A stretch of DNA of 64,000 bases from Luteibacter sp. OK325. Its GTDB lineage: Bacteria; Pseudomonadota; Gammaproteobacteria; Xanthomonadales; Rhodanobacteraceae. The DNA lies in the NCBI RefSeq assembly GCF_003050935.1, contig NZ_QAOX01000008.1, positions 1 through 64,000 on the forward strand, written 5' to 3'. The position numbers and the translations under genes were made by a program. Shown here piece by piece: positions 1-64,000 of the stretch (position 1 is the stretch's first letter; every line of letters begins with the position of its first letter). The notes under the pieces were generated by a model, which saw nothing but the letters and a program-made list of their open reading frames with translations, made no database searches and was not told where the DNA came from.

Positions 1-28
1 CCTGCCTACAAAGGGTATCTTGACCAGC

Positions 29-1057
29 TTACGCAGGCTGACTCACATAGCTGCATTGATAGGTTCGTTGATGGACCATGAGTGCCCATACCGTGCGCGC
101 CATTTTGTTGGCGAGCGCTACCGCCGCCACGTTGAGCGAGCGTCGCTGAAGGATGGCTGCGATCCATGGTGAGGGAGTTCGGCTATGTACCAGTACCGAA
201 CGTGCTCCATGAATCAACAACGTCCGTAAATAGGTGTCGCCTCGCTTACTGATGCCTAAGAGCCTCACTTTGCCTCCTGTGCCGGTCTGCCGAGGCACCA
301 GACCAAGCCAGGCGGCGAACTCCCGGCCAGAACGAAACGCTCGCGGATCACCCATGGAGGCCACCGCCGCGGTGGCGGTAAGCAACCCCACGCCAGGGAT
401 CGCCGCGATTCGTTGACAGTCTTCATCCTCTCGGTGCCAAAGCTGCAGTCGGCGCTCGATATCGGCGATCTGACCTTCCATCTGCCCGATGCGGGCGTAC
501 TGTTCGCGTAGTGTCTCGATCAACACGATCGGCAATCGATCCGTGAGTCGCCCGAGCACAAGCGGAATCATCTTTGTCAGCGCGGCACGGCCTCTGGGCA
601 TCACCTCACCATACTCGGCCAGCAGACCGCGTAGCCCATTCATCTGCGCAGTGCGGAACTTCACCAGTTGCTGTCGCATCCGATGTAGCGCCAGCACCGC
701 CTGCTGAGCCTCGGATTTCACTGCTACCGCGCGGATGCCTGGCTGAAGCATGGCGACCCAAATCGCCCGGGCGTCGGCGACGTCGTTCTTGTTGCCATCA
801 GCAAACGGTCGCACCTGCTGAGCGGGGAGTAACTTGACAGCATGTCCCAACGCCAGCAGCCGGCGTGCCCAATGCTGCGCACCGCCGCAAGCCTCCATGC
901 CAATCAGACAACGCTGCCGATTCGCGAAATAGTCCAGGAACTTCGCGCGCTTGATCTGCTTGCTAATGACCTCGCCTGTTTCAGCGTTCACTTCGTGCAC
1001 CTGGAATACCTGCTTGGCAATATCCACACCGATCATGGTTTGAGCGATGGATGTCAT
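29..1057 (-). CDS. IS110 family (IS1111-type) transposase
   Basis: A DEDD recombinase of 342 aa that moves an insertion sequence through a circular intermediate. The N-terminal RuvC-like domain shows D12 (GVDIAK), E55 (GMEACG) and D92/D95 (KNDVADA). The C-terminal IS116/IS110/IS902 domain contains IPGVGLLTATA and the GISKRGDTYLR segment that carries the conserved serine. The start is set at the ATG preceded by GGAGGG; an upstream in-frame extension to 1222 is non-coding in character. The stop lies 29 bp from the window edge, so the distal IS end is missing. The N-terminal style (VFQVHEV, KNDVADA) looks IS1111-like. Length and catalytic residues appear intact, so it may be active. Confidence 0.9.
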   Translation of the reverse strand: MTSIAQTMIGVDIAKQVFQVHEVNAETGEVISKQIKRAKFLDYFANRQRCLIGMEACGGAQHWARRLLALGHAVKLLPAQQVRPFADGNKNDVADARAIWVAMLQPGIRAVAVKSEAQQAVLALHRMRQQLVKFRTAQMNGLRGLLAEYGEVMPRGRAALTKMIPLVLGRLTDRLPIVLIETLREQYARIGQMEGQIADIERRLQLWHREDEDCQRIAAIPGVGLLTATAAVASMGDPRAFRSGREFAAWLGLVPRQTGTGGKVRLLGISKRGDTYLRTLLIHGARSVLVHSRTPSPWIAAILQRRSLNVAAVALANKMARTVWALMVHQRTYQCSYVSQPA

Positions 1058-1491
1058 GGCACACCCTCCGGCGGCATCGTCGTAATCGCGGTTTACCACC
1101 TTTGAAAGCCCCTGTCTCCAGGTTGAGAATCCCATGCATCCGATATCTGGCGCCTGAGCGAGGCAGGAGGCGTCCATTCCATTACTCGCTCGCCCGCCGG
1201 ATCCCCCCGGCGGCATTCCCATCGGTTACAGGGACGTCTGCATCCCTCGCAGCACCGGTTGAAGAACTGCGGCGACACCGTCGCTCATCGCGCTTCCACC
1301 CATTCCCGTCGGGCCCTGAGCCGCACGGGCCGGTAAGTCGCGCTGTCGCCGACCACTTCGTCAACAACGTCACTCGGCGTCCGGACACGGACAGCCGATG
1401 AACCCGCGAGCCCGCATGATCCGCGGCACGCGGCGCTGTGCGCACCGTGCCGCAACTTGGGGAACGTGAGGCTTTTCGCAAGGAGGAAGGT
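1058..1491. other. Gene-free stretch upstream of the transposase
   Basis: 434 bp between the divergent transposase and the 98-aa gene. It should contain the 5' non-coding end of the insertion sequence and its junction with the chromosome, but I could not place the terminal or subterminal inverted repeats by eye. Short ORFs here are shadows in GC-rich sequence. Confidence 0.5.
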
Positions 1492-1788
1492 ATGGAAACG
1501 AAAACCGGCGATCATGTTCGTCCCGGATGCAACCTGATCATTGACAGCGAGGCGACCGCCCACGACCTTCTCAACGAAGCAACGGAATGGCTTCAGTACG
1601 CGCACGGCCTGACGGAGCTACTGGCGGAACTGGTGCATGAGTCCGACACCGTCGACTGCGGAAGGATGGCCCTCGGACTGGAAGCCATCAGCGCACTTAC
1701 CCGGATGGGGTTGCAATGTACGGCCCATGCACACGCACGAACGTCGTGGGAGAAGCGACACCGGGGGGTAAGCCGCGATTCACCATAA
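1492..1788 (+). CDS. Hypothetical protein, 98 aa, acidic and helical
   Basis: I do not recognise this protein. The start (METKTGDHV) follows a very strong ribosome binding site, AAGGAGGAAGGT, which argues strongly for real translation; an upstream in-frame ATG at 1438 lacks one. The middle (residues about 20-75) is a run of amphipathic helices rich in Leu, Ala and Glu; the C-terminus is basic and His-rich (TAHAHARTSWEKRHRG). There is no signal peptide or membrane segment. The layout loosely resembles small DUF3077/DUF6124-type Pseudomonas proteins, but this is only an impression. It sits between an IS element and a peptide-export operon and so may be accessory DNA. Confidence 0.6.
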   Translation: METKTGDHVRPGCNLIIDSEATAHDLLNEATEWLQYAHGLTELLAELVHESDTVDCGRMALGLEAISALTRMGLQCTAHAHARTSWEKRHRGVSRDSP

Positions 1789-1978
1789 CGGGGGCCAAGG
1801 CGACCTATTCGCTTACATGGCGGCACGACAACCGCCGACATTAGCGACGACAGGAAGCTGCTTCAATGCGCATCACTTCACGCAGCCATAGCGTCGACGC
1901 CTACGTCGATTGAGTCACGCGGATCGCGACGACAGAACGACGTTGAAGCTGCTGCAAACCACCAGGGTTATCCATGTC

Positions 1979-3250
1979 ATGACGACCAATCTGTATAGGC
2001 AGGAAGCCTTGGACAATCTGAAGCTATCAGGTTTTGAAACGTCGATCACTCTCCCCAAAGGGCAACGAGTCAGTGCAGCGTTCGCTCTCGCTGCTGTGTC
2101 AGCCCTTATCGCTTGGATATGCCTTGGATCGTATACGCGCCGCGTGTCAGTAAAGGGAATCCTGGAGCCATTGGGTGGACTCGCGCAGGTGTATCCGCCG
2201 AGGTCCGGCAAGGTAGCGAGAGTGCACGTCTCCGCCGGAACACGCGTCAGCGCGGGAACCACTTTATTCACCCTTTCGACCGACCAGAAGACCGAACAGC
2301 ATGGTAATAACTTGGCGGCCCGCATGGTTCAGCTTTCGGCCGACCGGAGCCGAATCGAGGATGATCTAAAAGTTGCGAAGAGGTCTTACGATGAACAGCG
2401 TCGCGCTTTGATCGGAGAGCTTGGCGCAACACGCTCAAAGACGAGGCGGCTTGCCACACAACAGGAGCTCGCACTCAAGAGAGCTTCGATTAAGCAAGAC
2501 ATCGTTCTAAGACTTACGCCTCTCCTGAGCAAAGGCTACGTTTCGTCGCTCCAGTACAAAGATGCAGAATCGGAGAACCTGCAAGCAATGGCCGATCTCG
2601 AATCCGCCTCATCACTACACGAGGATTCCAGACGAGCCGAAGCCAACATCCACTCAAGAATGAAGCTCTTATCGGACGATCTCGAAGAGAAATCCAGTCT
2701 CACAAGAGACAGGCTATCAAACGTCGCGCAGGCAATAATCCAGACCGATGCGGACCGTGAAATACTCGTCACATCTCCTATCGATGGCGTAATAACAAAC
2801 GTATACGTATACAAAGGTAGCGGCACATCAACGGCGGAGGTCTTGGCTACCATCGCTCCCCACGACAGCCCGTTGATCGCGAGGCTACTCGTGGACAGCA
2901 GGATAATCGGATTCGTCAGAGATGGGACGCACGTGGCGATCCGATATCAATCCTTTCCTTACGAAAAGTTCGGCACACATAAGGCGACCGTATTTCGTAT
3001 ACCTGGATCTGCAACAGTCACTCAGCAAAGTCTCAGCGCATCGATCGTTTCGGCCGTCGATCCCATTTACAGGATCGACGCCAAGATCGCAGACCAGAAT
3101 GTGAGCGTCTATGGAACCAACGAACCCTTGAAGGCGGGTATGGGAGTCACGGCCGATCTCATGCTCGACCGTCGCAAGCTGATCGAATGGATGTTCGAAC
3201 CACTCGTCGGACTGGGCAAGCGGATGGAAAGCCAGGGAAGCGCGAAATGA
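1979..3250 (+). CDS. HlyD/CvaA-type periplasmic adaptor of a type I exporter
   Basis: Membrane-fusion protein, 423 aa, expected to bridge the inner-membrane ABC exporter encoded next to a TolC-like outer-membrane channel. It has a short cytoplasmic N-terminus (MTTNLYRQEAL), one transmembrane helix at about residues 31-52, a lipoyl-like half motif (GSYTRRVSVKGIL, PPRSGKVARVHVSAG), a long alpha-helical hairpin (about 105-250), and the second lipoyl half plus beta-barrel (ITSPIDGVITNV-like, YPYEKFGTHKATV). The start is placed at the internal ATG because family members begin with such a sequence; a TTG at 1910 would add 23 residues. The stop overlaps the next start (ATGA). No TolC gene lies nearby. 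Codon use is less GC-rich than in the flagellar genes. Confidence 0.88.
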   Translation: MTTNLYRQEALDNLKLSGFETSITLPKGQRVSAAFALAAVSALIAWICLGSYTRRVSVKGILEPLGGLAQVYPPRSGKVARVHVSAGTRVSAGTTLFTLSTDQKTEQHGNNLAARMVQLSADRSRIEDDLKVAKRSYDEQRRALIGELGATRSKTRRLATQQELALKRASIKQDIVLRLTPLLSKGYVSSLQYKDAESENLQAMADLESASSLHEDSRRAEANIHSRMKLLSDDLEEKSSLTRDRLSNVAQAIIQTDADREILVTSPIDGVITNVYVYKGSGTSTAEVLATIAPHDSPLIARLLVDSRIIGFVRDGTHVAIRYQSFPYEKFGTHKATVFRIPGSATVTQQSLSASIVSAVDPIYRIDAKIADQNVSVYGTNEPLKAGMGVTADLMLDRRKLIEWMFEPLVGLGKRMESQGSAK

Positions 3251-5382
3251 TTACAGATGGAAGCACACCGCTTCGAAACTGGAAGCTGCCACGCAAATTT
3301 GGCGCCCGGAAGGAAACGCCCGTAATCAGGCAGAGCGAGCAAGCAGAATGCGGCATGGCTTGCTTGGCGATGATTCTTGGTCATCACGGTCATCATATTT
3401 CCCTTCGCGACCTTCGAGAGAAGACGAACCTATCATCCCGCGGAGCGACGCTAAATGACGTAATCACGGTGGCAGAGACGCACGGACTACAGTGTCGTCC
3501 GCTTCGGCTGGAACTCAGTGAACTTCAAAATCTCCAAACACCATGCATTCTTCACTGGAAGCTAGATCATTTCGTTATTCTTACTAAGGCGTCGCGCAAT
3601 CGGGTAACCATTATCGATCCGGCTGCGGGTCGAATGACCCTCCGCCTGCTTGACGTATCGCATCGTTTTACGGGCGTTGCTCTTCAGGCTGCGCCGGCCG
3701 ACACATTCGCGAAAATAAAGGGAGGTCGAGACATCTCGTTGTCATCTGTGATCCAGATGCTACGAGGTTATGCCCCGTCGTTGCGATCCATTCTTGCGTT
3801 CTCACTTGCGCTCGAGGTACTAGCGCTGCTAATGCCTCAGCTAGTGCAGATCATCGTCGATCAGGTCCTCGCTAATGGCGATTACGATCTTCTGACTCTG
3901 GTAGGTATCGGCTTCGTTCTACTCACAGCTCTACATTCATCTCTATCCGCGTGCCGTAGTTGGTCGGTGGCATGGATGACAGCACACGGCAGCATGCATT
4001 GGACGGGCGCAGTCTTCCATCGCCTCCTTCGCCTTCAGCAAAGTTATTTCGAACGTAGACACGTAGGCGACGTCGTCTCACGAGTTGATGCCATGCGTAC
4101 CATCCAGCAGGGTCTAACGAGCCAGCTTATAGGCGCCGCGATGGATGGTGTCGTTGGCATGGCGACACTTGGATTTCTACTCATCTACAGCCCCCTGTTG
4201 GCTGGTATCGTGGCATCTGCAACTACCGCCTACGCCGTTGTGCGTGCGGTTATTTATCGACGATTGCGGGAGGCCAGCATCAATCAGATTGAGTCTGAGG
4301 CGGCCCAGCGGACAGATCTTGTTGAATCAATTCGTGGAATACAGGCCATTCGCCTGAACAATAAAACAGCCATCCGCTCGGCAATCCACGCGAACAAGAC
4401 CGCTACAGTCTTGGCCCATCAATTCCAGGGCAACCGGATCGCTATCATGTTCGAAGCAATCGGAAGTCTTGTCTCCGGACTACAAAGGGTCGCCGTCCTT
4501 TGGGTAGGCGCCTCGTTGGTCGTCCGAGGACAGATGACTGCCGGCATGCTGATGGCAATCTCGGCTTACGCCGATCAGTTCTCAGCCAGGTCGAACGCAC
4601 TCATTGATTACCTTGTTCAACTCCGTCTCCTTCTTATTCAGGCAGATCGTGTGGCGGACATTGCGCTCTCGCCAGAGGAAGCGAATATAGACGGATGTTA
4701 TCAAGGACCGAATTATGATCCGTCGATCGCATTTCGTGACGTCAGCTATCGCTACTCGACCAACTCACCCTGGATCCTTCGCAACGCTTCACTGTTCGTT
4801 AGCCCCGGTGAGCCCATCGCCATCATTGGCCCCTCGGGAGTCGGGAAGAGCACGACGCTTCGCCTACTACTAGGGCTCATCGACCCTTGCGAAGGCACCA
4901 TCGTCGTTGGCGGCGTGGACTTGGCGAGACTAGGAAAGGCATCGTTTCGGGACAAGGTCGGCGTGGTTCTTCAGGACGACCATCTCTTTTCAGGGACTGT
5001 CGCCGACAACATATGCTTCTTCGACCCGGTAGCGAATATGAACGATCTCTATGAAGCTGCGAGACGTGCCGAGATACACGACGACATCTGTGCGATGCCG
5101 ATGGGATATCGAACGCTTGTGGGGGATATGGGTTCTTCGCTCTCGGGTGGACAGAGGCAGCGAATCGTTCTTGCACGCGCGCTTTTCCGAAAACCCGCCA
5201 TGCTTGTCCTTGATGAGGCAACAAGCCACCTCGACTTGGCGGCGGAGAGCCGCATCGCCTCAACGCTCAAAGACATGAAGGTGACCCGAATCATTATCGC
5301 GCACCGACCTGAAACCATTCGTACCGCCGACCGCTGCGTGACGTTGATTGGTGGAAGGTTCATCGAAGATATTCACCCATAA
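3247..5382 (+). CDS. C39-peptidase bacteriocin ABC exporter (CvaB-like)
   Basis: Peptidase-containing ABC transporter, 711 aa, that would cut a double-glycine leader and export the peptide across the inner membrane. The N-terminal C39 domain (about 25-150) has the oxyanion Gln29 and the triad C35 (QAECGMAC), H108 (LDHFVIL) and D124 (IIDPAAG), so it looks active. A six-helix membrane domain follows (about 165-450), then the ATPase with Walker A (GPSGVGKST), signature (LSGGQRQR), Walker B (MLVLDEATSHLD) and a switch His (IIAHRPE). The start ATG overlaps the adaptor stop by 4 bp with GGGAAG upstream, so the two are translationally coupled. The length is normal for the family. The likely substrate is encoded 140 bp downstream. 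Confidence 0.93.
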   Translation: MITDGSTPLRNWKLPRKFGARKETPVIRQSEQAECGMACLAMILGHHGHHISLRDLREKTNLSSRGATLNDVITVAETHGLQCRPLRLELSELQNLQTPCILHWKLDHFVILTKASRNRVTIIDPAAGRMTLRLLDVSHRFTGVALQAAPADTFAKIKGGRDISLSSVIQMLRGYAPSLRSILAFSLALEVLALLMPQLVQIIVDQVLANGDYDLLTLVGIGFVLLTALHSSLSACRSWSVAWMTAHGSMHWTGAVFHRLLRLQQSYFERRHVGDVVSRVDAMRTIQQGLTSQLIGAAMDGVVGMATLGFLLIYSPLLAGIVASATTAYAVVRAVIYRRLREASINQIESEAAQRTDLVESIRGIQAIRLNNKTAIRSAIHANKTATVLAHQFQGNRIAIMFEAIGSLVSGLQRVAVLWVGASLVVRGQMTAGMLMAISAYADQFSARSNALIDYLVQLRLLLIQADRVADIALSPEEANIDGCYQGPNYDPSIAFRDVSYRYSTNSPWILRNASLFVSPGEPIAIIGPSGVGKSTTLRLLLGLIDPCEGTIVVGGVDLARLGKASFRDKVGVVLQDDHLFSGTVADNICFFDPVANMNDLYEAARRAEIHDDICAMPMGYRTLVGDMGSSLSGGQRQRIVLARALFRKPAMLVLDEATSHLDLAAESRIASTLKDMKVTRIIIAHRPETIRTADRCVTLIGGRFIEDIHP

Positions 5383-5521
5383 GTCTGTTTGGAGCGTTGA
5401 TACGCCCCGATGCCGGCCTCGCTCAGCCATGCGCTTACGCCATAGCCAGACCTGACCGACAGACTCATTTCTCCGTTATCTGAACAATGACATCTCGAAT
5501 CACCAATCAGAGGAGAGCAAT

Positions 5522-5746
5522 ATGCGCGAACTGAATTCTTACGAAATTACGACTGTCTCGGGAGGGCTGTTTCCAGGCCCCAACTGCTCGTTCAGAGCCA
5601 TGGGCATGGCATTCGGCGTTGGAGCGCTTCCCGGATTCATGGGATTCGCAGGCGGCCCCGGCCTCGGGGTCGGTGCCGTACTGTTTGGAGGCTCGGTGGG
5701 CGTCATAGCACAGTTAAATCAATGTGCTCGAGACAATCGCCGGTGA
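5522..5746 (+). CDS. Double-glycine-leader bacteriocin-like peptide
   Basis: A 74-aa precursor. The leader MRELNSYEITTVSGG (residues 1-15) fits the C39 cleavage consensus with Gly-Gly at 14-15. The predicted mature peptide is 59 aa, very rich in Gly and small or hydrophobic residues (AFGVGALPGFMGFAGG, GLGVGAVLFGGSVGV), with several GxxxG-like spacings and one Cys near each end (C22, C68) that could form a disulfide. This resembles microcin V-type or class II membrane-active bacteriocins. A clear Shine-Dalgarno sequence (AGAGGAGA) precedes the ATG. It lies directly downstream of the exporter in the same orientation. Target and activity are unknown; export by the neighbour is an inference. Confidence 0.82.
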   Translation: MRELNSYEITTVSGGLFPGPNCSFRAMGMAFGVGALPGFMGFAGGPGLGVGAVLFGGSVGVIAQLNQCARDNRR

Positions 5747-5779
5747 GACACGCTCGGCGGCACCTGGCAGCGGGAGACG

Positions 5780-5815
5780 ATGGTGACGATGGTGACGATG
5801 GTGACGATGGTGACG
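5780..5815 (+). repeat. 9-bp tandem repeat of start codons, 4 units
   Basis: Four exact copies of ATGGTGACG, with a partial unit (GAGACG) before them. Because the unit is 9 bp, gain or loss changes the number of MVT triplets and the distance between ribosome binding site and start, but not the reading frame. Confidence 0.95.
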
Positions 5816-6100
5816 AAGGCTAAGATGCTGCAATGGATCCGTTGGTATTTCCTACCAACGGGCGGAGTTGCCGGATATACGTTAAGAGTCGGAGTTCTCT
5901 GGTACGCCCCGCTGATGTTCCTCACAACTCACGTGTTCGAAGTCGGTAGTTACGGCGACTACCAACGCACGTCTTTTCAAGCCGCCGTCGAGTGCCTAAC
6001 CTATGGCCTGCTATTCGGATTGGGCGGGCACCCTATCGGACAGTGGGCACTACGGGTGCAATCTCGAAGAGAGGTCCGACGTAGAGATCGCACGAACTAA
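5780..6100 (+). CDS. Small membrane protein, possible immunity protein
   Basis: Up to 106 aa, not recognised. It opens with four perfect ATGGTGACG units (MVT x4), so ATG starts at 5780, 5789, 5798 and 5807, the GTG codons beside them, and ATG 5825 (MLQWIRWYFL) are all possible. GGGAG at 5772-5776 is too close to the first ATG and better spaced for the second. The body has two hydrophobic segments (about residues 27-50 and 71-90) and ends in a basic tail (RREVRRRDRTN). Position 34 bp after the bacteriocin-like gene, small size and membrane character suggest an immunity role, but there is no sequence proof. Confidence 0.6.
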   Translation: MVTMVTMVTMVTKAKMLQWIRWYFLPTGGVAGYTLRVGVLWYAPLMFLTTHVFEVGSYGDYQRTSFQAAVECLTYGLLFGLGGHPIGQWALRVQSRREVRRRDRTN

Positions 6101-6138
6101 CTGCAAGTCGAGAATTCCAACACGTCGGATCTTTGGAA

Positions 6139-6172
6139 GAACTGCATGCGCACAAAGTCGCGCATGCAGTTC
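6139..6172. other. Strong hairpin after the peptide-export module
   Basis: A perfect inverted repeat with 13-bp arms (GAACTGCATGCGC) and an 8-nt loop (ACAAAGTC), 39 bp after the small membrane protein gene. There is no T tract after it, so it is not a textbook Rho-independent terminator; it could stabilise the transcript end or be a binding site. The rest of 6101-6377 shows no convincing gene. Confidence 0.7.
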
Positions 6173-6377
6173 GGCGATCAGCCTCTGCCCCACGACCTCG
6201 CCTCAATCAATGGTCACCTCGGCACACAACGTGTCTATTGGTCGAGCTCGGAAACCTCAGGGGACCACGCCTTCCTAGACCACCGAACGGCGCTCCGCTC
6301 CACGAACTTCGTTCGCACCCCGAAATCTGCATCGATTGCCAATTTCAACCATAGCTCGACATAACGCTTGCAGACGA

Positions 6378-6812
6378 TCAACGCGGCGCGTGCAACCGCT
6401 GCAACAACTCAGCTTCCGTCAACGAAATACCACACGTCTCAGAAATATCCTTAGCCGAAGCACCCTGCCGTGCAAGACGCTGAGCGAGCGCAAGCGCCCG
6501 ATCGGTAGCAGCACCCGGTTCACCAGCAACGGTGACGGCTGGATTACGGCGAACCTGATCCTCTATATCGCCGAGACGGTTCTCAAGACGACGGAGCATG
6601 GCGGCGAGCGCGTCCGGTGGGACGGCTGGCGTTGGGTCGTCACGGATGTCACGAATGTCTTCGTAAGCCGCTGCTGCCCCTTTTGCCGGCGCGACGGGCG
6701 TCACGACCGGGGTAGAAGACGGTGTCAGGCCGAGGTGGCGGAACAGCAACAGCAGACCGACCAGGTTGAGGACGGCCAGTGCGATCAGCACGTATCCGAT
6801 GAAGGGGTTCAT
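6378..6812 (-). CDS. DUF2802 domain protein of the chemotaxis cluster
   Basis: 144 aa. An N-terminal membrane helix (residues about 5-25, IGYVLIALAVLNLVGLLLLF) anchors a Pro/Ala linker and a C-terminal DUF2802-type helical domain containing DRALALAQRLARQGASAKDI and a helix-turn-helix-like stretch (ISETCGISLTEAELLQRLH). The equivalent gene follows cheW at the end of the Pseudomonas fliA-cheYZA-motCD cluster (PA1465 position), matching the order here. The start was chosen at MNPFIG, where the membrane helix begins; longer in-frame starts run into the upstream REP. A molecular function is not established. It is the last gene of the long fliN operon. Confidence 0.78.
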   Translation of the reverse strand: MNPFIGYVLIALAVLNLVGLLLLFRHLGLTPSSTPVVTPVAPAKGAAAAYEDIRDIRDDPTPAVPPDALAAMLRRLENRLGDIEDQVRRNPAVTVAGEPGAATDRALALAQRLARQGASAKDISETCGISLTEAELLQRLHAPR

Positions 6813-6897
6813 GCGTGGGTTCCCTTGGGTGCCGGGACACGGTAGCGCAAAGCGGACTGCGGCAGAAGCGCGATGTTTTGCGGGATCTGGGAGGGCA

Positions 6898-6922
6898 ATC
6901 ACCGGCATAGCCGGCTCCCACA
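6898..6922 (-). repeat. REP hairpin between cheW and DUF2802 gene
   Basis: On the minus strand, a GTGGGAGC head followed by a short hairpin (GCCGGCTATGCCGG). It is a variant of the REP family seen elsewhere in the window and lies in the unusually wide 141-bp gap between two otherwise tightly packed genes. Confidence 0.75.
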
Positions 6923-6953
6923 GAAAGCCGACCCCCATGAAAGCCTGGTTACA

Positions 6954-7403
6954 TCAGGCTCTACAGAGGCGCGGAATGTCTACCAACGCGATGAAGCCGT
7001 CGTCGCGGGTGATGACGCCGCTGACGGGATCGTCGCGGCGTGAGGCGCGGCCGGGCGGTGGCGGGGCGACATCGGCGGGATTGAACTCGAGCATGTCGCC
7101 GATCACGTCGATGCGCATGCCGACGATGCTGCCGGCATCGTCGAAGACGATGACGCGCTGGGCGTCTTCTTCGGTCTCGTCGATGCGGCCGTCGAGGCCG
7201 AAGCGGCGACGGCCGTCGAGCACGGGCACGATCTGGCCGCGCAGGTTGACGATGCCGAGCACATCCTCAGGCGCGCCAGGCACGGGCGTGATGTCGCCGC
7301 AGCGGATCACTTCACGCACGCTGGCGAGCGACACCGCGTAGCGTTGCCCTTTCAGGGAAAATCCGAGCCAGGCGCCACGGCCGTCGCGTTGGATATCGGT
7401 CAC
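6954..7403 (-). CDS. cheW: Chemotaxis coupling protein CheW
   Basis: 149 aa single CheW domain that couples chemoreceptors to CheA in the cytoplasmic array. It has the expected SH3-like core: WLGFSLKGQRYAVSLASVREVI, then VPGAPEDVLGIVNLRGQIVPVLD, and a C-terminal GFIALVDIPRL. The GTG start overlaps the parP stop (GTGA) and has AAGGAG 9 nt upstream; a longer in-frame ORF to 7796 is a shadow of parP. It corresponds to the PA1464 position in Pseudomonas. There is a rather long acidic/Pro-rich loop before the last strand (NPADVAPPPPGRASRRDD). Confidence 0.92.
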   Translation of the reverse strand: MTDIQRDGRGAWLGFSLKGQRYAVSLASVREVIRCGDITPVPGAPEDVLGIVNLRGQIVPVLDGRRRFGLDGRIDETEEDAQRVIVFDDAGSIVGMRIDVIGDMLEFNPADVAPPPPGRASRRDDPVSGVITRDDGFIALVDIPRLCRA

Positions 7404-7969
7404 GGGCCCAGCTCCTTTTCCAGCCATTCGATCAGCGCCGTGGTACCGACCACGCCGCACTTGGGTTCTTGGGACATACCGGCGAGCCAGGGACGCGTGG
7501 TTGCGCCCTTGCGCCACTGAATGGCCGTTGCATCGAGTTCCACCGGTTCTTCGTCGACGATACACGCCAGTGCCCAGGCCCGGTCGCCGAGCAGGATAAG
7601 AGTGGGCGACTGCGCGCCAGCCATGTCCGGCGAGAGAATCGCGGCAAGGTCCGCCACGCGCGCAACGCCACTCGGGTGGCGCCAGCGCCCGAGGCAGATC
7701 GGATTGCTCGTGTTCGGTGGCGTCAAAGGCGGCATCGGCAGCATGTGGGTGATGTCGGCCATCGGCACGGCCAGGCGCACGCCAGCGGCCAGGCACAGCA
7801 GGTATCGGCTGTCAGCACGCGTCGCCGGCTCGTCGTTCGGAACGGTGCGCCAGGGGTCGATCGAAACGATCTTTACCTCGGCGTCCGGTGGCGCCGCGGG
7901 CAAGGCAGGCGTCAATAGCTCGGCGAGGTAGTCGGCGACGATCTGCTCGGCGTCCTGCATGGCGCGCAT
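7400..7969 (-). CDS. parP: ParP-like CheW-domain protein
   Basis: 189 aa with a C-terminal, diverged CheW-like domain (YLLCLAAGVRLAVPMADITHML, PICLGRWRHPSGVARVADLAAIL). In Vibrio and Pseudomonas the gene between parC and cheW encodes ParP, which ties ParC to CheA and receptor tails and keeps polar arrays assembled; the position is identical here. It is shorter than many ParP proteins, with only about 50 residues before the CheW fold. The ATG overlaps the parC stop (TGATG); a GTG 3 nt upstream or an ATG at 7960 are alternatives. The ParP assignment rests on synteny plus fold. Confidence 0.78.
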   Translation of the reverse strand: MRAMQDAEQIVADYLAELLTPALPAAPPDAEVKIVSIDPWRTVPNDEPATRADSRYLLCLAAGVRLAVPMADITHMLPMPPLTPPNTSNPICLGRWRHPSGVARVADLAAILSPDMAGAQSPTLILLGDRAWALACIVDEEPVELDATAIQWRKGATTRPWLAGMSQEPKCGVVGTTALIEWLEKELGP

Positions 7970-8757
7970 CACGCCGCCGCGACCGTGACGGACGCGGCGG
8001 GCAAGGCCAACAGCTCGTCGAGCAGCTGGCGATAGGCCAGGCCACCGCGCCGGGCGGCGGGCCAGGATGCCAGCGGCACACCGGCCGCGCTGGCTTCACG
8101 AATCTGTGTATCGGTCGGGATCACGGCCTGACTGACGCCATCGCCGTACTTTTCGCGCAATTGCTCCAGCGAAGCGCGCGACGCATGCGTGCGCGCGTCG
8201 AACATCGTGGGCACGATGGTCCGCGGCAGCGGTCGACCGCGCGAACGCTCGATCATGGAGAGGCTACGCAACATGCGCTCGAGGCCCGCCAGGGCGAGCG
8301 CCTCGGTCTGCGTGGGCACCAGAAGCCTATCGCTCGCAGCCAGTGCGTTCACCATCAGCACGCCAAGGGTCGGCGGGCAATCCAGCAGCACGTGTTCGAA
8401 ATCGGATGCGAGTTCGGCGAGCGCCTGGGAAAGAATCAGGCCCATGCCGGGACGCGTGCCAAGTTGGCGGTCCAGCGTAATCATCGCCGCGGACGCCGGC
8501 AGCACACTCAGGTGATCCCATTGCGTGGCGTGTACCAGCGTGCCCGGCGGCAGTGGATTGCCACCGATGCCGAACAGATCGTAGACGCTGCCGTGTGCAC
8601 CACCTTCCACGCCGATGTAACCGGAGAGCGAGGCATGCGGATCCATATCGATCAGCAGCGTGCGCTTGCCGGCGGCGGCGAGCAGGCTGCCGAGGGCGAC
8701 CGTGGTGGTGGTCTTGCCGACGCCGCCCTTCTGATTCGAGATCGCCCAGACGCGCAT
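7969..8757 (-). CDS. parC: ParA-type ATPase ParC for polar chemotaxis arrays
   Basis: 262 aa deviant-Walker ATPase (NQKGGVGKTTTTVAL, residues 8-22; LLIDMDPHASLS; VLLDCPPTLGVL). This family positions DNA or protein cargo. In this exact context (motD-parA-cheW-cheW, PA1462 position) it is the ParC protein that recruits chemotaxis arrays to the pole, not a chromosome partition ParA. No parB or parS accompanies it. The start overlaps the motD stop (TGATG). It acts in the cytoplasm at the old or flagellated pole together with ParP. Confidence 0.88.
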   Translation of the reverse strand: MRVWAISNQKGGVGKTTTTVALGSLLAAAGKRTLLIDMDPHASLSGYIGVEGGAHGSVYDLFGIGGNPLPPGTLVHATQWDHLSVLPASAAMITLDRQLGTRPGMGLILSQALAELASDFEHVLLDCPPTLGVLMVNALAASDRLLVPTQTEALALAGLERMLRSLSMIERSRGRPLPRTIVPTMFDARTHASRASLEQLREKYGDGVSQAVIPTDTQIREASAAGVPLASWPAARRGGLAYRQLLDELLALPAASVTVAAA

Positions 8758-9710
8758 CAGCGAGTCCCCGCTACAGGGTTCGTCGCCGGCGTCGGCGGCG
8801 TCGCTGCGGCAGCACTCGCGACCGGCAGGCGGTCAGCGTCGCTGTAGAAGCGCGCCGGCTCGGCCTTGTCGCTCATCACGACGATGAGCACGCGGCGGTT
8901 TCGGTTGCGGCCTTCGTCGGAGGTGTTGTCGGTGGTCGGACGAAACTCCCCCCAGCCGACAATGCCCACACGGTGCGGATCGACACCGCTGGTTGTCAGC
9001 AGGCGCGCCACCGTCGCCGCACGCGCGGCCGACAGTTCCCAGTTCGACGGAAAGGTCGCCGTCGCAATGGGCGTGTTGTCCGTATAGCCCTCGATGCGCA
9101 TGGCGTTCGGGAACGGGCCGAGGATGCCGGCGAGCTTGCGCAGCACCTCTTCAGCGGTGCCCTGAAGTTTGGCGACGCCGACGGGAAAGAGGATGTCCGT
9201 ACGGACTTCGATCTCGAGCCAGTCCTTGGTCTGACGGACGCTGACCAGGTTCTTGTCGATCAGCGGCTTCATCGCGCGCTGCACTTCGTCGGCAATCTGG
9301 CTGAGGCTGGCGTCTTCGGTCTTGCCGACCGTGGTGTTCGCCGCTGTCGCGGTGTTGATGCTGGCCGATTCCTGGCGCGTCGGTGCGGCGCCTTCGTGAC
9401 CGGGCAGCGGCAGGTTGCGCGGCGGAATCGGCACGTCGATCTTGGCGATCGGTGCGGCGACCGGCGCGCGCGACTGGTTCGGCAGCGGCACCTGCGCGGC
9501 GGGCGTCGCCTCGCGAATCGGCTCGATGACCTTGCCGGTGCCGTTGAAGGCTTCGTTGATCGACTGCGCCATGACGCGGAACTTGGTCTCGTTCACGGCC
9601 GACACGGCGTACATCACCACGAACAGCGCCAACAGCAGCGTGATCAGATCCCCATAGGGAATCGCCCAGCGCTCGTGGTTGATGTGCTCTTCGTGGTGGC
9701 GGCGCTTCAC
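8757..9710 (-). CDS. motD: Flagellar stator subunit MotD (MotB family)
   Basis: 317 aa. A short cytoplasmic tail, then one membrane helix (about residues 20-38) beginning with the ion-binding Asp, D21 (YGDLITLLLALFV), a Pro-rich periplasmic linker, and an OmpA-like peptidoglycan-binding domain (MRIEGYTDNTP, NWELSAARA, RNRNRRVLI). With MotC it forms an ion-driven stator. The GTG start overlaps the motC stop (GTGA). The apparent in-frame extension to 10358 is a shadow of motC. The C-terminus ends in a Pro/Ala-rich tail after the OmpA domain. A residue-level choice between proton and sodium use cannot be made from sequence alone. Confidence 0.92.
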   Translation of the reverse strand: MKRRHHEEHINHERWAIPYGDLITLLLALFVVMYAVSAVNETKFRVMAQSINEAFNGTGKVIEPIREATPAAQVPLPNQSRAPVAAPIAKIDVPIPPRNLPLPGHEGAAPTRQESASINTATAANTTVGKTEDASLSQIADEVQRAMKPLIDKNLVSVRQTKDWLEIEVRTDILFPVGVAKLQGTAEEVLRKLAGILGPFPNAMRIEGYTDNTPIATATFPSNWELSAARAATVARLLTTSGVDPHRVGIVGWGEFRPTTDNTSDEGRNRNRRVLIVVMSDKAEPARFYSDADRLPVASAAAATPPTPATNPVAGTR

Positions 9711-10447
9711 GACAGGAATCCCTGCAGCTTGCTTTCGATGTGCCGCGGGTTGTCGCCCTGGGCAATCGAGACCAGGCCCTCGACGAGGATTTCGCGCATC
9801 TGCGAGCGCCGGCGGGCCAGGCCCTTCAGGCGCGATGCCATCGGTAAGGCGAGCAGGTTGGCCAGGCCGATGCCGTAGATCGTCGCGACGAACGCCGCGG
9901 CGATGCCATGACCGAGCTTGCTCGGATCGGCGAGGTTCTGCATGACCGACATCAGGCCCATGACGGCACCGATGATGCCCATGGTCGGCGAATAGGCTCC
10001 CGCGTTTTCGTAGACCTTGGCCGCCTCGATATCGGTGTGCTCGCGCGCGAACACTTCCACCTCGAGCACGGAACGCATGGCGTCGGGTTCGGTGCCATCG
10101 ACAAGCAGCTGGAGCCCCTTGCGGATGAAGGGATCGGACTCGCGTTCGATCGCCGGTTCGAGACCGAGCAGGCCCGTGCGGCGGGATATCTCGCTCCAGC
10201 CGACGATGCGGCTGACGAGGTTCTCCGACTCGATATCCGGCGGGCGATACACCCAGGGCAGCATGGTCCAGGCGCGTTTGAGCACCGGGCCGGGCGTCTG
10301 CACCAGCAAAGCGGCGAGCGTGCCGAGGAAGACGATGACGAACGCCGCCGGGTTCCACAGGGCGTCGAGACTCGAGCCCTTGAGGATGGTACCCACGATG
10401 ATGACCACGAAGGCCAGGATCGTTCCGACGACGCTCACGATATCCAT
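9707..10447 (-). CDS. motC: Flagellar stator subunit MotC (MotA family)
   Basis: 246 aa with four predicted membrane helices (about 5-22, 31-50, 148-168, 180-200) and a cytoplasmic loop. The proline-containing segment SPTMGIIGAVMGLMSVM and the ATIYGIGLANLLALP helix are typical of MotA/MotC. In the membrane it surrounds MotD and drives rotation through contact with FliG. The gene lies 1 bp after cheA and overlaps motD. In Pseudomonas cheB sits between cheA and motC (PA1459); it is missing here. Confidence 0.93.
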   Translation of the reverse strand: MDIVSVVGTILAFVVIIVGTILKGSSLDALWNPAAFVIVFLGTLAALLVQTPGPVLKRAWTMLPWVYRPPDIESENLVSRIVGWSEISRRTGLLGLEPAIERESDPFIRKGLQLLVDGTEPDAMRSVLEVEVFAREHTDIEAAKVYENAGAYSPTMGIIGAVMGLMSVMQNLADPSKLGHGIAAAFVATIYGIGLANLLALPMASRLKGLARRRSQMREILVEGLVSIAQGDNPRHIESKLQGFLS

Positions 10448-10448
10448 G

Positions 10449-12581
10449 TCAGACAGCCATCCTTAGTGAAGGCAGCACCTGGCCGCCGTCGTCGGCAAGG
10501 CCGGCGAGGTCGAGCACGAGGGAGATGCGGCCATCGCCGGTAATCGTCGCGCCGGCGACACCCGGCACATCCTTGAGGAACGGACCCAGCGGTTTGGCCA
10601 TGACGTCTTCGCGACCGAGCACTTCATCGACCAGGCAGCCCAGTGTCTGGTGACCGATCTGCACGACCACCACGTGACCGCCCTTCCCCGCCGCGCCGGC
10701 CCAGTTGCCGAGGTCGGCAAGCGGAAGCGCGCGCTGGCGGTGCGAGGCGACGATACGGCCGTCCAGCTCCTGGATCTGGCCGGGCACGAGTTCGAAGACT
10801 TCGGTGACATTGGACAATGGCAACGACAACAGACGGTTGCCTACGCGCACCATGAGTACCCGCATGATCGCCAGGGTAAGCGGTACCGAGAGACGTACCG
10901 TGCTGCCATGACCCACGCGCGAGTCGATCGACAGCGTGCCGCCGAGTTCGACGATCTTGGTCTTGACCACGTCCATGCCGACGCCGCGGCCGGAGATGTC
11001 CGAGACTTCAGCGGCCGTGGAGAACCCGGGGCGGAAGACGATTTCGTAGCACTCGCGCTCGTCCAGACGCGCAGCCTGCTCTTCGTCCATCAGGCCCTTT
11101 TCGACGGCCTTGCGGCGCAGGATCTCGGGATCCATGCCCTTGCCGTCGTCGGTGACGGTGATGACGATGCGGTCACCGAACTGGCCAGCGGCGAGACGGA
11201 CCGTGCCCGAGCGCGACTTGCCGGCGCGTTCGCGTACGTCGGGCATCTCGATGCCATGGTCCACCGCGTTGCGCAGCAGGTGGACCAGCGGATCGGCGAG
11301 TGCTTCGACCACGGTGCGGTCGATATCGGTGTCTTCGCCCTCGGTGACCAGCTCGATATCTTTGCCGAGCTGGCGCGCGAGATCGCGGATAATGCGCGGA
11401 AAGCGCGAGAACAACTTGCCGACCGGCTGCATGCGCATGCGTAGCACGGCGTTCTGCAGATCCTCGGCCACGCGCTCGAGCTCACCGATGGCGCGTTCCA
11501 TCGGATCGTTCGTGCCGCGCGGGGCGAGATTGGTCAGGCGGTTGCGGACGAGTACCAGCTCGCCCGCGGCATCGACGAGGCTGTCGAGACGGAAGGTGTC
11601 GACGCGGACGGTGGTGTCGGCGGTGGAGGCGCTGCGTTTTTCTGTGGGGGCTGCGGGTCTTGCAGTTGGTGTCGTCGCAACGGGGATCGCCGCTGAAGCG
11701 GCTCCCACAGGGGTAGCAGCGGTCGCTGCGGGTGGGATCGCCGATGAATCGGCTCCTACAGCAGCAGACATTGTGCCGGGGGCGGCGGTGCCGTGGAGGC
11801 TGTCGAGGAGGGCTTCGAATTCGTCGTCGCTGATGGCGTTGGGGTCGGCGGCGACGGCGGGTGTCGCGGCGGCCGGGATCGCCGCTGAAGCGGCTCCCAC
11901 AATCGCCGCTGAAGCGGCTCCCACAGGGGGTGCTGCAGACGGTATCGCCGCTGAAGCGGCTCCCACATCGGCGCCGGGGGCGCCGGTGCCGTAGAGGGAA
12001 TCCAGGAGTGCTTCGAATTCGTCGTCGTTGATCGTGCCCGAGGGGGCCGATGCCGGTGCGCGATCGTTGCGCGCGGCGTCGAGCATGGCTTCGAACTCGT
12101 CTTCGATCGGATCGTAGGCGCGCTGCGAGGACGGCGCCGAGACCGCGGGTGCAGATGCCGTCGGCGGCGACAAGGCCACCGGCGGTGCGGAGCCGGCGCG
12201 ACCCGGAATCAGCAGGCGATCGAGTACGGAACGCGGCGCCGGCTCGGCGGGAACACCCGCGTCGGCCGCACGCATCATGTCGTTGAGGAGGTCCAGCGAC
12301 TCGAGCAAGGCATCCATGAAGCCAGGGTTCAATACCACCGCGCCGTTACGGGCCTCGTTGAGAAGGTCCTCGGCGCGATGGCACAGCTCCACCATGGCGT
12401 TGAGGCCAAGGAAGCCCGCACCGCCCTTCACGGTATGGAACGCGCGGAAGACCGCGTTCAGCAGCTCGGCGTCTCCCGGCGAGGCTTCGAGGTCCACGAG
12501 CTGTTCGCCCAGGCTCTCGAGCAGTTCGCGTGCTTCGATCAGGAAGACATTGAGCAGCTCGTTGTCCAGCTCCACGCTCAT
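10449..12581 (-). CDS. cheA: Chemotaxis histidine kinase CheA with REP-built linker
   Basis: 710 aa. The P1 domain carries the phosphorylated His49 (FRAFHTVKGGAGFLG). A long Ala/Pro linker (about 110-325) replaces a recognisable P2 and holds three DEFEA(M/L)LD motifs (161-168, 187-194, 253-260) and five VGA(A/D)S(A/S)AI peptides (206, 220, 228, 275, 292) that are translated REP elements. P3 dimerisation (RLDSLVDAAGELVLVRNRL), the P4 ATPase (LLRNAVDHGIE, VTDDGKGMD, GRGVGMDVVK) and a P5 CheW-like domain (VGNRLLSLPLSNVTEVFEL) follow. It phosphorylates CheY. The start at MSVELDNELL is 7 bp after cheZ. Confidence 0.95.
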   Translation of the reverse strand: MSVELDNELLNVFLIEARELLESLGEQLVDLEASPGDAELLNAVFRAFHTVKGGAGFLGLNAMVELCHRAEDLLNEARNGAVVLNPGFMDALLESLDLLNDMMRAADAGVPAEPAPRSVLDRLLIPGRAGSAPPVALSPPTASAPAVSAPSSQRAYDPIEDEFEAMLDAARNDRAPASAPSGTINDDEFEALLDSLYGTGAPGADVGAASAAIPSAAPPVGAASAAIVGAASAAIPAAATPAVAADPNAISDDEFEALLDSLHGTAAPGTMSAAVGADSSAIPPAATAATPVGAASAAIPVATTPTARPAAPTEKRSASTADTTVRVDTFRLDSLVDAAGELVLVRNRLTNLAPRGTNDPMERAIGELERVAEDLQNAVLRMRMQPVGKLFSRFPRIIRDLARQLGKDIELVTEGEDTDIDRTVVEALADPLVHLLRNAVDHGIEMPDVRERAGKSRSGTVRLAAGQFGDRIVITVTDDGKGMDPEILRRKAVEKGLMDEEQAARLDERECYEIVFRPGFSTAAEVSDISGRGVGMDVVKTKIVELGGTLSIDSRVGHGSTVRLSVPLTLAIMRVLMVRVGNRLLSLPLSNVTEVFELVPGQIQELDGRIVASHRQRALPLADLGNWAGAAGKGGHVVVVQIGHQTLGCLVDEVLGREDVMAKPLGPFLKDVPGVAGATITGDGRISLVLDLAGLADDGGQVLPSLRMAV
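11686..11967 (-). repeat. Five in-frame REP elements inside cheA
   Basis: 24-bp REP copies at 11944-11967, 11902-11925, 11878-11901, 11737-11760 and 11686-11709 (read on the minus strand). Four have the GGGAGCCGCTTCAGCGGC core and one (11737-11760) the GCCGATTCATCGGC type; the latter has a GTAGGAGC head. All are in the same reading frame and give VGAASAAI, or VGADSSAI for the variant. Two copies are directly adjacent. Confidence 0.95.
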
Positions 12582-12588
12582 ACGGCGC

Positions 12589-13230
12589 TCAGAACCCGAA
12601 TTCGCTGAGCAACCGATCCACTTCGTCCTGGCTGACCTTGTCCGGCGCCGGTGCGTGATTGCCCGCGAGCGAACCGGTGAGGCGGACCAGCTCGACCAGC
12701 GACGATTCCACCTTGGCCATGAAGGCTTCGACCTGCGCCACGCGCTGGCCGGAGAGATCCTGCCAGGACTGCGCTTCGACCATCTCACCCAGGCCGATGT
12801 CGCAGCTCTGCGCGAAATCGCCCACGCGCACGGCGAGCGCCGTGGCATTGGGAGCGAAGGATGGATCGGCGTGGTCCATGACCAACACTTCGTCCGCCTG
12901 CTTGGCCAGTGCCTGCGCCTGCGGCCGCAGCTTGTCGCTGAAGTCGAGGGTGCGATGGGCGGCCTGCGAGCTCATTTCGAGCACGTCGCGCAGGTGCTTG
13001 CGCGCATCGCTCATGTTGCCCGGCACGCCGTCGCTGGAGATATCGGAGGCGAGGCGGCGAACCGACTCGTGCAGATCGCGCGCGAGATGGCCCAGGGCCA
13101 GGAACAGGTGTTGTTCGCGGGTGCGCAGCAGGCGGTCGAGTGCCTGCTCGAAAGCGGCGCTGTCATCGGCGTCGAGCAACTCGCGCAGCTCGGGAACGAC
13201 CTCGTGGCCGGCGGTAAGCATGGTGTTCAT
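12589..13230 (-). CDS. cheZ: CheY-P phosphatase CheZ
   Basis: 213 aa, mostly helical. The central motif ARDLHESVRR and the catalytic-region sequence VEAQSWQDLSGQRVAQVEAFM (Gln in QDLSGQ) are diagnostic of CheZ, which dephosphorylates CheY-P. The C-terminal peptide VDRLLSEFGF is the CheY-binding tail. The ATG at 13230 has AAGGGA 6 nt upstream; the ATG at 13236 abuts that site and is less likely. It lies between cheY and cheA in one operon. Confidence 0.93.
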   Translation of the reverse strand: MNTMLTAGHEVVPELRELLDADDSAAFEQALDRLLRTREQHLFLALGHLARDLHESVRRLASDISSDGVPGNMSDARKHLRDVLEMSSQAAHRTLDFSDKLRPQAQALAKQADEVLVMDHADPSFAPNATALAVRVGDFAQSCDIGLGEMVEAQSWQDLSGQRVAQVEAFMAKVESSLVELVRLTGSLAGNHAPAPDKVSQDEVDRLLSEFGF

Positions 13231-13240
13231 TGTCATTCCC

Positions 13241-13642
13241 TTAGCCCGCAGCCGCGGCGAGTCGTTCGAAGATCTTGTCGAGCTTTTCCTTCAGCGTGAC
13301 CGCCGTGAACGGCTTGACCACGTAGCCGTTCACGCCACTCTGCGCGGCGGCGATGATCTGGTCGCGATTGTTCTCGGCCGTCACCATCAGCACCGGCATC
13401 GACTTCAGCGCAGCGTCCGCGCGGATGGCGCGAAGCAGTTCGATGCCCGTCATGTTGGGCATGTTCCAGTCGGTCACGACCAGGTCGAAGGACTGGGCGC
13501 GCAGCATCACGAGCGCCGCGTTGCCGTCTTCAGCCTCCTGGATGAGGGTGTTCGTAAATCCCAGCTCGACCAGGAGGTTCCTGACGATGCGGCGCATGGT
13601 GGAAAAATCGTCCACCACGAGGATCTTCATGTTCTTGTCCAA
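13241..13642 (-). CDS. cheY: Chemotaxis response regulator CheY
   Basis: 133 aa single receiver domain, very close to classical CheY: acidic pair in [10 protein letters not shown], phosphoacceptor Asp in [12 protein letters not shown], Thr in VMVTAEN and Lys in VVKPFT. CheY-P binds FliM/FliN at the motor switch. The annotated TTG start (MDKNMKIL) has GGAG 8 nt upstream and gives an N-terminus like other Xanthomonadales CheY proteins; the alternative ATG at 13630 is weaker by ribosome-site spacing. It follows fliA after 54 bp. Confidence 0.95.
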
Positions 13643-13696
13643 AACTCTGTCTCCGCCTGACTGCGCGTTCTTACCGGCGACGGCACCGCAATGCCG

Positions 13697-14428
13697 TCAA
13701 TGCTTGTCTTTCCAACCTGTCATGCGGGCGCGGAGGCGGATCAGGGCCTGGCCATGGATCTGGCACACCCGCGATTCGCTTACACCCAGCACCGCACCGA
13801 TTTCCTTCAGGTTGAGCTCTTCATCGTAGTACAGCGACATCACCAGCTTCTCGCGTTCGGGCAGGCCGTCGATGGACTGCGCCAGCGCATCGCGCAAGCC
13901 GTCCTGCTCGAAGATCCCTTCCGGACCCGCGGCGTCGGGGTCCGCGACATCGATCGCCGCGCCTTCGTCGCCTTCCGGCGCCGTGAGGCTGAGCAACCGA
14001 GCGCTCGCCGCGTCGGCCAGAATCTGGTTGTATTCCATGGCGTCGATACCAAGCCGCTTCATCACCTCGGCGTCTTCGGCATCCCCACCTGTTTCGTTCT
14101 CGATCTGCCTTGTCACTTCAGCCACCTCGCGCAACTTCCGGTGGACGGAGCGCGGGGTCCAGTCCGTCTTGCGCAGTTCGTCCAGCATCGCGCCCCGTAT
14201 GCGGATACCCGCATAGGTCTCGAAACTGGCCGCGCGAGTCGGCGAGTAATTTCTTGCGGCCTCGAGCAGGCCGATCATTCCGGCTTGCATGAGGTCGTTT
14301 GCATCCACGCTTGGCGGCAGCCGGCCCATCAGGTGATAGGCGATCCGGCGCACCAGCGGCGCGTGGGTTCGTACTAATTGATCCGCCGGGATTCGCGTGA
14401 CTTCAAGGTATTCCGTCGCAACGCTCAC
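13697..14428 (-). CDS. fliA: Flagellar sigma factor FliA (sigma28)
   Basis: 243 aa sigma-70 family factor with regions 2 (VDANDLMQAGMIGLLEAARNY, SFETYAGIRIRGAMLDELR), 3 (REVAEVTRQIENETGGDAED) and 4 (LPEREKLVMSLYYDEELNLK, IGAVLGVSESRVCQIHGQA). It directs RNA polymerase to late flagellar promoters, two of which are visible in this window (fliC and flgM), and is inhibited by FlgM. The GTG start overlaps the flhG stop (GTGA). Position between flhG and cheY is that of Pseudomonas and Xanthomonas. Confidence 0.96.
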   Translation of the reverse strand: MSVATEYLEVTRIPADQLVRTHAPLVRRIAYHLMGRLPPSVDANDLMQAGMIGLLEAARNYSPTRAASFETYAGIRIRGAMLDELRKTDWTPRSVHRKLREVAEVTRQIENETGGDAEDAEVMKRLGIDAMEYNQILADAASARLLSLTAPEGDEGAAIDVADPDAAGPEGIFEQDGLRDALAQSIDGLPEREKLVMSLYYDEELNLKEIGAVLGVSESRVCQIHGQALIRLRARMTGWKDKH

Positions 14429-15366
14429 AGTGGCAGCCCTCCCCCCAGGTGGGACCGCTCGGCAAAAAAGCCGATGCGACCCTGAGCACGGGGTTCGGGT
14501 TCACCCCATGTATCGACCGACCTGGCCAGATTCTTGAATCCAACGGCAGATCGGCTACTCGGCCAGACGTCGACCACCGCCGACTGGCGGCGAATGGCCT
14601 GGCGCAGGTACTCGTCGTGCGGGACCATCCCCATGAAATCCAAGGAAACATCCAGGAAGCGGTTGGCCACCCGGGAAAGTTTCTCGAACAGCTGGCGGCC
14701 TTCCTGGGCGTGGCGGACCATATTGGCCACGATGCGGAAGCGGTTCACGCCGAACTCGCGGCTCATGACCTTGATCAGGGCATAGGCATCGGTGAGCGAA
14801 GCCGGCTCGTCGCAGACCACCACCACGACCTCGTCGGAGGCGGCGGCGAACATGGACACGCTGTCCGAGATGCCGGCGGCGGTGTCGACGATCAGGTATT
14901 CGGGGGCGGTCGGGTACTCGTCGAACGCGCGGATGACCGCGGCATGCTCGATGTTCGGCAACTGGGCCATGCGGCGGGCGCCGGAGGTGGCCGGAATCAC
15001 CTTCAGCCCATGCGGCGCCTGGAGGATCAGGTCCTCGATGCGGCATTCGCCCTCGAGCATGTGGCCGAGATGGCGGGTCGGCTGCAGCCCGAGCAGCACG
15101 TCGATGTTGGCCATGGCGAGGTCGGCATCGAGCAGGACGACGTCGCGTCCGCCCATGGCCAGTGCCATGCCGAGATTGACCGCCACGGTGGTCTTGCCGA
15201 CGCCGCCCTTGCCGCCCGCGATCGCGATGCTGCGCGTGGGGCGACGGTCGTCAAGCCAGTTGAGACCGGCGGCCTGGGTGCTATCGACGTGTGTGGTCAT
15301 GAAGGAATTCACTGCCGTGAAAGAGTTTGCGGTTGCGGTAGTCACGTTCTGCGGGTCCCCGATCAA
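14425..15366 (-). CDS. flhG: Flagellar number regulator FlhG (FleN)
   Basis: 313 aa MinD/ParA-like ATPase with a deviant Walker A (AGGKGGVGKTTVAVN, about residues 50-64), VVLLDADLAMANIDVLLGL and LIVDTAAGISDSV. It limits flagellar number, typically by antagonising FleQ and FlhF at the pole. The TTG start overlaps the flhF stop (TTGA); ATG at 15300 (MTTHVDSTQ) is a good alternative that removes 22 poorly conserved residues. The gene pair flhF-flhG marks a polar flagellation system. Confidence 0.93.
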   Translation of the reverse strand: MIGDPQNVTTATANSFTAVNSFMTTHVDSTQAAGLNWLDDRRPTRSIAIAGGKGGVGKTTVAVNLGMALAMGGRDVVLLDADLAMANIDVLLGLQPTRHLGHMLEGECRIEDLILQAPHGLKVIPATSGARRMAQLPNIEHAAVIRAFDEYPTAPEYLIVDTAAGISDSVSMFAAASDEVVVVVCDEPASLTDAYALIKVMSREFGVNRFRIVANMVRHAQEGRQLFEKLSRVANRFLDVSLDFMGMVPHDEYLRQAIRRQSAVVDVWPSSRSAVGFKNLARSVDTWGEPEPRAQGRIGFFAERSHLGGGLPL

Positions 15367-16715
15367 GCCAGCGCCGGCGCCGCGGTGCCGAAACGATCGG
15401 CAAGTATGGCGTCGTCGGGCTCCTCGTTGCGCTGCTTGAGCAACTGGGCTGCGAGGCAGACCAGCTTGCGCGCATCAGCGGAGGCGATGTCTTCAGGTAC
15501 ACGCTGCCCGTCGGTGGTGTAGTCCAGGGGCAGAGCGTGGCGAATCAGTGCCGACAGGGCGCCGCCGATCAGCGGGGCCTCGTCGAGCTTGGTAAGGATG
15601 GCGGTCTGCGGCGACAGCGGTGCGTACGAGCGGATCGCGTTGTCGATGGCCTGTGCCTGCGCGTTGGCGGCGAGCACCAGGCAGACGCGGAGGTTCGAGG
15701 TGGCGCGCAGCGTGTCGAACTGCTGCTGCAGCTTGGGATCGTTGCCGGCCATGCCGGCGGTGTCGACCAGGACGGTGTGCTTGCTGCGCAACTGGAGCAG
15801 CACGTTGCGCAGGCTGTCGGCGTCATGCGCGTTGTACACACGCACGCCGAGCAGGCGACCGTAATGTTCCAGCTGCGCGCCGGCACCGATGCGGTACTGG
15901 TCGGCGCTGATCAGGGCGACGTTGGACGCGCCATGCCGAAGCACGGCACGCGCGGCAAGCTTGGCAATGGTCGTCGTCTTGCCAACGCCGGTGGTACCGA
16001 CCAGCGCGGTGATACCGCCGCCGACCGTGTCGAAGTTACGCCCGCTGGTGCGGATGTTGCGCGAAAGAATGCCCAGCGGCAGGTAACGCGCCTGCTCGGA
16101 GGTCATCCCGGCCGGCAGTTCGGCACACAGCGCGCGGGCCACGTCGCCGTCGATGCCCAGGCGGGTCATTTCGCGAAGCACGCGGGCACGTAAGGGCTGC
16201 TCGCGGTCCATCTGGTTCCAGGCCAGCGTGGAGAGCTGCACTTCCAGCATCTCGCGCAGGCTGTTGATCTCGGCACGCACGCCATTCACGGCGGCGTCGC
16301 TGTTCGGGTTGACCGTGGCGGCGCGAACCACGTCGGCCACGCTGGATGCGAGCGCGGCGCTGGACTGGCGCTGCGGCGCATTGGCGTTGCCTGTGCCGGT
16401 CTTGGTAGCGCGCTCGACGGCGGCGGCCGTGGCGGCGCGTGCCTGGTCGATGCGTGCGGCGCGATCGCTGTCGCGCGTGGCGCGGATCGGCGCCAGCGCA
16501 GCGGCATGCTTCGCGGCGGTTTCTTCAGCGGTCGGCGGCTCGAAGGCGAAGCCCGCTTCGCGGACCAGCGCTTCGTCGTAATCAAGTGCCGCGATGATTT
16601 CGATGCCGTCGTCCATCCGGCGCGTGGACAGGATCACGGCGTCCGGACCCTGCTCATCACGAACCTGGCGCATGGCCTGGCGCATGTCGGCGGCAACGAA
16701 TCGTTTGATTTTCAT
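15363..16715 (-). CDS. flhF: Polar flagellar GTPase FlhF
   Basis: 450 aa SRP-type GTPase. N-terminal B domain (MKIKRFVAADMRQAMRQVRDEQG), an Ala/Thr-rich middle, helical N domain, and a GTPase domain with G1 ([15 protein letters not shown]), DQYRIGA, G3 (VDTAGMAGND) and G4 (TKLDEAP). It marks the pole for flagellar assembly and works with FlhG. GAGGAT lies 8 nt before the ATG. It is 19 bp after flhA and overlaps flhG. Confidence 0.95.
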   Translation of the reverse strand: MKIKRFVAADMRQAMRQVRDEQGPDAVILSTRRMDDGIEIIAALDYDEALVREAGFAFEPPTAEETAAKHAAALAPIRATRDSDRAARIDQARAATAAAVERATKTGTGNANAPQRQSSAALASSVADVVRAATVNPNSDAAVNGVRAEINSLREMLEVQLSTLAWNQMDREQPLRARVLREMTRLGIDGDVARALCAELPAGMTSEQARYLPLGILSRNIRTSGRNFDTVGGGITALVGTTGVGKTTTIAKLAARAVLRHGASNVALISADQYRIGAGAQLEHYGRLLGVRVYNAHDADSLRNVLLQLRSKHTVLVDTAGMAGNDPKLQQQFDTLRATSNLRVCLVLAANAQAQAIDNAIRSYAPLSPQTAILTKLDEAPLIGGALSALIRHALPLDYTTDGQRVPEDIASADARKLVCLAAQLLKQRNEEPDDAILADRFGTAAPALA

Positions 16716-16734
16716 GCGTTAGATCCTCTCTGTC

Positions 16735-18846
16735 CTATCGTCCGAGAGCCGTCACCAGCTTGACGCGGCGGTTGTCCGGAACCTCGTTATAGGCGAGTAC
16801 ATGCAGGTTTTGGGCCACATGTCGGGTAAAGCGTGAAAGCCACGGACGAAGTGCCGGCGAGACCAGCAGGACGGCCGGTTCGCCGGCCGCTTCCTGACGT
16901 CGTGCCGCCTCGGCCACGTTCTGCTGCAGGCGGTCCGCAAGGCCCGGCTCGATGGCCGCGCCAGCGGGACCACCGCCCTGTAGGGACTGAAGAAGAATCT
17001 GCTCCAGTTCCGGCGCCAAAGTAATGACGGGGACCTCAGTTCCGAGGCCGGCGATCTCCTGCACGATCTGTCGGCCGAGGGTGACGCGCACGCTGGCCGC
17101 GAGGACGCCGGGATCCTGACTCTGGCCGGCATGCTCGGCCAGTGATTCGACGATGCCGCGGAAATTGCGGATGGGCACTCGCTCGGCGAGCAGGTTCTGC
17201 AGGACTTTGACCACCGCACCGAGCGACAGGCGCTTGGGCACGAGGTCCTCGACCAGCTTGGGTGTCTGCTGGGCCAGGCGGTCGAGCAGCTGCTGCACGT
17301 CCTGGTGACCGATGAGTTCGTGGGCATGGTTCTGCAGGATGTGGGACAGGTGCGTGGCGATCACCGTGGCCGGGTCGACCACCGTATAGCCCAGTGTCTG
17401 CGCGTGCTCGCGCAGGCCGGGCTCGATCCACACGGCATCCAGTCCGAAGGCCGGATCGCGCGTGGCGATGCCATTGATGGTGCCGTGCACGCGGCCCGGA
17501 TCGATCGCCAGCATGCGCTCGGTATGGATTTCCGCCTCGCCCATGGGCACGCCCATCAGCGAGATGCGATAACCGTGCGGCGAGAGGTCCAGGTTGTCGC
17601 GAATGTGTACGGACGGCACCAGGAAACCCAGTTCCTGCGACAGCTTGCGGCGCACCGACTTGATGCGCGCCATTAACTCACCACCTTGCGCCTTGTCGAC
17701 CAGCGGGATCAGGCGGTAGCCAACTTCCAGGCCGATCGTGTCGACCTGGGCCACGTCTTCCCACGACAGCTCGAGCCGCTCGCCGGGGGGTGTCGATTCC
17801 AGCGCCAGTTCGGTGCCCGGCGTCGTTGCACCGCCCAGCGTGCCGAGGTCGGCGAGGCGATCTTTGTTCTGCTGCAGCTTCCACGCGCCGAAACCGGCAG
17901 CGGCGGCGAGCAGAAGGAACGGCAGGTTCGGCATGCCCGGGACCAGGCCCATCGCGCCGAGCACGGCAGCCGCCACGCCCAGCGCCTTCGGCTGGCCGAA
18001 CAGCTGCCCCATCACGTGCTTGCTCATTTCCTGGGATTTGGACACACGGGTGACGATGACCGCCGTGGCGATCGAGAGCATCAGGCCCGGCACCTGGGCG
18101 ACCAGGCCGTCGCCGATGGTCAGCAGCGTATAGGTGCGCGCGGCTTCGGAGGCGGACAGGCCGTGTTGCAGCATGCCGATGAAGAAGCCGCCGATGATAT
18201 TGATCGCGAGGATGAGCATGCCGGCCGTGGCGTCGCCGCGGACGAACTTGGAAGCACCGTCCATCGAACCGTAGAAGTCCGCTTCCTCGCGCACTTCCTG
18301 GCGGCGCTCGCGCGCCTGTTCCTGGGTGAGCAGGCCGGCGTTGAGGTCGGCGTCGATCGCCATCTGCTTGCCGGGCATCGCGTCGAGGGTGAAGCGGGCG
18401 GTCACTTCGGAGACGCGCGTGGCGCCCTTGGTCACGACCACGAAGTTGATGATGGTCAGGATGGCGAAGACCACGAAGCCGACGGCGAAGTTGCCACCGA
18501 TGACGAACTCGCCGAAGGCCTCGATCACCTTGCCGGCCGCGCCCGGGCCGTTGTGGCCGTGCAGCAGCACCACGCGCGTGGAGGCGATGTTCAGCGCCAG
18601 GCGCAACAACGTCGCGAAGAGCACCACGGTCGGGAACGAGGCCAGTTCCAGCGGGCGCATCACGTACATGGTGGCCAGCAGGATCACCAGGGACAGCGCG
18701 ATGTTGAAGGTGAACAGCAGGTCCAGCATGAACGGTGGCAGCGGCAGCATGAGCATGCCGAGCATGACCAGCATGATCACCGGCGCGGCAATGCCCCGCC
18801 GGCCGATCTGCCGGAACGTGCCCATGAGCGTGGTCGTAGCTGCCAT
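16735..18846 (-). CDS. flhA: Flagellar export gate protein FlhA
   Basis: 703 aa. About eight N-terminal membrane helices (to about residue 330) with the conserved FHIPEP-family cytoplasmic loop between helices 4 and 5 (TRVSEVTARFTLDAMPGKQM, YGSMDGASKFVRGD), then a large cytoplasmic domain (YRLIPLVDKAQGGELMARI) that binds chaperone-substrate complexes. It forms the nonameric export gate. The ATG at 18846 has GGAT about 8 nt upstream; a GTG at 18852 overlaps the flhB stop and is an alternative start. Confidence 0.96.
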   Translation of the reverse strand: MAATTTLMGTFRQIGRRGIAAPVIMLVMLGMLMLPLPPFMLDLLFTFNIALSLVILLATMYVMRPLELASFPTVVLFATLLRLALNIASTRVVLLHGHNGPGAAGKVIEAFGEFVIGGNFAVGFVVFAILTIINFVVVTKGATRVSEVTARFTLDAMPGKQMAIDADLNAGLLTQEQARERRQEVREEADFYGSMDGASKFVRGDATAGMLILAINIIGGFFIGMLQHGLSASEAARTYTLLTIGDGLVAQVPGLMLSIATAVIVTRVSKSQEMSKHVMGQLFGQPKALGVAAAVLGAMGLVPGMPNLPFLLLAAAAGFGAWKLQQNKDRLADLGTLGGATTPGTELALESTPPGERLELSWEDVAQVDTIGLEVGYRLIPLVDKAQGGELMARIKSVRRKLSQELGFLVPSVHIRDNLDLSPHGYRISLMGVPMGEAEIHTERMLAIDPGRVHGTINGIATRDPAFGLDAVWIEPGLREHAQTLGYTVVDPATVIATHLSHILQNHAHELIGHQDVQQLLDRLAQQTPKLVEDLVPKRLSLGAVVKVLQNLLAERVPIRNFRGIVESLAEHAGQSQDPGVLAASVRVTLGRQIVQEIAGLGTEVPVITLAPELEQILLQSLQGGGPAGAAIEPGLADRLQQNVAEAARRQEAAGEPAVLLVSPALRPWLSRFTRHVAQNLHVLAYNEVPDNRRVKLVTALGR

Positions 18847-18848
18847 CG

Positions 18849-19991
18849 TCACTTATCCATACGGTAGGGGCCGAGCAGTTCAGGATCGATGTCCTGCTCG
18901 GGCAGATCGGGCGGGAGGTCGCCAACGGCGATCGCCTGCTTCAGGCGGAACACATAGGCCAGGATCTGGGCCACGGCGACATACAGTGCCGAGGGGATCT
19001 CGCGACCGACTTCCGTGGTTGCATACAAGGCGCGTGCCAACGGCGGCGATTCGACGACAGGAACCTTCGCCCCACCCGCCACGTCGCGAATCTGCTGGGC
19101 CAGGACGTCCACACCCTTTGCTACCACTCGCGGCGCGCCCATTTTCACTTCGTCGTACTTGAGCGCCACGGCGAAGTGAGTCGGGTTGACCACGATCACA
19201 TCCGCCGTAGGAACGTCTTCCATCATTCGCCGACGCGACATCTGGTGCTGCATCTGACGGATCTTTGACTTCAGCTCGGGACTGCCGTCGCTTTCCTTGT
19301 GCTCGTCCTTCACCTCCTGCTTGGTCATGCGCATCTTCTTGGTGAAGCTGAAGGCCTGCCAGGGCGCATCGACCAGGGCAATCAGCCCCAGCGCGCAAGC
19401 GAAGATCAGCGACGCATGGCCGAGCACGCCGAAGGTATGGGCGATGCCCTCCTTCACCGGGCCGCTGCCCACCGCGTACATCTCGCGAGTGGTGCGATTG
19501 AGGAACCAGACCAGCGCACCGCCGATAAGCAGCAGCTTCAGCAACGACTTGCCCAGCTCGACCAGACCGTTCATCGAGACCAGGCGGCCGAAGCCCTTGA
19601 TCGGGTCCATGCGGTCGAACTTCGGTACCAGGGCCTCGGCTGAGAAGTTGAGGCCGCCCATCAGCGCAGGGGCGGCGATGGCAGCCACCGCGGTCACGGT
19701 GAACACCGGGCCGAGTAGCTTCAGGCCTTCACCGGCTGCGGTCATCAGGGCGCGACTCAGACCATTGGCCGCGAACAGATCGTCCCGGCCGTAACGCAGC
19801 CCTACGTGCATGATGTTCGCGGCATGCACGGCCATCTGCTCGCGCGAGGCGATCATCGTGGTTACGCCAGCGAGTACCACCACGGCGGTGGAAAGGTCGC
19901 GCGAACGCGGCAGGTCGCCCTTCTCGCGCGCTTCGCGAAGGCGTTTGTCACTAGGTGATTCGGTTTTGTCTTCCTGGTCGGACTCACTCAC
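18849..19991 (-). CDS. flhB: Flagellar export switch protein FlhB
   Basis: 380 aa with four membrane helices and a C-terminal cytoplasmic domain carrying the autocleavage motif NPTH (VVNPTHFAVALKY), which switches export from rod/hook to filament substrates. The N-terminus DKTESPSDKRLREAREKGDLPRS is the family signature. The GTG start overlaps the fliR stop (GTGA) and has GGGAGG about 9 nt upstream, ruling out the upstream in-frame extension to 20084. Confidence 0.96.
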   Translation of the reverse strand: MSESDQEDKTESPSDKRLREAREKGDLPRSRDLSTAVVVLAGVTTMIASREQMAVHAANIMHVGLRYGRDDLFAANGLSRALMTAAGEGLKLLGPVFTVTAVAAIAAPALMGGLNFSAEALVPKFDRMDPIKGFGRLVSMNGLVELGKSLLKLLLIGGALVWFLNRTTREMYAVGSGPVKEGIAHTFGVLGHASLIFACALGLIALVDAPWQAFSFTKKMRMTKQEVKDEHKESDGSPELKSKIRQMQHQMSRRRMMEDVPTADVIVVNPTHFAVALKYDEVKMGAPRVVAKGVDVLAQQIRDVAGGAKVPVVESPPLARALYATTEVGREIPSALYVAVAQILAYVFRLKQAIAVGDLPPDLPEQDIDPELLGPYRMDK

Positions 19992-20764
19992 GGCGAGGAC
20001 CTCCCGACCATCTGGCGCATGGCTTCCCAGGCGTCCGTCTGCAGCGAATCCCAGGCGCTGGGCAGGCCGCGCAGCGCGAGCCACACGGCGATGATGCCCA
20101 GGCAGATGGTGATCGGAAATCCGACCGCGAAGAGGTTCATCGACGGTGCCGAACGGCTGATCGCGCCGAAGCCGAGGTTGACCACGAGCACGGCGGTGAG
20201 GGCCGGCAGCGCAACGCGTACGGCACCCGCGAACAGGTGGCTGGCGAACTGGAGCACGCCCCAGATGCCCTCCGCACCGATGCCATGGTCGCTCACCGGC
20301 ATGGTGCGAAAGCTATCGGCAAGCAGACTGATCAGCTGCAGATGGCCATTCATCACCAGGAACAGCAGGGTCACGATCATCGTATAGAACTGGCCGAGCA
20401 CCGGCGTGGTGCCGCCGACACCCGGGTTCACCACTTCGGCGAAGCCCAGGCTCATAGCCTGCGAAACGAACTGGCCGCCGAACGCCACCGCCTCGAACAC
20501 GATCTTGAGGATGAAACCGAGCGCGGCGCCGATGAGTACCTGCTGGGCCAGCGTCGCCACGCCCTGCGCGGACAGTGGGTGAAGCGCCAACGGCGCCAGC
20601 GGGGCAAGGGTCATGGTCAACAGCACCGCCAGGCCCATCTTGATGCGCACGGGAATCGTGGTCGCCCCCAGAACCGGCGCGACGAGTAGCAGGCCGGAGA
20701 TGCGGGCCATCGCCCAGCACGCCGCACCCACCCACCCTTCGAGCTGGTTCAGGTCGATCGGCAT
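19988..20764 (-). CDS. fliR: Flagellar export gate protein FliR
   Basis: 258 aa integral membrane protein (about six hydrophobic segments; PVLGATTIPVRIKMGLAVLL, GFAEVVNPGVGG, NLGFGAISRSAPSMNLFAVG are typical). With FliP and FliQ it builds the helical core of the export gate. The start at MPIDLNQLEGW overlaps the fliQ stop (TGATG); the longer in-frame reading is a fliQ shadow. Confidence 0.95.
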   Translation of the reverse strand: MPIDLNQLEGWVGAACWAMARISGLLLVAPVLGATTIPVRIKMGLAVLLTMTLAPLAPLALHPLSAQGVATLAQQVLIGAALGFILKIVFEAVAFGGQFVSQAMSLGFAEVVNPGVGGTTPVLGQFYTMIVTLLFLVMNGHLQLISLLADSFRTMPVSDHGIGAEGIWGVLQFASHLFAGAVRVALPALTAVLVVNLGFGAISRSAPSMNLFAVGFPITICLGIIAVWLALRGLPSAWDSLQTDAWEAMRQMVGRSSP

Positions 20765-21033
20765 CAACGCACCGCCTGGGGCAGGCTTTCGATGAGCGTG
20801 CGGGTGAATGTCACCAGGGTGCGCAGCATCCACGGGCCGGTGATGATCATCACCAGCGCCATCGAGATGAGCTTCGGAATGAAGCTGAGGGTCTGCTCGT
20901 TGATCTGCGTCGCCGCCTGCACCATGCCGATGATCAGACCCACCGCAAGCGCGGTGAGCAACAGCGGCGCGCCAACCAGCATCGCGATATGCAGGGCCTG
21001 CTGCCCGAAGGCGATGACCGATTCGGGCGTCAT
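20764..21033 (-). CDS. fliQ: Flagellar export gate protein FliQ
   Basis: 89 aa with two membrane helices (about 15-40 and 52-78) and the family pattern TPESVIAFGQQAL, QAATQINEQTLSFIPK. Four copies assemble with FliP5FliR1 in the export gate. The ATG overlaps the fliP stop (ATGA) and the gene overlaps fliR, as is normal for fliPQR. Confidence 0.96.
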   Translation of the reverse strand: MTPESVIAFGQQALHIAMLVGAPLLLTALAVGLIIGMVQAATQINEQTLSFIPKLISMALVMIITGPWMLRTLVTFTRTLIESLPQAVR

Positions 21034-21860
21034 TGGTAGAAGCTCCCGGCCAGGGTCCCGAGCAGCAGTGTCCAGCCGTCGACCAGGACGAAAAGCATGA
21101 TCTTGAACGGCAGCGAGATGATCATCGGCGAGACCATCATCATGCCCATCGACATCAGCACGCTGGCCACGACCAGATCGATGATCAGGAACGGAATGAA
21201 CAGCAGGAAGCCCATCTGGAAAGCGGTCTTCAGCTCACTGGTCACGAAGGCGGGCAGCGCGACGCGGTAAGGCACCGAATCCTTGTCCGCATAGGGCTGC
21301 TCACCGGCGAGCTTGGTGAACAGCTGGAGATCCGGCTCGCGGGTCTGGTCGAGCATGAAGTGGCGAAATGGCGCGGCGGCGAGCGGAACGGCGTCCTGCA
21401 CAGACATCTGACCGTCCATGTACGGTTTGATACCCGTGTCGTAGGCCTTGTTGATCACCGGCGACATCACGAACAACGTGAGGAACAGCGACAGGCCGAG
21501 GATGACCTGGTTGGGCGGCGTGCTGTTGGTACCCAGCGCCTGGCGGAGAAAGCCGAGCACGATGACGATGCGGGTGAACGAGGTCATCATCAGCAGGATC
21601 GCCGGGAGGACCGTCAGCGCCGTCATCAGCGCCAGCATCTGGATTGACAGCGACCAGTTCTGGCTGCCATTGGCGCCCGGCTGCACGTTCAGCAGCTGGA
21701 TACCCGGCGGCGACAGCGGATCGGCAGCGAAGGCGGCCATCGGCGCGAAAAGCAGGATGACGAAGACAAACAACGACCAGCAGCGCACTTTGTGGGACTG
21801 CTTTGTGAAGGACCGCTCTCTGTGGGAGCGGGCTACGCCCGCGATAGCCTCCCCGATCAT
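21030..21860 (-). CDS. fliP: Flagellar export gate protein FliP, REP in 5' end
   Basis: 276 aa by the ATG that overlaps the fliO stop (ATGA). The conserved protein begins with a signal peptide (LFVFVILLFAPMAAFA) and continues with the FliP signature (MMTSFTRIVIVLGFLRQALGT, NQVILGLSLFLTLFVM, PFLIIDLVVASVLMSMGMMM). The first about 28 residues (MIGEAIAGVARSHRERSFTK...) are translated from a REP hairpin at 21821-21846 and its surroundings and give the signal peptide an unusually long basic n-region. An internal GTG at 21788 would restore a normal length but has no visible ribosome site. FliP forms the pentameric core of the gate. Confidence 0.93.
   Translation of the reverse strand: MIGEAIAGVARSHRERSFTKQSHKVRCWSLFVFVILLFAPMAAFAADPLSPPGIQLLNVQPGANGSQNWSLSIQMLALMTALTVLPAILLMMTSFTRIVIVLGFLRQALGTNSTPPNQVILGLSLFLTLFVMSPVINKAYDTGIKPYMDGQMSVQDAVPLAAAPFRHFMLDQTREPDLQLFTKLAGEQPYADKDSVPYRVALPAFVTSELKTAFQMGFLLFIPFLIIDLVVASVLMSMGMMMVSPMIISLPFKIMLFVLVDGWTLLLGTLAGSFYQ
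21821..21846 (+). repeat. REP hairpin at the fliO-fliP junction
   Basis: On the plus strand, GTGGGAGC head followed by a hairpin (GCGGGCTACGCCCGC). This is a separate subfamily from the copies in cheA. It lies within the translated 5' end of fliP if the ATG coupled to fliO is used. Confidence 0.85.
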
Positions 21861-22285
21861 GGCCGCTTCCACTGATTGAGCACGTCGCGAAAACCACGAA
21901 TCGCCGGCACTGAAGCCGTCGGCGTGGTGTCGTCCTGTACCGGCGTGGCCAGGACATGCAGCGTACGCAGGCCACCGGTGGGCGAGGCGCCGACCAGGAG
22001 CTGCGTGCCACCGACTTCGAGCAGCATGACCTTTTCCTTGATGCCGACCGGCATCGATTCGATAACGCGGATCTTCCGGCCGCCCGGACGCACGCGCCCC
22101 TGGGCGCGACGGCTCAGCCAGCCAACGAAAAAAATGAGCGCGATGACGCCGAGCAGGCTGATCAGCACGCGAACCAGTTCCGCGCCCGAATCCACCGCCG
22201 GAGTGGTGAGCGGGGCAGCCACCGGGGCCGCCATCAGGGCGCAGGAAAGGAAACCACCCATGAGGGCGGCGGCAGTACGGCGCAT
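21857..22285 (-). CDS. fliO: Flagellar biosynthesis protein FliO
   Basis: 142 aa. Signal-like N-terminus (LMGGFLSCALMAAPVAAP), a membrane helix at about residues 38-60 (LVRVLISLLGVIALIFFVGWL), then a basic FliO domain (RKIRVIESMPVGIKEKVMLLEVGGTQLLVGASPTGG). It helps FliP assemble. The ATG has GGTGAT upstream; a GTG at 22294 overlapping the fliN stop is an alternative. Confidence 0.93.
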   Translation of the reverse strand: MRRTAAALMGGFLSCALMAAPVAAPLTTPAVDSGAELVRVLISLLGVIALIFFVGWLSRRAQGRVRPGGRKIRVIESMPVGIKEKVMLLEVGGTQLLVGASPTGGLRTLHVLATPVQDDTTPTASVPAIRGFRDVLNQWKRP

Positions 22286-22290
22286 GATGA

Positions 22291-22629
22291 TCACCGCAGC
22301 TTGCGGACGCGCTCGGCCGGACTGATCACGTCGGTCAGCCGGATACCGAACTTCTCGTTGATCACGACCACTTCGCCGTGGGCGACCAGGGTCCCGTTAA
22401 CGAACACATCCAGCGGTTCGCCGGCGGCACGGTCCAGTTCGACCACCGAGCCCTGGTTGAGCTGGAGCAGGTTGCGGATGCTGATCTTGGTACGACCGAC
22501 TTCCATCGCCATCGTGACCGGCACGTCCAGGATGACGTCGAGGTTCACCTCGGCACCCAGGCCCATGGACTTGTGCAGGCTGGCTTCGTTGGCGCCTTCG
22601 ATCTCTTCGAGCGTGGTGGGTTCGTTCAT
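22291..22629 (-). CDS. fliN: Flagellar switch protein FliN
   Basis: 112 aa SpoA-domain protein (VNLDVILDVPVTMAMEVGRTKI, LNQGSVVELDRAAGEPLDVFVNG, GEVVVINEKFGIRLTDVIS). It forms the lower C-ring with FliM and binds CheY-P and FliH. Unusually it is separated from fliM by 359 bp containing REPs and its own sigma54 promoter (22671-22686), so here it heads a new operon instead of following fliM. Confidence 0.96.
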   Translation of the reverse strand: MNEPTTLEEIEGANEASLHKSMGLGAEVNLDVILDVPVTMAMEVGRTKISIRNLLQLNQGSVVELDRAAGEPLDVFVNGTLVAHGEVVVINEKFGIRLTDVISPAERVRKLR

Positions 22630-22670
22630 GTCGGTTCCGGTGATCGCGTTGCTGGGTATGTACCCTTAGA

Positions 22671-22686
22671 AGCAAACGGCGTGCCA
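22671..22686 (-). promoter_or_regulatory. Sigma54 promoter of the fliN operon
   Basis: On the minus strand TGGCAC-GCCGT-TTGCT: exact -24 element, N5, and -12 element with the GC dinucleotide at the correct spacing. It lies about 42 bp upstream of the fliN ATG and would start the long fliN-to-DUF2802 transcript under RpoN/FleQ. Confidence 0.85.
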
Positions 22687-22774
22687 TGGATTCGGCGACC
22701 GGGAGACGGTGAATTTTTCGTGTTTTTTCAGGTGTTTGGCGGGGTGACCTGGGGAGCCCAGGCCGACCCGAAAC

Positions 22775-22837
22775 TGACGCTTGTCGGAAAGCTGACGCGT
22801 GACGGCAGTTGCGCGCGGAGACGGTCAGTTGACGTCA
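22775..22837. promoter_or_regulatory. Cluster of TGACGC/GTCA half-sites, candidate FleQ enhancer
   Basis: TGACGC at 22775-22780 and 22793-22798, TGACG at 22800, GTCA at 22824 and TGACGTCA at 22830-22837, about 100-160 bp upstream of the fliN sigma54 promoter. That is the usual distance for an enhancer-binding protein. Assignment to FleQ is inference. Confidence 0.4.
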
Positions 22838-22862
22838 GGTTGGGGGACTGGGGCGAGCACCC

Positions 22863-22976
22863 ATCGCCGCTGAAGCGGCTCCCACACAAAGCAGATGACC
22901 GGCTCCCACACAAAGCAAATGACCCACCGGCCCAGGGGTCCGGCAGGTCTTTTGTGGGAGCCGATTCATCGGCGAT
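22863..22976. repeat. REP pair plus 24-bp tandem repeat
   Basis: An inverted REP at 22863-22886 (GCCGCTGAAGCGGC type) and a direct one at 22953-22976 (GCCGATTCATCGGC type). Between them, 22877-22900 and 22901-22924 are a tandem direct repeat of 24 bp differing at one base, each starting with the REP tail GGCTCCCACA. Confidence 0.9.
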
Positions 22977-22988
22977 GCTTTTCAGACC

Positions 22989-24011
22989 TCAAACCAACTC
23001 AGGAATCGGCTCGGTGGTCGTCACCGGCATGGCCTTGCCCTCGCCGCGCTTGCGCATCAGCGAATCGAACTGGATGGCCTTATTGCCGTTGGAATTGGCC
23101 ATGCGGCCGCGGAAGATCGGCACGTCCTCGGCGAAGATCGTGGCGAACTCCGGCAGGTTGATCGGAATGACGTCGCCCTTGCGCAGGTGCAGGAAGTCGC
23201 CGATGGTCAGCCGTGCTTCGGCCAGCATCGAGGTGACCTCCACTTCTGCGTCGAGGATCTCTTCGTGCAGGTTCTGGATCCAGCGTTCGTCACGCTCCGC
23301 GCGGTCGCTCTGTACGCCGGCGTCGAGCAACTCGCGGATCGGCTCGACCATCGAGTACGGCAGGGTCAGGTGCACTTCGCCGCCACCGCCATCGAGTTCG
23401 ATATGGAAGCGCGACACCACCACGGTTTCCGTGGGGCTGACGATGTTGGCGAACTGCGGATTGATCTCGGAATTGAGGAACTCGAACTGCATCTTCAACA
23501 CCGGTGCCCAGGCCTCGGCCATGGCCGTGAAGGCTTCCTGCAGCACGATCTGGATCACGCGGTTCTCGGTCGGGGTGAAATCCCGGCCTTCGATCCGCGC
23601 GTGATAGCGGCCGTCGCCGCCGAAGAAATTGTCGATGACGGTGAAGACCAGGCGCGGCTCGAACACCATCAACGCCGTACCGCGAAGCGGCTTGATCCGG
23701 ATCAGGTTGAGATTGCTCGGCACCGCCAACGAGTGCACATACTCGTTGAACTTGGTCATCTTCACGCCAAGCACCGAGACTTCACAGGACTTGCGCAGCA
23801 CGTTGAAGAGGTTGGCGCGGAAGTAACGGGCGAAGCGGTCGTTGACCATTTCCAGCGTCGGCAGGCGGCCGCGGACGATGCGGTCCTGCTGGGTGAAGTC
23901 GTAGTCCAGGATGCCACCGGGCGGCGGAAGCTCGATCTCGGTCTCGACCGCGCCGCCTTCCACGCCAGCCAGGAGGGCGTCGATTTCTTCCTGGGTAAGG
24001 ATGTCACTCAT
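22989..24011 (-). CDS. fliM: Flagellar motor switch protein FliM
   Basis: 340 aa. The N-terminal CheY-P-binding peptide (DILTQEEIDALLAGV, residues 3-17), the CheC-like middle domain (FARYFRANLFNVLRKSCEVSV, with the GGDG loop in DNFFGGDGRYHAR) and a C-terminal SpoA domain (VEVTSMLAEARLTIGDFLHLRKGDVIPI). It builds the C-ring and sets rotation direction. It lies 15 bp after fliL and is the last gene of that two-gene unit before the REP-filled gap. Confidence 0.97.
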   Translation of the reverse strand: MSDILTQEEIDALLAGVEGGAVETEIELPPPGGILDYDFTQQDRIVRGRLPTLEMVNDRFARYFRANLFNVLRKSCEVSVLGVKMTKFNEYVHSLAVPSNLNLIRIKPLRGTALMVFEPRLVFTVIDNFFGGDGRYHARIEGRDFTPTENRVIQIVLQEAFTAMAEAWAPVLKMQFEFLNSEINPQFANIVSPTETVVVSRFHIELDGGGGEVHLTLPYSMVEPIRELLDAGVQSDRAERDERWIQNLHEEILDAEVEVTSMLAEARLTIGDFLHLRKGDVIPINLPEFATIFAEDVPIFRGRMANSNGNKAIQFDSLMRKRGEGKAMPVTTTEPIPELV

Positions 24012-24026
24012 GGCTGAAGCTTCCCG

Positions 24027-24527
24027 TCACTGCATGATGAAGCTGGTGAAGTAGACCGCGTCCACGCCGGGACGACCGATCTTCTCCTTGAGCACGCGCT
24101 GGATTTCGGCCAGCGCGGCGGCCTGCAGCTTGAGCTTGCCCTTCACGTCGGACAGCGACTTGATGTCCTGCGCGGAGAACAGCATCAGCAGCGCATTGCG
24201 GATCTCGGGATCGGCCTCCTTGGCGGCGGCGATCGCTTCGGGATCGTGCGACATCACGTTCACGCCCACCTGCAGGAAACGCAGGGCGGTATCGTCCTGG
24301 AAATTGACCACGAAGGCGGGGTCGAGCTGCAGGTAAACGGCCGGCTTGGACTTGGCGAGCTCGGTCGCGTCAGCGGCGCCTGCCTTGCCGTGGCCGCCCT
24401 TCATCATGACGTAGCCGCCCACGCCGCCGGCAACAAGCACCACCAGCGCGGCGACGAGGATGAGCCCGCCCTTGCCCTTCTTCTTGGGAACGGCGCCTTC
24501 GGTGGATTCTTTGGGTGCTGCGGCCAT
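24027..24527 (-). CDS. fliL: Flagellar basal body-associated protein FliL
   Basis: 166 aa. Basic cytoplasmic N-terminus (PKKKGKGG), one membrane helix at about residues 23-42 (LILVAALVVLVAGGVGGYVMM), and a periplasmic FliL domain (YLQLDPAFVVNFQDDTALRFLQV, GRPGVDAVYFTSFIMQ). It supports stator function under load. AGAGG lies about 8 nt before the ATG; a sigma54 promoter lies 63-78 bp upstream. Confidence 0.94.
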   Translation of the reverse strand: MAAAPKESTEGAVPKKKGKGGLILVAALVVLVAGGVGGYVMMKGGHGKAGAADATELAKSKPAVYLQLDPAFVVNFQDDTALRFLQVGVNVMSHDPEAIAAAKEADPEIRNALLMLFSAQDIKSLSDVKGKLKLQAAALAEIQRVLKEKIGRPGVDAVYFTSFIMQ

Positions 24528-24589
24528 GCGTGGAACCTCTGCAATGCGAATACGAATACGGTCGTGCCCGTAGGGCTTGCAGGTATTGT

Positions 24590-24605
24590 TGCAAGCCACG
24601 TGCCA
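24590..24605 (-). promoter_or_regulatory. Sigma54 promoter of fliL-fliM
   Basis: Minus strand TGGCAC-GTGGC-TTGCA, a perfect match to the -24/-12 consensus and spacing, in the 196-bp gap after fliK. TGACGC half-sites lie upstream at 24644-24649 and 24690-24695, with GTCA at 24709. Confidence 0.88.
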
Positions 24606-24724
24606 TCCGCGTCATCCGGTATGCGGATGGAAAGATGGCGCTGTGACGCGGTTCTCGTCGAGAGACCGCCCCGGCGGAAGAGGCGATAATTTGACGCCCG
24701 CCGACATCACGTCACCGAGACGGG

Positions 24725-25873
24725 TTACGCCACCTCGTCGAGCAGGCTGCGCGACACGCGCGAGGTCGCCACCGCGCCCGTCGCCGCCGTACCGTCGTCG
24801 GCCCCGCTGTGCTGCCCGGCCGCGGCATCGCCGTCGGCGGGATTCTGTCCGGGATTACGCTGGCCGACATCGGCCTGGCCGAGGGACAGGCCGTGATGCG
24901 CGAGCATGGTGTCCAGCTGCGACAGCGTCTGCTGCACGGCGTGCACCGCCGCCGGATGCTGCGCGAGGATGGCGACATTGACCTTGCCGCCATCCATGGT
25001 CACATGCACGTCCATGCTGCCGAGCTCTTCCGGATGAAGCTTGATGCGTGCCGACTTGACGTCGCCCGAGCCCATCCAGGCGATCTGTTCGCCCAACTCC
25101 TGGCCGAATTGCGGCGAGGTGGCCGCCTGGGTCGCCTGAACCTGCACCGCCGGACCGGCCACGCCGTTCATCGCCGGCGCGTGCATGAGCGGCATCGGGC
25201 TGGCGTTCGCCGGATCGGTCGCCGGGGCGTCGTCCTTCGGCACCGACAGGTCACTGCCCTGGGCGGCGAGCAGGGCCGCGAACGGCGACGCGGTGACCGT
25301 GGCAGCGGGAGTCGCCACCGCAAGGGTGTCCATGGTTGTCAGGCCGGCCGCGGCGCCGTCCTTCGTACCAGCCGTGGCATCCACCGTGGCGGCAAGACCA
25401 GGCGTCGTACCCGCACCGGTCATCGAGGCGAGTGCATTACCCAGCTTGCCGGCCGTTGCTGTCGCCGTGGCGAGCGCCTTGGCAGCCAGGCCACCGACCG
25501 CCGGTGGCACGCCAATCAGGGCGAGCACGCTGGTAGCGAGCGACGTATCGCCGTCGGTCGAGTCGTCTTTCTTCGTCGCGTCGTCGTCCGGCTTCTTGTC
25601 GGTCGCCTGGGTCGATGCCGTCTTGTCCGTGCTCGCGTCTTTCGCGGTCGAGGACGTTGTCGTCGATGGGGTGCTGCCCTTGTCCGAGGATGGGTCGCTG
25701 GCCTTGCGCGCATCGGCGTGCGCCGCATCCATCGCCGCGTCGAAGCGCTTGTTCGAGGCCGTGTCGTCGTTCGCCTTACCTGTCACCGAAGACGCATTGG
25801 CGGCGCCCGGCGCGGGCGAAGGCGTGGGCGTGGCGGGGCGGGCGACGTTGAGGGCAATCGTGGCGTTGTTCAT
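24725..25873 (-). CDS. fliK: Flagellar hook-length control protein FliK
   Basis: 382 aa. A long, low-complexity Ala/Thr/Asp/Lys-rich N-terminal ruler region (about 1-250) and a C-terminal hook-length domain (VKSARIKLHPEELGSMDVHVTMDGGKVNVAIL, LSQLDTMLAHHGLSLGQADV) that triggers the FlhB switch. The start at MNNATIALNVARP follows GAG; the longer in-frame reading to 26347 is a shadow of fliJ. It ends the fliE-to-fliK unit. Confidence 0.9.
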   Translation of the reverse strand: MNNATIALNVARPATPTPSPAPGAANASSVTGKANDDTASNKRFDAAMDAAHADARKASDPSSDKGSTPSTTTSSTAKDASTDKTASTQATDKKPDDDATKKDDSTDGDTSLATSVLALIGVPPAVGGLAAKALATATATAGKLGNALASMTGAGTTPGLAATVDATAGTKDGAAAGLTTMDTLAVATPAATVTASPFAALLAAQGSDLSVPKDDAPATDPANASPMPLMHAPAMNGVAGPAVQVQATQAATSPQFGQELGEQIAWMGSGDVKSARIKLHPEELGSMDVHVTMDGGKVNVAILAQHPAAVHAVQQTLSQLDTMLAHHGLSLGQADVGQRNPGQNPADGDAAAGQHSGADDGTAATGAVATSRVSRSLLDEVA

Positions 25874-25922
25874 GCGGGATACTCGATGAGGTCGTTCGGG
25901 AGGCGGCGGACGCACGGAGGCG

Positions 25923-26357
25923 TCACGCCTCGCTCCGGGGATTTCGGCGGTATTGCGAGCGTTCGTCTGCCTGCGCCTGCTCGCGGCGATCTTCCGACTT
26001 GCGTTCCTGTTCGCGGTACTTCGTGGTGACCGAGTCCAGTGCCTTCGCGCGGCCCCGTGCATCGCTCCACAGCCTCTGCGCGTGATCCAGCGCCTGTTCG
26101 CGGCGCTGCACCTCACCCAGTTGCTGCACGATGGCCATGTCGATTTTCTGCAGGAACTGCTGCCGGTTGAGCAAGGCGGCGATGCCGATGCCATCCGGCA
26201 TCTCGGCGTATTCGTTGCGGTACTTGCGCAACTCGACGAGCTGGTGCTCGGCGTCGGCCAACGCGCGTTGCTGCGTGGCAAGCACGCGCACGGCGTCCTC
26301 GGCCTTTTCTTCGGCCAGGTCGACCACAGGTTGCAGGCGGTCGGCACGCGACGGCAT
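25923..26357 (-). CDS. fliJ: Flagellar export chaperone FliJ
   Basis: 144 aa almost entirely coiled coil (SRADRLQPVVDLAEEKAEDAVRVLATQQRALADAEHQL), as expected for FliJ, which couples FliI to FlhA. The ATG overlaps the fliI stop (TGATG). The C-terminus is highly charged. Confidence 0.9.
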   Translation of the reverse strand: MPSRADRLQPVVDLAEEKAEDAVRVLATQQRALADAEHQLVELRKYRNEYAEMPDGIGIAALLNRQQFLQKIDMAIVQQLGEVQRREQALDHAQRLWSDARGRAKALDSVTTKYREQERKSEDRREQAQADERSQYRRNPRSEA

Positions 26358-27718
26358 CAGCTGGCCTTCGTCGTATCAGCGAGGCCGGATTCGGCATCGG
26401 CAAGATTCACCGGCTCGTCGGTTTCCTGCTGGAGAAAGGCCGACAGGCGCGGGTAGAGCGCGATGGCCTCGTCCGTGCGCGGATCGCTGCCCTTCTGGTA
26501 CGCACCCACGGCGATCAGGTCGCGCTGCTGGCGATACGCCGAATAGACCTGGCGGAAACGCTGCGCGGAGCGCATGTGATCCTTGCTGACCACCGCAGGC
26601 ATGACGCGACTGATGGAGGCTTCGATGTCGATCGCCGGGTAATGACCCGCTTCGGCGAGATCGCGCGACAGCACGATGTGCCCGTCGAGGATGGCACGGG
26701 CTGCGTCGGCGATCGGGTCGTGACGGTAATCGTCACCCTCGGTGAGCACCGTATAGAACGCCGTGATGGAGCCACGACCTTCGGCGTCGTTACCGGCGCG
26801 CTCGACGAGCGCTGGCAGCATCGCGAACACCGACGGCGGATAGCCTTTGGTCGCCGGCGGTTCGCCGATGGCCAGTGCGATTTCGCGCTGGGCCTGGGCA
26901 TAGCGGGTGAGCGAGTCCATCAGCAGGAGCACGCGCAAGCCCTGGTCACGAAAATGTTCGGCCACGGCAGTGGCGACCTGCGCACCACGCAGGCGGCTGA
27001 GCGGCGGCGCATCGGCCGGCGCGGCGACGACGACCGCCCGACGGCGACCCTCCTCGCCCAGCGTGTGGTCGACGAATTCCTTTACTTCGCGACCGCGTTC
27101 GCCGATCAGGCCGACCACGACGACGTCCGCATCGGTAAAGCGGGTCATCATGCCCATCAGCGTGGACTTGCCTACACCGGAGCCGGCGAACAGGCCGATG
27201 CGCTGGCCGCGCCCGACCGTGAGCAGCGAATTGATCGCGCGCACACCGACGTCGAGCGGCGTGTCGATCGGCCGGCGCATCATCGGATTGATGGGATCAC
27301 GACGCAGCGGCGCACGCTCGCGTGCCAGTAGCGGACCGAGACCGTCCAGCGGTGCGCCGTCCGGACCGATCACACGACCCAGCAAGGAGTCGCCCACCGG
27401 CACGCCGGAGACAGCTGCCACCGGCGTCACGCGTGCATTGGGCAGCACACCGTGCATCTCGCCCGTGGGCATCAGCAGCAGGCGGCCATCCGAGAAGCCC
27501 ACCACTTCGGTTTCCAGCTGCCTGCCGTCGGCACCGGCGACCATGCAACGGGCGCCGACCGGCGCCTCACAGCCGACGGCTTCGAGCGTGAGCCCGACCA
27601 CGCGGCGCAGCTTGCCTTCCGCCTGCAGCGGACGCACCCGCTCGGCGCTCGCGCGCTGGGCGGCGAGCGATTCGCGCCAGTGCGCGATGCGAGCGGCGGT
27701 GTGGTTCTCGGCGCTCAC
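26357..27718 (-). CDS. fliI: Flagellum-specific export ATPase FliI
   Basis: 453 aa F1-beta-like ATPase with Walker A ([13 protein letters not shown]), [14 protein letters not shown], Walker B ([12 protein letters not shown]) and the [13 protein letters not shown] segment. It forms a hexamer at the base of the export apparatus. The GTG start overlaps the fliH stop (GTGA) and the end overlaps fliJ. Confidence 0.97.
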
Positions 27719-28356
27719 GAGGGATCGACCTGGCCTTCGAGCACGCTGTCGATCACGGCGGCCAGGCGCGTTCGTACACGCGCATCCAGGCGCGACTGTT
27801 CGCTCTCCAGGCGCACGTCGCCGCGCTCCAGCGCGGCGTCGTCGACGACCGTGCCTTCATGGTCGACACCGACGCGGTGCTCGCGAACGAGCGCGGCGTC
27901 GGCGGGATTGAGGTGAATCTTGAGGTGACGCGTTGCAGCGGGCAACGCATCGACAGCCTGGCGAACCATGTCGAGAATCTTTTCCGGCTGGGTGGCGATT
28001 TCATAGCCGAGGACGCGCTCGGCGATCACGGTCGCGAGGACGGCGAGGTCACCGGCAACATCATGGTCGAGTTCGGCAAAGGGACGTTCGACAGCGGCAA
28101 AAAGGGCCTCCAGTCGCGCCACCTGCTCGGCAAGCTCTCGCTTGGCCATGGCGCGGCCTTCATTGAGCCCTGCGTTGAAGCCTTCCTCGCGCGCCTGCCG
28201 CTCGATCGCTTCGATCTCAGCCACCGTGGGCCGAAACGGACCTTCGTCCTCGACTTCCGGGCGGGCGACATGCGGATCCGGCCCACCTACGATCGGCAGC
28301 TCCCAGCGTTCGAACTGGTCGACGCGTTCCCGGGCGAGGATCGAGGTAAGACTCAT
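27715..28356 (-). CDS. fliH: Flagellar assembly protein FliH
   Basis: 213 aa: a tryptophan-containing N-terminus (FERWELP), a glycine-spaced helix ([16 protein letters not shown]) with the GxxxG-like pattern of FliH, and a C-terminal FliH/YscL domain ([16 protein letters not shown]). It anchors and restrains FliI at the C-ring. The ATG overlaps the fliG stop (TGATG). Confidence 0.93.
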
Positions 28357-29369
28357 CAGACGAATTCTTCCCCGCCACCGGCGAGATTGATCTGGCCCGC
28401 GTCAGCGAGACGACGCGCCGTGGCCAGTACTTCCTTCTGTGCCGCATCCACCTCGGAGAGGCGAACGGGACCCTTGACCTCGAGATCGTCGCGCAGCATG
28501 TCCGCGGCGCGCTTGGACATGTTGGCGAAAATCTTCTCGCGGATGGCCGTCTCCGCACCCTTGAGGGCAGTGATGAGGCGTGCCGACGGCACTTCGCGCA
28601 GCAGCGTCTGCATGCTGCGATCGTCGAGCTCGGCGAGGTCGTCGAAGACGAACATGAGTTCTTCGATGCGCTCGCCCAGGCCCGTGTCGATGCCGCGAAT
28701 GGATGCCATCAGCTCGGCCTCGCGCGCGGTTTCCATCGCGTTGAGGATGTCCGCCGCGGCCTTCAGGCCGCCGACGCTGGCCGACTTCAGTTTGTTGGAG
28801 TTACCGGAGAACTGGCGCTCCATGATTTCGTCGAGCTCGTTCAGGGCGTGCGGCTGCACGCCGTCCAGCGTGGCGATGCGCATGACCACGTCGCTGCGTG
28901 TACGCGCAGGCAGGTAACCGATGACTTCGGCGGCCTGGTCTGCCTCGAGGTGAGCCATCACCAGCGCAATGATCTGCGGATGCTCCTGCCCGATCATCTC
29001 GGCGATGGCGCGGCTCTCCATCCATTTCAGCGATTCCAGGCCCTTGCTGCTGCGGCCCAGGAGGATGCGGTCGATCAGGCCGCCGGCCTTGTTCTCGCCG
29101 AGCGCGTTGACCAGGATGCGGCGGATGTATTCCTCGGTGCCGACACCGATCGAGGTGTGCTGGCCGACGTCTTCCTGCAACTTGGTCAGGACGGTTTCGA
29201 CCTGCTCCTTGGAAACATTCTTCAGCGCGGCCATGGCCGTGCCGACCGCCTGCACGTCGCGTGCGCCGAGGTGCTTGAGGATCGACGCGGCGTCCTCCTC
29301 ACCCAGGGTGAGCAGCAGGATCGCCGCGCGCTGCGCGCCGGTCAGGGAATCTTTCGGTTCAAGCGCCAT
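28356..29369 (-). CDS. fliG: Flagellar motor switch protein FliG
   Basis: 337 aa with the three FliG domains: N (LTGAQRAAILLLTLGEEDAASILKHL), middle with the EHPQ motif (IGQEHPQIIALVMAHLE), and C-terminal with charged helix DDRSMQTLLREV that contacts the stator. It is the upper ring of the rotor. The ATG lies within the end of fliF (11-bp overlap). Confidence 0.97.
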   Translation of the reverse strand: MALEPKDSLTGAQRAAILLLTLGEEDAASILKHLGARDVQAVGTAMAALKNVSKEQVETVLTKLQEDVGQHTSIGVGTEEYIRRILVNALGENKAGGLIDRILLGRSSKGLESLKWMESRAIAEMIGQEHPQIIALVMAHLEADQAAEVIGYLPARTRSDVVMRIATLDGVQPHALNELDEIMERQFSGNSNKLKSASVGGLKAAADILNAMETAREAELMASIRGIDTGLGERIEELMFVFDDLAELDDRSMQTLLREVPSARLITALKGAETAIREKIFANMSKRAADMLRDDLEVKGPVRLSEVDAAQKEVLATARRLADAGQINLAGGGEEFV

Positions 29370-31068
29370 CGTCGGACACCCAGCTCTTCACGACCTGCGC
29401 AACCTGTTTGGGATTCTCGGCAGCCATGCGCTTGGCCAGACCGACCTTCTGTTCGTAAGCCAGCAGCGCGGGTGAACCCAGCTGCGGCGAGGTGCTCACA
29501 CGGTCCGGGGTCATGTCGTCATCGTCGACCATCACCGACACCGTCGGCATCGGGCCAGCGAGCGCCACGTTCATGTTCATGGGCGCCGGCTTGAGCAGGC
29601 CCTTGAGGATGGGGCGCAGGACGAAGAAGCCGACCACCAGGGCGATCATCACGCCAAGGCCCTGCTTGATGAGATCGAGCATGCCCGGGCGTTCCCAGAA
29701 CGGTGTCGATTGCGGTTCCTCGTCGGCGATCGCGCCGTGGAACGCTTCGTTGATGACGCTGACGCTGTCGCCACGCGCGGCGCTGAAGCCGACCGCGTTC
29801 TTGGTGAGTTCGGTCAGGCGGGCGATTTCTTCCGCCGTGAACGGCACGCTCTTGTTCTTGCCGTCCTTGTCCGGCACCTGCTTGTTGTCGACCACCACGG
29901 CGACCGAAAGCCGCGCGACCTTGCCGGCAGGATCGGTGACGTGGCTGACCGTGCGATCGAGTTCGAAGTTGCGCGTGGCGCTCTGCGTCTGCTGCGTCGG
30001 GGTCTGTGCCGTCTGGGTAGCGGCGTTCTGGCCCTGCCCCGGCTTGGCACCGGCGCCCGCAGCCGGATTGGCGGCGGTGGCGTTCGCGCCGGTGTTCGGC
30101 GGCTGGTTGCTCAGTGCACCCGGCACGCCACCGTTGTTGGCGGCGTCTGTACGCGTTTCGCTGTTGGTCTGCTCGCTGCGCAGCGCGGGATTGTCGTGGT
30201 TGAACGTTTCGCTGGCCTTCTCGGTCTGCGAGAAATCGAGGTCGGCGAAGACCTGGGCGCGCACCTTGCCGGCGCCGACCAGCGGCGTGAGCAGGTCTTC
30301 GACGCGCTGCGTATAGGTGGCTTCGATGCGATTGGACAGGCGCAACCGGCTGTCGCCGATAGCCGAGGCGCTGTCCGGGTCGCTTACCGTGAGCAGGTTG
30401 CCGCCCTGGTCGATCACCGAGACCTGGCGCGTATCGAGATCCGGCACGCTGGCGGCCACCAGATGCACGATGGCGGCCACCTGGCCCTGGTCGAGCTGAC
30501 GGCCCGGATAGAGCGAAACGACGACCGAGGCGCTGGCCGGCTTGTTGTCGCGAACGAAGGCGGAAGGCTTGGGCAGGGCAAGATGCACGCGCGCCGCGCG
30601 GATGGACTGCAGGCCGGCGATGGTGCTTGAGAGGTCGCTCTCGAGCATGGACTGGTAGCGCGAGCGTTCGGCCATGTCGCTCATGCCAAACGGAGAATCC
30701 GCCTGCGGCACGGCGCTCGCGCCGCTGCCCTGCGGCAAGCCCTGACCGGCAAGCTTGAGGCGGACGCCGGCCGCGTCGGCGGCAGGCACGAAGATGGAGC
30801 TGCCGTCGTTGCTGAGCGTGTACGGAATGTTACTCGTCTGCAGCGCCTGGGTCACGGCGGCGGCGTCTTTCTGTTCAAGGCCACCGTAGAGCAGGCCGTA
30901 GTTCGGCGCACGCGACCACATCACCGCGGCGATGCCGATGGCGACCGCGCCTGCGATACCCGCGAGCATGAAGAGCTGCCGCGCCGCCGGCGTCTGTGCC
31001 AGCGACTTCAGCGAGTCCATGCGCTTGCCGTCGTTTTTGTCCGTGGTGGCTACGCCGTTATCTGCCAT
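29359..31068 (-). CDS. fliF: Flagellar MS-ring protein FliF
   Basis: 569 aa. Two membrane helices (about 33-52 and 463-483, LIKQGLGVMIALVVGFFVL), ring-building domains between them (YGLLYGGLEQKDAAAVTQAL, YQSMLESDLSSTIAGLQSIRAARVHLALP), a low-complexity Gln/Thr/Ala insert (about 310-360), and a cytoplasmic tail that binds FliG (LAKRMAAENPKQVAQVVKSWV). It is the platform on which the basal body is built. Confidence 0.96.
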   Translation of the reverse strand: MADNGVATTDKNDGKRMDSLKSLAQTPAARQLFMLAGIAGAVAIGIAAVMWSRAPNYGLLYGGLEQKDAAAVTQALQTSNIPYTLSNDGSSIFVPAADAAGVRLKLAGQGLPQGSGASAVPQADSPFGMSDMAERSRYQSMLESDLSSTIAGLQSIRAARVHLALPKPSAFVRDNKPASASVVVSLYPGRQLDQGQVAAIVHLVAASVPDLDTRQVSVIDQGGNLLTVSDPDSASAIGDSRLRLSNRIEATYTQRVEDLLTPLVGAGKVRAQVFADLDFSQTEKASETFNHDNPALRSEQTNSETRTDAANNGGVPGALSNQPPNTGANATAANPAAGAGAKPGQGQNAATQTAQTPTQQTQSATRNFELDRTVSHVTDPAGKVARLSVAVVVDNKQVPDKDGKNKSVPFTAEEIARLTELTKNAVGFSAARGDSVSVINEAFHGAIADEEPQSTPFWERPGMLDLIKQGLGVMIALVVGFFVLRPILKGLLKPAPMNMNVALAGPMPTVSVMVDDDDMTPDRVSTSPQLGSPALLAYEQKVGLAKRMAAENPKQVAQVVKSWVSDDGA

Positions 31069-31105
31069 GGTTCGACTTCAGTCCTTTCCGGAGACGCATG
31101 CCGCT

Positions 31106-31435
31106 TTAGACCGACATGTTCATGATTTCTTTGTAGGCATCGACCATCTTGTTGCGCACTTCATTCATCGCGCGGAACGAGAGGTCGGCTTTTTGACCCT
31201 GGATCATGACCTGCGCCAGATCGATGCCCGGATCGCCGCGTTCAAAACCTGCCGCCATCTGTTCGGCTTTATCCTGGCTCTTGGACACGCCGTCGATGGA
31301 TTGCTTGAGCAGGTCACCGAACGAGCTCTTCCCGGCGCCTGCCGCCTCGCCCACGCCACGAATGGCGGGCATCTCGCTCTGCGCGGTGATGCGGCGCATC
31401 TGGAGCAGGAGGCTGTTGACATCGATGGTGGTCAT
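31106..31435 (-). CDS. fliE: Flagellar MS ring-rod connector FliE
   Basis: 109 aa, helical, with the FliE signature (SFGDLLKQSIDGVSKSQDKAEQ, KADLSFRAMNEVRNKMVDAYKEIMNMSV). It joins the MS ring to the proximal rod. GGAAAA lies about 9 nt before the ATG; the in-frame extension upstream is non-coding. It heads the fliEFGHIJK operon behind a sigma54 promoter. Confidence 0.95.
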   Translation of the reverse strand: MTTIDVNSLLLQMRRITAQSEMPAIRGVGEAAGAGKSSFGDLLKQSIDGVSKSQDKAEQMAAGFERGDPGIDLAQVMIQGQKADLSFRAMNEVRNKMVDAYKEIMNMSV

Positions 31436-31474
31436 GACGGTTTTCCAACGCGTTATCGGCTTACTGGCACTCGA

Positions 31475-31490
31475 TGCACGAGCTATGCCA
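31475..31490 (-). promoter_or_regulatory. Sigma54 promoter of fliE operon
   Basis: Minus strand TGGCAT-AGCTC-GTGCA. Both invariant dinucleotides (GG, GC) are at the right spacing with two deviations from consensus. It lies between the fleQ stop and fliE, 40-55 bp before the ATG. Confidence 0.72.
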
Positions 31491-31517
31491 ACCGAACGCG
31501 ATCCACGCAGCGGGCGG

Positions 31518-32939
31518 TCAGCCCACCTGCGCGGTCTCGGACAAACCGTACTTGCGCAGCTTCTCGACCAGCGTGGTCCGCTGTACGCGAAGCAGCTTGG
31601 CCGCATGGGCGACTACGCCGTTGGCCGAATTCAGCGCCTGGCGGATCAGACCGATCTCGATACCGGCCAGGTGATCCTTGAGATCCAGGCCGCCCAGCGG
31701 AAGCACCGCGGGGTCGCCCTCACCGAAGGCGAACGTTTCGGTCACCGGCTCGGGCTCGGCTTCCATCATGGCGATCAGGGCGGCACCAGAGACTTCTTCC
31801 ACGGGCGCTGCGCCGCGGTATTTTTCCGGCAGGTCCGCGGCGCGTACATCGCCGTGCGGCATGAGGATGGCCATGCGCTCGACCAGGTTCGACAGTTCGC
31901 GCACGTTGCCCGGCCAGGGGTGCTGGCACAGCGCGTTCATCGCGCTGGGCGAGAAGCGCACGGACGACAGGCCACGCTGGACCAGGCGCTGGTTGAACTC
32001 GGAGATCAACGCCGGGAGATCTTCCAGGCGCTGGCTCAGCGACGGCATCTCGAGGGGGAACACACTCAGACGGTAGAAGAGGTCCTCGCGGAACCCGCCG
32101 CGCTCGATCGCGGTTTCGAGGTCGCGATGCGTAGCAGCGATGATGCGCACGTCGCAGCGCTGCGCACGGTTACCGCCGACGCGCTCGAAAACGCGCTCCT
32201 GCAGCACACGGAGCAGCTTCACCTGCATCGGCAGGCTCATGTCGCCAATTTCGTCGAGGAACAGCGTGCCGCCCTCGGCCATCTCGAAACGGCCCTTGCG
32301 GGTGCTGATGGCGCCGGTGAAGGCACCCTTCTCGTGGCCGAACAGCTCGCTTTCGAGCAACTCGGCGGGAATGGCGCCGCAATTGATCGCGACGAACGGT
32401 TTGTCGCGGCGCGGCGAGCAGTCGTGAATGGTGCGCGCGACCAGTTCCTTGCCACTGCCGGACTCACCGAGCACGAGCACGCTGGAATCGAACGGGGCCA
32501 CCTGGCGGATCAGCGCGTTGACGCGCTGCATCGGACCGGACTGGCCGACGAAGCGGCGGCTGGCCGGGGTCGGCTCGACGCGCGAATGCAGGGCACGCAG
32601 GGCTTCGGAGAGGCGCTCGTAGCGCAAGGGCACGTCGATCAGTTCGACGTTCTGGCTGCGCGCATCGTCGCCGACGATCAGCGAGGTGGCCAGCGGGGAA
32701 TCGGCGGCTACCAGCAGCGGCAGGTTGCGCGCATGGCGACCGAGGCCGGCCAGGTAGCCTTCCAGCTCGCTCTCGTCTTCCACCGTGCCGACAAAGGCAC
32801 CGCGCCAGCTCTCGCTCGCATCCAGGGTCGACGTGCGGTTCGCCAGCACCGGCCGGTAGCCGAGGAAGGCGAGCGCCGAGACGATGTTCTCTGCGCGGGT
32901 GGCGTCGGACTCGATGACGAGAAAGTTGGAAGACTTCAC
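31518..32939 (-). CDS. fleQ: Sigma54-dependent flagellar master regulator FleQ
   Basis: 473 aa. An N-terminal REC-like FleQ domain (about 1-115) lacking a clear phospho-acceptor arrangement, an AAA+ domain with Walker A (LGESGSGKE), the sigma54-contacting GAFTGA loop, Walker B (GGTLFLDEIGD), and a C-terminal Fis-type helix-turn-helix (VVAHAAKLLRVQRTTLVEKL). FleQ activates RpoN promoters of flagellar genes and in Pseudomonas binds c-di-GMP. The GTG start has GAGG 9 nt upstream. rpoN itself is not in this window. Confidence 0.93.
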   Translation of the reverse strand: MKSSNFLVIESDATRAENIVSALAFLGYRPVLANRTSTLDASESWRGAFVGTVEDESELEGYLAGLGRHARNLPLLVAADSPLATSLIVGDDARSQNVELIDVPLRYERLSEALRALHSRVEPTPASRRFVGQSGPMQRVNALIRQVAPFDSSVLVLGESGSGKELVARTIHDCSPRRDKPFVAINCGAIPAELLESELFGHEKGAFTGAISTRKGRFEMAEGGTLFLDEIGDMSLPMQVKLLRVLQERVFERVGGNRAQRCDVRIIAATHRDLETAIERGGFREDLFYRLSVFPLEMPSLSQRLEDLPALISEFNQRLVQRGLSSVRFSPSAMNALCQHPWPGNVRELSNLVERMAILMPHGDVRAADLPEKYRGAAPVEEVSGAALIAMMEAEPEPVTETFAFGEGDPAVLPLGGLDLKDHLAGIEIGLIRQALNSANGVVAHAAKLLRVQRTTLVEKLRKYGLSETAQVG

Positions 32940-33230
32940 CTGAAATACCTCACGTTTGCGTGTGATCGAAGTGCCAGGGCGGGATTCGCGGTGGAATCCC
33001 GTCGGCTTCGTTGCAAGGTATCAATCAAGGAGCGTGCCAACGTCGGAATTCCGGCGCGACGCGGCAAGAACTCACGCTCTGTAGCGGGCTCGGTCTAGGT
33101 GAAGAAAACCTTTTCGGCAGGTCGCGGCGGCGTGAAGAAGCCCGGTGACGTCAAGGCTGACGACACGCGTCCAGAATGTGACGCAGGACGCCACGCGACG
33201 TTCAGACGTCACGTGACGTAAAATGTCACT
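32940..33230. other. fleQ upstream region with TGAC palindromes
   Basis: 291 bp without a gene between pilZ and fleQ. It holds a 14-bp palindrome ACGTCACGTGACGT at 33206-33219, further TGACG sites at 33146, 33158 and 33179, and an imperfect sigma54-like sequence TGGCAC-GCTCC-TTGAT (33024-33039, minus) that lacks the -12 C. Probable fleQ control region; the sigma factor is uncertain. Confidence 0.5.
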
Positions 33231-33806
33231 TCACCCTTCCGAGGGTTCTTGCGGGCGGGAATGCGCCCTCGCCTCGGCCACCTGGCGCCGGTGCTGGCGA
33301 AAAACCAGTCGCTCGATGCCGTCACGGACCGGTTCGGTGAGCCCCTCGAAACCGAGAAACCCCTTGCCATCGGTGGGACCGGCAAGGCGGCTGCACGGCA
33401 ATTCGAGGGGCAGCGCCCGGCAGGCATCGAAGTGGATCTTCAGCAGTGCCGTCTGGCCAACCGGCGGCAGGCCATCCCAGGGCAGGACCGCCCCGGACGC
33501 GTTGAAGCGAAGTGCGATGCGAGGCGGCAGGCCCGACTGCGGCAGGAGCAGCCGGTTGACGATCTCCATGAGCACGTTGAGCTTGGCGTCGAGCCGGGCC
33601 ACCTCCTGGGTGAGCGGGCTGTCGTCTTCGCTGGTATCGCTACGCCGGTCCATCAGGGCGGAGACCGCGACCAGGACGCTGGCGTTCCGGTCGTTGATCA
33701 GGGCGAGGAGTGCGGCATCGGGGCGTGGACCCGCCTCACACGTGGCGTGGAAGCGGGCGTCCCAGGCGACGCGTTCGGAAAATTCCAGCCAGCCTTCGTC
33801 ACTCAT
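33231..33806 (-). CDS. PilZ-like protein of the flagellar cluster
   Basis: 191 aa. N-terminal segment (DEGWLEFSERVAWDARFHATCE), a heptad-patterned helix (LTQEVARLDAKLNVLMEIVNRLL, about 68-92) and a C-terminal beta-rich PilZ-like fold (PPRIALRFNASGAVLPWDGLPPVGQTALLKIHF). The layout fits the atypical tetrameric PilZ group known from Xanthomonas (XC6012). The canonical RxxxR and DxSxxG c-di-GMP motifs are not obvious, so ligand binding is doubtful. The ATG at 33806 has AGGGG 9 nt upstream; a TTG at 33824 has none. It ends the fliD-fliS-fliT unit. Confidence 0.7.
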   Translation of the reverse strand: MSDEGWLEFSERVAWDARFHATCEAGPRPDAALLALINDRNASVLVAVSALMDRRSDTSEDDSPLTQEVARLDAKLNVLMEIVNRLLLPQSGLPPRIALRFNASGAVLPWDGLPPVGQTALLKIHFDACRALPLELPCSRLAGPTDGKGFLGFEGLTEPVRDGIERLVFRQHRRQVAEARAHSRPQEPSEG

Positions 33807-33836
33807 GCGTGGCGCCCCTGCCAAAGGATAGGTCGA

Positions 33837-34133
33837 TCAGAACGAACTATACGCGGCGACGGCCCGACGAACGCGCCGGGAGGCATCCCATGCCGCGGCG
33901 GTCTCGTCGCGGGCGGCGGATACCAGGTCCTTGATCAGCCCGTCGGTGAGCATGATCGCCTTGAGCGATTCGATCGATTCCGGGGTGTCGCGCATGCTGC
34001 CGCTACGCAGGACCGGCTCGCGCTCGGCTTCCAGCGCGGTCAGTTCGTCCCACTGCCCTTCGCTCGCAGCCGCATGCATCGACTCGGTAAGGGCGAGTAC
34101 GCGGTCGAGGTCGCACCAGACGGTGTCGTTCAC
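33837..34133 (-). CDS. fliT: FliT-like flagellar chaperone
   Basis: 98 aa, helical, Trp/Ala/Glu-rich (LALTESMHAAASEGQWDELTALEAEREPVL), with size, helical pattern and position after fliS typical of FliT, the FliD chaperone. Sequence conservation in this family is low, so the call leans on context. The GTG start overlaps the fliS stop (GTGA). Confidence 0.75.
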   Translation of the reverse strand: MNDTVWCDLDRVLALTESMHAAASEGQWDELTALEAEREPVLRSGSMRDTPESIESLKAIMLTDGLIKDLVSAARDETAAAWDASRRVRRAVAAYSSF

Positions 34134-34546
34134 GCGCCGGTCCCGGCCACCTGGCGCGCTTCGACCGGAATGGCCACCCAGCTTTCGCGGATCTGGCCCA
34201 GCAGGGCGCTGACTTCGTCCAGCGCGCTGATGTCGTTATGCACGTTGGCGTGGAGCAGCCGACGGCTCATGTAGTCGTAGAGGCTGTCCAGCTGGCCGAT
34301 GAGCGGAGTCTCCACGTTGTGGTTCAGGCCGCCCTGCAAGGCGCCGACGATTTCGATGGACTTGGAGATTGCCTCGCCCTTGCCGGCAACGTTGCCATTG
34401 ACCGTGCAGCCGCGTGCGAAGCGGATGCGCTCGAGCGCACCGTCCATGAGCATGGTGACCAGACCGTGCGGATCGGCGGTTTCGACGCCGCCGTGGGTAC
34501 GGACCTGCTGGTAGGCGCCTGCGCCCTGGGAATATCCGAGTGCCAT
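34130..34546 (-). CDS. fliS: Flagellin export chaperone FliS
   Basis: 138 aa four-helix protein (GAGAYQQVRTHGGVETADPHGLVTMLMDGALERI, LYDYMSRRLLHANVHND). It binds the flagellin C-terminus before export. It lies 22 bp after fliD and overlaps fliT. Confidence 0.95.
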   Translation of the reverse strand: MALGYSQGAGAYQQVRTHGGVETADPHGLVTMLMDGALERIRFARGCTVNGNVAGKGEAISKSIEIVGALQGGLNHNVETPLIGQLDSLYDYMSRRLLHANVHNDISALDEVSALLGQIRESWVAIPVEARQVAGTGA

Positions 34547-34568
34547 GTGTGAGTCCTGGGGTTTCCGA

Positions 34569-35927
34569 TCAGCTCTTCGAGGCGGTCAGCGAGTCGAACT
34601 GCTGCTGGAGGAAGCTGCTCGTGCTGCTCAGCTTGGTCATCATCGTGTCGAGCGCGGTGTATTGCGTGGTCAGCCGCGTGGTGTAGTCCTGGATGGTGAC
34701 CTCATAGTCACTCTGCTGCTGCGCGATGTCCTTCGCTTTCTGGTTCAGGTTGGCGGTGCGCTGCGTCAGGATGCCGCTGGACGAGGTCCAGCTGGTGATC
34801 ATGGCGTCCAGCTTCGGTGCGATGCCGTTGGCGCTACTGAGCAGGTTCTGCGTTTCCTTCGGATTGCTGGCGAGGGCCGCGGTGAGCTTGGTTGAGTCGA
34901 ACTTGAGGGTGCCGTCCACCTGGAAGGAGACGCCGAGGTTGCTGAGCGAGGTCGGACCCGAGCTGTTGCCGGAGAACTGCGATCCCAGCAGGCTGCTCAC
35001 CTGGCTTTTGAGCGAGGTGACCGTGGCGTCGCCGATCAGCGCGCCGACCTGATTGTTGGTCGAGTCGTACTTGGTCAGCGTCTGGTATGTCGAGACGAAC
35101 GAGTTGTACGAAGTCACCAGGCTCTGCAGCGCGGTGCTTACTGCCGTCGGGTCGTTCGCGATAGTGAGCGAGCTGGAGCCGATCTTCGAAAGACTGAGGG
35201 TCACGCCGTCGATGGCGCCCGCGACCGAATTGGTCGTACTGGTCGCCGGGGTGCCGTCGATCGTGAAGGTCGCGTCCTGCGCCTTGGTCGTCGCCGTGTC
35301 CGTGGTCGGATCGAAATTCAGCTTCGACAGGTTGCCGTCACCGCCACTGGTCGTGACCGTGAAAGCGTTGGCGGCGCCGGTGGACGTGGAGGTCAGGACC
35401 AGATGCGCCCCATCGGTACCGGTAATGATGCTGGCCGTGACGCCGGGGTTGTCCGAGGACTTGTTGATCGCATCGCGAATGTTCTGCAGCGAATTCGAAC
35501 CCGAAGCGACGTTCAGGCTCATCGACTTGTCGCCGATCGAGATGGTCAGCGTGCCGGTGCCGGCAGCGGACGTGGCGTCGGTGAAGCCCGAGGATGTGGT
35601 CTTCTGCACGGAAGCCAGCTGGCCGACAACGATGTTGTAGGTATTGGGCTGGGCGTCGGCATCGGCGGTTGCGCCGATGATGGTGGAGTCGCCGATCGAG
35701 GTCTTCTGCGTGGTGAACGCGGAACCGTCGGTAAGCGCCTTGATCGCGGCCTGCAAGCTCGTCAGTGACGAGGTGAAGTTGCCGATCGCGGAAACCTGGG
35801 TGGTATTGGCAGTGGCCTGGTCGGCCAGGGCCTTGTCCGTCGCAGCGCGTTTGTTCGCAACGAGGTTGCTGACAATGGACGCGACGTCGATGGAGCTGGA
35901 ACCGAGTGTGATGGGACTGGTGGCCAT
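34569..35927 (-). CDS. fliD: Flagellar filament cap protein FliD
   Basis: 452 aa hook-associated protein 2. Conserved N-terminus (SIDVASIVSNLVANKRAATDKAL), a variable Ser/Thr-rich middle, and a C-terminal coiled coil (LNQKAKDIAQQQSDYEVTIQDYTTRLTTQYTALDTMMTKL). It caps the filament and promotes flagellin polymerisation. It has its own sigma54 promoter downstream of fliC. Confidence 0.94.
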   Translation of the reverse strand: MATSPITLGSSSIDVASIVSNLVANKRAATDKALADQATANTTQVSAIGNFTSSLTSLQAAIKALTDGSAFTTQKTSIGDSTIIGATADADAQPNTYNIVVGQLASVQKTTSSGFTDATSAAGTGTLTISIGDKSMSLNVASGSNSLQNIRDAINKSSDNPGVTASIITGTDGAHLVLTSTSTGAANAFTVTTSGGDGNLSKLNFDPTTDTATTKAQDATFTIDGTPATSTTNSVAGAIDGVTLSLSKIGSSSLTIANDPTAVSTALQSLVTSYNSFVSTYQTLTKYDSTNNQVGALIGDATVTSLKSQVSSLLGSQFSGNSSGPTSLSNLGVSFQVDGTLKFDSTKLTAALASNPKETQNLLSSANGIAPKLDAMITSWTSSSGILTQRTANLNQKAKDIAQQQSDYEVTIQDYTTRLTTQYTALDTMMTKLSSTSSFLQQQFDSLTASKS

Positions 35928-36013
35928 GAAGCTCTCCTGGGGGACGCCTCACTGCCCTGGGCGCCAATTTGTCGACGGCTGGCCCCCTCGCGAGGACCAG
36001 CCGCAGACAACTA

Positions 36014-36029
36014 AGCAATTACCCTGCCA
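36014..36029 (-). promoter_or_regulatory. Sigma54 promoter of fliD-fliS-fliT-pilZ
   Basis: Minus strand TGGCAG-GGTAA-TTGCT with correct GG/GC spacing, between the fliC stop (36036) and fliD, about 87-102 bp before the fliD ATG. Confidence 0.8.
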
Positions 36030-36035
36030 AGCCTA

Positions 36036-37454
36036 TTACTGGAGCAGCTTGGTGACGATCTGCTGGCTCTGGTTGGCCTGGGCGAGGACCGAGACACCGG
36101 CCTGCTGCAGGATCTGAGCCGAGGACATGTTCGCCGTTTCCTGGGCGAAGTCGGCGTCGGTGATAGCCGACTTCGACGAGGTCAGGTTCTGCGAGATGTT
36201 CTGCAGGTTGGAGATGGTCGACTCGAAGCGGTTCTGCACCGCGCCGAGGGTGGAGCGCAGGCTGGAGACCGACTGCAGGGCGGCATCGATACGGTTGATC
36301 GTATCGTTCGCGCCGTCCACCGTGGACACGCTGGCGTCGGCGAGCGTGCTGGTGGCCGAAACCGCCGTGGTGCCGGTGGCAAAGCCAAGCGTCGCGGCGG
36401 CGCCGGTCGCGGTGATCGTGATGTCCTGGGCGGAGGAGAGCTTCAGGCTGCCATCGGTCGCGCTGACATAGGCCGTGATGCCTTCGCTGGACTTGCTGTT
36501 GATTGCGTCGGCCAGGTCCTGGGTGGACTTGAACGTGCCCGAGATGTTGAAGGCCGTACCGCTGCCAACCTGGATCGACAGGGCGCCCGAGGCGATCGTG
36601 ACCGGAGTGGTAGCGGTGCCGGCGGGAGCGGCGACAGCCGTTGCAACACCCGTGGACGTCGCGGTACCGGTGGTAGCTGCAATCGAACCAGCCAAGCCGA
36701 GGCCGGCGGCGCTGGAACCGCCCACGACAATGGCGGCACCCGTGGTATTGGTCAGCTTGACTTCGCCGCCGACGACCGTTGCGAGACCGGTCGACACAGT
36801 GTTGATGGCGGCAGCAAGGCCGGCGGCATCGGTGAAGTTACCGGTGACGTCCGTGCCGCCGATCGTCAGCTGACCAGCGCCGAGGGTAAGGCCGGCAGCT
36901 GCGGTCGGGAAGGTGGCGGCGACCGACGTGGTGGCCAGCTGGCCGACCTGGTTGGCCTTCATGCCGGTGTTCAGGCCGACGTTGATGACTTCACCGACGT
37001 TCGCGCCAACCTGGAAGCTGAGGTTCTGGGCGGAGCCGTCCAGGACCTTCATGCCGTTGAAGTTGGTCTGCGTGGCGATACGGGTGACTTCCGCCAGACG
37101 CTGCTGGACTTCGGCGTCGAGCGCGGCGCGGTCAGACGGCGAGTTCGAGGCGTTGGTCGACTGAACGGCCAGCTCGCGGATGCGCTGCATATTGTTCGTG
37201 ACTTCGTCGAGGGCCGACTCGGTCGTCTGCGACAGCGAGATGCCGTCGTTGGCGTTCTGCACGGCGCGGTTGAGGCCGTTGATCTGCGTGGTCATGCGGG
37301 TCGAAATGGCGAGGCCGGCGGCGTCGTCCTTCGCGCTGTTGATGCGGTTACCCGACGACAGACGCTCGATAGCCGAGGCCAGCTTCGTCTGCGAAGTGCC
37401 CAGGTTACGCTGAGCGTTCAGCGACATGATGTTGGTGTTGATGGTCAGAGCCAT
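36036..37454 (-). CDS. fliC: Flagellin FliC
   Basis: 472 aa. Highly conserved N-terminal D0/D1 ([38 protein letters not shown]) and C-terminal D1/D0 ([31 protein letters not shown]) flank a variable Ala/Thr/Gly-rich D2/D3 (about 180-380). It is the only flagellin gene in the window. The start at MALTINTN is family-standard; the in-frame extension to 37598 is leader sequence. A sigma28 promoter lies upstream. Confidence 0.97.
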
Positions 37455-37548
37455 GGGAATAATCCTTTGTAAGCGGAACCGAAATGCCGGAGGTTGTGCG
37501 GCGTAGTCCGGCGGGGTTCCGTAATGGAAGCCTTCCGCCTCAGAGAGG

Positions 37549-37575
37549 TTTACGGCACGCCGGGAAGAAACTTGA
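37549..37575 (-). promoter_or_regulatory. Sigma28 (FliA) promoter of fliC
   Basis: Minus strand -35 TCAAGTTT, 11-bp spacer, -10 GCCGTAAA, close to the TAAAGTTT-N11-GCCGATAA consensus. It predicts a leader of roughly 85-90 nt before the fliC ATG. Confidence 0.82.
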
Positions 37576-37688
37576 GAACTTTTTCTGCCTGTCAACAACT
37601 TTCTTGATCAGGGTCCGGAAGAAATGTGCCCCAGGCTCTGTCGGGTTCCTTATCGGCACATCAAGCCCGAGGTTTAGCCCTATTTTCG

Positions 37689-37711
37689 GTGGGAGCCGAT
37701 TCATCGGCGAA
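37689..37711 (+). repeat. REP element upstream of fliC promoter
   Basis: GTGGGAGC head followed by the GCCGATTCATCGGC hairpin. It lies between the flgL terminator and the fliC promoter. Confidence 0.85.
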
Positions 37712-37779
37712 TGGCAAATAAACCCGCGGCGCAGCCGCGACCTTCAGGTTGCTGGCCTCAGTCCCCACCGAAGCAAGAG

Positions 37780-37803
37780 CTCGCCGATGAATCGGCTCCT
37801 ACA
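37780..37803 (-). repeat. REP element next to the flgL terminator
   Basis: Inverse orientation, GTAGGAGC head and GCCGATTCATCGGC hairpin on the minus strand, ending 8 bp before the T tract of the terminator. With 37689-37711 it forms an inverted pair. Confidence 0.85.
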
Positions 37804-37811
37804 CCACTCAT

Positions 37812-37836
37812 AAAAAAAAGGCGACCTTGGGCCGCC
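37812..37836 (-). terminator. Rho-independent terminator after flgL
   Basis: Minus strand GGCGGCC-CAA-GGTCGCC stem-loop (one G-T pair) followed by eight T. It closes the flgB-to-flgL transcript 87 bp after the flgL stop and insulates fliC. Confidence 0.88.
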
Positions 37837-37852
37837 TCTCTTGTCCGGACGA

Positions 37853-37912
37853 ATCGCCGCTGAAGCGGCTCCCACAGCTGAAGCGGCTCCTACATCTGAA
37901 GCGGCTCCGACA
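37853..37912 (-). repeat. REP with two truncated tandem copies
   Basis: A full copy (37853-37876, GCCGCTTCAGCGGC core) is followed by two shorter direct copies (37877-37894 and 37895-37912) that retain the GCTTCAG half and the GGAGC head (GTAGGAGC, then GTCGGAGC) but have lost the distal arm, so they cannot form the same hairpin. Confidence 0.85.
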
Positions 37913-37922
37913 TCGCTTGTCG

Positions 37923-39119
37923 TTACTTCAGGTAATTGAACAGCGAGAGATTCTGCATCTTTACGTAGGACTGCTGTGCGGCATCGAGCGCCGCTTGTTG
38001 CTGCGAGAACTTGCTCGCCGCACTGGCAACGTCAAGCTCGGTCAGGTCCGACAACGTGCTCGCATACTGCAGCGAGGAATCGGCGCTGATCTGCGTCTGC
38101 TGGTCGAGAATATTCATGCGCGCACCGATCTTGGTGCGCGTATCGACGAAGCTCGTCTGCGCCTGGTCGAGGTTCTGCAGCTGCGCATTGAGCTTGTTGT
38201 TCATGCCTGCGCCGCCGCCGGGCGTTTCGAACGCCGTGATGATGCCGGCCACCGTCGAGAACACATCCTGCGACGAGGACGGCGCCACAGCGAACGAGTC
38301 ACCCGTCGCCGGCGTGCCCGTGATATTGAGCTGGGCGCCCTTGAAGTTGATCGCGCCGCTGTCGCCCGAATACGTGCCTGTCGAGAGGGCCGGACCGGTG
38401 GGGTTCGTCGCGTCATGTATTTCGTAGGTGGTGGGCGAGGTGAAGTTCACCGTGTAGCTACCGCCATCCCACTGCGACGCATCCGTCACCGAGGTCGCAC
38501 CGACCACGGCCGTACCCGTATTGGTCGCTGCCGCTGAGGTGACGAAGGTACCGTTGCCACCACGGATCGACATGAAGACATCCGAGCCGCTGTCACCGGT
38601 CGCCACCTGCAGGCCGGCCGCAGCCGCCACCATGCGCTGGTTCTGGTCACCGCTGTAGCTGACACTGAGGTCGGAGATACTGAACGGCTGGGTGGAGGTA
38701 CGGCTGCCGGCGAAGAGGTACTCGCCCTGCCCGTCCTTCGTATTGCCCAGGGCTACGAGCTGGCCGAGCGTCTGCCGCAACTCGGTGGCGATCGACTGCC
38801 GCGACTCATCGGTCTGCGTACCGTTCATGCCTTCCAGCGTGAGCGTACGAATGCGATCGAGGATGTCACTGGCGGAGGAAATCGTGCTCTCCTCGGCGGA
38901 AAGCTTGGTGTTCGCTGACTGGATATTGCGCGTGTACTGGTCGTTCTGGGCGCTGGCCGAGCTGACGTCGACCGCACGAGCGGCGGCGGCAGGATTGTCC
39001 GCGGGAGTCTGGATGGCCTTGCCATTGCCGAGCGCGAGCTGGGTCTGCGACAGGTCGTACTGGCGATCCAGCATCGTGTTGACGGATTGCTGCGCGCTCC
39101 AGGATGTCGAAATACGCAT
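37923..39119 (-). CDS. flgL: Hook-filament junction protein FlgL (HAP3)
   Basis: 398 aa flagellin-like protein: N-terminus MRISTSWSAQQSVNTMLDRQ, LSQTQLALGNGKAIQTPADNPAAAARAV, and a C-terminal coiled coil ending QSYVKMQNLSLFNYL. It forms the junction between FlgK and the filament. It lies 2 bp after flgK and is the last gene before a terminator. Confidence 0.94.
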   Translation of the reverse strand: MRISTSWSAQQSVNTMLDRQYDLSQTQLALGNGKAIQTPADNPAAAARAVDVSSASAQNDQYTRNIQSANTKLSAEESTISSASDILDRIRTLTLEGMNGTQTDESRQSIATELRQTLGQLVALGNTKDGQGEYLFAGSRTSTQPFSISDLSVSYSGDQNQRMVAAAAGLQVATGDSGSDVFMSIRGGNGTFVTSAAATNTGTAVVGATSVTDASQWDGGSYTVNFTSPTTYEIHDATNPTGPALSTGTYSGDSGAINFKGAQLNITGTPATGDSFAVAPSSSQDVFSTVAGIITAFETPGGGAGMNNKLNAQLQNLDQAQTSFVDTRTKIGARMNILDQQTQISADSSLQYASTLSDLTELDVASAASKFSQQQAALDAAQQSYVKMQNLSLFNYLK

Positions 39120-39121
39120 GA

Positions 39122-40993
39122 TCAGCCCTGCACTGCGGTAAGAAGGGAATTGAAGATTGTGTTGGCGGTATTGATCACCTGCGCCGCGGCCGCATACGAC
39201 TGCTGGAAGCGCAGGAGATTCGCCGCTTCTTCGTCCATGTTCACGCCCGACAGGCTCTGCTGTGACGCCGTCGCCTGGTCGAGGATGCTCTGCTGTGCCG
39301 TCAAAGCGGTGTTGGCCTGCGCACCGGCCGTACCCACCTGGGCGATCAGCTGGCTATAGGCCTTGCCCACCGTCGTGACGCCATTGTCGAGCACACCCTT
39401 GGTGGCGACGTTCGCCATGGCGAGCGCGTTGCCGTTGTCACCGCTGGCCGAACCCGCCGGTTTTACCGAGAACGTATCGTTAGCGGCAGGAGAGCCCGTC
39501 AGCTTTAGCGTCCAGCCCGGACCCGTGATGGTGTCGCCGTCCGCATAGGTCTGCGGAGCGCCGCCATTGATCGAATAGCTGGTCGGCGAGGTGAAGACGA
39601 TGTTGGCCGGTGTATTGAACGCAGGATTGGTGACGTCGGTAACGGTGAGGTTGCCGAGCACGCCCTTGCCGGTGTTGCTCGCGCCCCTGGTCGCCGCAAG
39701 CGGGCCGGAGGCGGCGATCTTGTTGGTATCGGACACGGCGACGGACATCGTCGACGCCGCGTTACGCGTCGGCTGGATCTGGAAGCTGTCCCCCGCCGCT
39801 GCACCCGCGCCGACGACCACGCTCAGCCCACCGATGACGAACGGACTCGCCGCGGTGCCGGCGCCGGTCATCGGGACGCTGACACCGGCGGTCGTCGTCG
39901 CGGACCAGTTGGTGCCATCGAAACGCATGATGTAGTCGGAAGCGTCGAGCTTGGAGACGTCGGCGACGGTGGCCGTTACCGAGCCCGTTCCTGTGTTCGT
40001 CGTACTGTTGAACACGGCGGGATCGGAAATGCTGAAGAAGTCGCCGCCGGCATCTCCGTTCAGATCGATACCCTGCGCACTCTGCTTGTTGAAGGCGTCG
40101 GTCATCGCGATGGCCGCGCGCCCGAGCTGGTTGCGCGCCGGATCCAGCACGTTCGTGCGGAAATCGAAGGTCGCACCGAGCGAGCCGGAGCCCAGCTGGT
40201 TGCTGATCACCGAGCCGCCGGGGCCGACCACTTCCAGGCGCGAGGCGTCGTACTGGTTGTTTGCCGTGCTCAAGGTGGTGGCATTGGTACCGCTGACCAG
40301 CGGCTGGCCATTGCCCACCGAAACCGTATACATGTGGTCGGTGTTCTGGGTGACGTTCACCCCGACGATCTGCGACAGCTGCGCCACCGCCTGGTCACGC
40401 GCGTCCAGCAGATCGTTCGGTACCGCACCCCCGGCATAGCCTTTCCCGATCTGGCTGTTCAGGTCAGCGATGCTCTTGGCCAGCGAATTGATGCTGTCCA
40501 CGGCGGCGCTGATCTGCTGGTTGGTCTGCTGGTCGAGCTGCTGGAACTGCGAGGACAGCGACTTGAACGTGGCGACCAGCGTGTTCGCCTTGCCGATCAT
40601 GGCCTGCCGGCTGGCGGTATCGATCGGCGCGTTGGCTACATCGCTCACCGAACCGAAGAAGCCATCGAGAGCGGTCTGCAGGTTCGCCGAGCCACTCACG
40701 GCGTTGTTCACCGAGGCGGTGAGATTGGCGTACTGCAACGCGCGGCTCTGCCCGGAGTTAGCCGACCATACCGACTGGGTCAGGAACTGGCTGTACGCCC
40801 GCTGCACGCTGATCGCGTCGGCGCCCTGGCCAACGTAATAGCCGCCGCTGAACTGGGGCGCACGTGCATTGAATGTCGTCGTCTGCCGCGTATAGCCCGC
40901 GGTGTTGACGTTGCTGATGTTGTGACCAACGGTGGCCAGGCCCACTTGTGAGGCAAGTAGTCCGGATACACCGGTGGAGAGCAGATCGGCCAT
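39122..40993 (-). CDS. flgK: Hook-associated protein FlgK (HAP1)
   Basis: 623 aa. The rod/hook-type N-terminus (LLSTGVSGLLASQVGLATVGHNISNVNTAGY) and C-terminal LSGVNMDEEAANLLRFQQSYAAAAQVINT are diagnostic; the middle is variable and Ser/Ala-rich. It is the first hook-filament junction protein. It lies 37 bp after flgJ. Confidence 0.96.
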   Translation of the reverse strand: MADLLSTGVSGLLASQVGLATVGHNISNVNTAGYTRQTTTFNARAPQFSGGYYVGQGADAISVQRAYSQFLTQSVWSANSGQSRALQYANLTASVNNAVSGSANLQTALDGFFGSVSDVANAPIDTASRQAMIGKANTLVATFKSLSSQFQQLDQQTNQQISAAVDSINSLAKSIADLNSQIGKGYAGGAVPNDLLDARDQAVAQLSQIVGVNVTQNTDHMYTVSVGNGQPLVSGTNATTLSTANNQYDASRLEVVGPGGSVISNQLGSGSLGATFDFRTNVLDPARNQLGRAAIAMTDAFNKQSAQGIDLNGDAGGDFFSISDPAVFNSTTNTGTGSVTATVADVSKLDASDYIMRFDGTNWSATTTAGVSVPMTGAGTAASPFVIGGLSVVVGAGAAAGDSFQIQPTRNAASTMSVAVSDTNKIAASGPLAATRGASNTGKGVLGNLTVTDVTNPAFNTPANIVFTSPTSYSINGGAPQTYADGDTITGPGWTLKLTGSPAANDTFSVKPAGSASGDNGNALAMANVATKGVLDNGVTTVGKAYSQLIAQVGTAGAQANTALTAQQSILDQATASQQSLSGVNMDEEAANLLRFQQSYAAAAQVINTANTIFNSLLTAVQG

Positions 40994-41030
40994 CGTCTAT
41001 TCCTTCGTTTAACTCTTCATGGGCCCGTGC

Positions 41031-42038
41031 TTACAGATCGCCGGCGACTTGCTTCAGCGCTGCGAGCGCTTGCTTCATCACTGGCCCGTTGGCGATATCG
41101 GTGAGCTTCTGTGCATAGCTGGGATCGGTGGCATAACCACCACTGGTCAGTGCATGAGCGAAACCGGCGATATCGTCGCCACGACCGACAGCGTTCGCGT
41201 AGCGCGGACTGCTGGCGACCATGTTTGCGTAATCCTTGAACGAGTCCGACGGCGAATCGTAAGCGCGGAAACTGTCCTTCCTGCGCACGGCAACGCCATT
41301 CTCGTACTCCAGCGTGGGAACGTTGACGCGCTTTCCGTCCCAGCTTCCGCCGGCCTTGATCCCGAACATGTTGTTACTTGCTGTCGTGCCCTGTGCCGGC
41401 ATGTGCTTGCCCCAGCCCGTTTCAAGAGCCGCCTGGGCGAGCAAGGCACGCACGGAGACGCCGAGCTTCTTCGCCGCCTCGATCGCATGCGGTGCGAGCT
41501 TCTGCACGAAATCTTCCGGACTGGCGATGGACAGCTTACCCACGGCGTTGACCACGGCGTTCGCACCGTCGCCCACCGCCTGCCCGGCCTTGCCGAGCAT
41601 GCGCTCGAGCGAATCCATCAAGCCGCTGTCCTGGTCGGACTTGGACGACACGGCATCAGCCGTGCTGGCGTCGCCGGTGACACCGGCAAACAGACCGTTG
41701 TCCGCCGACGTACTCAGCGTGGACGGCGTACCGCCGAGCTGGCGCATCAGCATGTCGGCAATACCGATGCCCTTGCCCTGCGACAGCGTGACCGAAAGTT
41801 GGTGATCGAACATATCGCGGTAAGAGTTGGCCGCCTGCGAACCCATCATGTCGTCGCCCATCGCCGAACTGGCGTCACGCATGGACTTCAGCATCATCTG
41901 GGTAAAGATCGATTCGAACTGCTTGGCGACGGTCGGCAGGGCCGACTTCGAGTTCTGCTGCGCGGCCGCACGCAGGCCGGCAAACCCGGACATGTCCGAG
42001 TAAGTGCCAAGCTTCTGTGCGTCGACCGTACTCGCCAT
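41031..42038 (-). CDS. flgJ: Rod assembly protein and muramidase FlgJ
   Basis: 335 aa two-domain FlgJ. The N-terminal rod-scaffold part (VAKQFESIFTQMMLKSMRDASSAM) is followed by a peptidoglycan hydrolase domain (about 165-335) with the catalytic Glu in AQAALETGWGKH and GSWDGKRVNV. It opens the cell wall for the rod. It lies 1 bp after flgI. Confidence 0.95.
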   Translation of the reverse strand: MASTVDAQKLGTYSDMSGFAGLRAAAQQNSKSALPTVAKQFESIFTQMMLKSMRDASSAMGDDMMGSQAANSYRDMFDHQLSVTLSQGKGIGIADMLMRQLGGTPSTLSTSADNGLFAGVTGDASTADAVSSKSDQDSGLMDSLERMLGKAGQAVGDGANAVVNAVGKLSIASPEDFVQKLAPHAIEAAKKLGVSVRALLAQAALETGWGKHMPAQGTTASNNMFGIKAGGSWDGKRVNVPTLEYENGVAVRRKDSFRAYDSPSDSFKDYANMVASSPRYANAVGRGDDIAGFAHALTSGGYATDPSYAQKLTDIANGPVMKQALAALKQVAGDL

Positions 42039-42039
42039 G

Positions 42040-43167
42040 TCAGATCACCACCAGCTCGGCATGCAGTGCACCGGATTCCTTCAGCGCCTGCAGGATCGAG
42101 ATGAGATCGCTGGGCGAGGCGCCGACCTGGTTCACCGCGCGCACGATGGCGTCGAGGCTGGTCCCCGGACCGAACTTGAACATGTGGCCACCGTCTTCGC
42201 TGACCGCCACCTGGCTGCTCGGCACCACGGCAGTCTGGCCGCGCGAGAACGCGTTCGGCTGACTGACCTGCGGCTGCTCGCTGATGGTGACCTGGATCGA
42301 ACCGTGTGCCACGGCGGCCGCGCCGACCTTGACGTCGGAGCCGATGACCACCGTGCCGGTACGCGAATTGACGATGATCCGCGCCGGCGCATCGCCCGGG
42401 GTGACTTCCAGGGCCTGGATGGTCGACAGCCAGGAAACACGCTGCGACGGATCCATCGGCGCACGTACGGCGACCGACCCGGAATCCATGGCGTTGGCCG
42501 TACCCGAACCAAAGTTACGGTTGACCGCCTCGGCAATACGCGCGGCCGTGGTGAAGTCGGCGGTATTGAGGTTGAGCATGAGGTCGCCGCCCTTGTCGAA
42601 GGACGATGCCACGCTGCGCTCGATGCTGGCGCCGCCGGGAATGCGACCGCTGGCGGAAATATTGACCTGCACGCTGGAGCCGCTCTTGCCCTGCGCGCTC
42701 ACGCCACCGACCACGACGCTGCCCTGCGCGATCGCATAGATATTGCCGTCGGCACCTTTGAGGGGGGACATGAGCAGCTCGCCACCGCGGATGCTCTTCG
42801 CATTGCCGATCGAAGCAACCGTGACGTCGATGCGCTGGCCGGGCTTGGCGAACGGCGGCAGCTCGGCGGTAATCGTCACGGCGGCGGCATTCTTGAGCTG
42901 CGGACGTACGTTGGCCGGTACCGTCACGCCGAACTGCTGGAGCATGTTCTCCAGGCTCTGCGTGGTAAAGGGAGCCTGGCTGGTCTGGTCGCCGCTGCCG
43001 TCGAGGCCGACGACCAGGCCGTAGCCGATCAACTGGTTGCTGCGCACGCCGCCGACCTGGACGAGATCGCGAATGCGGTCGGCCTGCGCCGGAACGATGG
43101 CGCCGAGAGCCAGCACGGCCGCTGCCGTGCGGACGATGCCGCGAAAGCGGAGTGCGAAGGTCTTCAT
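42040..43167 (-). CDS. flgI: Flagellar P-ring protein FlgI
   Basis: 375 aa with a Sec signal peptide ([17 protein letters not shown], cut before DRIRDL) and the family body ([54 protein letters not shown]). It forms the P ring in the peptidoglycan layer with FlgA's help. The ATG overlaps the flgH stop (TGATG); the extension upstream is a flgH shadow. Confidence 0.96.
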
Positions 43168-43847
43168 CAGAACGGCATCCACTTCGAGTCGAAGAAGCGC
43201 GACAGCCAGCCGCGCGTGTTCGAATCGGCCAGGGTGCCCTTGCCGACGTATTCGATGCGCGCATCCGCCACTCGGCTCGACGGCACGATGTTGTCGTTGC
43301 CGATGTCCTGCGCACGGACGATGCCGGAGATGCGCACCAGCTCTTCGCCCTGGTTGATGGTGAGCCACTTCTCGCCACGTACGATGAGCGCGCCGTTCGA
43401 CAGGCGCTGCGCCACGGTTACCGTGATCTGGCCGGTCAGCGCGTTGCTCTGGCTCGAGGAGCCGTCGCCGGCGAATGAGTTGTCGCTTTCCAGCGTACTG
43501 TTCGCCGTGTTGCCACCGATCTTCAGCCCGTGACCGAGGATCGTGGGAGCGGTGATGTTGTTGCCGTTCTTCTTGCTGGTCGCCGTCGTCGCCTTCTTGC
43601 TGGCCTGCGTGCTTTCCACCAGCGAGATGGTGAGGATGTCGCCGACGCGATGCGCACGCGGATCGGAGAAGAGTTCCAGCGAGGTCTGGTCGGCGTAGAT
43701 CGAGCCGGTCGCCTGCGGCGCGGCCGTCTGTTCGGGCGGCAGCGTGGCGGTGTACATCGGCTTCGGCGTCGGCGGTACGATCGCGCAGCCGGTGAGGGCG
43801 GCGAACGTCAGCGCAGCGAGCAGGATGCGGGCGAAGTGACGATTCAT
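43167..43847 (-). CDS. flgH: Flagellar L-ring lipoprotein FlgH
   Basis: 226 aa lipoprotein with lipobox LTGC (Cys21). Family features are SLFSD-like [38 protein letters not shown] and [26 protein letters not shown]. It forms the L ring in the outer membrane. It lies 8 bp after flgG. Confidence 0.96.
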
Positions 43848-43855
43848 GACGTGTC

Positions 43856-44641
43856 TCAGGTCTTGTTGGAGATGAACTGAAGCATCTGATCGGCCGTCGA
43901 GATCGCCTTCGAGTTCATCTCGTAGGCGCGCTGGGTCTCGATCATGTTCACCATTTCCTCGACGACGTTCACGTTCGACGCTTCGAGGGCATTCTGGTCG
44001 AGGGTGCCGAGGCCGTTGAGACCGGCGGTGCCCGTCTGCGGAGCGCCGCTGGAAGCGGTCTCCAGGTAAAGGTTGTCGCCGCGCGGCTGCAGGCCGGCGG
44101 GATTGACGAAGTCGGCGAGCTGGATCGTGCCGATCTGCTGCGAGGCCGCGTTGGCGGCGGTGGTGACACTCACGGTGCCGTCCTTGCCGATCGTCACCGT
44201 GCTGGCATTGGCCGGGATGGTGATGGATGGCTCGAGCGGGTAACCGTCGTTGGTGGTGATCTGGCCGTCCTGGTCGCGCTTGAGCGAACCGTCACGCGAA
44301 TAGCCGACGGTGCCATCCGGCAGGGTCACCTGCAGGAAGCCGCGGCCGTCGATGCGTACATCGAGCGGGTTGTCGGTCTGCTGCGAGCCGCCCTGGTCGA
44401 ACATTTTCTGCGTGCCGACCACGCGCACGCCGGTACCCATCATGAAGCCGGTGGGTGACTGGGTCTGCTCCGTCGTCTGTGCACCGGCCTGGCCGCGGTT
44501 CTGATACGTCAGATCCTCGAACTCGGCGCGGGCGCGCTTGAAGCCCGTGGTGTTCGTATTGGCCAGGTTGTTGGAGACGACGTCCATGCGCGTCTGCTGC
44601 GCATCGAGGCCGGTCTTGGCGATCCAGAGGGACGAGAACAT
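43856..44641 (-). CDS. flgG: Distal rod protein FlgG
   Basis: 261 aa, the usual FlgG length. N-terminus [33 protein letters not shown], central [18 protein letters not shown]-terminus [30 protein letters not shown]. It forms the distal rod. It follows flgF after 62 bp. Confidence 0.97.
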
Positions 44642-44703
44642 CGTTGACTCCTGCGCTTGGGCGCTTTACATGCCGGCGACGGAATTGCGTCGCGTGGCGG
44701 TGG

Positions 44704-45444
44704 TTAACCCACCTGTAGCAATTTCGATGCCGACTGGGCGTTGTCGTCGGCGGTCTTGATGGAACGGACCTGCATTTCGAATTCGCGTGACAGCGAAATC
44801 ATCTTCACCAGCACGTCGGAAGGGTTGACGTTGCTCGATTCGATCGTGCCGGAAACCACCCGGACATCGGCGTCCGCCTGGGGCGTGCTGCCGTCTTTCA
44901 TGTGCATGAGGCTGTCGCTGCCATAGGTCAGCTGGTCGTTACCGGGGTTCACCAGCTTGATGCGATCGGTCGTGGCGATCGTGGACGGCGATTCGCCAAG
45001 TGGAACGACGGAGATCGTGCCGTCGGTGCCGATCTTCACGCTGGACGCCTGCGGAATGGTGATCGGGCCGCCGCCACCCATGACGGCATTGCCACGCGCG
45101 TCCGTCAACAAACCGTCAGCGTCGATGCGCAGGTTGCCGGCACGGGTGTACCCCTCGTTACCGTCGGCACCCTGCACTGCAATCCAGCCGTCACCCTGCA
45201 CCGAGATATCAAGATCGTTGCCGGTCTGCATCTGCGCGCCGGGGGTCGTATCCCAACCCGTGCCCTGGGCTACGCCGTTGATACGCGTCTGCATGCCGTC
45301 GCCCTGGACCGGCAGGCTCTGGAACGCCGACAACTCCGACTTGAAGCCGGTGGTGTTGGCGTTGGCCAGATTGTGTGCCACTTCGTCCTGCGCGCGCATG
45401 ATCTGCGTGGCGCCGGTCATCGCGACATATACGGAGCGGTCCAT
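44704..45444 (-). CDS. flgF: Proximal rod protein FlgF
   Basis: 246 aa rod protein (SVYVAMTGATQIMRAQDEVAHNLANANTTGFKSEL; C-terminal SNVNPSDVLVKMISLSREFEMQVRSIKTADDNAQ). The shorter C-terminus compared with FlgG and its place between flgE and flgG identify it as FlgF. Confidence 0.95.
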   Translation of the reverse strand: MDRSVYVAMTGATQIMRAQDEVAHNLANANTTGFKSELSAFQSLPVQGDGMQTRINGVAQGTGWDTTPGAQMQTGNDLDISVQGDGWIAVQGADGNEGYTRAGNLRIDADGLLTDARGNAVMGGGGPITIPQASSVKIGTDGTISVVPLGESPSTIATTDRIKLVNPGNDQLTYGSDSLMHMKDGSTPQADADVRVVSGTIESSNVNPSDVLVKMISLSREFEMQVRSIKTADDNAQSASKLLQVG

Positions 45445-45510
45445 GGCGGAATCCCTGTTCGACGGCGAAGGTGTGCCGGCGCGGCCCGGAGGCCGCGCCG
45501 GCGGTCACGC

Positions 45511-46737
45511 TTAGTTGCGGATGTTGATGATGGTCTGGGTCAGCGTGTTATCGGTCGAGATGACCTGGGCGTTGGCCTGGTAGTTGCGCTGCGCCTTGAT
45601 CATGTTGACCAGCTGCGCCGTCAGGTCGGCCGTGTTCGATGCCTCGAGCGAGCCGGACTGCACGCTGCCGACATCGCCGGAGTTCGCCACGCCCTGGACC
45701 GCCTGGCCCGAGTCCGAGGACGCCGCCCAGTTGGTGTCGTTGAGCTGGCGCAGGCCCTGGTTGTTGGCGAAGGTGGCGATGGCCAGCTGGCCGAGCGGCA
45801 CGCTTACGTTGTTGGAATACTTCGCCGAGACCGTACCGTCCTTGGCCACGTCGATGTTGGAGAACGTGCCGGCGGCGTAGCCGTCGTTCGAGACCGCCGT
45901 GGTCGACGACGAGTCGCCAAACTGGGTGACCTTGCTCATGTCGACGGTGAGATTGATCGGCGCGGCACCGGGGTTCGGCGAAACGGCACCGTAGTTGAGC
46001 TTGCCGCCGGCCGGGGTGACGATCGCACCGCCCGCACTGAAGGTCATCTGCTGGGCCGTACCGATTTCGGTACCGTCGACAGTCATGTGGGTATTCCACG
46101 TGTTCGGATTGGTCGCATCCTTCACGTAGTACATGTTGACCGTATGCGAAGCGCCGAGGGAATCGAAGGCCTGGAAAGTCGACAGGGTGTTGTAGGTCTT
46201 GTCGTCGGTCGGATCGAACGCGCCACCGGTCGGCGCCGTGGCGCTCGCCGCCAGGTTCGCGGTCAGGCCGATCGCCGCCGACGCCTTGGCCGGGCTGGAA
46301 CCGGTGGTCAGCTTCAGGTCGGCCAGGCTGCTGATGTCGAAACCGCCATTGGCGGTCGGTGGGTAGACCTGCACGTTCTGGCCCGTCGCGTTGACGACGT
46401 TGCCGTTCTCATCGGGGTGAAAGTTGCCGGCGCGGCTATAGGAGTAGCCCGAGCCGTCACGCAGGGTGAAGAAGCCCGCACCGCTGATGGCGAAGTCGTA
46501 GGAGTTGCCGGTCTGGGTCGCGGCACCGTCGCTGAACTGCTGCGAGATGTTGGTCAGACGCACGCCGCTGCCGGCGACCTGGGCGGAAAGATTGTTCCCT
46601 GCCGCCGAGTAGACCTGCGAGAACTCGGCACGCGAGCCCTTGAAGCCGACAGTGTTGACGTTGGCGATGTTGTTCGCGGTGACTTCCAGGTCGGAAGACG
46701 CCGCATTGATGCCGCTTAGGGCGATGTCGAATGGCAT
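45511..46737 (-). CDS. flgE: Flagellar hook protein FlgE
   Basis: 408 aa hook subunit. N-terminus SGINAASSDLEVTANNIANVNTVGFK, hook core with Gly/Thr-rich variable domain, C-terminus TADLTAQLVNMIKAQRNYQANAQVISTDN. It is exported and polymerises under the FlgD cap. The gene lies 21 bp after flgD. Confidence 0.96.
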   Translation of the reverse strand: MPFDIALSGINAASSDLEVTANNIANVNTVGFKGSRAEFSQVYSAAGNNLSAQVAGSGVRLTNISQQFSDGAATQTGNSYDFAISGAGFFTLRDGSGYSYSRAGNFHPDENGNVVNATGQNVQVYPPTANGGFDISSLADLKLTTGSSPAKASAAIGLTANLAASATAPTGGAFDPTDDKTYNTLSTFQAFDSLGASHTVNMYYVKDATNPNTWNTHMTVDGTEIGTAQQMTFSAGGAIVTPAGGKLNYGAVSPNPGAAPINLTVDMSKVTQFGDSSSTTAVSNDGYAAGTFSNIDVAKDGTVSAKYSNNVSVPLGQLAIATFANNQGLRQLNDTNWAASSDSGQAVQGVANSGDVGSVQSGSLEASNTADLTAQLVNMIKAQRNYQANAQVISTDNTLTQTIINIRN

Positions 46738-46758
46738 GGTGGAGGTTCCTTGCTGGAG

Positions 46759-47406
46759 TTACAGGATTTGCGCGATCTGGCTGAGCAGGGCGCCGCCGAA
46801 GCCGGCCACCTGCACGTAGGTTCCATCGGTACCCGAAGCACCGACGCCTTCCACCTTTCCGCGAACGAAGGTATCGATCGCCGTGCCGCCGGAAGTTGCG
46901 GACATCTGGTAAACGCCGTCGGGCAGCTGCGTGCCGTCATCGGACTTGCCATCCCAGTCGAACTTGGCGAGGCCGGCGTCCGGCTGGCCAAGGTCGATCG
47001 TGCGGACGACGTTGCCCGCGGTGTCCTTGATCTGCACGTTGACGTAGGTACCGGAGGTGCCCACGTTCACCGCACCGCTGAGTGCGGAATCCTCGAGCTT
47101 GCCTGCGGTCGAGGGCACCAGCACTTCCTGGCCCACGAGCGCCGCGGCGCGCACGAACTGGTCACCGGTGAGGCCGGAGGCCAGCGTATCGAAGGAGCTC
47201 TGCAATTCCTGCGTGGCCGCTACCTGTGAGAACTGCGCCATCTGGGCCACCATCTGGGTGGAGTCCATCGGCTTGGTCGGATCCTGGTTGGTCATCTGGG
47301 TGACCATGAGCTTGAGGAAATCCGACTGGCTCAGCGTCTGCTGCTGCAGCTGGCCGGTCGATGTATTCGTGCTTGAAGAACCGCTACCGCTGACGGAGTC
47401 GACCAT
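46759..47406 (-). CDS. flgD: Hook cap protein FlgD
   Basis: 215 aa. A Ser/Thr/Gln-rich N-terminus leads into the conserved LSQSDFLKLMVTQMTNQDPTKPMDSTQMVAQMAQFS motif, then an FlgD immunoglobulin-like region (IDLGQPDAGLAKFDWDGKSDDGTQLPDGVYQM). It scaffolds hook growth. Confidence 0.95.
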   Translation of the reverse strand: MVDSVSGSGSSSTNTSTGQLQQQTLSQSDFLKLMVTQMTNQDPTKPMDSTQMVAQMAQFSQVAATQELQSSFDTLASGLTGDQFVRAAALVGQEVLVPSTAGKLEDSALSGAVNVGTSGTYVNVQIKDTAGNVVRTIDLGQPDAGLAKFDWDGKSDDGTQLPDGVYQMSATSGGTAIDTFVRGKVEGVGASGTDGTYVQVAGFGGALLSQIAQIL

Positions 47407-47415
47407 GAGAATTCC

Positions 47416-47829
47416 TTACTTGCCGAGGTCAAGCGTCTTCTGCATGAGCTGCTTTGCGCTGTTCATGACTTCGACGTTGTTCTGATAGGAGCGCGACGCA
47501 GAGATCATGTTGACCAGCTCGTCGACCGTGTTGACGTTGCTTGAATAGACGTTGCCGTTCGCGTCTGCGAGCGGATTGGAGGGCTCGTACCGCGCCTGGA
47601 TCGGGGCCTGGCTCTCGGTAATCCCGAGCGTGCGCACGCCACCGCTTTCCATCTGCCCGTTGACCTGCTGCTGCACGGCCGAAAAAAGCGGCTGCTTCGC
47701 GTGGTACGCACCGGCCTCGCTGCTGGCGATGCTGTCGGCGTTGGCCATGTTGCTGGCCGTGGTATTGAGTCGGGCCGACTGCGCCGCCATGCCGGAACCG
47801 GCGACGTCGAAGATCTTGAGCAGGCTCAT
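47416..47829 (-). CDS. flgC: Proximal rod protein FlgC
   Basis: 137 aa: FDVAGSGMAAQSARLNTTASNMANADS at the N-terminus and YSSNVNTVDELVNMISASRSYQNNVEVMNSAKQLM at the C-terminus. The ATG overlaps the flgB stop (ATGA). Confidence 0.96.
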   Translation of the reverse strand: MSLLKIFDVAGSGMAAQSARLNTTASNMANADSIASSEAGAYHAKQPLFSAVQQQVNGQMESGGVRTLGITESQAPIQARYEPSNPLADANGNVYSSNVNTVDELVNMISASRSYQNNVEVMNSAKQLMQKTLDLGK

Positions 47830-48245
47830 GAGCTGGTTCCTGAAATGGCCATGCGCATGGCATGGATCGACGAGGTGATGAAGCTGAGCGACGCCTGGTA
47901 GTGGATGGCGTTGGCGGCGAACTGCGCCTGTTCAACCTGGGTGTCGACCGTGTTGCCGTCCATCGTGGGCTGGGTCTGCACGCGATAAGCGAGCTTGTCG
48001 GCGTCCGCGGCGGCGAACGCCGGGTTGCCGCCGATATGACCCGCCTCGGTCGCCGTCATCTGCAACCCAGTGCCGTCGCCCGTGCCGCTCGCGGCAGTCA
48101 TCACCTTGCGAAAATCGAGGTCGCGCGCGAGAAAGCCCGGCGTGTCGGCATTGGCCAGGTTCGACGAAATGACTTCCGCACGGCGCTGCCACAGGCCAAG
48201 GGCCTGCGCGTGATTGCCTAATAGCGGATCTGGTTTGTCGATCAT
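47826..48245 (-). CDS. flgB: Proximal rod protein FlgB
   Basis: 139 aa: ALGLWQRRAEVISSNLANADTPGFLARDLDF and a C-terminal NAIHYQASLSFITSSIHAMRMAI helix, both typical. It is the first gene of the flgB-to-flgL operon, 37 bp after the -12 element of a sigma54 promoter. Confidence 0.95.
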   Translation of the reverse strand: MIDKPDPLLGNHAQALGLWQRRAEVISSNLANADTPGFLARDLDFRKVMTAASGTGDGTGLQMTATEAGHIGGNPAFAAADADKLAYRVQTQPTMDGNTVDTQVEQAQFAANAIHYQASLSFITSSIHAMRMAISGTSS

Positions 48246-48281
48246 GGGTTTGGCCCCTCGTTAGCTTGGCCCGAGGGGTTG

Positions 48282-48297
48282 AGCAAGAGCCGTGCCA
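48282..48297 (-). promoter_or_regulatory. Sigma54 promoter of the flgB operon
   Basis: Minus strand TGGCAC-GGCTC-TTGCT: exact -24 box and correct GG/GC spacing, 37-52 bp before the flgB ATG. It lies downstream of two hairpins that separate it from cheV. Confidence 0.88.
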
Positions 48298-48317
48298 CGC
48301 CCGAACCAGACATGCGA

Positions 48318-48337
48318 AACGGCGCCGTGGCGCCGTT
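48318..48337. terminator. Hairpin between cheV and flgB
   Basis: AACGGCGCC-GT-GGCGCCGTT, perfect 9-bp arms. On the minus strand it is followed only by TTTCG, so it would be a weak intrinsic terminator for cheV at best. Confidence 0.4.
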
Positions 48338-48363
48338 CTCGGTGGTTCGATGGGGGTTTTTCG

Positions 48364-48393
48364 GGTAAGGCGCCGGAATTCCGGCGCCTTACC
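48364..48393. terminator. Perfect 30-bp palindrome after cheV
   Basis: A fully symmetric 30-bp palindrome, half-site GGTAAGGCGCCGGAA, centred in the 194-bp cheV-flgB gap. It begins 46 bp after the cheV stop. There is no T tract on either side in the transcribed direction; it is a probable transcript-end structure, though a protein site cannot be excluded. Confidence 0.5.
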
Positions 48394-48439
48394 GCATCGC
48401 GTCGGCGACGGATGACCGTCGCCGGCGACCAGGCCGGTA

Positions 48440-49357
48440 TCAGGTCGGCAGGAGGTCGAGCACCGCGGTGGCGAGGATGTCCGGCTGGAACTTGGCGATG
48501 AACTTGTCCGCACCGACGCGGGCCACCATCGCCTCGTTGAAGACGCCGCTCAGCGAGCTATGGAGGAGCACCTTCGTATGGCGCAGCTGGGGGTCTTCCC
48601 GGATGGCGCGGGTCAGCGCGTAGCCATCCATCAAGGGCATTTCGATGTCGGAAACGACCAGGTCGACGCGGTCCTGGACCGGCCCCGTGGTCATGCTGCG
48701 CAACTGCTCAAGGCCTTCCCGCCCGTCCTTGGCGATCACGCATTCGAGGTCCATCTTGCGGAACAGGTCCACCAGCTGCGTGCGGGCCACGGCCGAATCG
48801 TCGACCACCAGCACGCGGCGGTTGCCGCCCTGCTGCACGTGTGCCGCCTGCTGCACGCGGTCGGAAAGCTGTACCAACGGGGGCGAGACCGAAGCCAGTA
48901 CCTGCTCGACGTCCACGACAGCGAGCAGTTCGCCGTCCAGCCGGGTCACGGCGTTGACCCGGGCGCCGTAGCCGAGAGCGGCCGGCGGAGCGGTCAGGTT
49001 GGCCCCGTCCACATGGACGATGCGATCGACATCGGAGACCAGGAAACCCTGCACCGACAGATTGAACTCGGTAACGATCAGATGCGCGCTGTCGACGCTG
49101 GCCAGCGGCGGATAGCCCATGGCGGCGGCCAGGTCGATCACCGGGATGGTACTGCCGCGGTAGTCGAAGCTGCCCGCGACCAGGGCATGCATGCTCGGCA
49201 TGCGCTCCAGCCGCGGCCGGCGAAGCACCTCGCGTACTTTGAACACGTTGATGCCGAATGCCTGGCGGTCGCCCAGGCGGAACAGCAGCATGGCCACACG
49301 GTTATGGCCCGCCAGGCGGGTAAAGGTTTCCACGGTGTCGAGCAGCGGTCGGGCCAT
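48440..49357 (-). CDS. cheV: Chemotaxis coupling/response-regulator protein CheV
   Basis: 305 aa: an N-terminal CheW domain (AFGINVFKVREVLRRPRLERMP, VAGSFDYRGSTIPVIDLAAAMG) and a C-terminal receiver domain with acidic pair (LVVDDSAVARTQL) and phosphoacceptor Asp (VVSDIEMPLMDGYAL). CheV couples receptors to CheA and may buffer phosphate. The start is at MARPLLDTVETF; the long reading to 50737 is a shadow of the divergent chemoreceptor gene. Confidence 0.94.
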   Translation of the reverse strand: MARPLLDTVETFTRLAGHNRVAMLLFRLGDRQAFGINVFKVREVLRRPRLERMPSMHALVAGSFDYRGSTIPVIDLAAAMGYPPLASVDSAHLIVTEFNLSVQGFLVSDVDRIVHVDGANLTAPPAALGYGARVNAVTRLDGELLAVVDVEQVLASVSPPLVQLSDRVQQAAHVQQGGNRRVLVVDDSAVARTQLVDLFRKMDLECVIAKDGREGLEQLRSMTTGPVQDRVDLVVSDIEMPLMDGYALTRAIREDPQLRHTKVLLHSSLSGVFNEAMVARVGADKFIAKFQPDILATAVLDLLPT

Positions 49358-49392
49358 GACGTGCGGGGCATCTACAGAAGGTGTCGCGGAGC

Positions 49393-49419
49393 GTATCGGC
49401 GGGATCGGGCGTTTCTGTA
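49393..49419 (-). promoter_or_regulatory. Candidate sigma28 promoter of cheV
   Basis: Minus strand -10 GCCGATAC, 11-bp spacer, -35 TACAGAAA. The -10 is near-consensus and the -35 is weak. It lies 36-62 bp before the cheV ATG. Confidence 0.4.
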
Positions 49420-49429
49420 GGCGCGGCGA

Positions 49430-49445
49430 TGGCACGCCGATTGCA
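49430..49445 (+). promoter_or_regulatory. Sigma54 promoter of the chemoreceptor-flgA pair
   Basis: Plus strand TGGCAC-GCCGA-TTGCA, a perfect -24/-12 match. The predicted start of transcription is about 50 bp before the chemoreceptor ATG. It overlaps the divergent cheV control region. Confidence 0.88.
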
Positions 49446-49507
49446 TGACTCAAGTCCTGAGGCTCCCGACCGATTAAGAGGGGCGACCATCCGATGAAAG
49501 CGAAATC

Positions 49508-50815
49508 ATGACCCTCCTCTGGAGCCAGCACGTCCGCCTCCTCGCCCACGCCGCCGCCCAGGGCGATGCGGCGCGCGTTCGCGCCCTCTCCGCACAGTAT
49601 CCGGCCGCGGCCAGCGCCCTCGGCGCGCTGCTCAAGCCCGCCGAACCGCGCACCGCCCCGGCGACGACTATCCAGGCTATCGAGCAGCAGGGCATGGTCT
49701 TGACCAACGCCCAGGCACTCGGCGGCACCTTGCTGGAACTGGGCAAGGTGGTCGAAGGTGCCCGCGATACCGCCGGTCGTTTGACGGAAGCCAGTGCCAG
49801 GATTTCGACGGCGCTCGACCAGGCCCACGCCGGTGCCACCGGCATGGGCAACTCGGGCAGCCAGGGGCAGGCCACGGCGGGCGACCTCGACGGCCAGCTG
49901 CGCTTGCTGCGCAGCGCCCTGTCGGGCATGAGCCGCAACCACGCGCAGTTCTCCGAATACTTCACCGCGATCCGCAAGCTCACCGCGACGGTGCAGGACA
50001 TCGCCCACCAGACCAACCTGGTCGCACTGAACGCCGCGATCGAAGCGGCACGCGCCGGTGAAGCGGGCCGAGGCTTCGCGGTCGTCGCCGACGAGGTGAA
50101 GCAGCTCGCTGAAAAGACCACCCAGGCCACCGCCGAAATCGACCAGACCACCGAGGCTGTCGGCCAGTTCGCCGGTCAGCTCGACGATGCCGTGCAGAAC
50201 AGCCTGCGCCGCCTCGACCAGACCCAGTCCGGTATCGCCGGCATCCAGGCCTCGATGGGGCGCGTCGACGAAGCCGCACGCGGTGCGCGCGGCAATATCG
50301 ACGCGGCGCGTGAAGGCATGGGCGCGCTGCAGGGCCGTATCGCCGCGATCCAGGCCACCCAGGCCACGCTCGGCCGCGTGGCCAACGAAGCCCGCCGCCA
50401 GGCCGACGCCGCTGCACGAGCGGCGGTCCTTGCGCATCGCCTCGGCCTGAGCCGACTGGAAACCGAGGGCGATCTCGACGCTGCCAGCCTCAGCCAGATG
50501 ATCCGTGAAGCCAGCCAGGGCCTGCGCTACGCCGTGGAGCTCGCCTCGCGCGACCCGGCCGGCCTCGACCGTCGCTGGCTCGACACCACACCGCTGATGC
50601 GCTGTATCGACCAGTTCCGCACGCGTCGTCCGGACAGCTCGGCCGACGGTATCCGTGCGGCCGGCGAACGTTTCACGGTGCTCGCCTCGCAGTACGCGAT
50701 CACGTTGGGCGAAGGCCGCCACGCCGACGCCAGCCACATGGTGGCCGACCTGAACCGGGAACTGGACGCGATCACCCAGGGCCTGTCCGCGTCGCTGGCG
50801 GAACGCGCCGCGTGA
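49508..50815 (+). CDS. Soluble methyl-accepting chemotaxis protein
   Basis: 435 aa chemoreceptor without membrane helices or HAMP. An N-terminal about 55-residue helical stretch of unknown function precedes a long coiled-coil signalling domain; the hairpin tip ([32 protein letters not shown], about 166-198) is canonical. The C-terminal about 100 residues after [12 protein letters not shown] are helical with no recognised sensor motif (no clear CZB or heme-PAS). It is expected to sit in a cytoplasmic or pole-associated array with CheW/CheA. It has its own sigma54 promoter and its stop overlaps the flgA start (GTGA). Confidence 0.9.
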
Positions 50816-51513
50816 ATCCTTCCGCCCTCGCCCGAGGCTTCACCATGACCACCCTGCTCGCCCTGCCTCTGGGCGTGGCGGCGACGCAGAGCGTGGACTC
50901 GGTGCGCACGGCGGCGGTGACCTGGCTACAGCAGAACCGCATCCTTCCCGGTGCACGCATGACCGCTGAAGCAGCTCCGCTCGACAGCCGCCTGCTTTTG
51001 GCGGACTGCCCCAAAGCTCTCGAATCCTCGCTTCCCGGCAACCGGCCACTCGGCGCACGGGCGAGCGTCGTGGTGCACTGCCCGGTGCCGGGCGGCTGGA
51101 CCGTGCGTGTGCCGGTTCGGGTCAGGATGTTTACCAACGTGCTCGTCACTACCCGGCCGCTCGCCCGCGGCGATGGCGTCGGTGCCGGTGACGTGCGCGC
51201 CGAGGAGCGCGACGTGACCAGCCTCGCCTATGGCTATGTCGCCGAGCTTGGTCAGATCGACGGCCGTTCCCTGGCCCGGCCACTCAGTGCCGGTACGGTG
51301 CTGACACCCGGCATGCTCGCCGGTCGCCAGGCCGTCCGTATCGGCGATTCGGTCAGCATGGAAGCCGGTGTCGAGGGCGTGGTCATCCATGCCAGTGGCG
51401 TGGCATTGGGCGCCGGCGACACCGGCACCCGCGTGAAGGTTCGCAACGCTTCATCCGGAAAGGTACTCGACGCCGTGGTTACCGGCCCCGGGACCGTTGC
51501 CGTGCTGCCATGA
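50812..51513 (+). CDS. flgA: P-ring assembly chaperone FlgA
   Basis: 233 aa. Sec signal peptide ([17 protein letters not shown]), a beta-rich N domain ([32 protein letters not shown]) with Cys residues, and a C-terminal SAF domain ([62 protein letters not shown]). It assists FlgI in the periplasm. The GTG start overlaps the chemoreceptor stop, an unusual coupling. Confidence 0.93.
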
Positions 51514-51555
51514 ACAAAATCCAAACCCGGTCACACTTCGCGGCCCAGGGCCAGT

Positions 51556-51582
51556 TAAAGTTCGCCGACAGACCGCCGATAA
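51556..51582 (+). promoter_or_regulatory. Sigma28 (FliA) promoter of flgM-flgN
   Basis: -35 TAAAGTTC, 11-bp spacer, -10 GCCGATAA: one base from the full consensus. It lies 34-61 bp before the flgM ATG and lets FliA drive its own inhibitor. Confidence 0.92.
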
Positions 51583-51616
51583 AGGGTTTGAAGGACACCA
51601 GCTCCGAGGAAACATC

Positions 51617-51922
51617 ATGACGACGACGATCAAACCAGGTATCCAGGCCCCGCAGCCCCAGGTGCAGCTCCGCACCCAGAACCAGGCCGCAGGCTCCGCC
51701 GCCTCGACTCAGGGCGCCAGCACCGTGCGCCCGAGCGACGACAGCGTCAAGATCACTGACTCGGCCAAGGCGCTCGACGCCGCCAGCCGCGGTGATGGCA
51801 TCGACAGCAAGCGTGTGGATGAAATCCGCAGCAAGCTCGCCGACGGCACCTACAAGCCTGATTCCCAGGCCATCGCGAGCAAGTTTCTTGCGATGGAAGG
51901 CCAGATCGGCGGCAAGGCATGA
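51617..51922 (+). CDS. flgM: Anti-sigma28 factor FlgM
   Basis: 101 aa. A Gln/Ala/Pro-rich disordered N-terminus and a C-terminal FliA-binding helical region (DSVKITDSAKALDAASRGDGIDSKRVDEIRSKLADGTYKPDSQAIASKFL). It holds FliA inactive until exported through the completed hook. GAGGAAAC lies before the ATG. A sigma28 promoter precedes it. Confidence 0.94.
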   Translation: MTTTIKPGIQAPQPQVQLRTQNQAAGSAASTQGASTVRPSDDSVKITDSAKALDAASRGDGIDSKRVDEIRSKLADGTYKPDSQAIASKFLAMEGQIGGKA

Positions 51923-52365
51923 CCGATTCGCTCGGCTCCGACTTCGACGCGGCCGTTCGTGCCGTCATGGGCGATCTCGCCCATGAGGTCGACGCGCTGC
52001 ACGCCACCCTGATCGACGAGCGCATGGCGCTCGACCAGGCTGACACGCATGCGCTCGACACGGTCAGCCGGTTGAAGGGCAAGCAGCTGGACCGCATTGA
52101 GAAGCTGGACGCGGAGCGTCGCCATCTTGGCGATGCCGCCGGCGTCGATACGCTGAACGATCCACGCTGGACGCACACGATCGAACGCCTGGTCGAGTGT
52201 CGCAGACTCAACGAAGTGAACGGCCGCATTGTCGGCCAGCGGATCGGCCACGTGCGCCAGGCGCTTGCGCTGCTCGCGGGCGATTCGCCGGGTGGCTCCA
52301 CCTACGGTCCGAACGGCGGCACGACACGGGTAAAACTGCGTTCCGCCACCATCGCGCAGGTTTGA
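51919..52365 (+). CDS. flgN: Flagellar chaperone FlgN
   Basis: 148 aa helical protein (LAHEVDALHATLIDERMALDQADTHALDTVSRLKGKQLDRIEKLD) with the FlgN pattern; chaperone for FlgK and FlgL. The ATG overlaps the flgM stop (ATGA). Position after flgM is standard. Confidence 0.92.
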   Translation: MTDSLGSDFDAAVRAVMGDLAHEVDALHATLIDERMALDQADTHALDTVSRLKGKQLDRIEKLDAERRHLGDAAGVDTLNDPRWTHTIERLVECRRLNEVNGRIVGQRIGHVRQALALLAGDSPGGSTYGPNGGTTRVKLRSATIAQV

Positions 52366-52416
52366 TCCCACTCAAACAATTCCCCACGCTCACCCAGACG
52401 GCGCACCAACAAAGCA

Positions 52417-53697
52417 ATGGCAGTGACCCCCCAGCCGACAGCGGTGAATGACGACGGGATTCTCCCGATCGTCCGCGTACCCATTCTGGATAAGAAGCAG
52501 GCGCTGTTCGCCTATGAGCTTCTGTTTCCCCGCCCGATCGGCAGCGATATCGACGCCGCGGCGCTTGCGCACACGCAGGCCACGCTGAGCGCGATCGCCG
52601 ACGGCAGCCTCAAGCGCCTGGTTCGCGACAATCGTGCCTTCCTGCACATGTCCTCCCAGCTGCTCCTCGAGCACGCGGACATCCTTCGCCACAACGCGCG
52701 CCTGGGCGCGAGCATCAGTGCGGATGTCGGCACCGACGAGCAGTTGCTGGAGAAGCTTCGCGAGCTGAAGGGTCACGGCTGCCTGTTCATGCTCGAAGAC
52801 TTCAACCTGCCCGCCGACCCCGAACACCGGGCCGGCGTGGATGCACTGCTGCGCATCGTGCAATTCGCCAAGGTGGCGGTGGATCATCGCCACCCGGTCG
52901 CGGCGCGCGCGCATATGGACTACGTCCACGCGTTCGGCGTCAAGGTGATCGTCACCGGCATCGACACGCACGAGACCTTCGTCGACTATGTCGACCAGGA
53001 CGTGGACGGCTTCCAGGGCAAGTACCTGCTTCGCCCCGAGCGCGTGGACATGCCGCGCCTCGCCCCGAGCAAGCTCGGCGTGCTGCGCCTCATGGGCGCC
53101 CTGCAGGATCCGGAAAACGGTCCCGTCGAACTGGGCAAGATCATCCGCGACGATGCCGTGCTCAGCTACAAGCTGCTCGGCTGCGTGAACTCCGCCTATT
53201 TCGCCCTGCCTCGCCAGCTGAAATCGGTGGAACAGGCCGCGGTGTTCTTCGGCGTGAACCGCATGCGCAACTGGATCTTCACCATGGCCGTCTCCGGCAT
53301 GGATGAGCGCCCGCCGGAACTGCTTCGCCTGGCCCTGATCCGCGCACACATGTGCGAGAAGCTCGCCCGTACGATCAAGCCCGAGCTGCAGGAAATGGCC
53401 TTCACGGCCGGCCTGTTCTCACTGCTCGATACACTGATGAATGTGTCCATGGCCTACGTGCTCGAACACCTTCCATTGGCGATCGAAATTCGCGAGGCGC
53501 TGCTCGAAGGCGCGGGTCCGTTCGCGCCTCTACTCGACCAGATCCGTCACTGGGAACAGGGCGAGTTGGAAACCGACTCGGCGCTGCGCACGCAGCACCT
53601 GCAGACGATGGCCGCGATGTACGTCGAGGCGGCCAGCTGGGCCGACCACGTCTACGCGTTCGCCGACGGCACCGCGGTAGTCGAAGTCGAAGCGTAA
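52417..53697 (+). CDS. Degenerate EAL-HDOD signalling protein
   Basis: 426 aa. N-terminal EAL fold (about 17-215) in which catalytic residues are altered: FAYELLF replaces EALLR-type, RAFLHM lacks the Asn, FMLEDF replaces DDFG, VIVTGIDTHE replaces AEGVET; GFQGKYLLRPE is kept. It is therefore unlikely to hydrolyse c-di-GMP. A C-terminal HDOD domain (KLGVLRLMGALQDPENGPVELGKIIRDDAVLSYKLLGCVNSAYF) follows. The gene lies 51 bp after flgN; similar genes sit near flgMN in Xanthomonadales. A regulatory or scaffolding role is inferred. Confidence 0.85.
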   Translation: MAVTPQPTAVNDDGILPIVRVPILDKKQALFAYELLFPRPIGSDIDAAALAHTQATLSAIADGSLKRLVRDNRAFLHMSSQLLLEHADILRHNARLGASISADVGTDEQLLEKLRELKGHGCLFMLEDFNLPADPEHRAGVDALLRIVQFAKVAVDHRHPVAARAHMDYVHAFGVKVIVTGIDTHETFVDYVDQDVDGFQGKYLLRPERVDMPRLAPSKLGVLRLMGALQDPENGPVELGKIIRDDAVLSYKLLGCVNSAYFALPRQLKSVEQAAVFFGVNRMRNWIFTMAVSGMDERPPELLRLALIRAHMCEKLARTIKPELQEMAFTAGLFSLLDTLMNVSMAYVLEHLPLAIEIREALLEGAGPFAPLLDQIRHWEQGELETDSALRTQHLQTMAAMYVEAASWADHVYAFADGTAVVEVEA

Positions 53698-53713
53698 GCT
53701 CGACCCCTGCTGT

Positions 53714-53796
53714 TGTAGGAGCCGATTCATCGGCGATAGGGTGCTTGCCATGACCTTGCCCGCTGCCGCGGGATCGCCGCTGAAGCGGCTCCTACA
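53714..53796. repeat. Inverted REP pair (BIME-like) between convergent genes
   Basis: REP at 53714-53737 (plus; GTAGGAGC head, GCCGATTCATCGGC hairpin) and an inverted REP at 53773-53796 (GTAGGAGC head on the minus strand, GCCGCTTCAGCGGC hairpin). It lies between the convergent EAL-HDOD and MAPEG genes and may act as a bidirectional transcript end. The second copy contains the MAPEG stop codon. Confidence 0.9.
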
Positions 53797-54205
53797 GAGA
53801 GCTGCTCGCGGCGATGACGTGGATCACCACGTACTGCCATATCAGCATCAGCGCCATCAGCCCGATCACCACCAGGGTGAGACCTGCACCGACCGCACGT
53901 CCCGCTGAATTTCCGGCGGCACGCGACAGGCCGAACGCATGGACGACACGCGCCGTCAGCAGCGCGATGCCGAACACGTGAAGCAGTAGCGGCAGGGTCT
54001 GGTCGAGCTCGAGAACCAGCAGCAGGATCAACGCGAGCGGCACGTACTCGGTGGCGTTGCCATGCGCACGGATGGCGCAGGCGACGCTTCGGTCGCCGCC
54101 GTCGCCCAGTCCGATGCTCATGCGCCGGCGAATGAGCATCACCCGAATCGCCAGGCCGAGGATAAGCAGGGTCAGCAGGGCCGCGTAGAGTCCGGTAATG
54201 CGCAT
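53792..54205 (-). CDS. MAPEG family membrane protein
   Basis: 137 aa with about four membrane helices and the MAPEG-type motif RAHGNATEYVPLALILLLVLE near the first loop (compare YecN-like proteins); members include glutathione-dependent membrane enzymes, but the bacterial members' reaction is mostly unknown. AAGGAG lies about 8 nt before the ATG. The TAG stop falls inside a REP element, so the C-terminus (AASSSL) may have been altered by REP insertion. Confidence 0.85.
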   Translation of the reverse strand: MRITGLYAALLTLLILGLAIRVMLIRRRMSIGLGDGGDRSVACAIRAHGNATEYVPLALILLLVLELDQTLPLLLHVFGIALLTARVVHAFGLSRAAGNSAGRAVGAGLTLVVIGLMALMLIWQYVVIHVIAASSSL

Positions 54206-54225
54206 GGTCTCGCTCCTTAGAATGG

Positions 54226-55281
54226 CTATTCGGAATGCGATGCCGAGCGCTGCTGCACGCGCCAGATCGCAAGGCCCGCGCCGAGCACGGCAACTAGCAA
54301 CCATACGCTGGCCGTCATGGCGTCGCCAGCCAGCCACATCACCCCCGCCACGGCAGGCACTGCCACGGCACCGATGCCCACGGCGAACAGTACATCGCTG
54401 CGCAGTCGGCTCGTGCAGGCAAGCAGGAAGGCACCCAGGGCGGCCAGTACGAACGCGACGAGTCGAACCAGTAGCACGGCCTGCGGCGGCTCGGGCATGG
54501 CGGGCAGCACATCGAGCAGGCTGCGATCGCCTACCTGTACGTCGAAGCCCTGGTCGCCGTCGGCTGCCTCGCGCGGTGCCAGCGTATCGCCGTCGATCCG
54601 CGCCAGCACCGTCATCGATTGCACCGGAACCGCTTCCCAACTGATCCGAAGATCGCCCAGGCGTGGATTCGATGGCTTGCTGCTCGTTACGAGCTTGTCA
54701 TCCACGCGCTGGAAGGTGGCTGCCAGGTTCGCCGGCAGGGTGTGTTCGTCGGGCGTGATGTCGATCCGCCCGGGAAACGCGCGGATGATCGGCGTGGACA
54801 GCTTGAAGTTGCCCAGTTTCACCTCGCCCGCCTCGAACTGACGACCCTGGATCGGAAACGCCCCCGGATTCACGTGCCCCGCCGGCTTGGCGAAGTTGGT
54901 CGCATCGATGGGACGATCGACCCAGTCCAGTTCGTAGTGCGTGCTGCCGGCGACGGTGATCTCACGCCACTGGAACATTTCGACGTGGCGAATGAGGATC
55001 GGCGACTCCGCGCGAATGTTGAATTCCGGATCGCGCGGGGCATCGAGAATCTGTGGCACGCCGTTGACCCGCGTCATCGAACCGTACTGTCCGGCCGTGG
55101 GCCTGCCTTGCGTACCCAGGTCGAGCACGGGCGAGCCATGACGCGACATCGCCGCGCCATAATTCATGACCCGGTGCTCATTCCAGGCGATCAGGCCAAG
55201 GCCCGCGAGCAGCAACACGGCGCCCGCGATGCGCGCGCCCCAGGCCATGCCGCTGTCTTTCATCTTGTGTCTGGATCTCAT
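54226..55281 (-). CDS. TMEM43-like membrane protein
   Basis: 351 aa. An N-terminal membrane helix (about 14-32, ARIAGAVLLLAGLGLIAWNE) with the WNEHR motif, a large periplasmic domain (EMFQWREITVAGSTHYELDWVDRPID, GRIDITPDE), and a C-terminal cluster of three to four helices (about 268-345). This matches the TMEM43/DUF1625 family. No enzymatic role is established. It lies 20 bp upstream of the MAPEG gene on the same strand, probably cotranscribed. Confidence 0.78.
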   Translation of the reverse strand: MRSRHKMKDSGMAWGARIAGAVLLLAGLGLIAWNEHRVMNYGAAMSRHGSPVLDLGTQGRPTAGQYGSMTRVNGVPQILDAPRDPEFNIRAESPILIRHVEMFQWREITVAGSTHYELDWVDRPIDATNFAKPAGHVNPGAFPIQGRQFEAGEVKLGNFKLSTPIIRAFPGRIDITPDEHTLPANLAATFQRVDDKLVTSSKPSNPRLGDLRISWEAVPVQSMTVLARIDGDTLAPREAADGDQGFDVQVGDRSLLDVLPAMPEPPQAVLLVRLVAFVLAALGAFLLACTSRLRSDVLFAVGIGAVAVPAVAGVMWLAGDAMTASVWLLVAVLGAGLAIWRVQQRSASHSE

Positions 55282-55308
55282 CCTGCCCCCTGCCCGTCAC
55301 CTGCGCCC

Positions 55309-56160
55309 TTACGCTTCGATGCCGTTTAGTCGTTCATGCGTATCGGCAGCCGTATAACGGCCTTTACCGTCCATTTCCACGGACGCCATGGCGCAACCGT
55401 GGTCGTGGGTAAAAAAGAGCTTTACGCCACGTGCGATCTTGTCATCGAGAAAGACCCGCTTCTCATCGATCAATTTCTCCGGCCAACGGTCGTAACCCAT
55501 CGTCACCGGCAGGTGCACCCAGGGGCGACCCGGAATGAGGTCGGCACAGAACACCACGCCGCCAACCTCGGCAAGCATGAGCCCCGGCGTATGGCCTTCG
55601 GAAAACTCGAAGCGCACGGCGTCGCCCAAAGACGACGGGCGCCCGTCTTCGACCAGTTCGAGCCGGCCGCTCGCTTCGAGCAAGCCAACCAGTTCGGGAA
55701 TGAACGAGGCGCGGTCGCGTGGGTGAGGGGCGCGTGCACGGGCCCAGTGCCCGGCACCGACCAGGAAGCGAGCGTTCGGGAACAACAGCGTGGCCGGCTG
55801 CCCTTCGGCCCAGGGTGCGAGCAATCCGCCGGCGTGATCGAAGTGCAGGTGCGACAGCACCACGGCGTCGATATCCTCGTGACGAAGTCCGGCTTCGGCC
55901 AGCGAGTCCAGCAACACGTGGTGGCCCTCGACCACGCCGAAGCGCTCGCGCATGGCTGGATCGAAGAAGGCGCCGATGCCGGTCTCGAACAACACATTCC
56001 GGCCATCGAGGCCGGTGACGAGAAGACAGCGGCAGGCGAGCGGTATGCGGTTCTCCGCATCCGGCGTCACCCAGCGCGACCACATGGCGCGCGGCGCGTT
56101 GCCGAACATCGCGCCACCGTCGAGTCGCTGGGAATTGCCAATGAGTGACCAGAGTTTCAT
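55309..56160 (-). CDS. Metallo-beta-lactamase-fold hydrolase, YtnP lactonase-like
   Basis: 283 aa. The zinc-binding HxHxDH motif HLHFDHAGG (H104, H106, D108, H109), a further metal His in SEGHTPGL, an Asp in [10 protein letters not shown] and the terminal FFTHDHG are all present, so it should be an active hydrolase. The N-terminus ([31 protein letters not shown]) resembles Bacillus YtnP, a quorum-quenching lactonase. Substrate is unproven. There is no signal peptide. It lies 27 bp from the TMEM43-like gene and 10 bp from ggt. Confidence 0.85.
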
Positions 56161-56170
56161 GGCGACAACC

Positions 56171-57871
56171 TTACTGCACCTTGCCTAGTCCCGACGGACG
56201 GCGCGGATCGCTGGCGGCGTCGAGCTTGTTCGTACGGTGGTCCCAGGTCACTACGTTCATGAAACCCCAGGGCGAACGATTCCTCAGCACGTGGCCCATG
56301 TCCGTCAGTGCCTTGGCGGTCGCGTCGTCAAAGACGCCGGCTTCGACATCGACGCGGTCGGGCAGGTACTGGTGGTGGTAGCGCTTCTGCGCGGTGATCT
56401 CCGAAGCACTCTTGCCGTCGATGAAGGCGAGTATCCCTTCGAGCACCTGCGTGATGATGGTTGAGCCGCCGGGTGAGCCGATCACCGCCGTGCGATCGGC
56501 GCCAAAGACGAAGCTGGGCGACATGGACGAGAGCATGCGCTTGCCGGGTTCGGGCGCATTGGCCAGCGCGCCGCGCAAGCCGAAGGCATTCGGCTGGCCG
56601 GGCACGAGGGCGAAGTCGTCCATCTCGTCGTTGAGTACCACGCCTGTGCCCTTGGCGATGAAGGCCGAGCCGAACTCAAGGTTCACGGTGAGAGTCGAGG
56701 CGACCATGTTGCCGTCGGCGTCGATCACCGAGAAGTGTGTCGTGTGCATGCCCGGCTCGGGCGCCATCGAAGTCGGCAGGAGATCGGACGGCGTGGCCTT
56801 GTCCGGTGAGATCGTCGCGCGCAGGCCGTCGGCGTAATACGCCGAGAGCAGCATGTCGAGCGGCATCTTCACGAAGTCCGGATCGCCCAGGTATTCGTTG
56901 TGATCGCGGAACGCGCGACGCATCGCCTCGATCGTGAGATGCGTCGAATGGGCAAGATCCAGCTTGGACAGGTCGAAGCCCGACATGATGTTGAGCACTT
57001 CGGCGATAGCCACGCCACCCGACGACGGCGGCGGCGCGGTGACGATGCGATAGCCCTTGTAGTCGATGCTGAGCGGCTGGCGCTCCTTCGCCTGGTAAGC
57101 CTCGAGATCGGCGGCCGTCCAGTTGCCGCCGGCGCTACGCGATGCGTCGACAAGCAGCTTCGCGGTCTCACCCTTGTAGAAACCGTCGTGACCCTTCGCC
57201 GCCAGGCGCTGCAGCGTCTTCGCCAGGTCCGGCTGCCTGAGCGTCCAGCCGGTGGTGGGCACCTTGCCGCCCGGAAGGTAGACGGCCGCCGATGCCGGAT
57301 AGCGTGCAAGCACGTCCTTGCGGTCATCGATCGTGCCGAGGAAGCGCGCATCCGGCTGGAAACCTTCGGTGGCGATGCGGATGGCCGGAGCGAGGGAGAC
57401 CGACAGCGGTAGCTTGCCGTAATGCGCCGCCATCCAGACCAGGCCAGCCGGTTCACCCGGGATGCCGGCGGACAGTGGACCGTTGGTCGATACGTCGCGG
57501 TTGGGCTGACCGTCCTTGCCGACGTAGACCTTCATGTCGACAGCCTTCGGCGCGGTTTCGCGCGCGTCGATGAAGATGTCGCGGTTGTCGGAAGCGCGGT
57601 GCAACAGGGCCATGAAACCACCGCCGATACCGGAACTCTGTTGTTCGACGACGGCCAGCGTGGAGGACACCGCGACGGCGGCATCGAAGGCATTACCACC
57701 CTTGCCCAGCACTTCGAAGCCCGCGTTGGTGGCCAGGTAGTTGGCACTGGCGATAGCGGCGTGACCGGGGCCTTTGGCCGGCGCAGGTGCATTCTGGGCG
57801 GCGGCGGCGCCTGCGCCAGCAACAAGAAAGAGGCTCGCGGCGAGCACGCGCCACGACGAGGCATGGACCAT
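56171..57871 (-). CDS. ggt: Gamma-glutamyltransferase
   Basis: 566 aa periplasmic enzyme with a signal peptide ([20 protein letters not shown]). It is an autoprocessing Ntn hydrolase: the small subunit should begin at the Thr in [13 protein letters not shown]; further motifs are [21 protein letters not shown] and [13 protein letters not shown]. It transfers or hydrolyses the gamma-glutamyl group of glutathione. Length and active-site region look complete. Confidence 0.93.
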
Positions 57872-57937
57872 GGGGTTTCGCTCCGAAAGAGAGATATCGC
57901 TATCGGTGAGATTAACCGATGACGCCGGGGCAAGGGT

Positions 57938-58195
57938 TTACGACGCGGCTTTTCCCATCAGGTGCTCGTACTTGAGCATCAGCTGCTCGCGCGATTCGAC
58001 GCGATCCGGGTCGTTCGGAATGCACTCGACCGGACAGACCTCGACGCATTGGGGCACGTCGAAATGACCGACGCACTCGGTGCAAAGGTCCGGATTGATC
58101 TCGTAATACACCTCGCCGAGCGAGATGGCCTTGTTCGGGCACACGGGTTCGCAGACGTCGCAGTTGACGCAGGTGTCGAGGATGATCAGGGACAT
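57938..58195 (-). CDS. YfhL-family 4Fe-4S dicluster ferredoxin
   Basis: 85 aa with two 4Fe-4S sites: CVNCDVCEPVCP (C9, C12, C15, C19) and a second motif with an inserted loop, CTECVGHFDVPQCVEVCPVEC. The start MSLIILDTC matches YfhL proteins; an ATG 9 bp upstream is possible. It is a small soluble electron carrier. It is often found beside coaD in gammaproteobacteria, as approximately here. Confidence 0.93.
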   Translation of the reverse strand: MSLIILDTCVNCDVCEPVCPNKAISLGEVYYEINPDLCTECVGHFDVPQCVEVCPVECIPNDPDRVESREQLMLKYEHLMGKAAS

Positions 58196-58385
58196 AGCCG
58201 GCATTTTACCCCGAAGTCGGGGTCGCTGCGGATTAAAGCTCTTCGCGCATTTCCGGGGTGGGCTCGTGAACAAATCAAAAAAAGGTTCATTTTGGAAGTC
58301 CGGGGACGCCGAAGGTGTCGGTTCACTCACGCTGTGATTGACTGCTACAAGGTCACGCCGCGGTAGGCACGGGCGTAGCGACGCA

Positions 58386-58526
58386 GAGCCTTCTGTGCCC
58401 ACCCTCGCTGCTCAGACAGTCCTCCGCGTTTCGTACCGGAAAGGCCGCTGCGCGGCCCGTGTTCCTACTGGCCTACGGCCGCTCCACTTGTGCGGAACTC
58501 GCCTCGAGGGTGGGCACCGAAGGCTC
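58386..58526. repeat. 22-bp inverted repeat enclosing 97 bp
   Basis: Left arm 58386-58407 reads GAGCCTTCTGTGCCCACCCT plus CG. The right arm 58505-58526 is its reverse complement with one mismatch (T to G at the ninth base). The 97-bp interior has its own stem GGCCGC-TGC-GCGGCC. Confidence 0.85.
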
Positions 58527-58894
58527 TCCCGGACCCTGAGGCTCGCGTGGGTCGAGCCAAAGCCGCGCGGCAGCATCGTCCGCAGGCACGGCGGCACAGG
58601 AGCGAGGAAGGTGTTCGGCAACCGGGTGCCAGCCACCGCTTCCGCTTCGCCTGGTGTTCCGGCAGGGATCGGGGCCGACGACGGCACCACCCAACGGCTC
58701 TGCTTCCACTGAACCGTATCGTCGTGAGAGACCTTGGTGTCCCCCGCGAGACGCCCAAGTGTAGAGAGCGACGGCGAAGCCGAGCCGCCCCGCGAGGCCG
58801 AAGGCGAGCCATGGGCGAGGTGCGAGGAACGAGGTGCCAAAGAATGCCCGGCCTGAAAGCCGATCGCCCGGGCCCCGGTAATCCGCGAAGAACC

Positions 58895-58923
58895 AAAAAA
58901 AGGGCGCCGCAAATGCGACGCCC
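58895..58923 (-). terminator. Rho-independent terminator of the lipoprotein gene
   Basis: Minus strand GGGCGTCGC-ATTT-GCGGCGCCC stem (one T-G pair) followed by seven T, 27 bp after the stop. Confidence 0.88.
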
Positions 58924-58950
58924 TTCGTTCCCTACCGGAAACCGGCTCGA

Positions 58951-59454
58951 TCAGTACGCGACGAAACGGTACGTGGCGCCGCTCGGGGCCAGCGCATCGG
59001 CGACGCGCTGCTGGTCGGCCTGGTCGCCGATGAACAGCACGATGACGTTCTTGAACGAACCGGCGTTCGCGCCCTTGAAGGCGTCGACCATCAGGTCGGC
59101 GGTCTTGGCCGACTCCGGGCCACCGAACACAAGCATGTTGCCCGGGGTAACGCCGCGGGCGACGGTGCCCTGGACGTTGTCGAGCTGGCGGGCGCGGCCA
59201 TCCTGCCCAGCCTGGTCGTCGCCGGCCGGCACGAAGTACGGGAACGGACGGTCAGCCGTCATGCCCTGCATGTTCTTGCGCACGATCTGGCCGAAGTACT
59301 GGCTCCATGCCTTGGTATCGGTCGGGTTGGTCGGCTTGGCGACAGCGGCTTCCTGCGTCGTGGCAGCCTGATCGGCGTCTTCCGACTTGTTGCAGGCAGA
59401 GAGGGCCAGGGCGGCGGTCAGGGCCACGGACGCGGCGAGGACGAACTTACGCAT
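58951..59454 (-). CDS. Putative lipoprotein of unknown function
   Basis: 167 aa. Lipoprotein signal peptide with lipobox LSAC (Cys21), then an acidic segment (NKSEDADQAATTQ) and a conserved-looking domain (WSQYFGQIVRKNMQGM, PYFVPAGDD, GNMLVFGGPESAKTADLMVDAF, NVIVLFIGDQADQQRVADAL). I do not recognise the domain. GGTGAT precedes the ATG. It lies 17 bp after coaD on the same strand and ends at a clear terminator. Confidence 0.82.
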   Translation of the reverse strand: MRKFVLAASVALTAALALSACNKSEDADQAATTQEAAVAKPTNPTDTKAWSQYFGQIVRKNMQGMTADRPFPYFVPAGDDQAGQDGRARQLDNVQGTVARGVTPGNMLVFGGPESAKTADLMVDAFKGANAGSFKNVIVLFIGDQADQQRVADALAPSGATYRFVAY

Positions 59455-59471
59455 GATGATCACCTTTGTTT

Positions 59472-60571
<1,100 letters not shown>

Positions 60572-60635
60572 CGCTCAGCGGCCAGTGAGGGCGGGAGTGC
60601 TAGCATTCGCCTATTGTCTTTGAATCGCTGGCGCA

Positions 60636-61766
60636 ATGCTCAAGTTCTGGAAGAAGAAGCCCGTCGAACCCACCGCGACGCCCGACGTCTCGACGCACGA
60701 AGAGCGCGTGGAGAAGGTCGCTGATGCCGCCTCGATCGACGCTGGCCCGGCCGTCTCCGAGGCCCTCGCCGAAGCCGTGCTGCCTGAGCCCGAAGCTCCC
60801 GCGGTCGAGCCCGATGTAGAGGAAGCCTCGATCGTCGAGGCGGCGCAGCCGTCGAAACGGAGCTGGCGCGAGCGCCTTTCCGGCAGCGGCTTCGCGAAGA
60901 GCCTCACCACGCTCTTCGTCCGTCACCCCAGGCTCGACGACGACCTGCTCGACGAACTGGAAACAACCCTGATCACCGCCGACGTCGGCGTCGAGGCCAG
61001 CAGCAACCTGGTCGAAGACCTGCGCAAGCGCATGCACAAGCGCGAATTCGCCGACGCGGGGGATCTGCTCAAGGCCCTGCGGCGCGAACTTGTGGCCCTG
61101 CTCAAGCCGGTGGAGAAACCATTGGATGTCTCCACGGCCACGCCCTTCGTCATCCTCACCGTCGGCATCAACGGCGTGGGCAAGACCACCACCATCGGCA
61201 AGCTGGCCCGGCGCTATTCGGACGAGGGCCGCAGCGTCATGCTGGCCGCCGGCGACACCTTCCGTGCCGCCGCCGTCGAGCAGCTGAAGACCTGGGGCGA
61301 GCGTAACAAGGTGCCCGTGGTTTCCCAGGGGCAGGATGCGGACTCGGCCAGCGTTATCTTCGATGCACTGCAAGCCGCTCGCTCGCGTGGCACCCAGGTG
61401 CTGATCGCCGATACCGCGGGGCGCCTCCACACTCAGGGCGGACTCATGGATGAACTGGGCAAGATTGGCCGTGTCATGAAGAAGCTCGATGCCGCCGCGC
61501 CACACGAAGTGCTCATGGTGATCGACGGCACGACGGGTCAGAACGCGATCAGCCAGCTTCGCCAGTTCCGCGATACCGCAGGCGTCACCGGCCTGGTCGT
61601 GACCAAGCTCGACGGCACCGCCAAGGGCGGCGTGATGTTCGCGCTAGCCCGCGAATTCAAACTGCCGATCCGCTATGTCGGGCTCGGCGAGACAGCCACC
61701 GACCTGCGGGTCTTCGATGCGGAAGCATTCGTCGACGGCCTGTTGCCGGCGAGTCTCGGTGGCTGA
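60636..61766 (+). CDS. ftsY: Signal recognition particle receptor FtsY
   Basis: 376 aa. An acidic N-terminal A domain (about 10-75, Glu/Ala/Val-rich), helical N domain, and GTPase G domain with [37 protein letters not shown] and [10 protein letters not shown]. It docks SRP-ribosome complexes at the inner membrane. Confidence 0.97.
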
Positions 61767-61777
61767 GTGAGTGTCCA

Positions 61778-62857
61778 ATGGCAAGCGTCGCGGCCATGAA
61801 CCGACGACTGCGCGTCGGCCTCTTCGCCGTCGTCGGCCTCTTCGCCGCGATCATCTTCGCGGCGCTGGTCGCCATGTACGTCGTGCTCCAGCCGGAGCGT
61901 TTCACTGCGCTGCTGCAGTCGCGCGCACGTGTCGCCGGGCTGGACCTTACCCTTGCCAATCCGGCCAGCACCAGCCTATGGCCCAAACCGTCGCTTGAAC
62001 TGGATGGCATCACGCTGCGCGGAGATGGCGGCGGCGCGCCGCTGATCGTCGCCTCGCGCGGGAAACTCGTCCTTCCATGGCGCACCCTCATGGGTGGCGA
62101 GGCCACCATCTCGCGACTGGAAATAGAAAGCGCGCGCATCGACCTCGACGCTGTATCTGCCTATCTCGACACGCTGCCGCAGCGGCCCTCAACCGCAGGC
62201 GCGATCCTGCCAGAGATCGATGCCGGATTCCGCGTGTCGCGAAGCACCCTGCTGCGAGGCAACCGGCTGCTGCTCTCCAACGTCGACATCGACGCCGGCC
62301 GATTGGCCAGCAACCATCGATTCAACCTGTCCATCGACGCGAGCACGGCGGACGAGACGCCCTACGCACTCGATCTCGCAACCACGCCCGCGCTCACACG
62401 TGGCGTGCTTACGCTCGGCGAGCTCAACCTGGATGTTGCAAGCAAGGACCACTTCAGCGCAAAACTGCATGGCGATGCCACGTGGCGGGGCGGCGCGGAT
62501 GTCGGCGCCTCGATGGCCGGGCAGGTGACGCGCGCCGCTGCCGCCCCTTATGACGTGGTTCTTGGCGTCACGCCAGCCAACCAACAGGATCCGCTATCGA
62601 TCGCGCTGAAGATCGACGGTGAGCAGGACCATGCGGATCTCCACCTTCCGCCGCTTGCACTGGCCGACTGGTGGACAGGTGTGCAGGCGGGGCGCTCACC
62701 CACGCTCCCACCCGTACAGGGCAGCATCGAATCCACACAGGTGGACGTCGGCAGCGTGCACATCAAGGGCTTGCGCGTCCGCGCGACGTCCGGGGCAGCG
62801 GCAGCGGCCTCACCGGCTCCGACCTCGACCGCCACTACGCCAGCTCGATTGCCATGA
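61778..62857 (+). CDS. AsmA-like membrane-anchored protein
   Basis: 359 aa. One N-terminal membrane helix (about 13-37, VGLFAVVGLFAAIIFAALVAMYVVL) then an AsmA-type N-domain (PERFTALLQSRARVAGLDLTL, SLELDGITLR, ISRLEIESARIDLD). It is shorter than classical AsmA and ends in a low-complexity Ala/Ser/Thr/Pro tail. AsmA-like proteins take part in envelope lipid homeostasis; a role here is inferred. Neither ATG 61778 nor ATG 61796 has a strong ribosome site. The stop overlaps the mutY start (ATGA). Confidence 0.75.
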   Translation: MASVAAMNRRLRVGLFAVVGLFAAIIFAALVAMYVVLQPERFTALLQSRARVAGLDLTLANPASTSLWPKPSLELDGITLRGDGGGAPLIVASRGKLVLPWRTLMGGEATISRLEIESARIDLDAVSAYLDTLPQRPSTAGAILPEIDAGFRVSRSTLLRGNRLLLSNVDIDAGRLASNHRFNLSIDASTADETPYALDLATTPALTRGVLTLGELNLDVASKDHFSAKLHGDATWRGGADVGASMAGQVTRAAAAPYDVVLGVTPANQQDPLSIALKIDGEQDHADLHLPPLALADWWTGVQAGRSPTLPPVQGSIESTQVDVGSVHIKGLRVRATSGAAAAASPAPTSTATTPARLP

Positions 62858-63900
62858 ATGTCTTCGCTACCGAACTTCTTCGCTGGTACGACCATCACGG
62901 TCGCAAGGATCTACCCTGGCAGCACCCGCGCGACGCGTATCGCGTCTGGCTGTCCGAAATCATGCTGCAACAGACCCAGGTCGTTACCGTCATCGGTTAC
63001 TTCCAGCGCTTCGTCGAACGACTACCCACGCTAGCCGCGCTGGCCAACGCCGACGAAGACACCGTGCTCGCGTTGTGGTCGGGCCTGGGTTACTACCGCC
63101 GGGCGCGCTTCCTGCACGGTGCCGCGCAGTTGTGCGTCGAGCAACATGGCGGTGAATTGCCACGCGACCTCGATGCCTTGCTCGCACTGCCGGGCATCGG
63201 CCGTTCCACGGCCGGCGCCATCCTCGCGCAGGCGTATGGCCTGCGCTTTCCAATCCTCGACGGCAATGTCAAACGCGTCCTGACCCGCTATCACGGGGTA
63301 GCCGGCCATCCCGGCGAAAGCGCCGTGGAAAAAAAGTTGTGGCTGTTTGCGGACGAGCACACGCCGGCCAGGCGCACGGCGGACTTCACGCAGGCGATCA
63401 TGGACCTCGGCGCCACGGTCTGCGTGCGCAGCAAGCCCTTGTGTCCGCTATGCCCACAGGCTGCGAGCTGCGTCGCCCTGCGCGATGGCCTGACCACCGT
63501 GCTTCCTACCGCCAAGCCCGGCAAGAAGATTCCGACGCGCGCGCTGTCGATGCTGCTCCTGCGCGATGCCCGCGGTCGCATCCTGCTGGAGAAGCGCGGC
63601 GCACAAGGTGTCTGGTCGGGGCTATGGAGCTTGCCGGAAGCGGACGACGCCTCCGCGGCAGGCTCGGTAGCGGCCCGCATCGCACGCGTCGGCGACGCCG
63701 ATCCCCTGCCCGCCTTCACCCACGTCTTCAGTCACTACCGGCTGGACGTTTCCCCCATCCTGTTCGACCATGCCGCCCCACTTACCGCCGTGGCCGACCG
63801 CCCCGACCGGCGCTGGTGCGACAGGGGCGAGATCGCCTCACTCGGCTTGCCTGCCCCGGTGCGCACGCTGCTGGACAACCTTCCGGAGATATCCCCATGA
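62854..63900 (+). CDS. mutY: A/G-specific adenine glycosylase MutY
   Basis: 348 aa base-excision enzyme that removes adenine opposite 8-oxoG. The catalytic Glu is in [10 protein letters not shown]; the helix-hairpin-helix is [15 protein letters not shown] with the catalytic Asp in [10 protein letters not shown]; the 4Fe-4S cluster is C-x6-C-x2-C-x5-C ([13 protein letters not shown]). A C-terminal NUDIX-like domain recognises 8-oxoG ([27 protein letters not shown]). The ATG overlaps the AsmA-like stop. Confidence 0.96.
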
Positions 63901-64000
63901 AGCGCATGGTTCACTGCGTGAAACTCGGCCACGACGCCGAAGGCCTCGACTTCGCCCCCTGGCCAGGCGACCTTGGTAAGCGCATTTACGAGAATGTTTG
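63897..64000 (+). CDS. yggX: Fe(II)-trafficking protein YggX (partial)
   Basis: The first 34 residues are visible before the window ends: [20 protein letters not shown] followed by [14 protein letters not shown]. This matches the YggX N-terminus (VxCxxLxxxxEGLxxxPxPGxxGxRIxE) with its conserved Cys7. The ATG overlaps the mutY stop (ATGA); ATG 63906 would drop three residues. The mutY-yggX pair is conserved in gammaproteobacteria and both serve oxidative-damage defence. Confidence 0.92.

What the first reader, a model, noticed from the sequence alone, without database searches (positions are those of the whole stretch)
11686..11967. Five REP elements domesticated in frame as the CheA linker
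Intergenic-type REP hairpins occur five times within cheA, all in the same frame, each coding VGA(A/D)S(A/S)AI, with two back-to-back. Identical elements sit in intergenic gaps elsewhere in the window. Seen directly; inference is that REP spread into a tolerant linker between P1 and P3, expanding a protein and possibly adding mRNA hairpins within a long operon.
Basis: partly seen in the sequence, partly recalled or inferred. Interest (0 to 1): 0.8.

Follow-up and report, generated by a model that had tools for sequence, protein, structure and literature searches.

The report
REP palindromes rebuilding a CheA linker
In soil bacteria of the genus Luteibacter, a short mobile-type DNA palindrome that normally sits between genes has settled repeatedly, in one reading frame, inside the flexible linker of the chemotaxis kinase CheA, where its number and arrangement differ between close relatives while the enzyme's working domains hardly change.

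Summary
Five 24-nt REP copies lie in cheA (window 10449-12581, minus strand), all sense, read as VGA(A/D)S(A/S)AI. The genome holds 995 exact 22-mers of this REP; 310 of 356 sampled copies are intergenic. Rare codons and near-perfect identity to the REP consensus show a DNA origin. In 23 Luteibacter genomes, 7 cheA linkers carry such palindromes, of several stem types, 15 of 15 in one frame. Of 120 listed CheA relatives, 29 carry 2-5 REP peptides each (108 in all) in 29 different linkers, none in another frame. Window and P0001 have identical 489-residue cores but 5 versus 3 REPs. No sense-strand match was seen in 47 linkers from other genera of the family or in 67 other loci. Best explanation: REPs entered a disordered spacer around conserved DDEFEALLD modules and have turned over there, probably by duplication and conversion as well as insertion; the frame coding small residues is the one that persists. 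The effect on CheA is probably near neutral; domestication for a function is not shown. In-frame REPs are known; this recurrent, hypervariable array appears to be a new variant.

The parts
10449..12581 (-). cheA, 710 aa: P1 Hpt (res 8-99), linker, P3 dimerisation (323-382), P4 HATPase (430-569), P5 CheW (575-697); no P2 match in Pfam
11944..11967 (-). REP 1 (res 206-213, VGAASAAI), exact genome consensus
11902..11925 (-). REP 2 (res 220-227, VGAASAAI), head to tail with REP 3
11878..11901 (-). REP 3 (res 228-235, VGAASAAI)
11737..11760 (-). REP 4 (res 275-282, VGADSSAI), the second common stem subtype
11686..11709 (-). REP 5 (res 292-299, VGAASAAI); at the aligned site G010 carries the other stem subtype
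12078..12107 (-). first linker module, IEDEFEAMLD (res 159-168), predicted helix 158-171
11988..12032 (-). second linker module, INDDEFEALLDSLYG (res 184-198), predicted helix 186-196
11790..11834 (-). third linker module, ISDDEFEALLDSLHG (res 250-264), predicted helix 252-262; REPs 1-3 lie before it, REPs 4-5 after it

Best explanation
A 24-nt GTAG-type REP, of the kind spread by REP-associated (RAYT) Y1 transposases, was captured in the sense orientation in the disordered spacer of cheA that follows the second DDEFE module. Being 24 nt it adds eight codons without a frameshift, and in this frame it encodes small residues that suit an Ala/Pro-rich spacer. Inside the gene the copies then multiplied, were lost and were overwritten, probably by tandem duplication and by recombination or conversion with other copies in the gene and the roughly 1,000 in the genome, besides occasional new insertion. 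Selection on the domains keeps the core nearly fixed and removes unsuitable frames; the spacer is almost free to vary, so the REP array is a hypervariable spacer with small effect on kinase function. Shown: REP identity, frame, DNA-level origin, RAYT genes beside REPs, variation in number and order, and no match in the linkers scanned outside the genus. Inferred: conversion and duplication as the main local mechanism, RAYT as the source, near-neutrality.
For: REP consensus TGTRGGAGCCGMTTCAKCGGCGAW from 218 intergenic copies, no conserved flanks; 995 exact 22-mers in the genome. 9 of 11 cheA copies in three species match the consensus exactly, and 1 of 62 fourfold sites deviates against about 0.12 expected per lineage from the core (P=0.0036). 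Codons GGA, GCT and TCA are 7%, 7% and 4% of their amino acids. The last residue of the unit is I, M, K or N in 99 of 108 protein copies, as the REP ends GGCGAT/GGCGAA predict. 15 of 15 linker palindromes in 7 of 23 genomes are in one frame; with one mismatch allowed 15 sense and 0 antisense. 108 peptides in that frame and 0 in the four other open frames in 29 proteins. Core 0/489 differences with 5 versus 3 REPs, window versus P0001. At one aligned site window and G010 carry different stem subtypes between similar flanks. RAYT-type gene in 22 of 23 genomes, with a GTRG palindrome in 24 of 25 such loci. All five REP segments have pLDDT below 50.
Against: Only 3 of 46 genes with Ala/Pro-rich stretches in 2.06 Mb, cheA included, hold REPs in them, and there the REPs themselves add to the Ala content; tolerance alone does not explain cheA. 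All 29 REP-bearing proteins have at least one REP in each of the two spacers, which simple neutral turnover would not guarantee, although they are related. No empty-site DNA pair of near-identical strains could be read: P0001 and most of its like are protein records only. IAAEAAPT, a similarly Ala-rich frame, does not appear in these linkers; a composition filter alone does not predict that, although shared descent does. With two mismatches allowed, four antisense matches appear in the linkers of G008, G013 (two) and G019; none has the GTRG tag, and I treat them as chance.
Confidence: 0.72

Rival explanations
1. Selected spacer: the REP array tunes the distance or flexibility between P1, the DDEFEALLD modules (possible CheY-docking helices) and P3, and the variation is adaptive.
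For: 29 of 29 REP-bearing proteins have REPs on both sides of the third module; mean spacer 116 aa against 104.6 aa in 65 other listed proteins without this array; many module positions invariant over 47 sequences; cheA is a hotspot, 0.03 REPs expected and 5 seen.
Against: 16 of 23 Luteibacter genomes have no REP there and an open cheA frame; number and order differ between proteins with identical cores. The proteins are related, so 29 of 29 is not 29 independent cases.
Confidence: 0.15
2. Nucleic-acid role: the hairpins act in the cheA mRNA or DNA (stability, pausing, gyrase or RAYT binding) and the peptide is incidental.
For: Linker RNA folds better than shuffles, z -3.0, 0 of 100 shuffles as good; clade B palindromes differ from one another in both arms yet keep 6-pair stems.
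Against: Recent insertion or conversion also keeps stems intact. A hairpin would form in either orientation, yet only sense copies in one frame are found, which points to a filter on the protein or to shared descent.
Confidence: 0.07
3. Old protein repeat with conserved codons, from which intergenic copies derive or which they merely resemble.
For: The same peptide frame is seen in two clades.
Against: About 1,000 genomic copies, no sense match in 47 linkers of related genera, near-exact DNA identity with rare codons, different stem families in different species.
Confidence: 0.02
4. Each copy is a separate RAYT-driven insertion rather than local duplication or conversion.
For: RAYT-type gene with a matching REP in the own genome; TnpAREP of other species cuts at CT beside the REP (PMC8266576, passages), and three of the five copies have C before their leading T, i.e. 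a CT.
Against: All same orientation; inverted doublets, the usual mobile form as recalled from REPIN work, are not seen in cheA; the back-to-back 24-nt pair suggests tandem duplication.
Confidence: 0.2

Closest known systems
Intragenic GTAG/CGTC REPs (Di Nocera et al. 2013, PMC3733652; abstract and passages seen)
   Same: GTAG-tagged palindromes inside genes, sometimes grouped; the authors suggest flexible linkers or loops may make insertions neutral.
   Different: The main text has no 'CheA', 'chemotaxis' or 'Luteibacter' (term counts 0); its supplementary list of host genes was not seen. The passages seen do not describe one linker with different REP families across species and strain-level turnover.
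Rickettsia palindromic elements (recalled; mentioned in PMC3733652 passages)
   Same: Palindromic elements read in frame within proteins.
   Different: Different element and host group; here a short GTAG REP with RAYT, recurrent in one protein.
REPINs / RAYT systems (PMC8049555, start of abstract only; PMC8266576, passages)
   Same: Same element class and transposase type.
   Different: cheA copies are single or head to tail, not inverted doublets.
P2-less CheA (PMC10542144, passages)
   Same: CheA with an extended unstructured region where no P2 is found; nearly 52% of surveyed CheAs lack P2.
   Different: Repeated DDEFEALLD modules and REP-coded spacers are not mentioned in the passages seen.

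Membership tests
GTAG-type REP | GTAG-like tag followed by a short palindrome | tested here: met
   GTRG then GCCGM-TTCA-KCGGC, 5-bp stem and 4-nt loop, or 6 pairs and a 2-nt loop as counted by the script; GTGG 76%, GTAG 24%
GTAG-type REP | High copy, mainly intergenic, both orientations | tested here: met
   995 exact 22-mers; 310 of 356 intergenic, 173 on + and 183 on - in 2.06 Mb
GTAG-type REP | Cognate RAYT with REPs beside it | tested here: met
   One Y1_Tnp match in the own genome with one exact family REP in the locus, plus three copies of a variant palindrome
REPIN | Two REPs in inverted orientation as a unit | tested here: not met
   All five cheA copies on one strand
REP mobilised by RAYT into cheA | Transposition demonstrated | not testable with these tools
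   Needs experiment
CheA | P1, P3, P4, P5 domains | tested here: met
   Pfam, all over curated cut-off
CheA | P2 CheY-binding domain | tested here: not met
   No Pfam match; no profile-profile search was run
Rickettsia palindromic element | Sequence homology to RPE | not tested
   Considered only as an analogue

The most novel reading that the evidence does not exclude
Luteibacter uses its REP pool as a generator of linker diversity in CheA: REP arrays flanking CheY-docking modules are kept and reshuffled because they alter the gain or speed of chemotactic signalling between strains, i.e. selfish palindromes have become an evolvability device for a signalling kinase.
Probability: 0.12. Interest if true: 0.88.

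Novelty: new variant of a known kind. Interest (0 to 1): 0.6.

Why it matters
It gives a natural series of CheA variants that share a nearly fixed catalytic core (0 to 9 of 489 residues different from the window's in the 28 full-length ones) and differ mainly in a REP-built spacer, so the effect of linker length and make-up on chemotactic phosphotransfer can be tested directly. It also shows a selfish palindrome repeatedly filtered by reading frame and turned into protein sequence, fast enough to separate close relatives.

Tried and rejected
Chance or codon bias as the source of the repeats: rejected. Ancient protein repeat: rejected. Tolerance of any Ala/Pro-rich linker as a full explanation: not enough, only 3 of 46 such genes, cheA included, carry REPs there. 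Preference for the VGA frame across the genome: only suggestive; outside cheA 11 of 27 intragenic copies use it, 5 IAAEAAPT, 5 SPLKRLP, 4 WEPLQRR, 2 CGSRFSGD, from a home-made gene caller that surely miscalls some ends, with several copies in one gene counted apart. REP number driving linker length: weak (r=0.25). A looser whole-gene pattern (two mismatches) also rings at scattered sites in many cheAs on both strands, four antisense ones in linkers; none of those four has the GTRG tag and they were not counted as REPs. That the 29 proteins form one clade: the core tree groups the 28 full-length ones with the window, G010 and G017 and no others, but with support 0.0; by distance they have 0-9 core differences to the window and the next, P0029 without REPs, has 10. 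Searches for REPs in cheA or Luteibacter in print gave nothing relevant in the listings; intragenic REP searches gave the papers named. Searches on CheY-docking motifs in P2-less CheA listed no direct report. A first script failed on a pattern error and was replaced; one search supersedes the smaller sample.

Full report
What is there. The finding lies in cheA (10449-12581, minus strand), whose product of 710 residues has the P1, P3, P4 and P5 domains but no P2 match. Five 24-nt copies of one palindrome sit in the linker between P1 and P3, at exactly the coordinates given; none is expected by chance. All are on the coding strand and in one frame, VGA(A/D)S(A/S)AI. The order in the protein is: module IEDEFEAMLD, module INDDEFEALLD, REP 1, REPs 2 and 3 head to tail, module ISDDEFEALLD, REP 4, REP 5.

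It is a REP. A consensus from 218 intergenic copies is TGTRGGAGCCGMTTCAKCGGCGAW with no conserved flank. The genome (4.94 Mb; the window is on contig C8) holds 995 exact 22-mers, 496 and 499 on the two strands. In a 2.06 Mb sample with my own gene calls (1,688 genes), 310 of 356 copies are intergenic, 14 overlap gene ends and 32 lie inside called genes, five of them in cheA. The rate outside cheA predicts 0.03 copies in a gene of this length. One Y1 transposase match of the REP-associated type lies in the genome, with one exact family REP in the same locus. 22 of 23 Luteibacter genomes have such a gene; the one without is 80% complete. 24 of 25 of the loci hold at least one GTRG palindrome, of different types in different species.

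DNA origin. The unit uses codons that are rare here: GGA 7%, GCT 7%, TCA 4% of their amino acids. In the three genomes of the window's clade for which I have DNA, 9 of 11 copies equal the genome consensus, and 1 of 62 fourfold sites departs from it, whereas the cheA core has 21-27% fourfold divergence between these genomes. So the copies are younger than the split or are kept alike by conversion. At one aligned site the window has the C/G stem subtype and G010 the A/T subtype, both arms changed, between similar flanks; conversion from another REP is the simplest reading.

Distribution. Of 23 Luteibacter genomes, 7 have REP palindromes in the cheA linker: window 5, G010 4, G017 2, and G018, G022, G001 and G003 one each; all 15 are in the same codon phase, and with one mismatch allowed there are 15 sense and no antisense matches. 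They fall in two clades (bootstrap 100 and 99); G009, in the second clade, has none. In the second clade the palindromes have other stems. In G001 the cheA copy differs by one loop base from a form present 16 times in that genome; for G003 one copy of a form one tag base away was found. The three genomes with more than 600 copies of the window's REP are the ones with it in cheA; four with 53-314 copies have none there. A genome rich in other REPs, G014, also has none. No sense-strand palindrome of this type was found in 47 parsed linkers of 52 fetched from other genera of the family, or in 67 parsed of 75 other loci (one of the 75 is a Frateuria, by its title); one antisense match, in L242, does not carry the tag.

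Strain-level variation. A protein search listed the 120 best of 7,999 scored matches. Twenty-nine (P0001-P0028 and P0089) carry the REP peptides; P0008 is named L. rhizovicinus DSM 16549. The 28 full-length ones have 0-9 of 489 core differences to the window; the next protein, P0029, has 10 and no REP; their grouping in a core tree has no support. The 29 hold 108 units, 2 to 5 each, in 29 different linkers; in the two spacers none matches the four other open frames, one substitution allowed. No unit lies in the first linker part of the 28 full-length ones. The final residue is I, M, K or N in 99 of 108, which is what the two REP ends GGCGAT and GGCGAA would encode. Among the window and P0001-P0028, fifteen pairs have identical 489-residue cores but different linkers, some by substitutions only, others by REP number or order; window and P0001 have 5 and 3 units.

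Structure. A model from 47 sequences (mean pLDDT 68.8, pTM 0.39, so only local confidence is used) gives pLDDT below 50 for 198-249 and most of 264-329, which cover all five REP segments, and short helices at the three DDEFE modules. Many module positions are invariant over 47 sequences. From memory the modules resemble the CheY-binding helices of FliM and CheZ; this was not tested.

How it most likely works. A REP landed in a flexible spacer, in the one orientation and frame that codes small residues, and being 24 nt it cost no frameshift. Copies then multiplied and were overwritten locally. The core is under strong constraint, the spacer much less, so the REP array drifts fast. That it is near neutral is an inference. 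Against it stand the hotspot character (3 of 46 comparable genes, cheA included) and the fact that each of the 29 proteins has a REP on both sides of the third module. A selected spacer role remains possible, and so does an RNA role (z -3.0).

Known or new. REPs within genes, also in groups, were described in 2013, with the remark that flexible linkers may tolerate them (PMC3733652, abstract and passages); its list of host genes is in a supplement I did not see. Nearly 52% of surveyed CheAs lack P2, and models show an unstructured stretch there (PMC10542144, passages). My searches listed no report of REPs in cheA or in Luteibacter genes. The part that appears new is one protein linker colonised by several REP types in one genus, in one frame, with turnover between close relatives.

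Noticed in passing
window 11790-12107 (cheA linker): DDEFEALLD-type modules, two to four per linker in the sequences looked at, predicted short helices, conserved in P2-less CheAs of the family; from memory they look like FliM/CheZ CheY-binding peptides and may stand in for P2.
   Followed up: partly
L141:18249-20000 and L142:1-4971 (own genome C2:38249-44971): PKS/NRPS-like megasynthase with three REPs (two VGA frame, one IAAEAAPT frame) between a carrier domain and an aminotransferase domain, and a fourth in another frame near its N-terminal AMP-binding region.
   Followed up: partly
L141:1636-2931 (own genome C2:21636-22931): Called gene without Pfam match whose C-terminal end holds four REPs with 30-nt period, all in the VGA frame.
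   Followed up: partly
L119 and L272-L295: RAYT-type genes in 22 of 23 Luteibacter genomes sit by species-specific GTAG palindromes, a ready set for RAYT-REP co-evolution; G018's cheA palindrome resembles the REP beside a second RAYT in G020.
   Followed up: partly
L119:1189-1274: Three direct copies, 31 nt apart, of a REP variant with a different stem (GTGGGAGCCGGCTATGCCGGCGAT) near the RAYT.
   Followed up: no
P0074: A CheA named Rothia nasimurium in one source is 80% identical to the window's and looks like a Luteibacter protein; probably a mislabelled or contaminated record.
   Followed up: no
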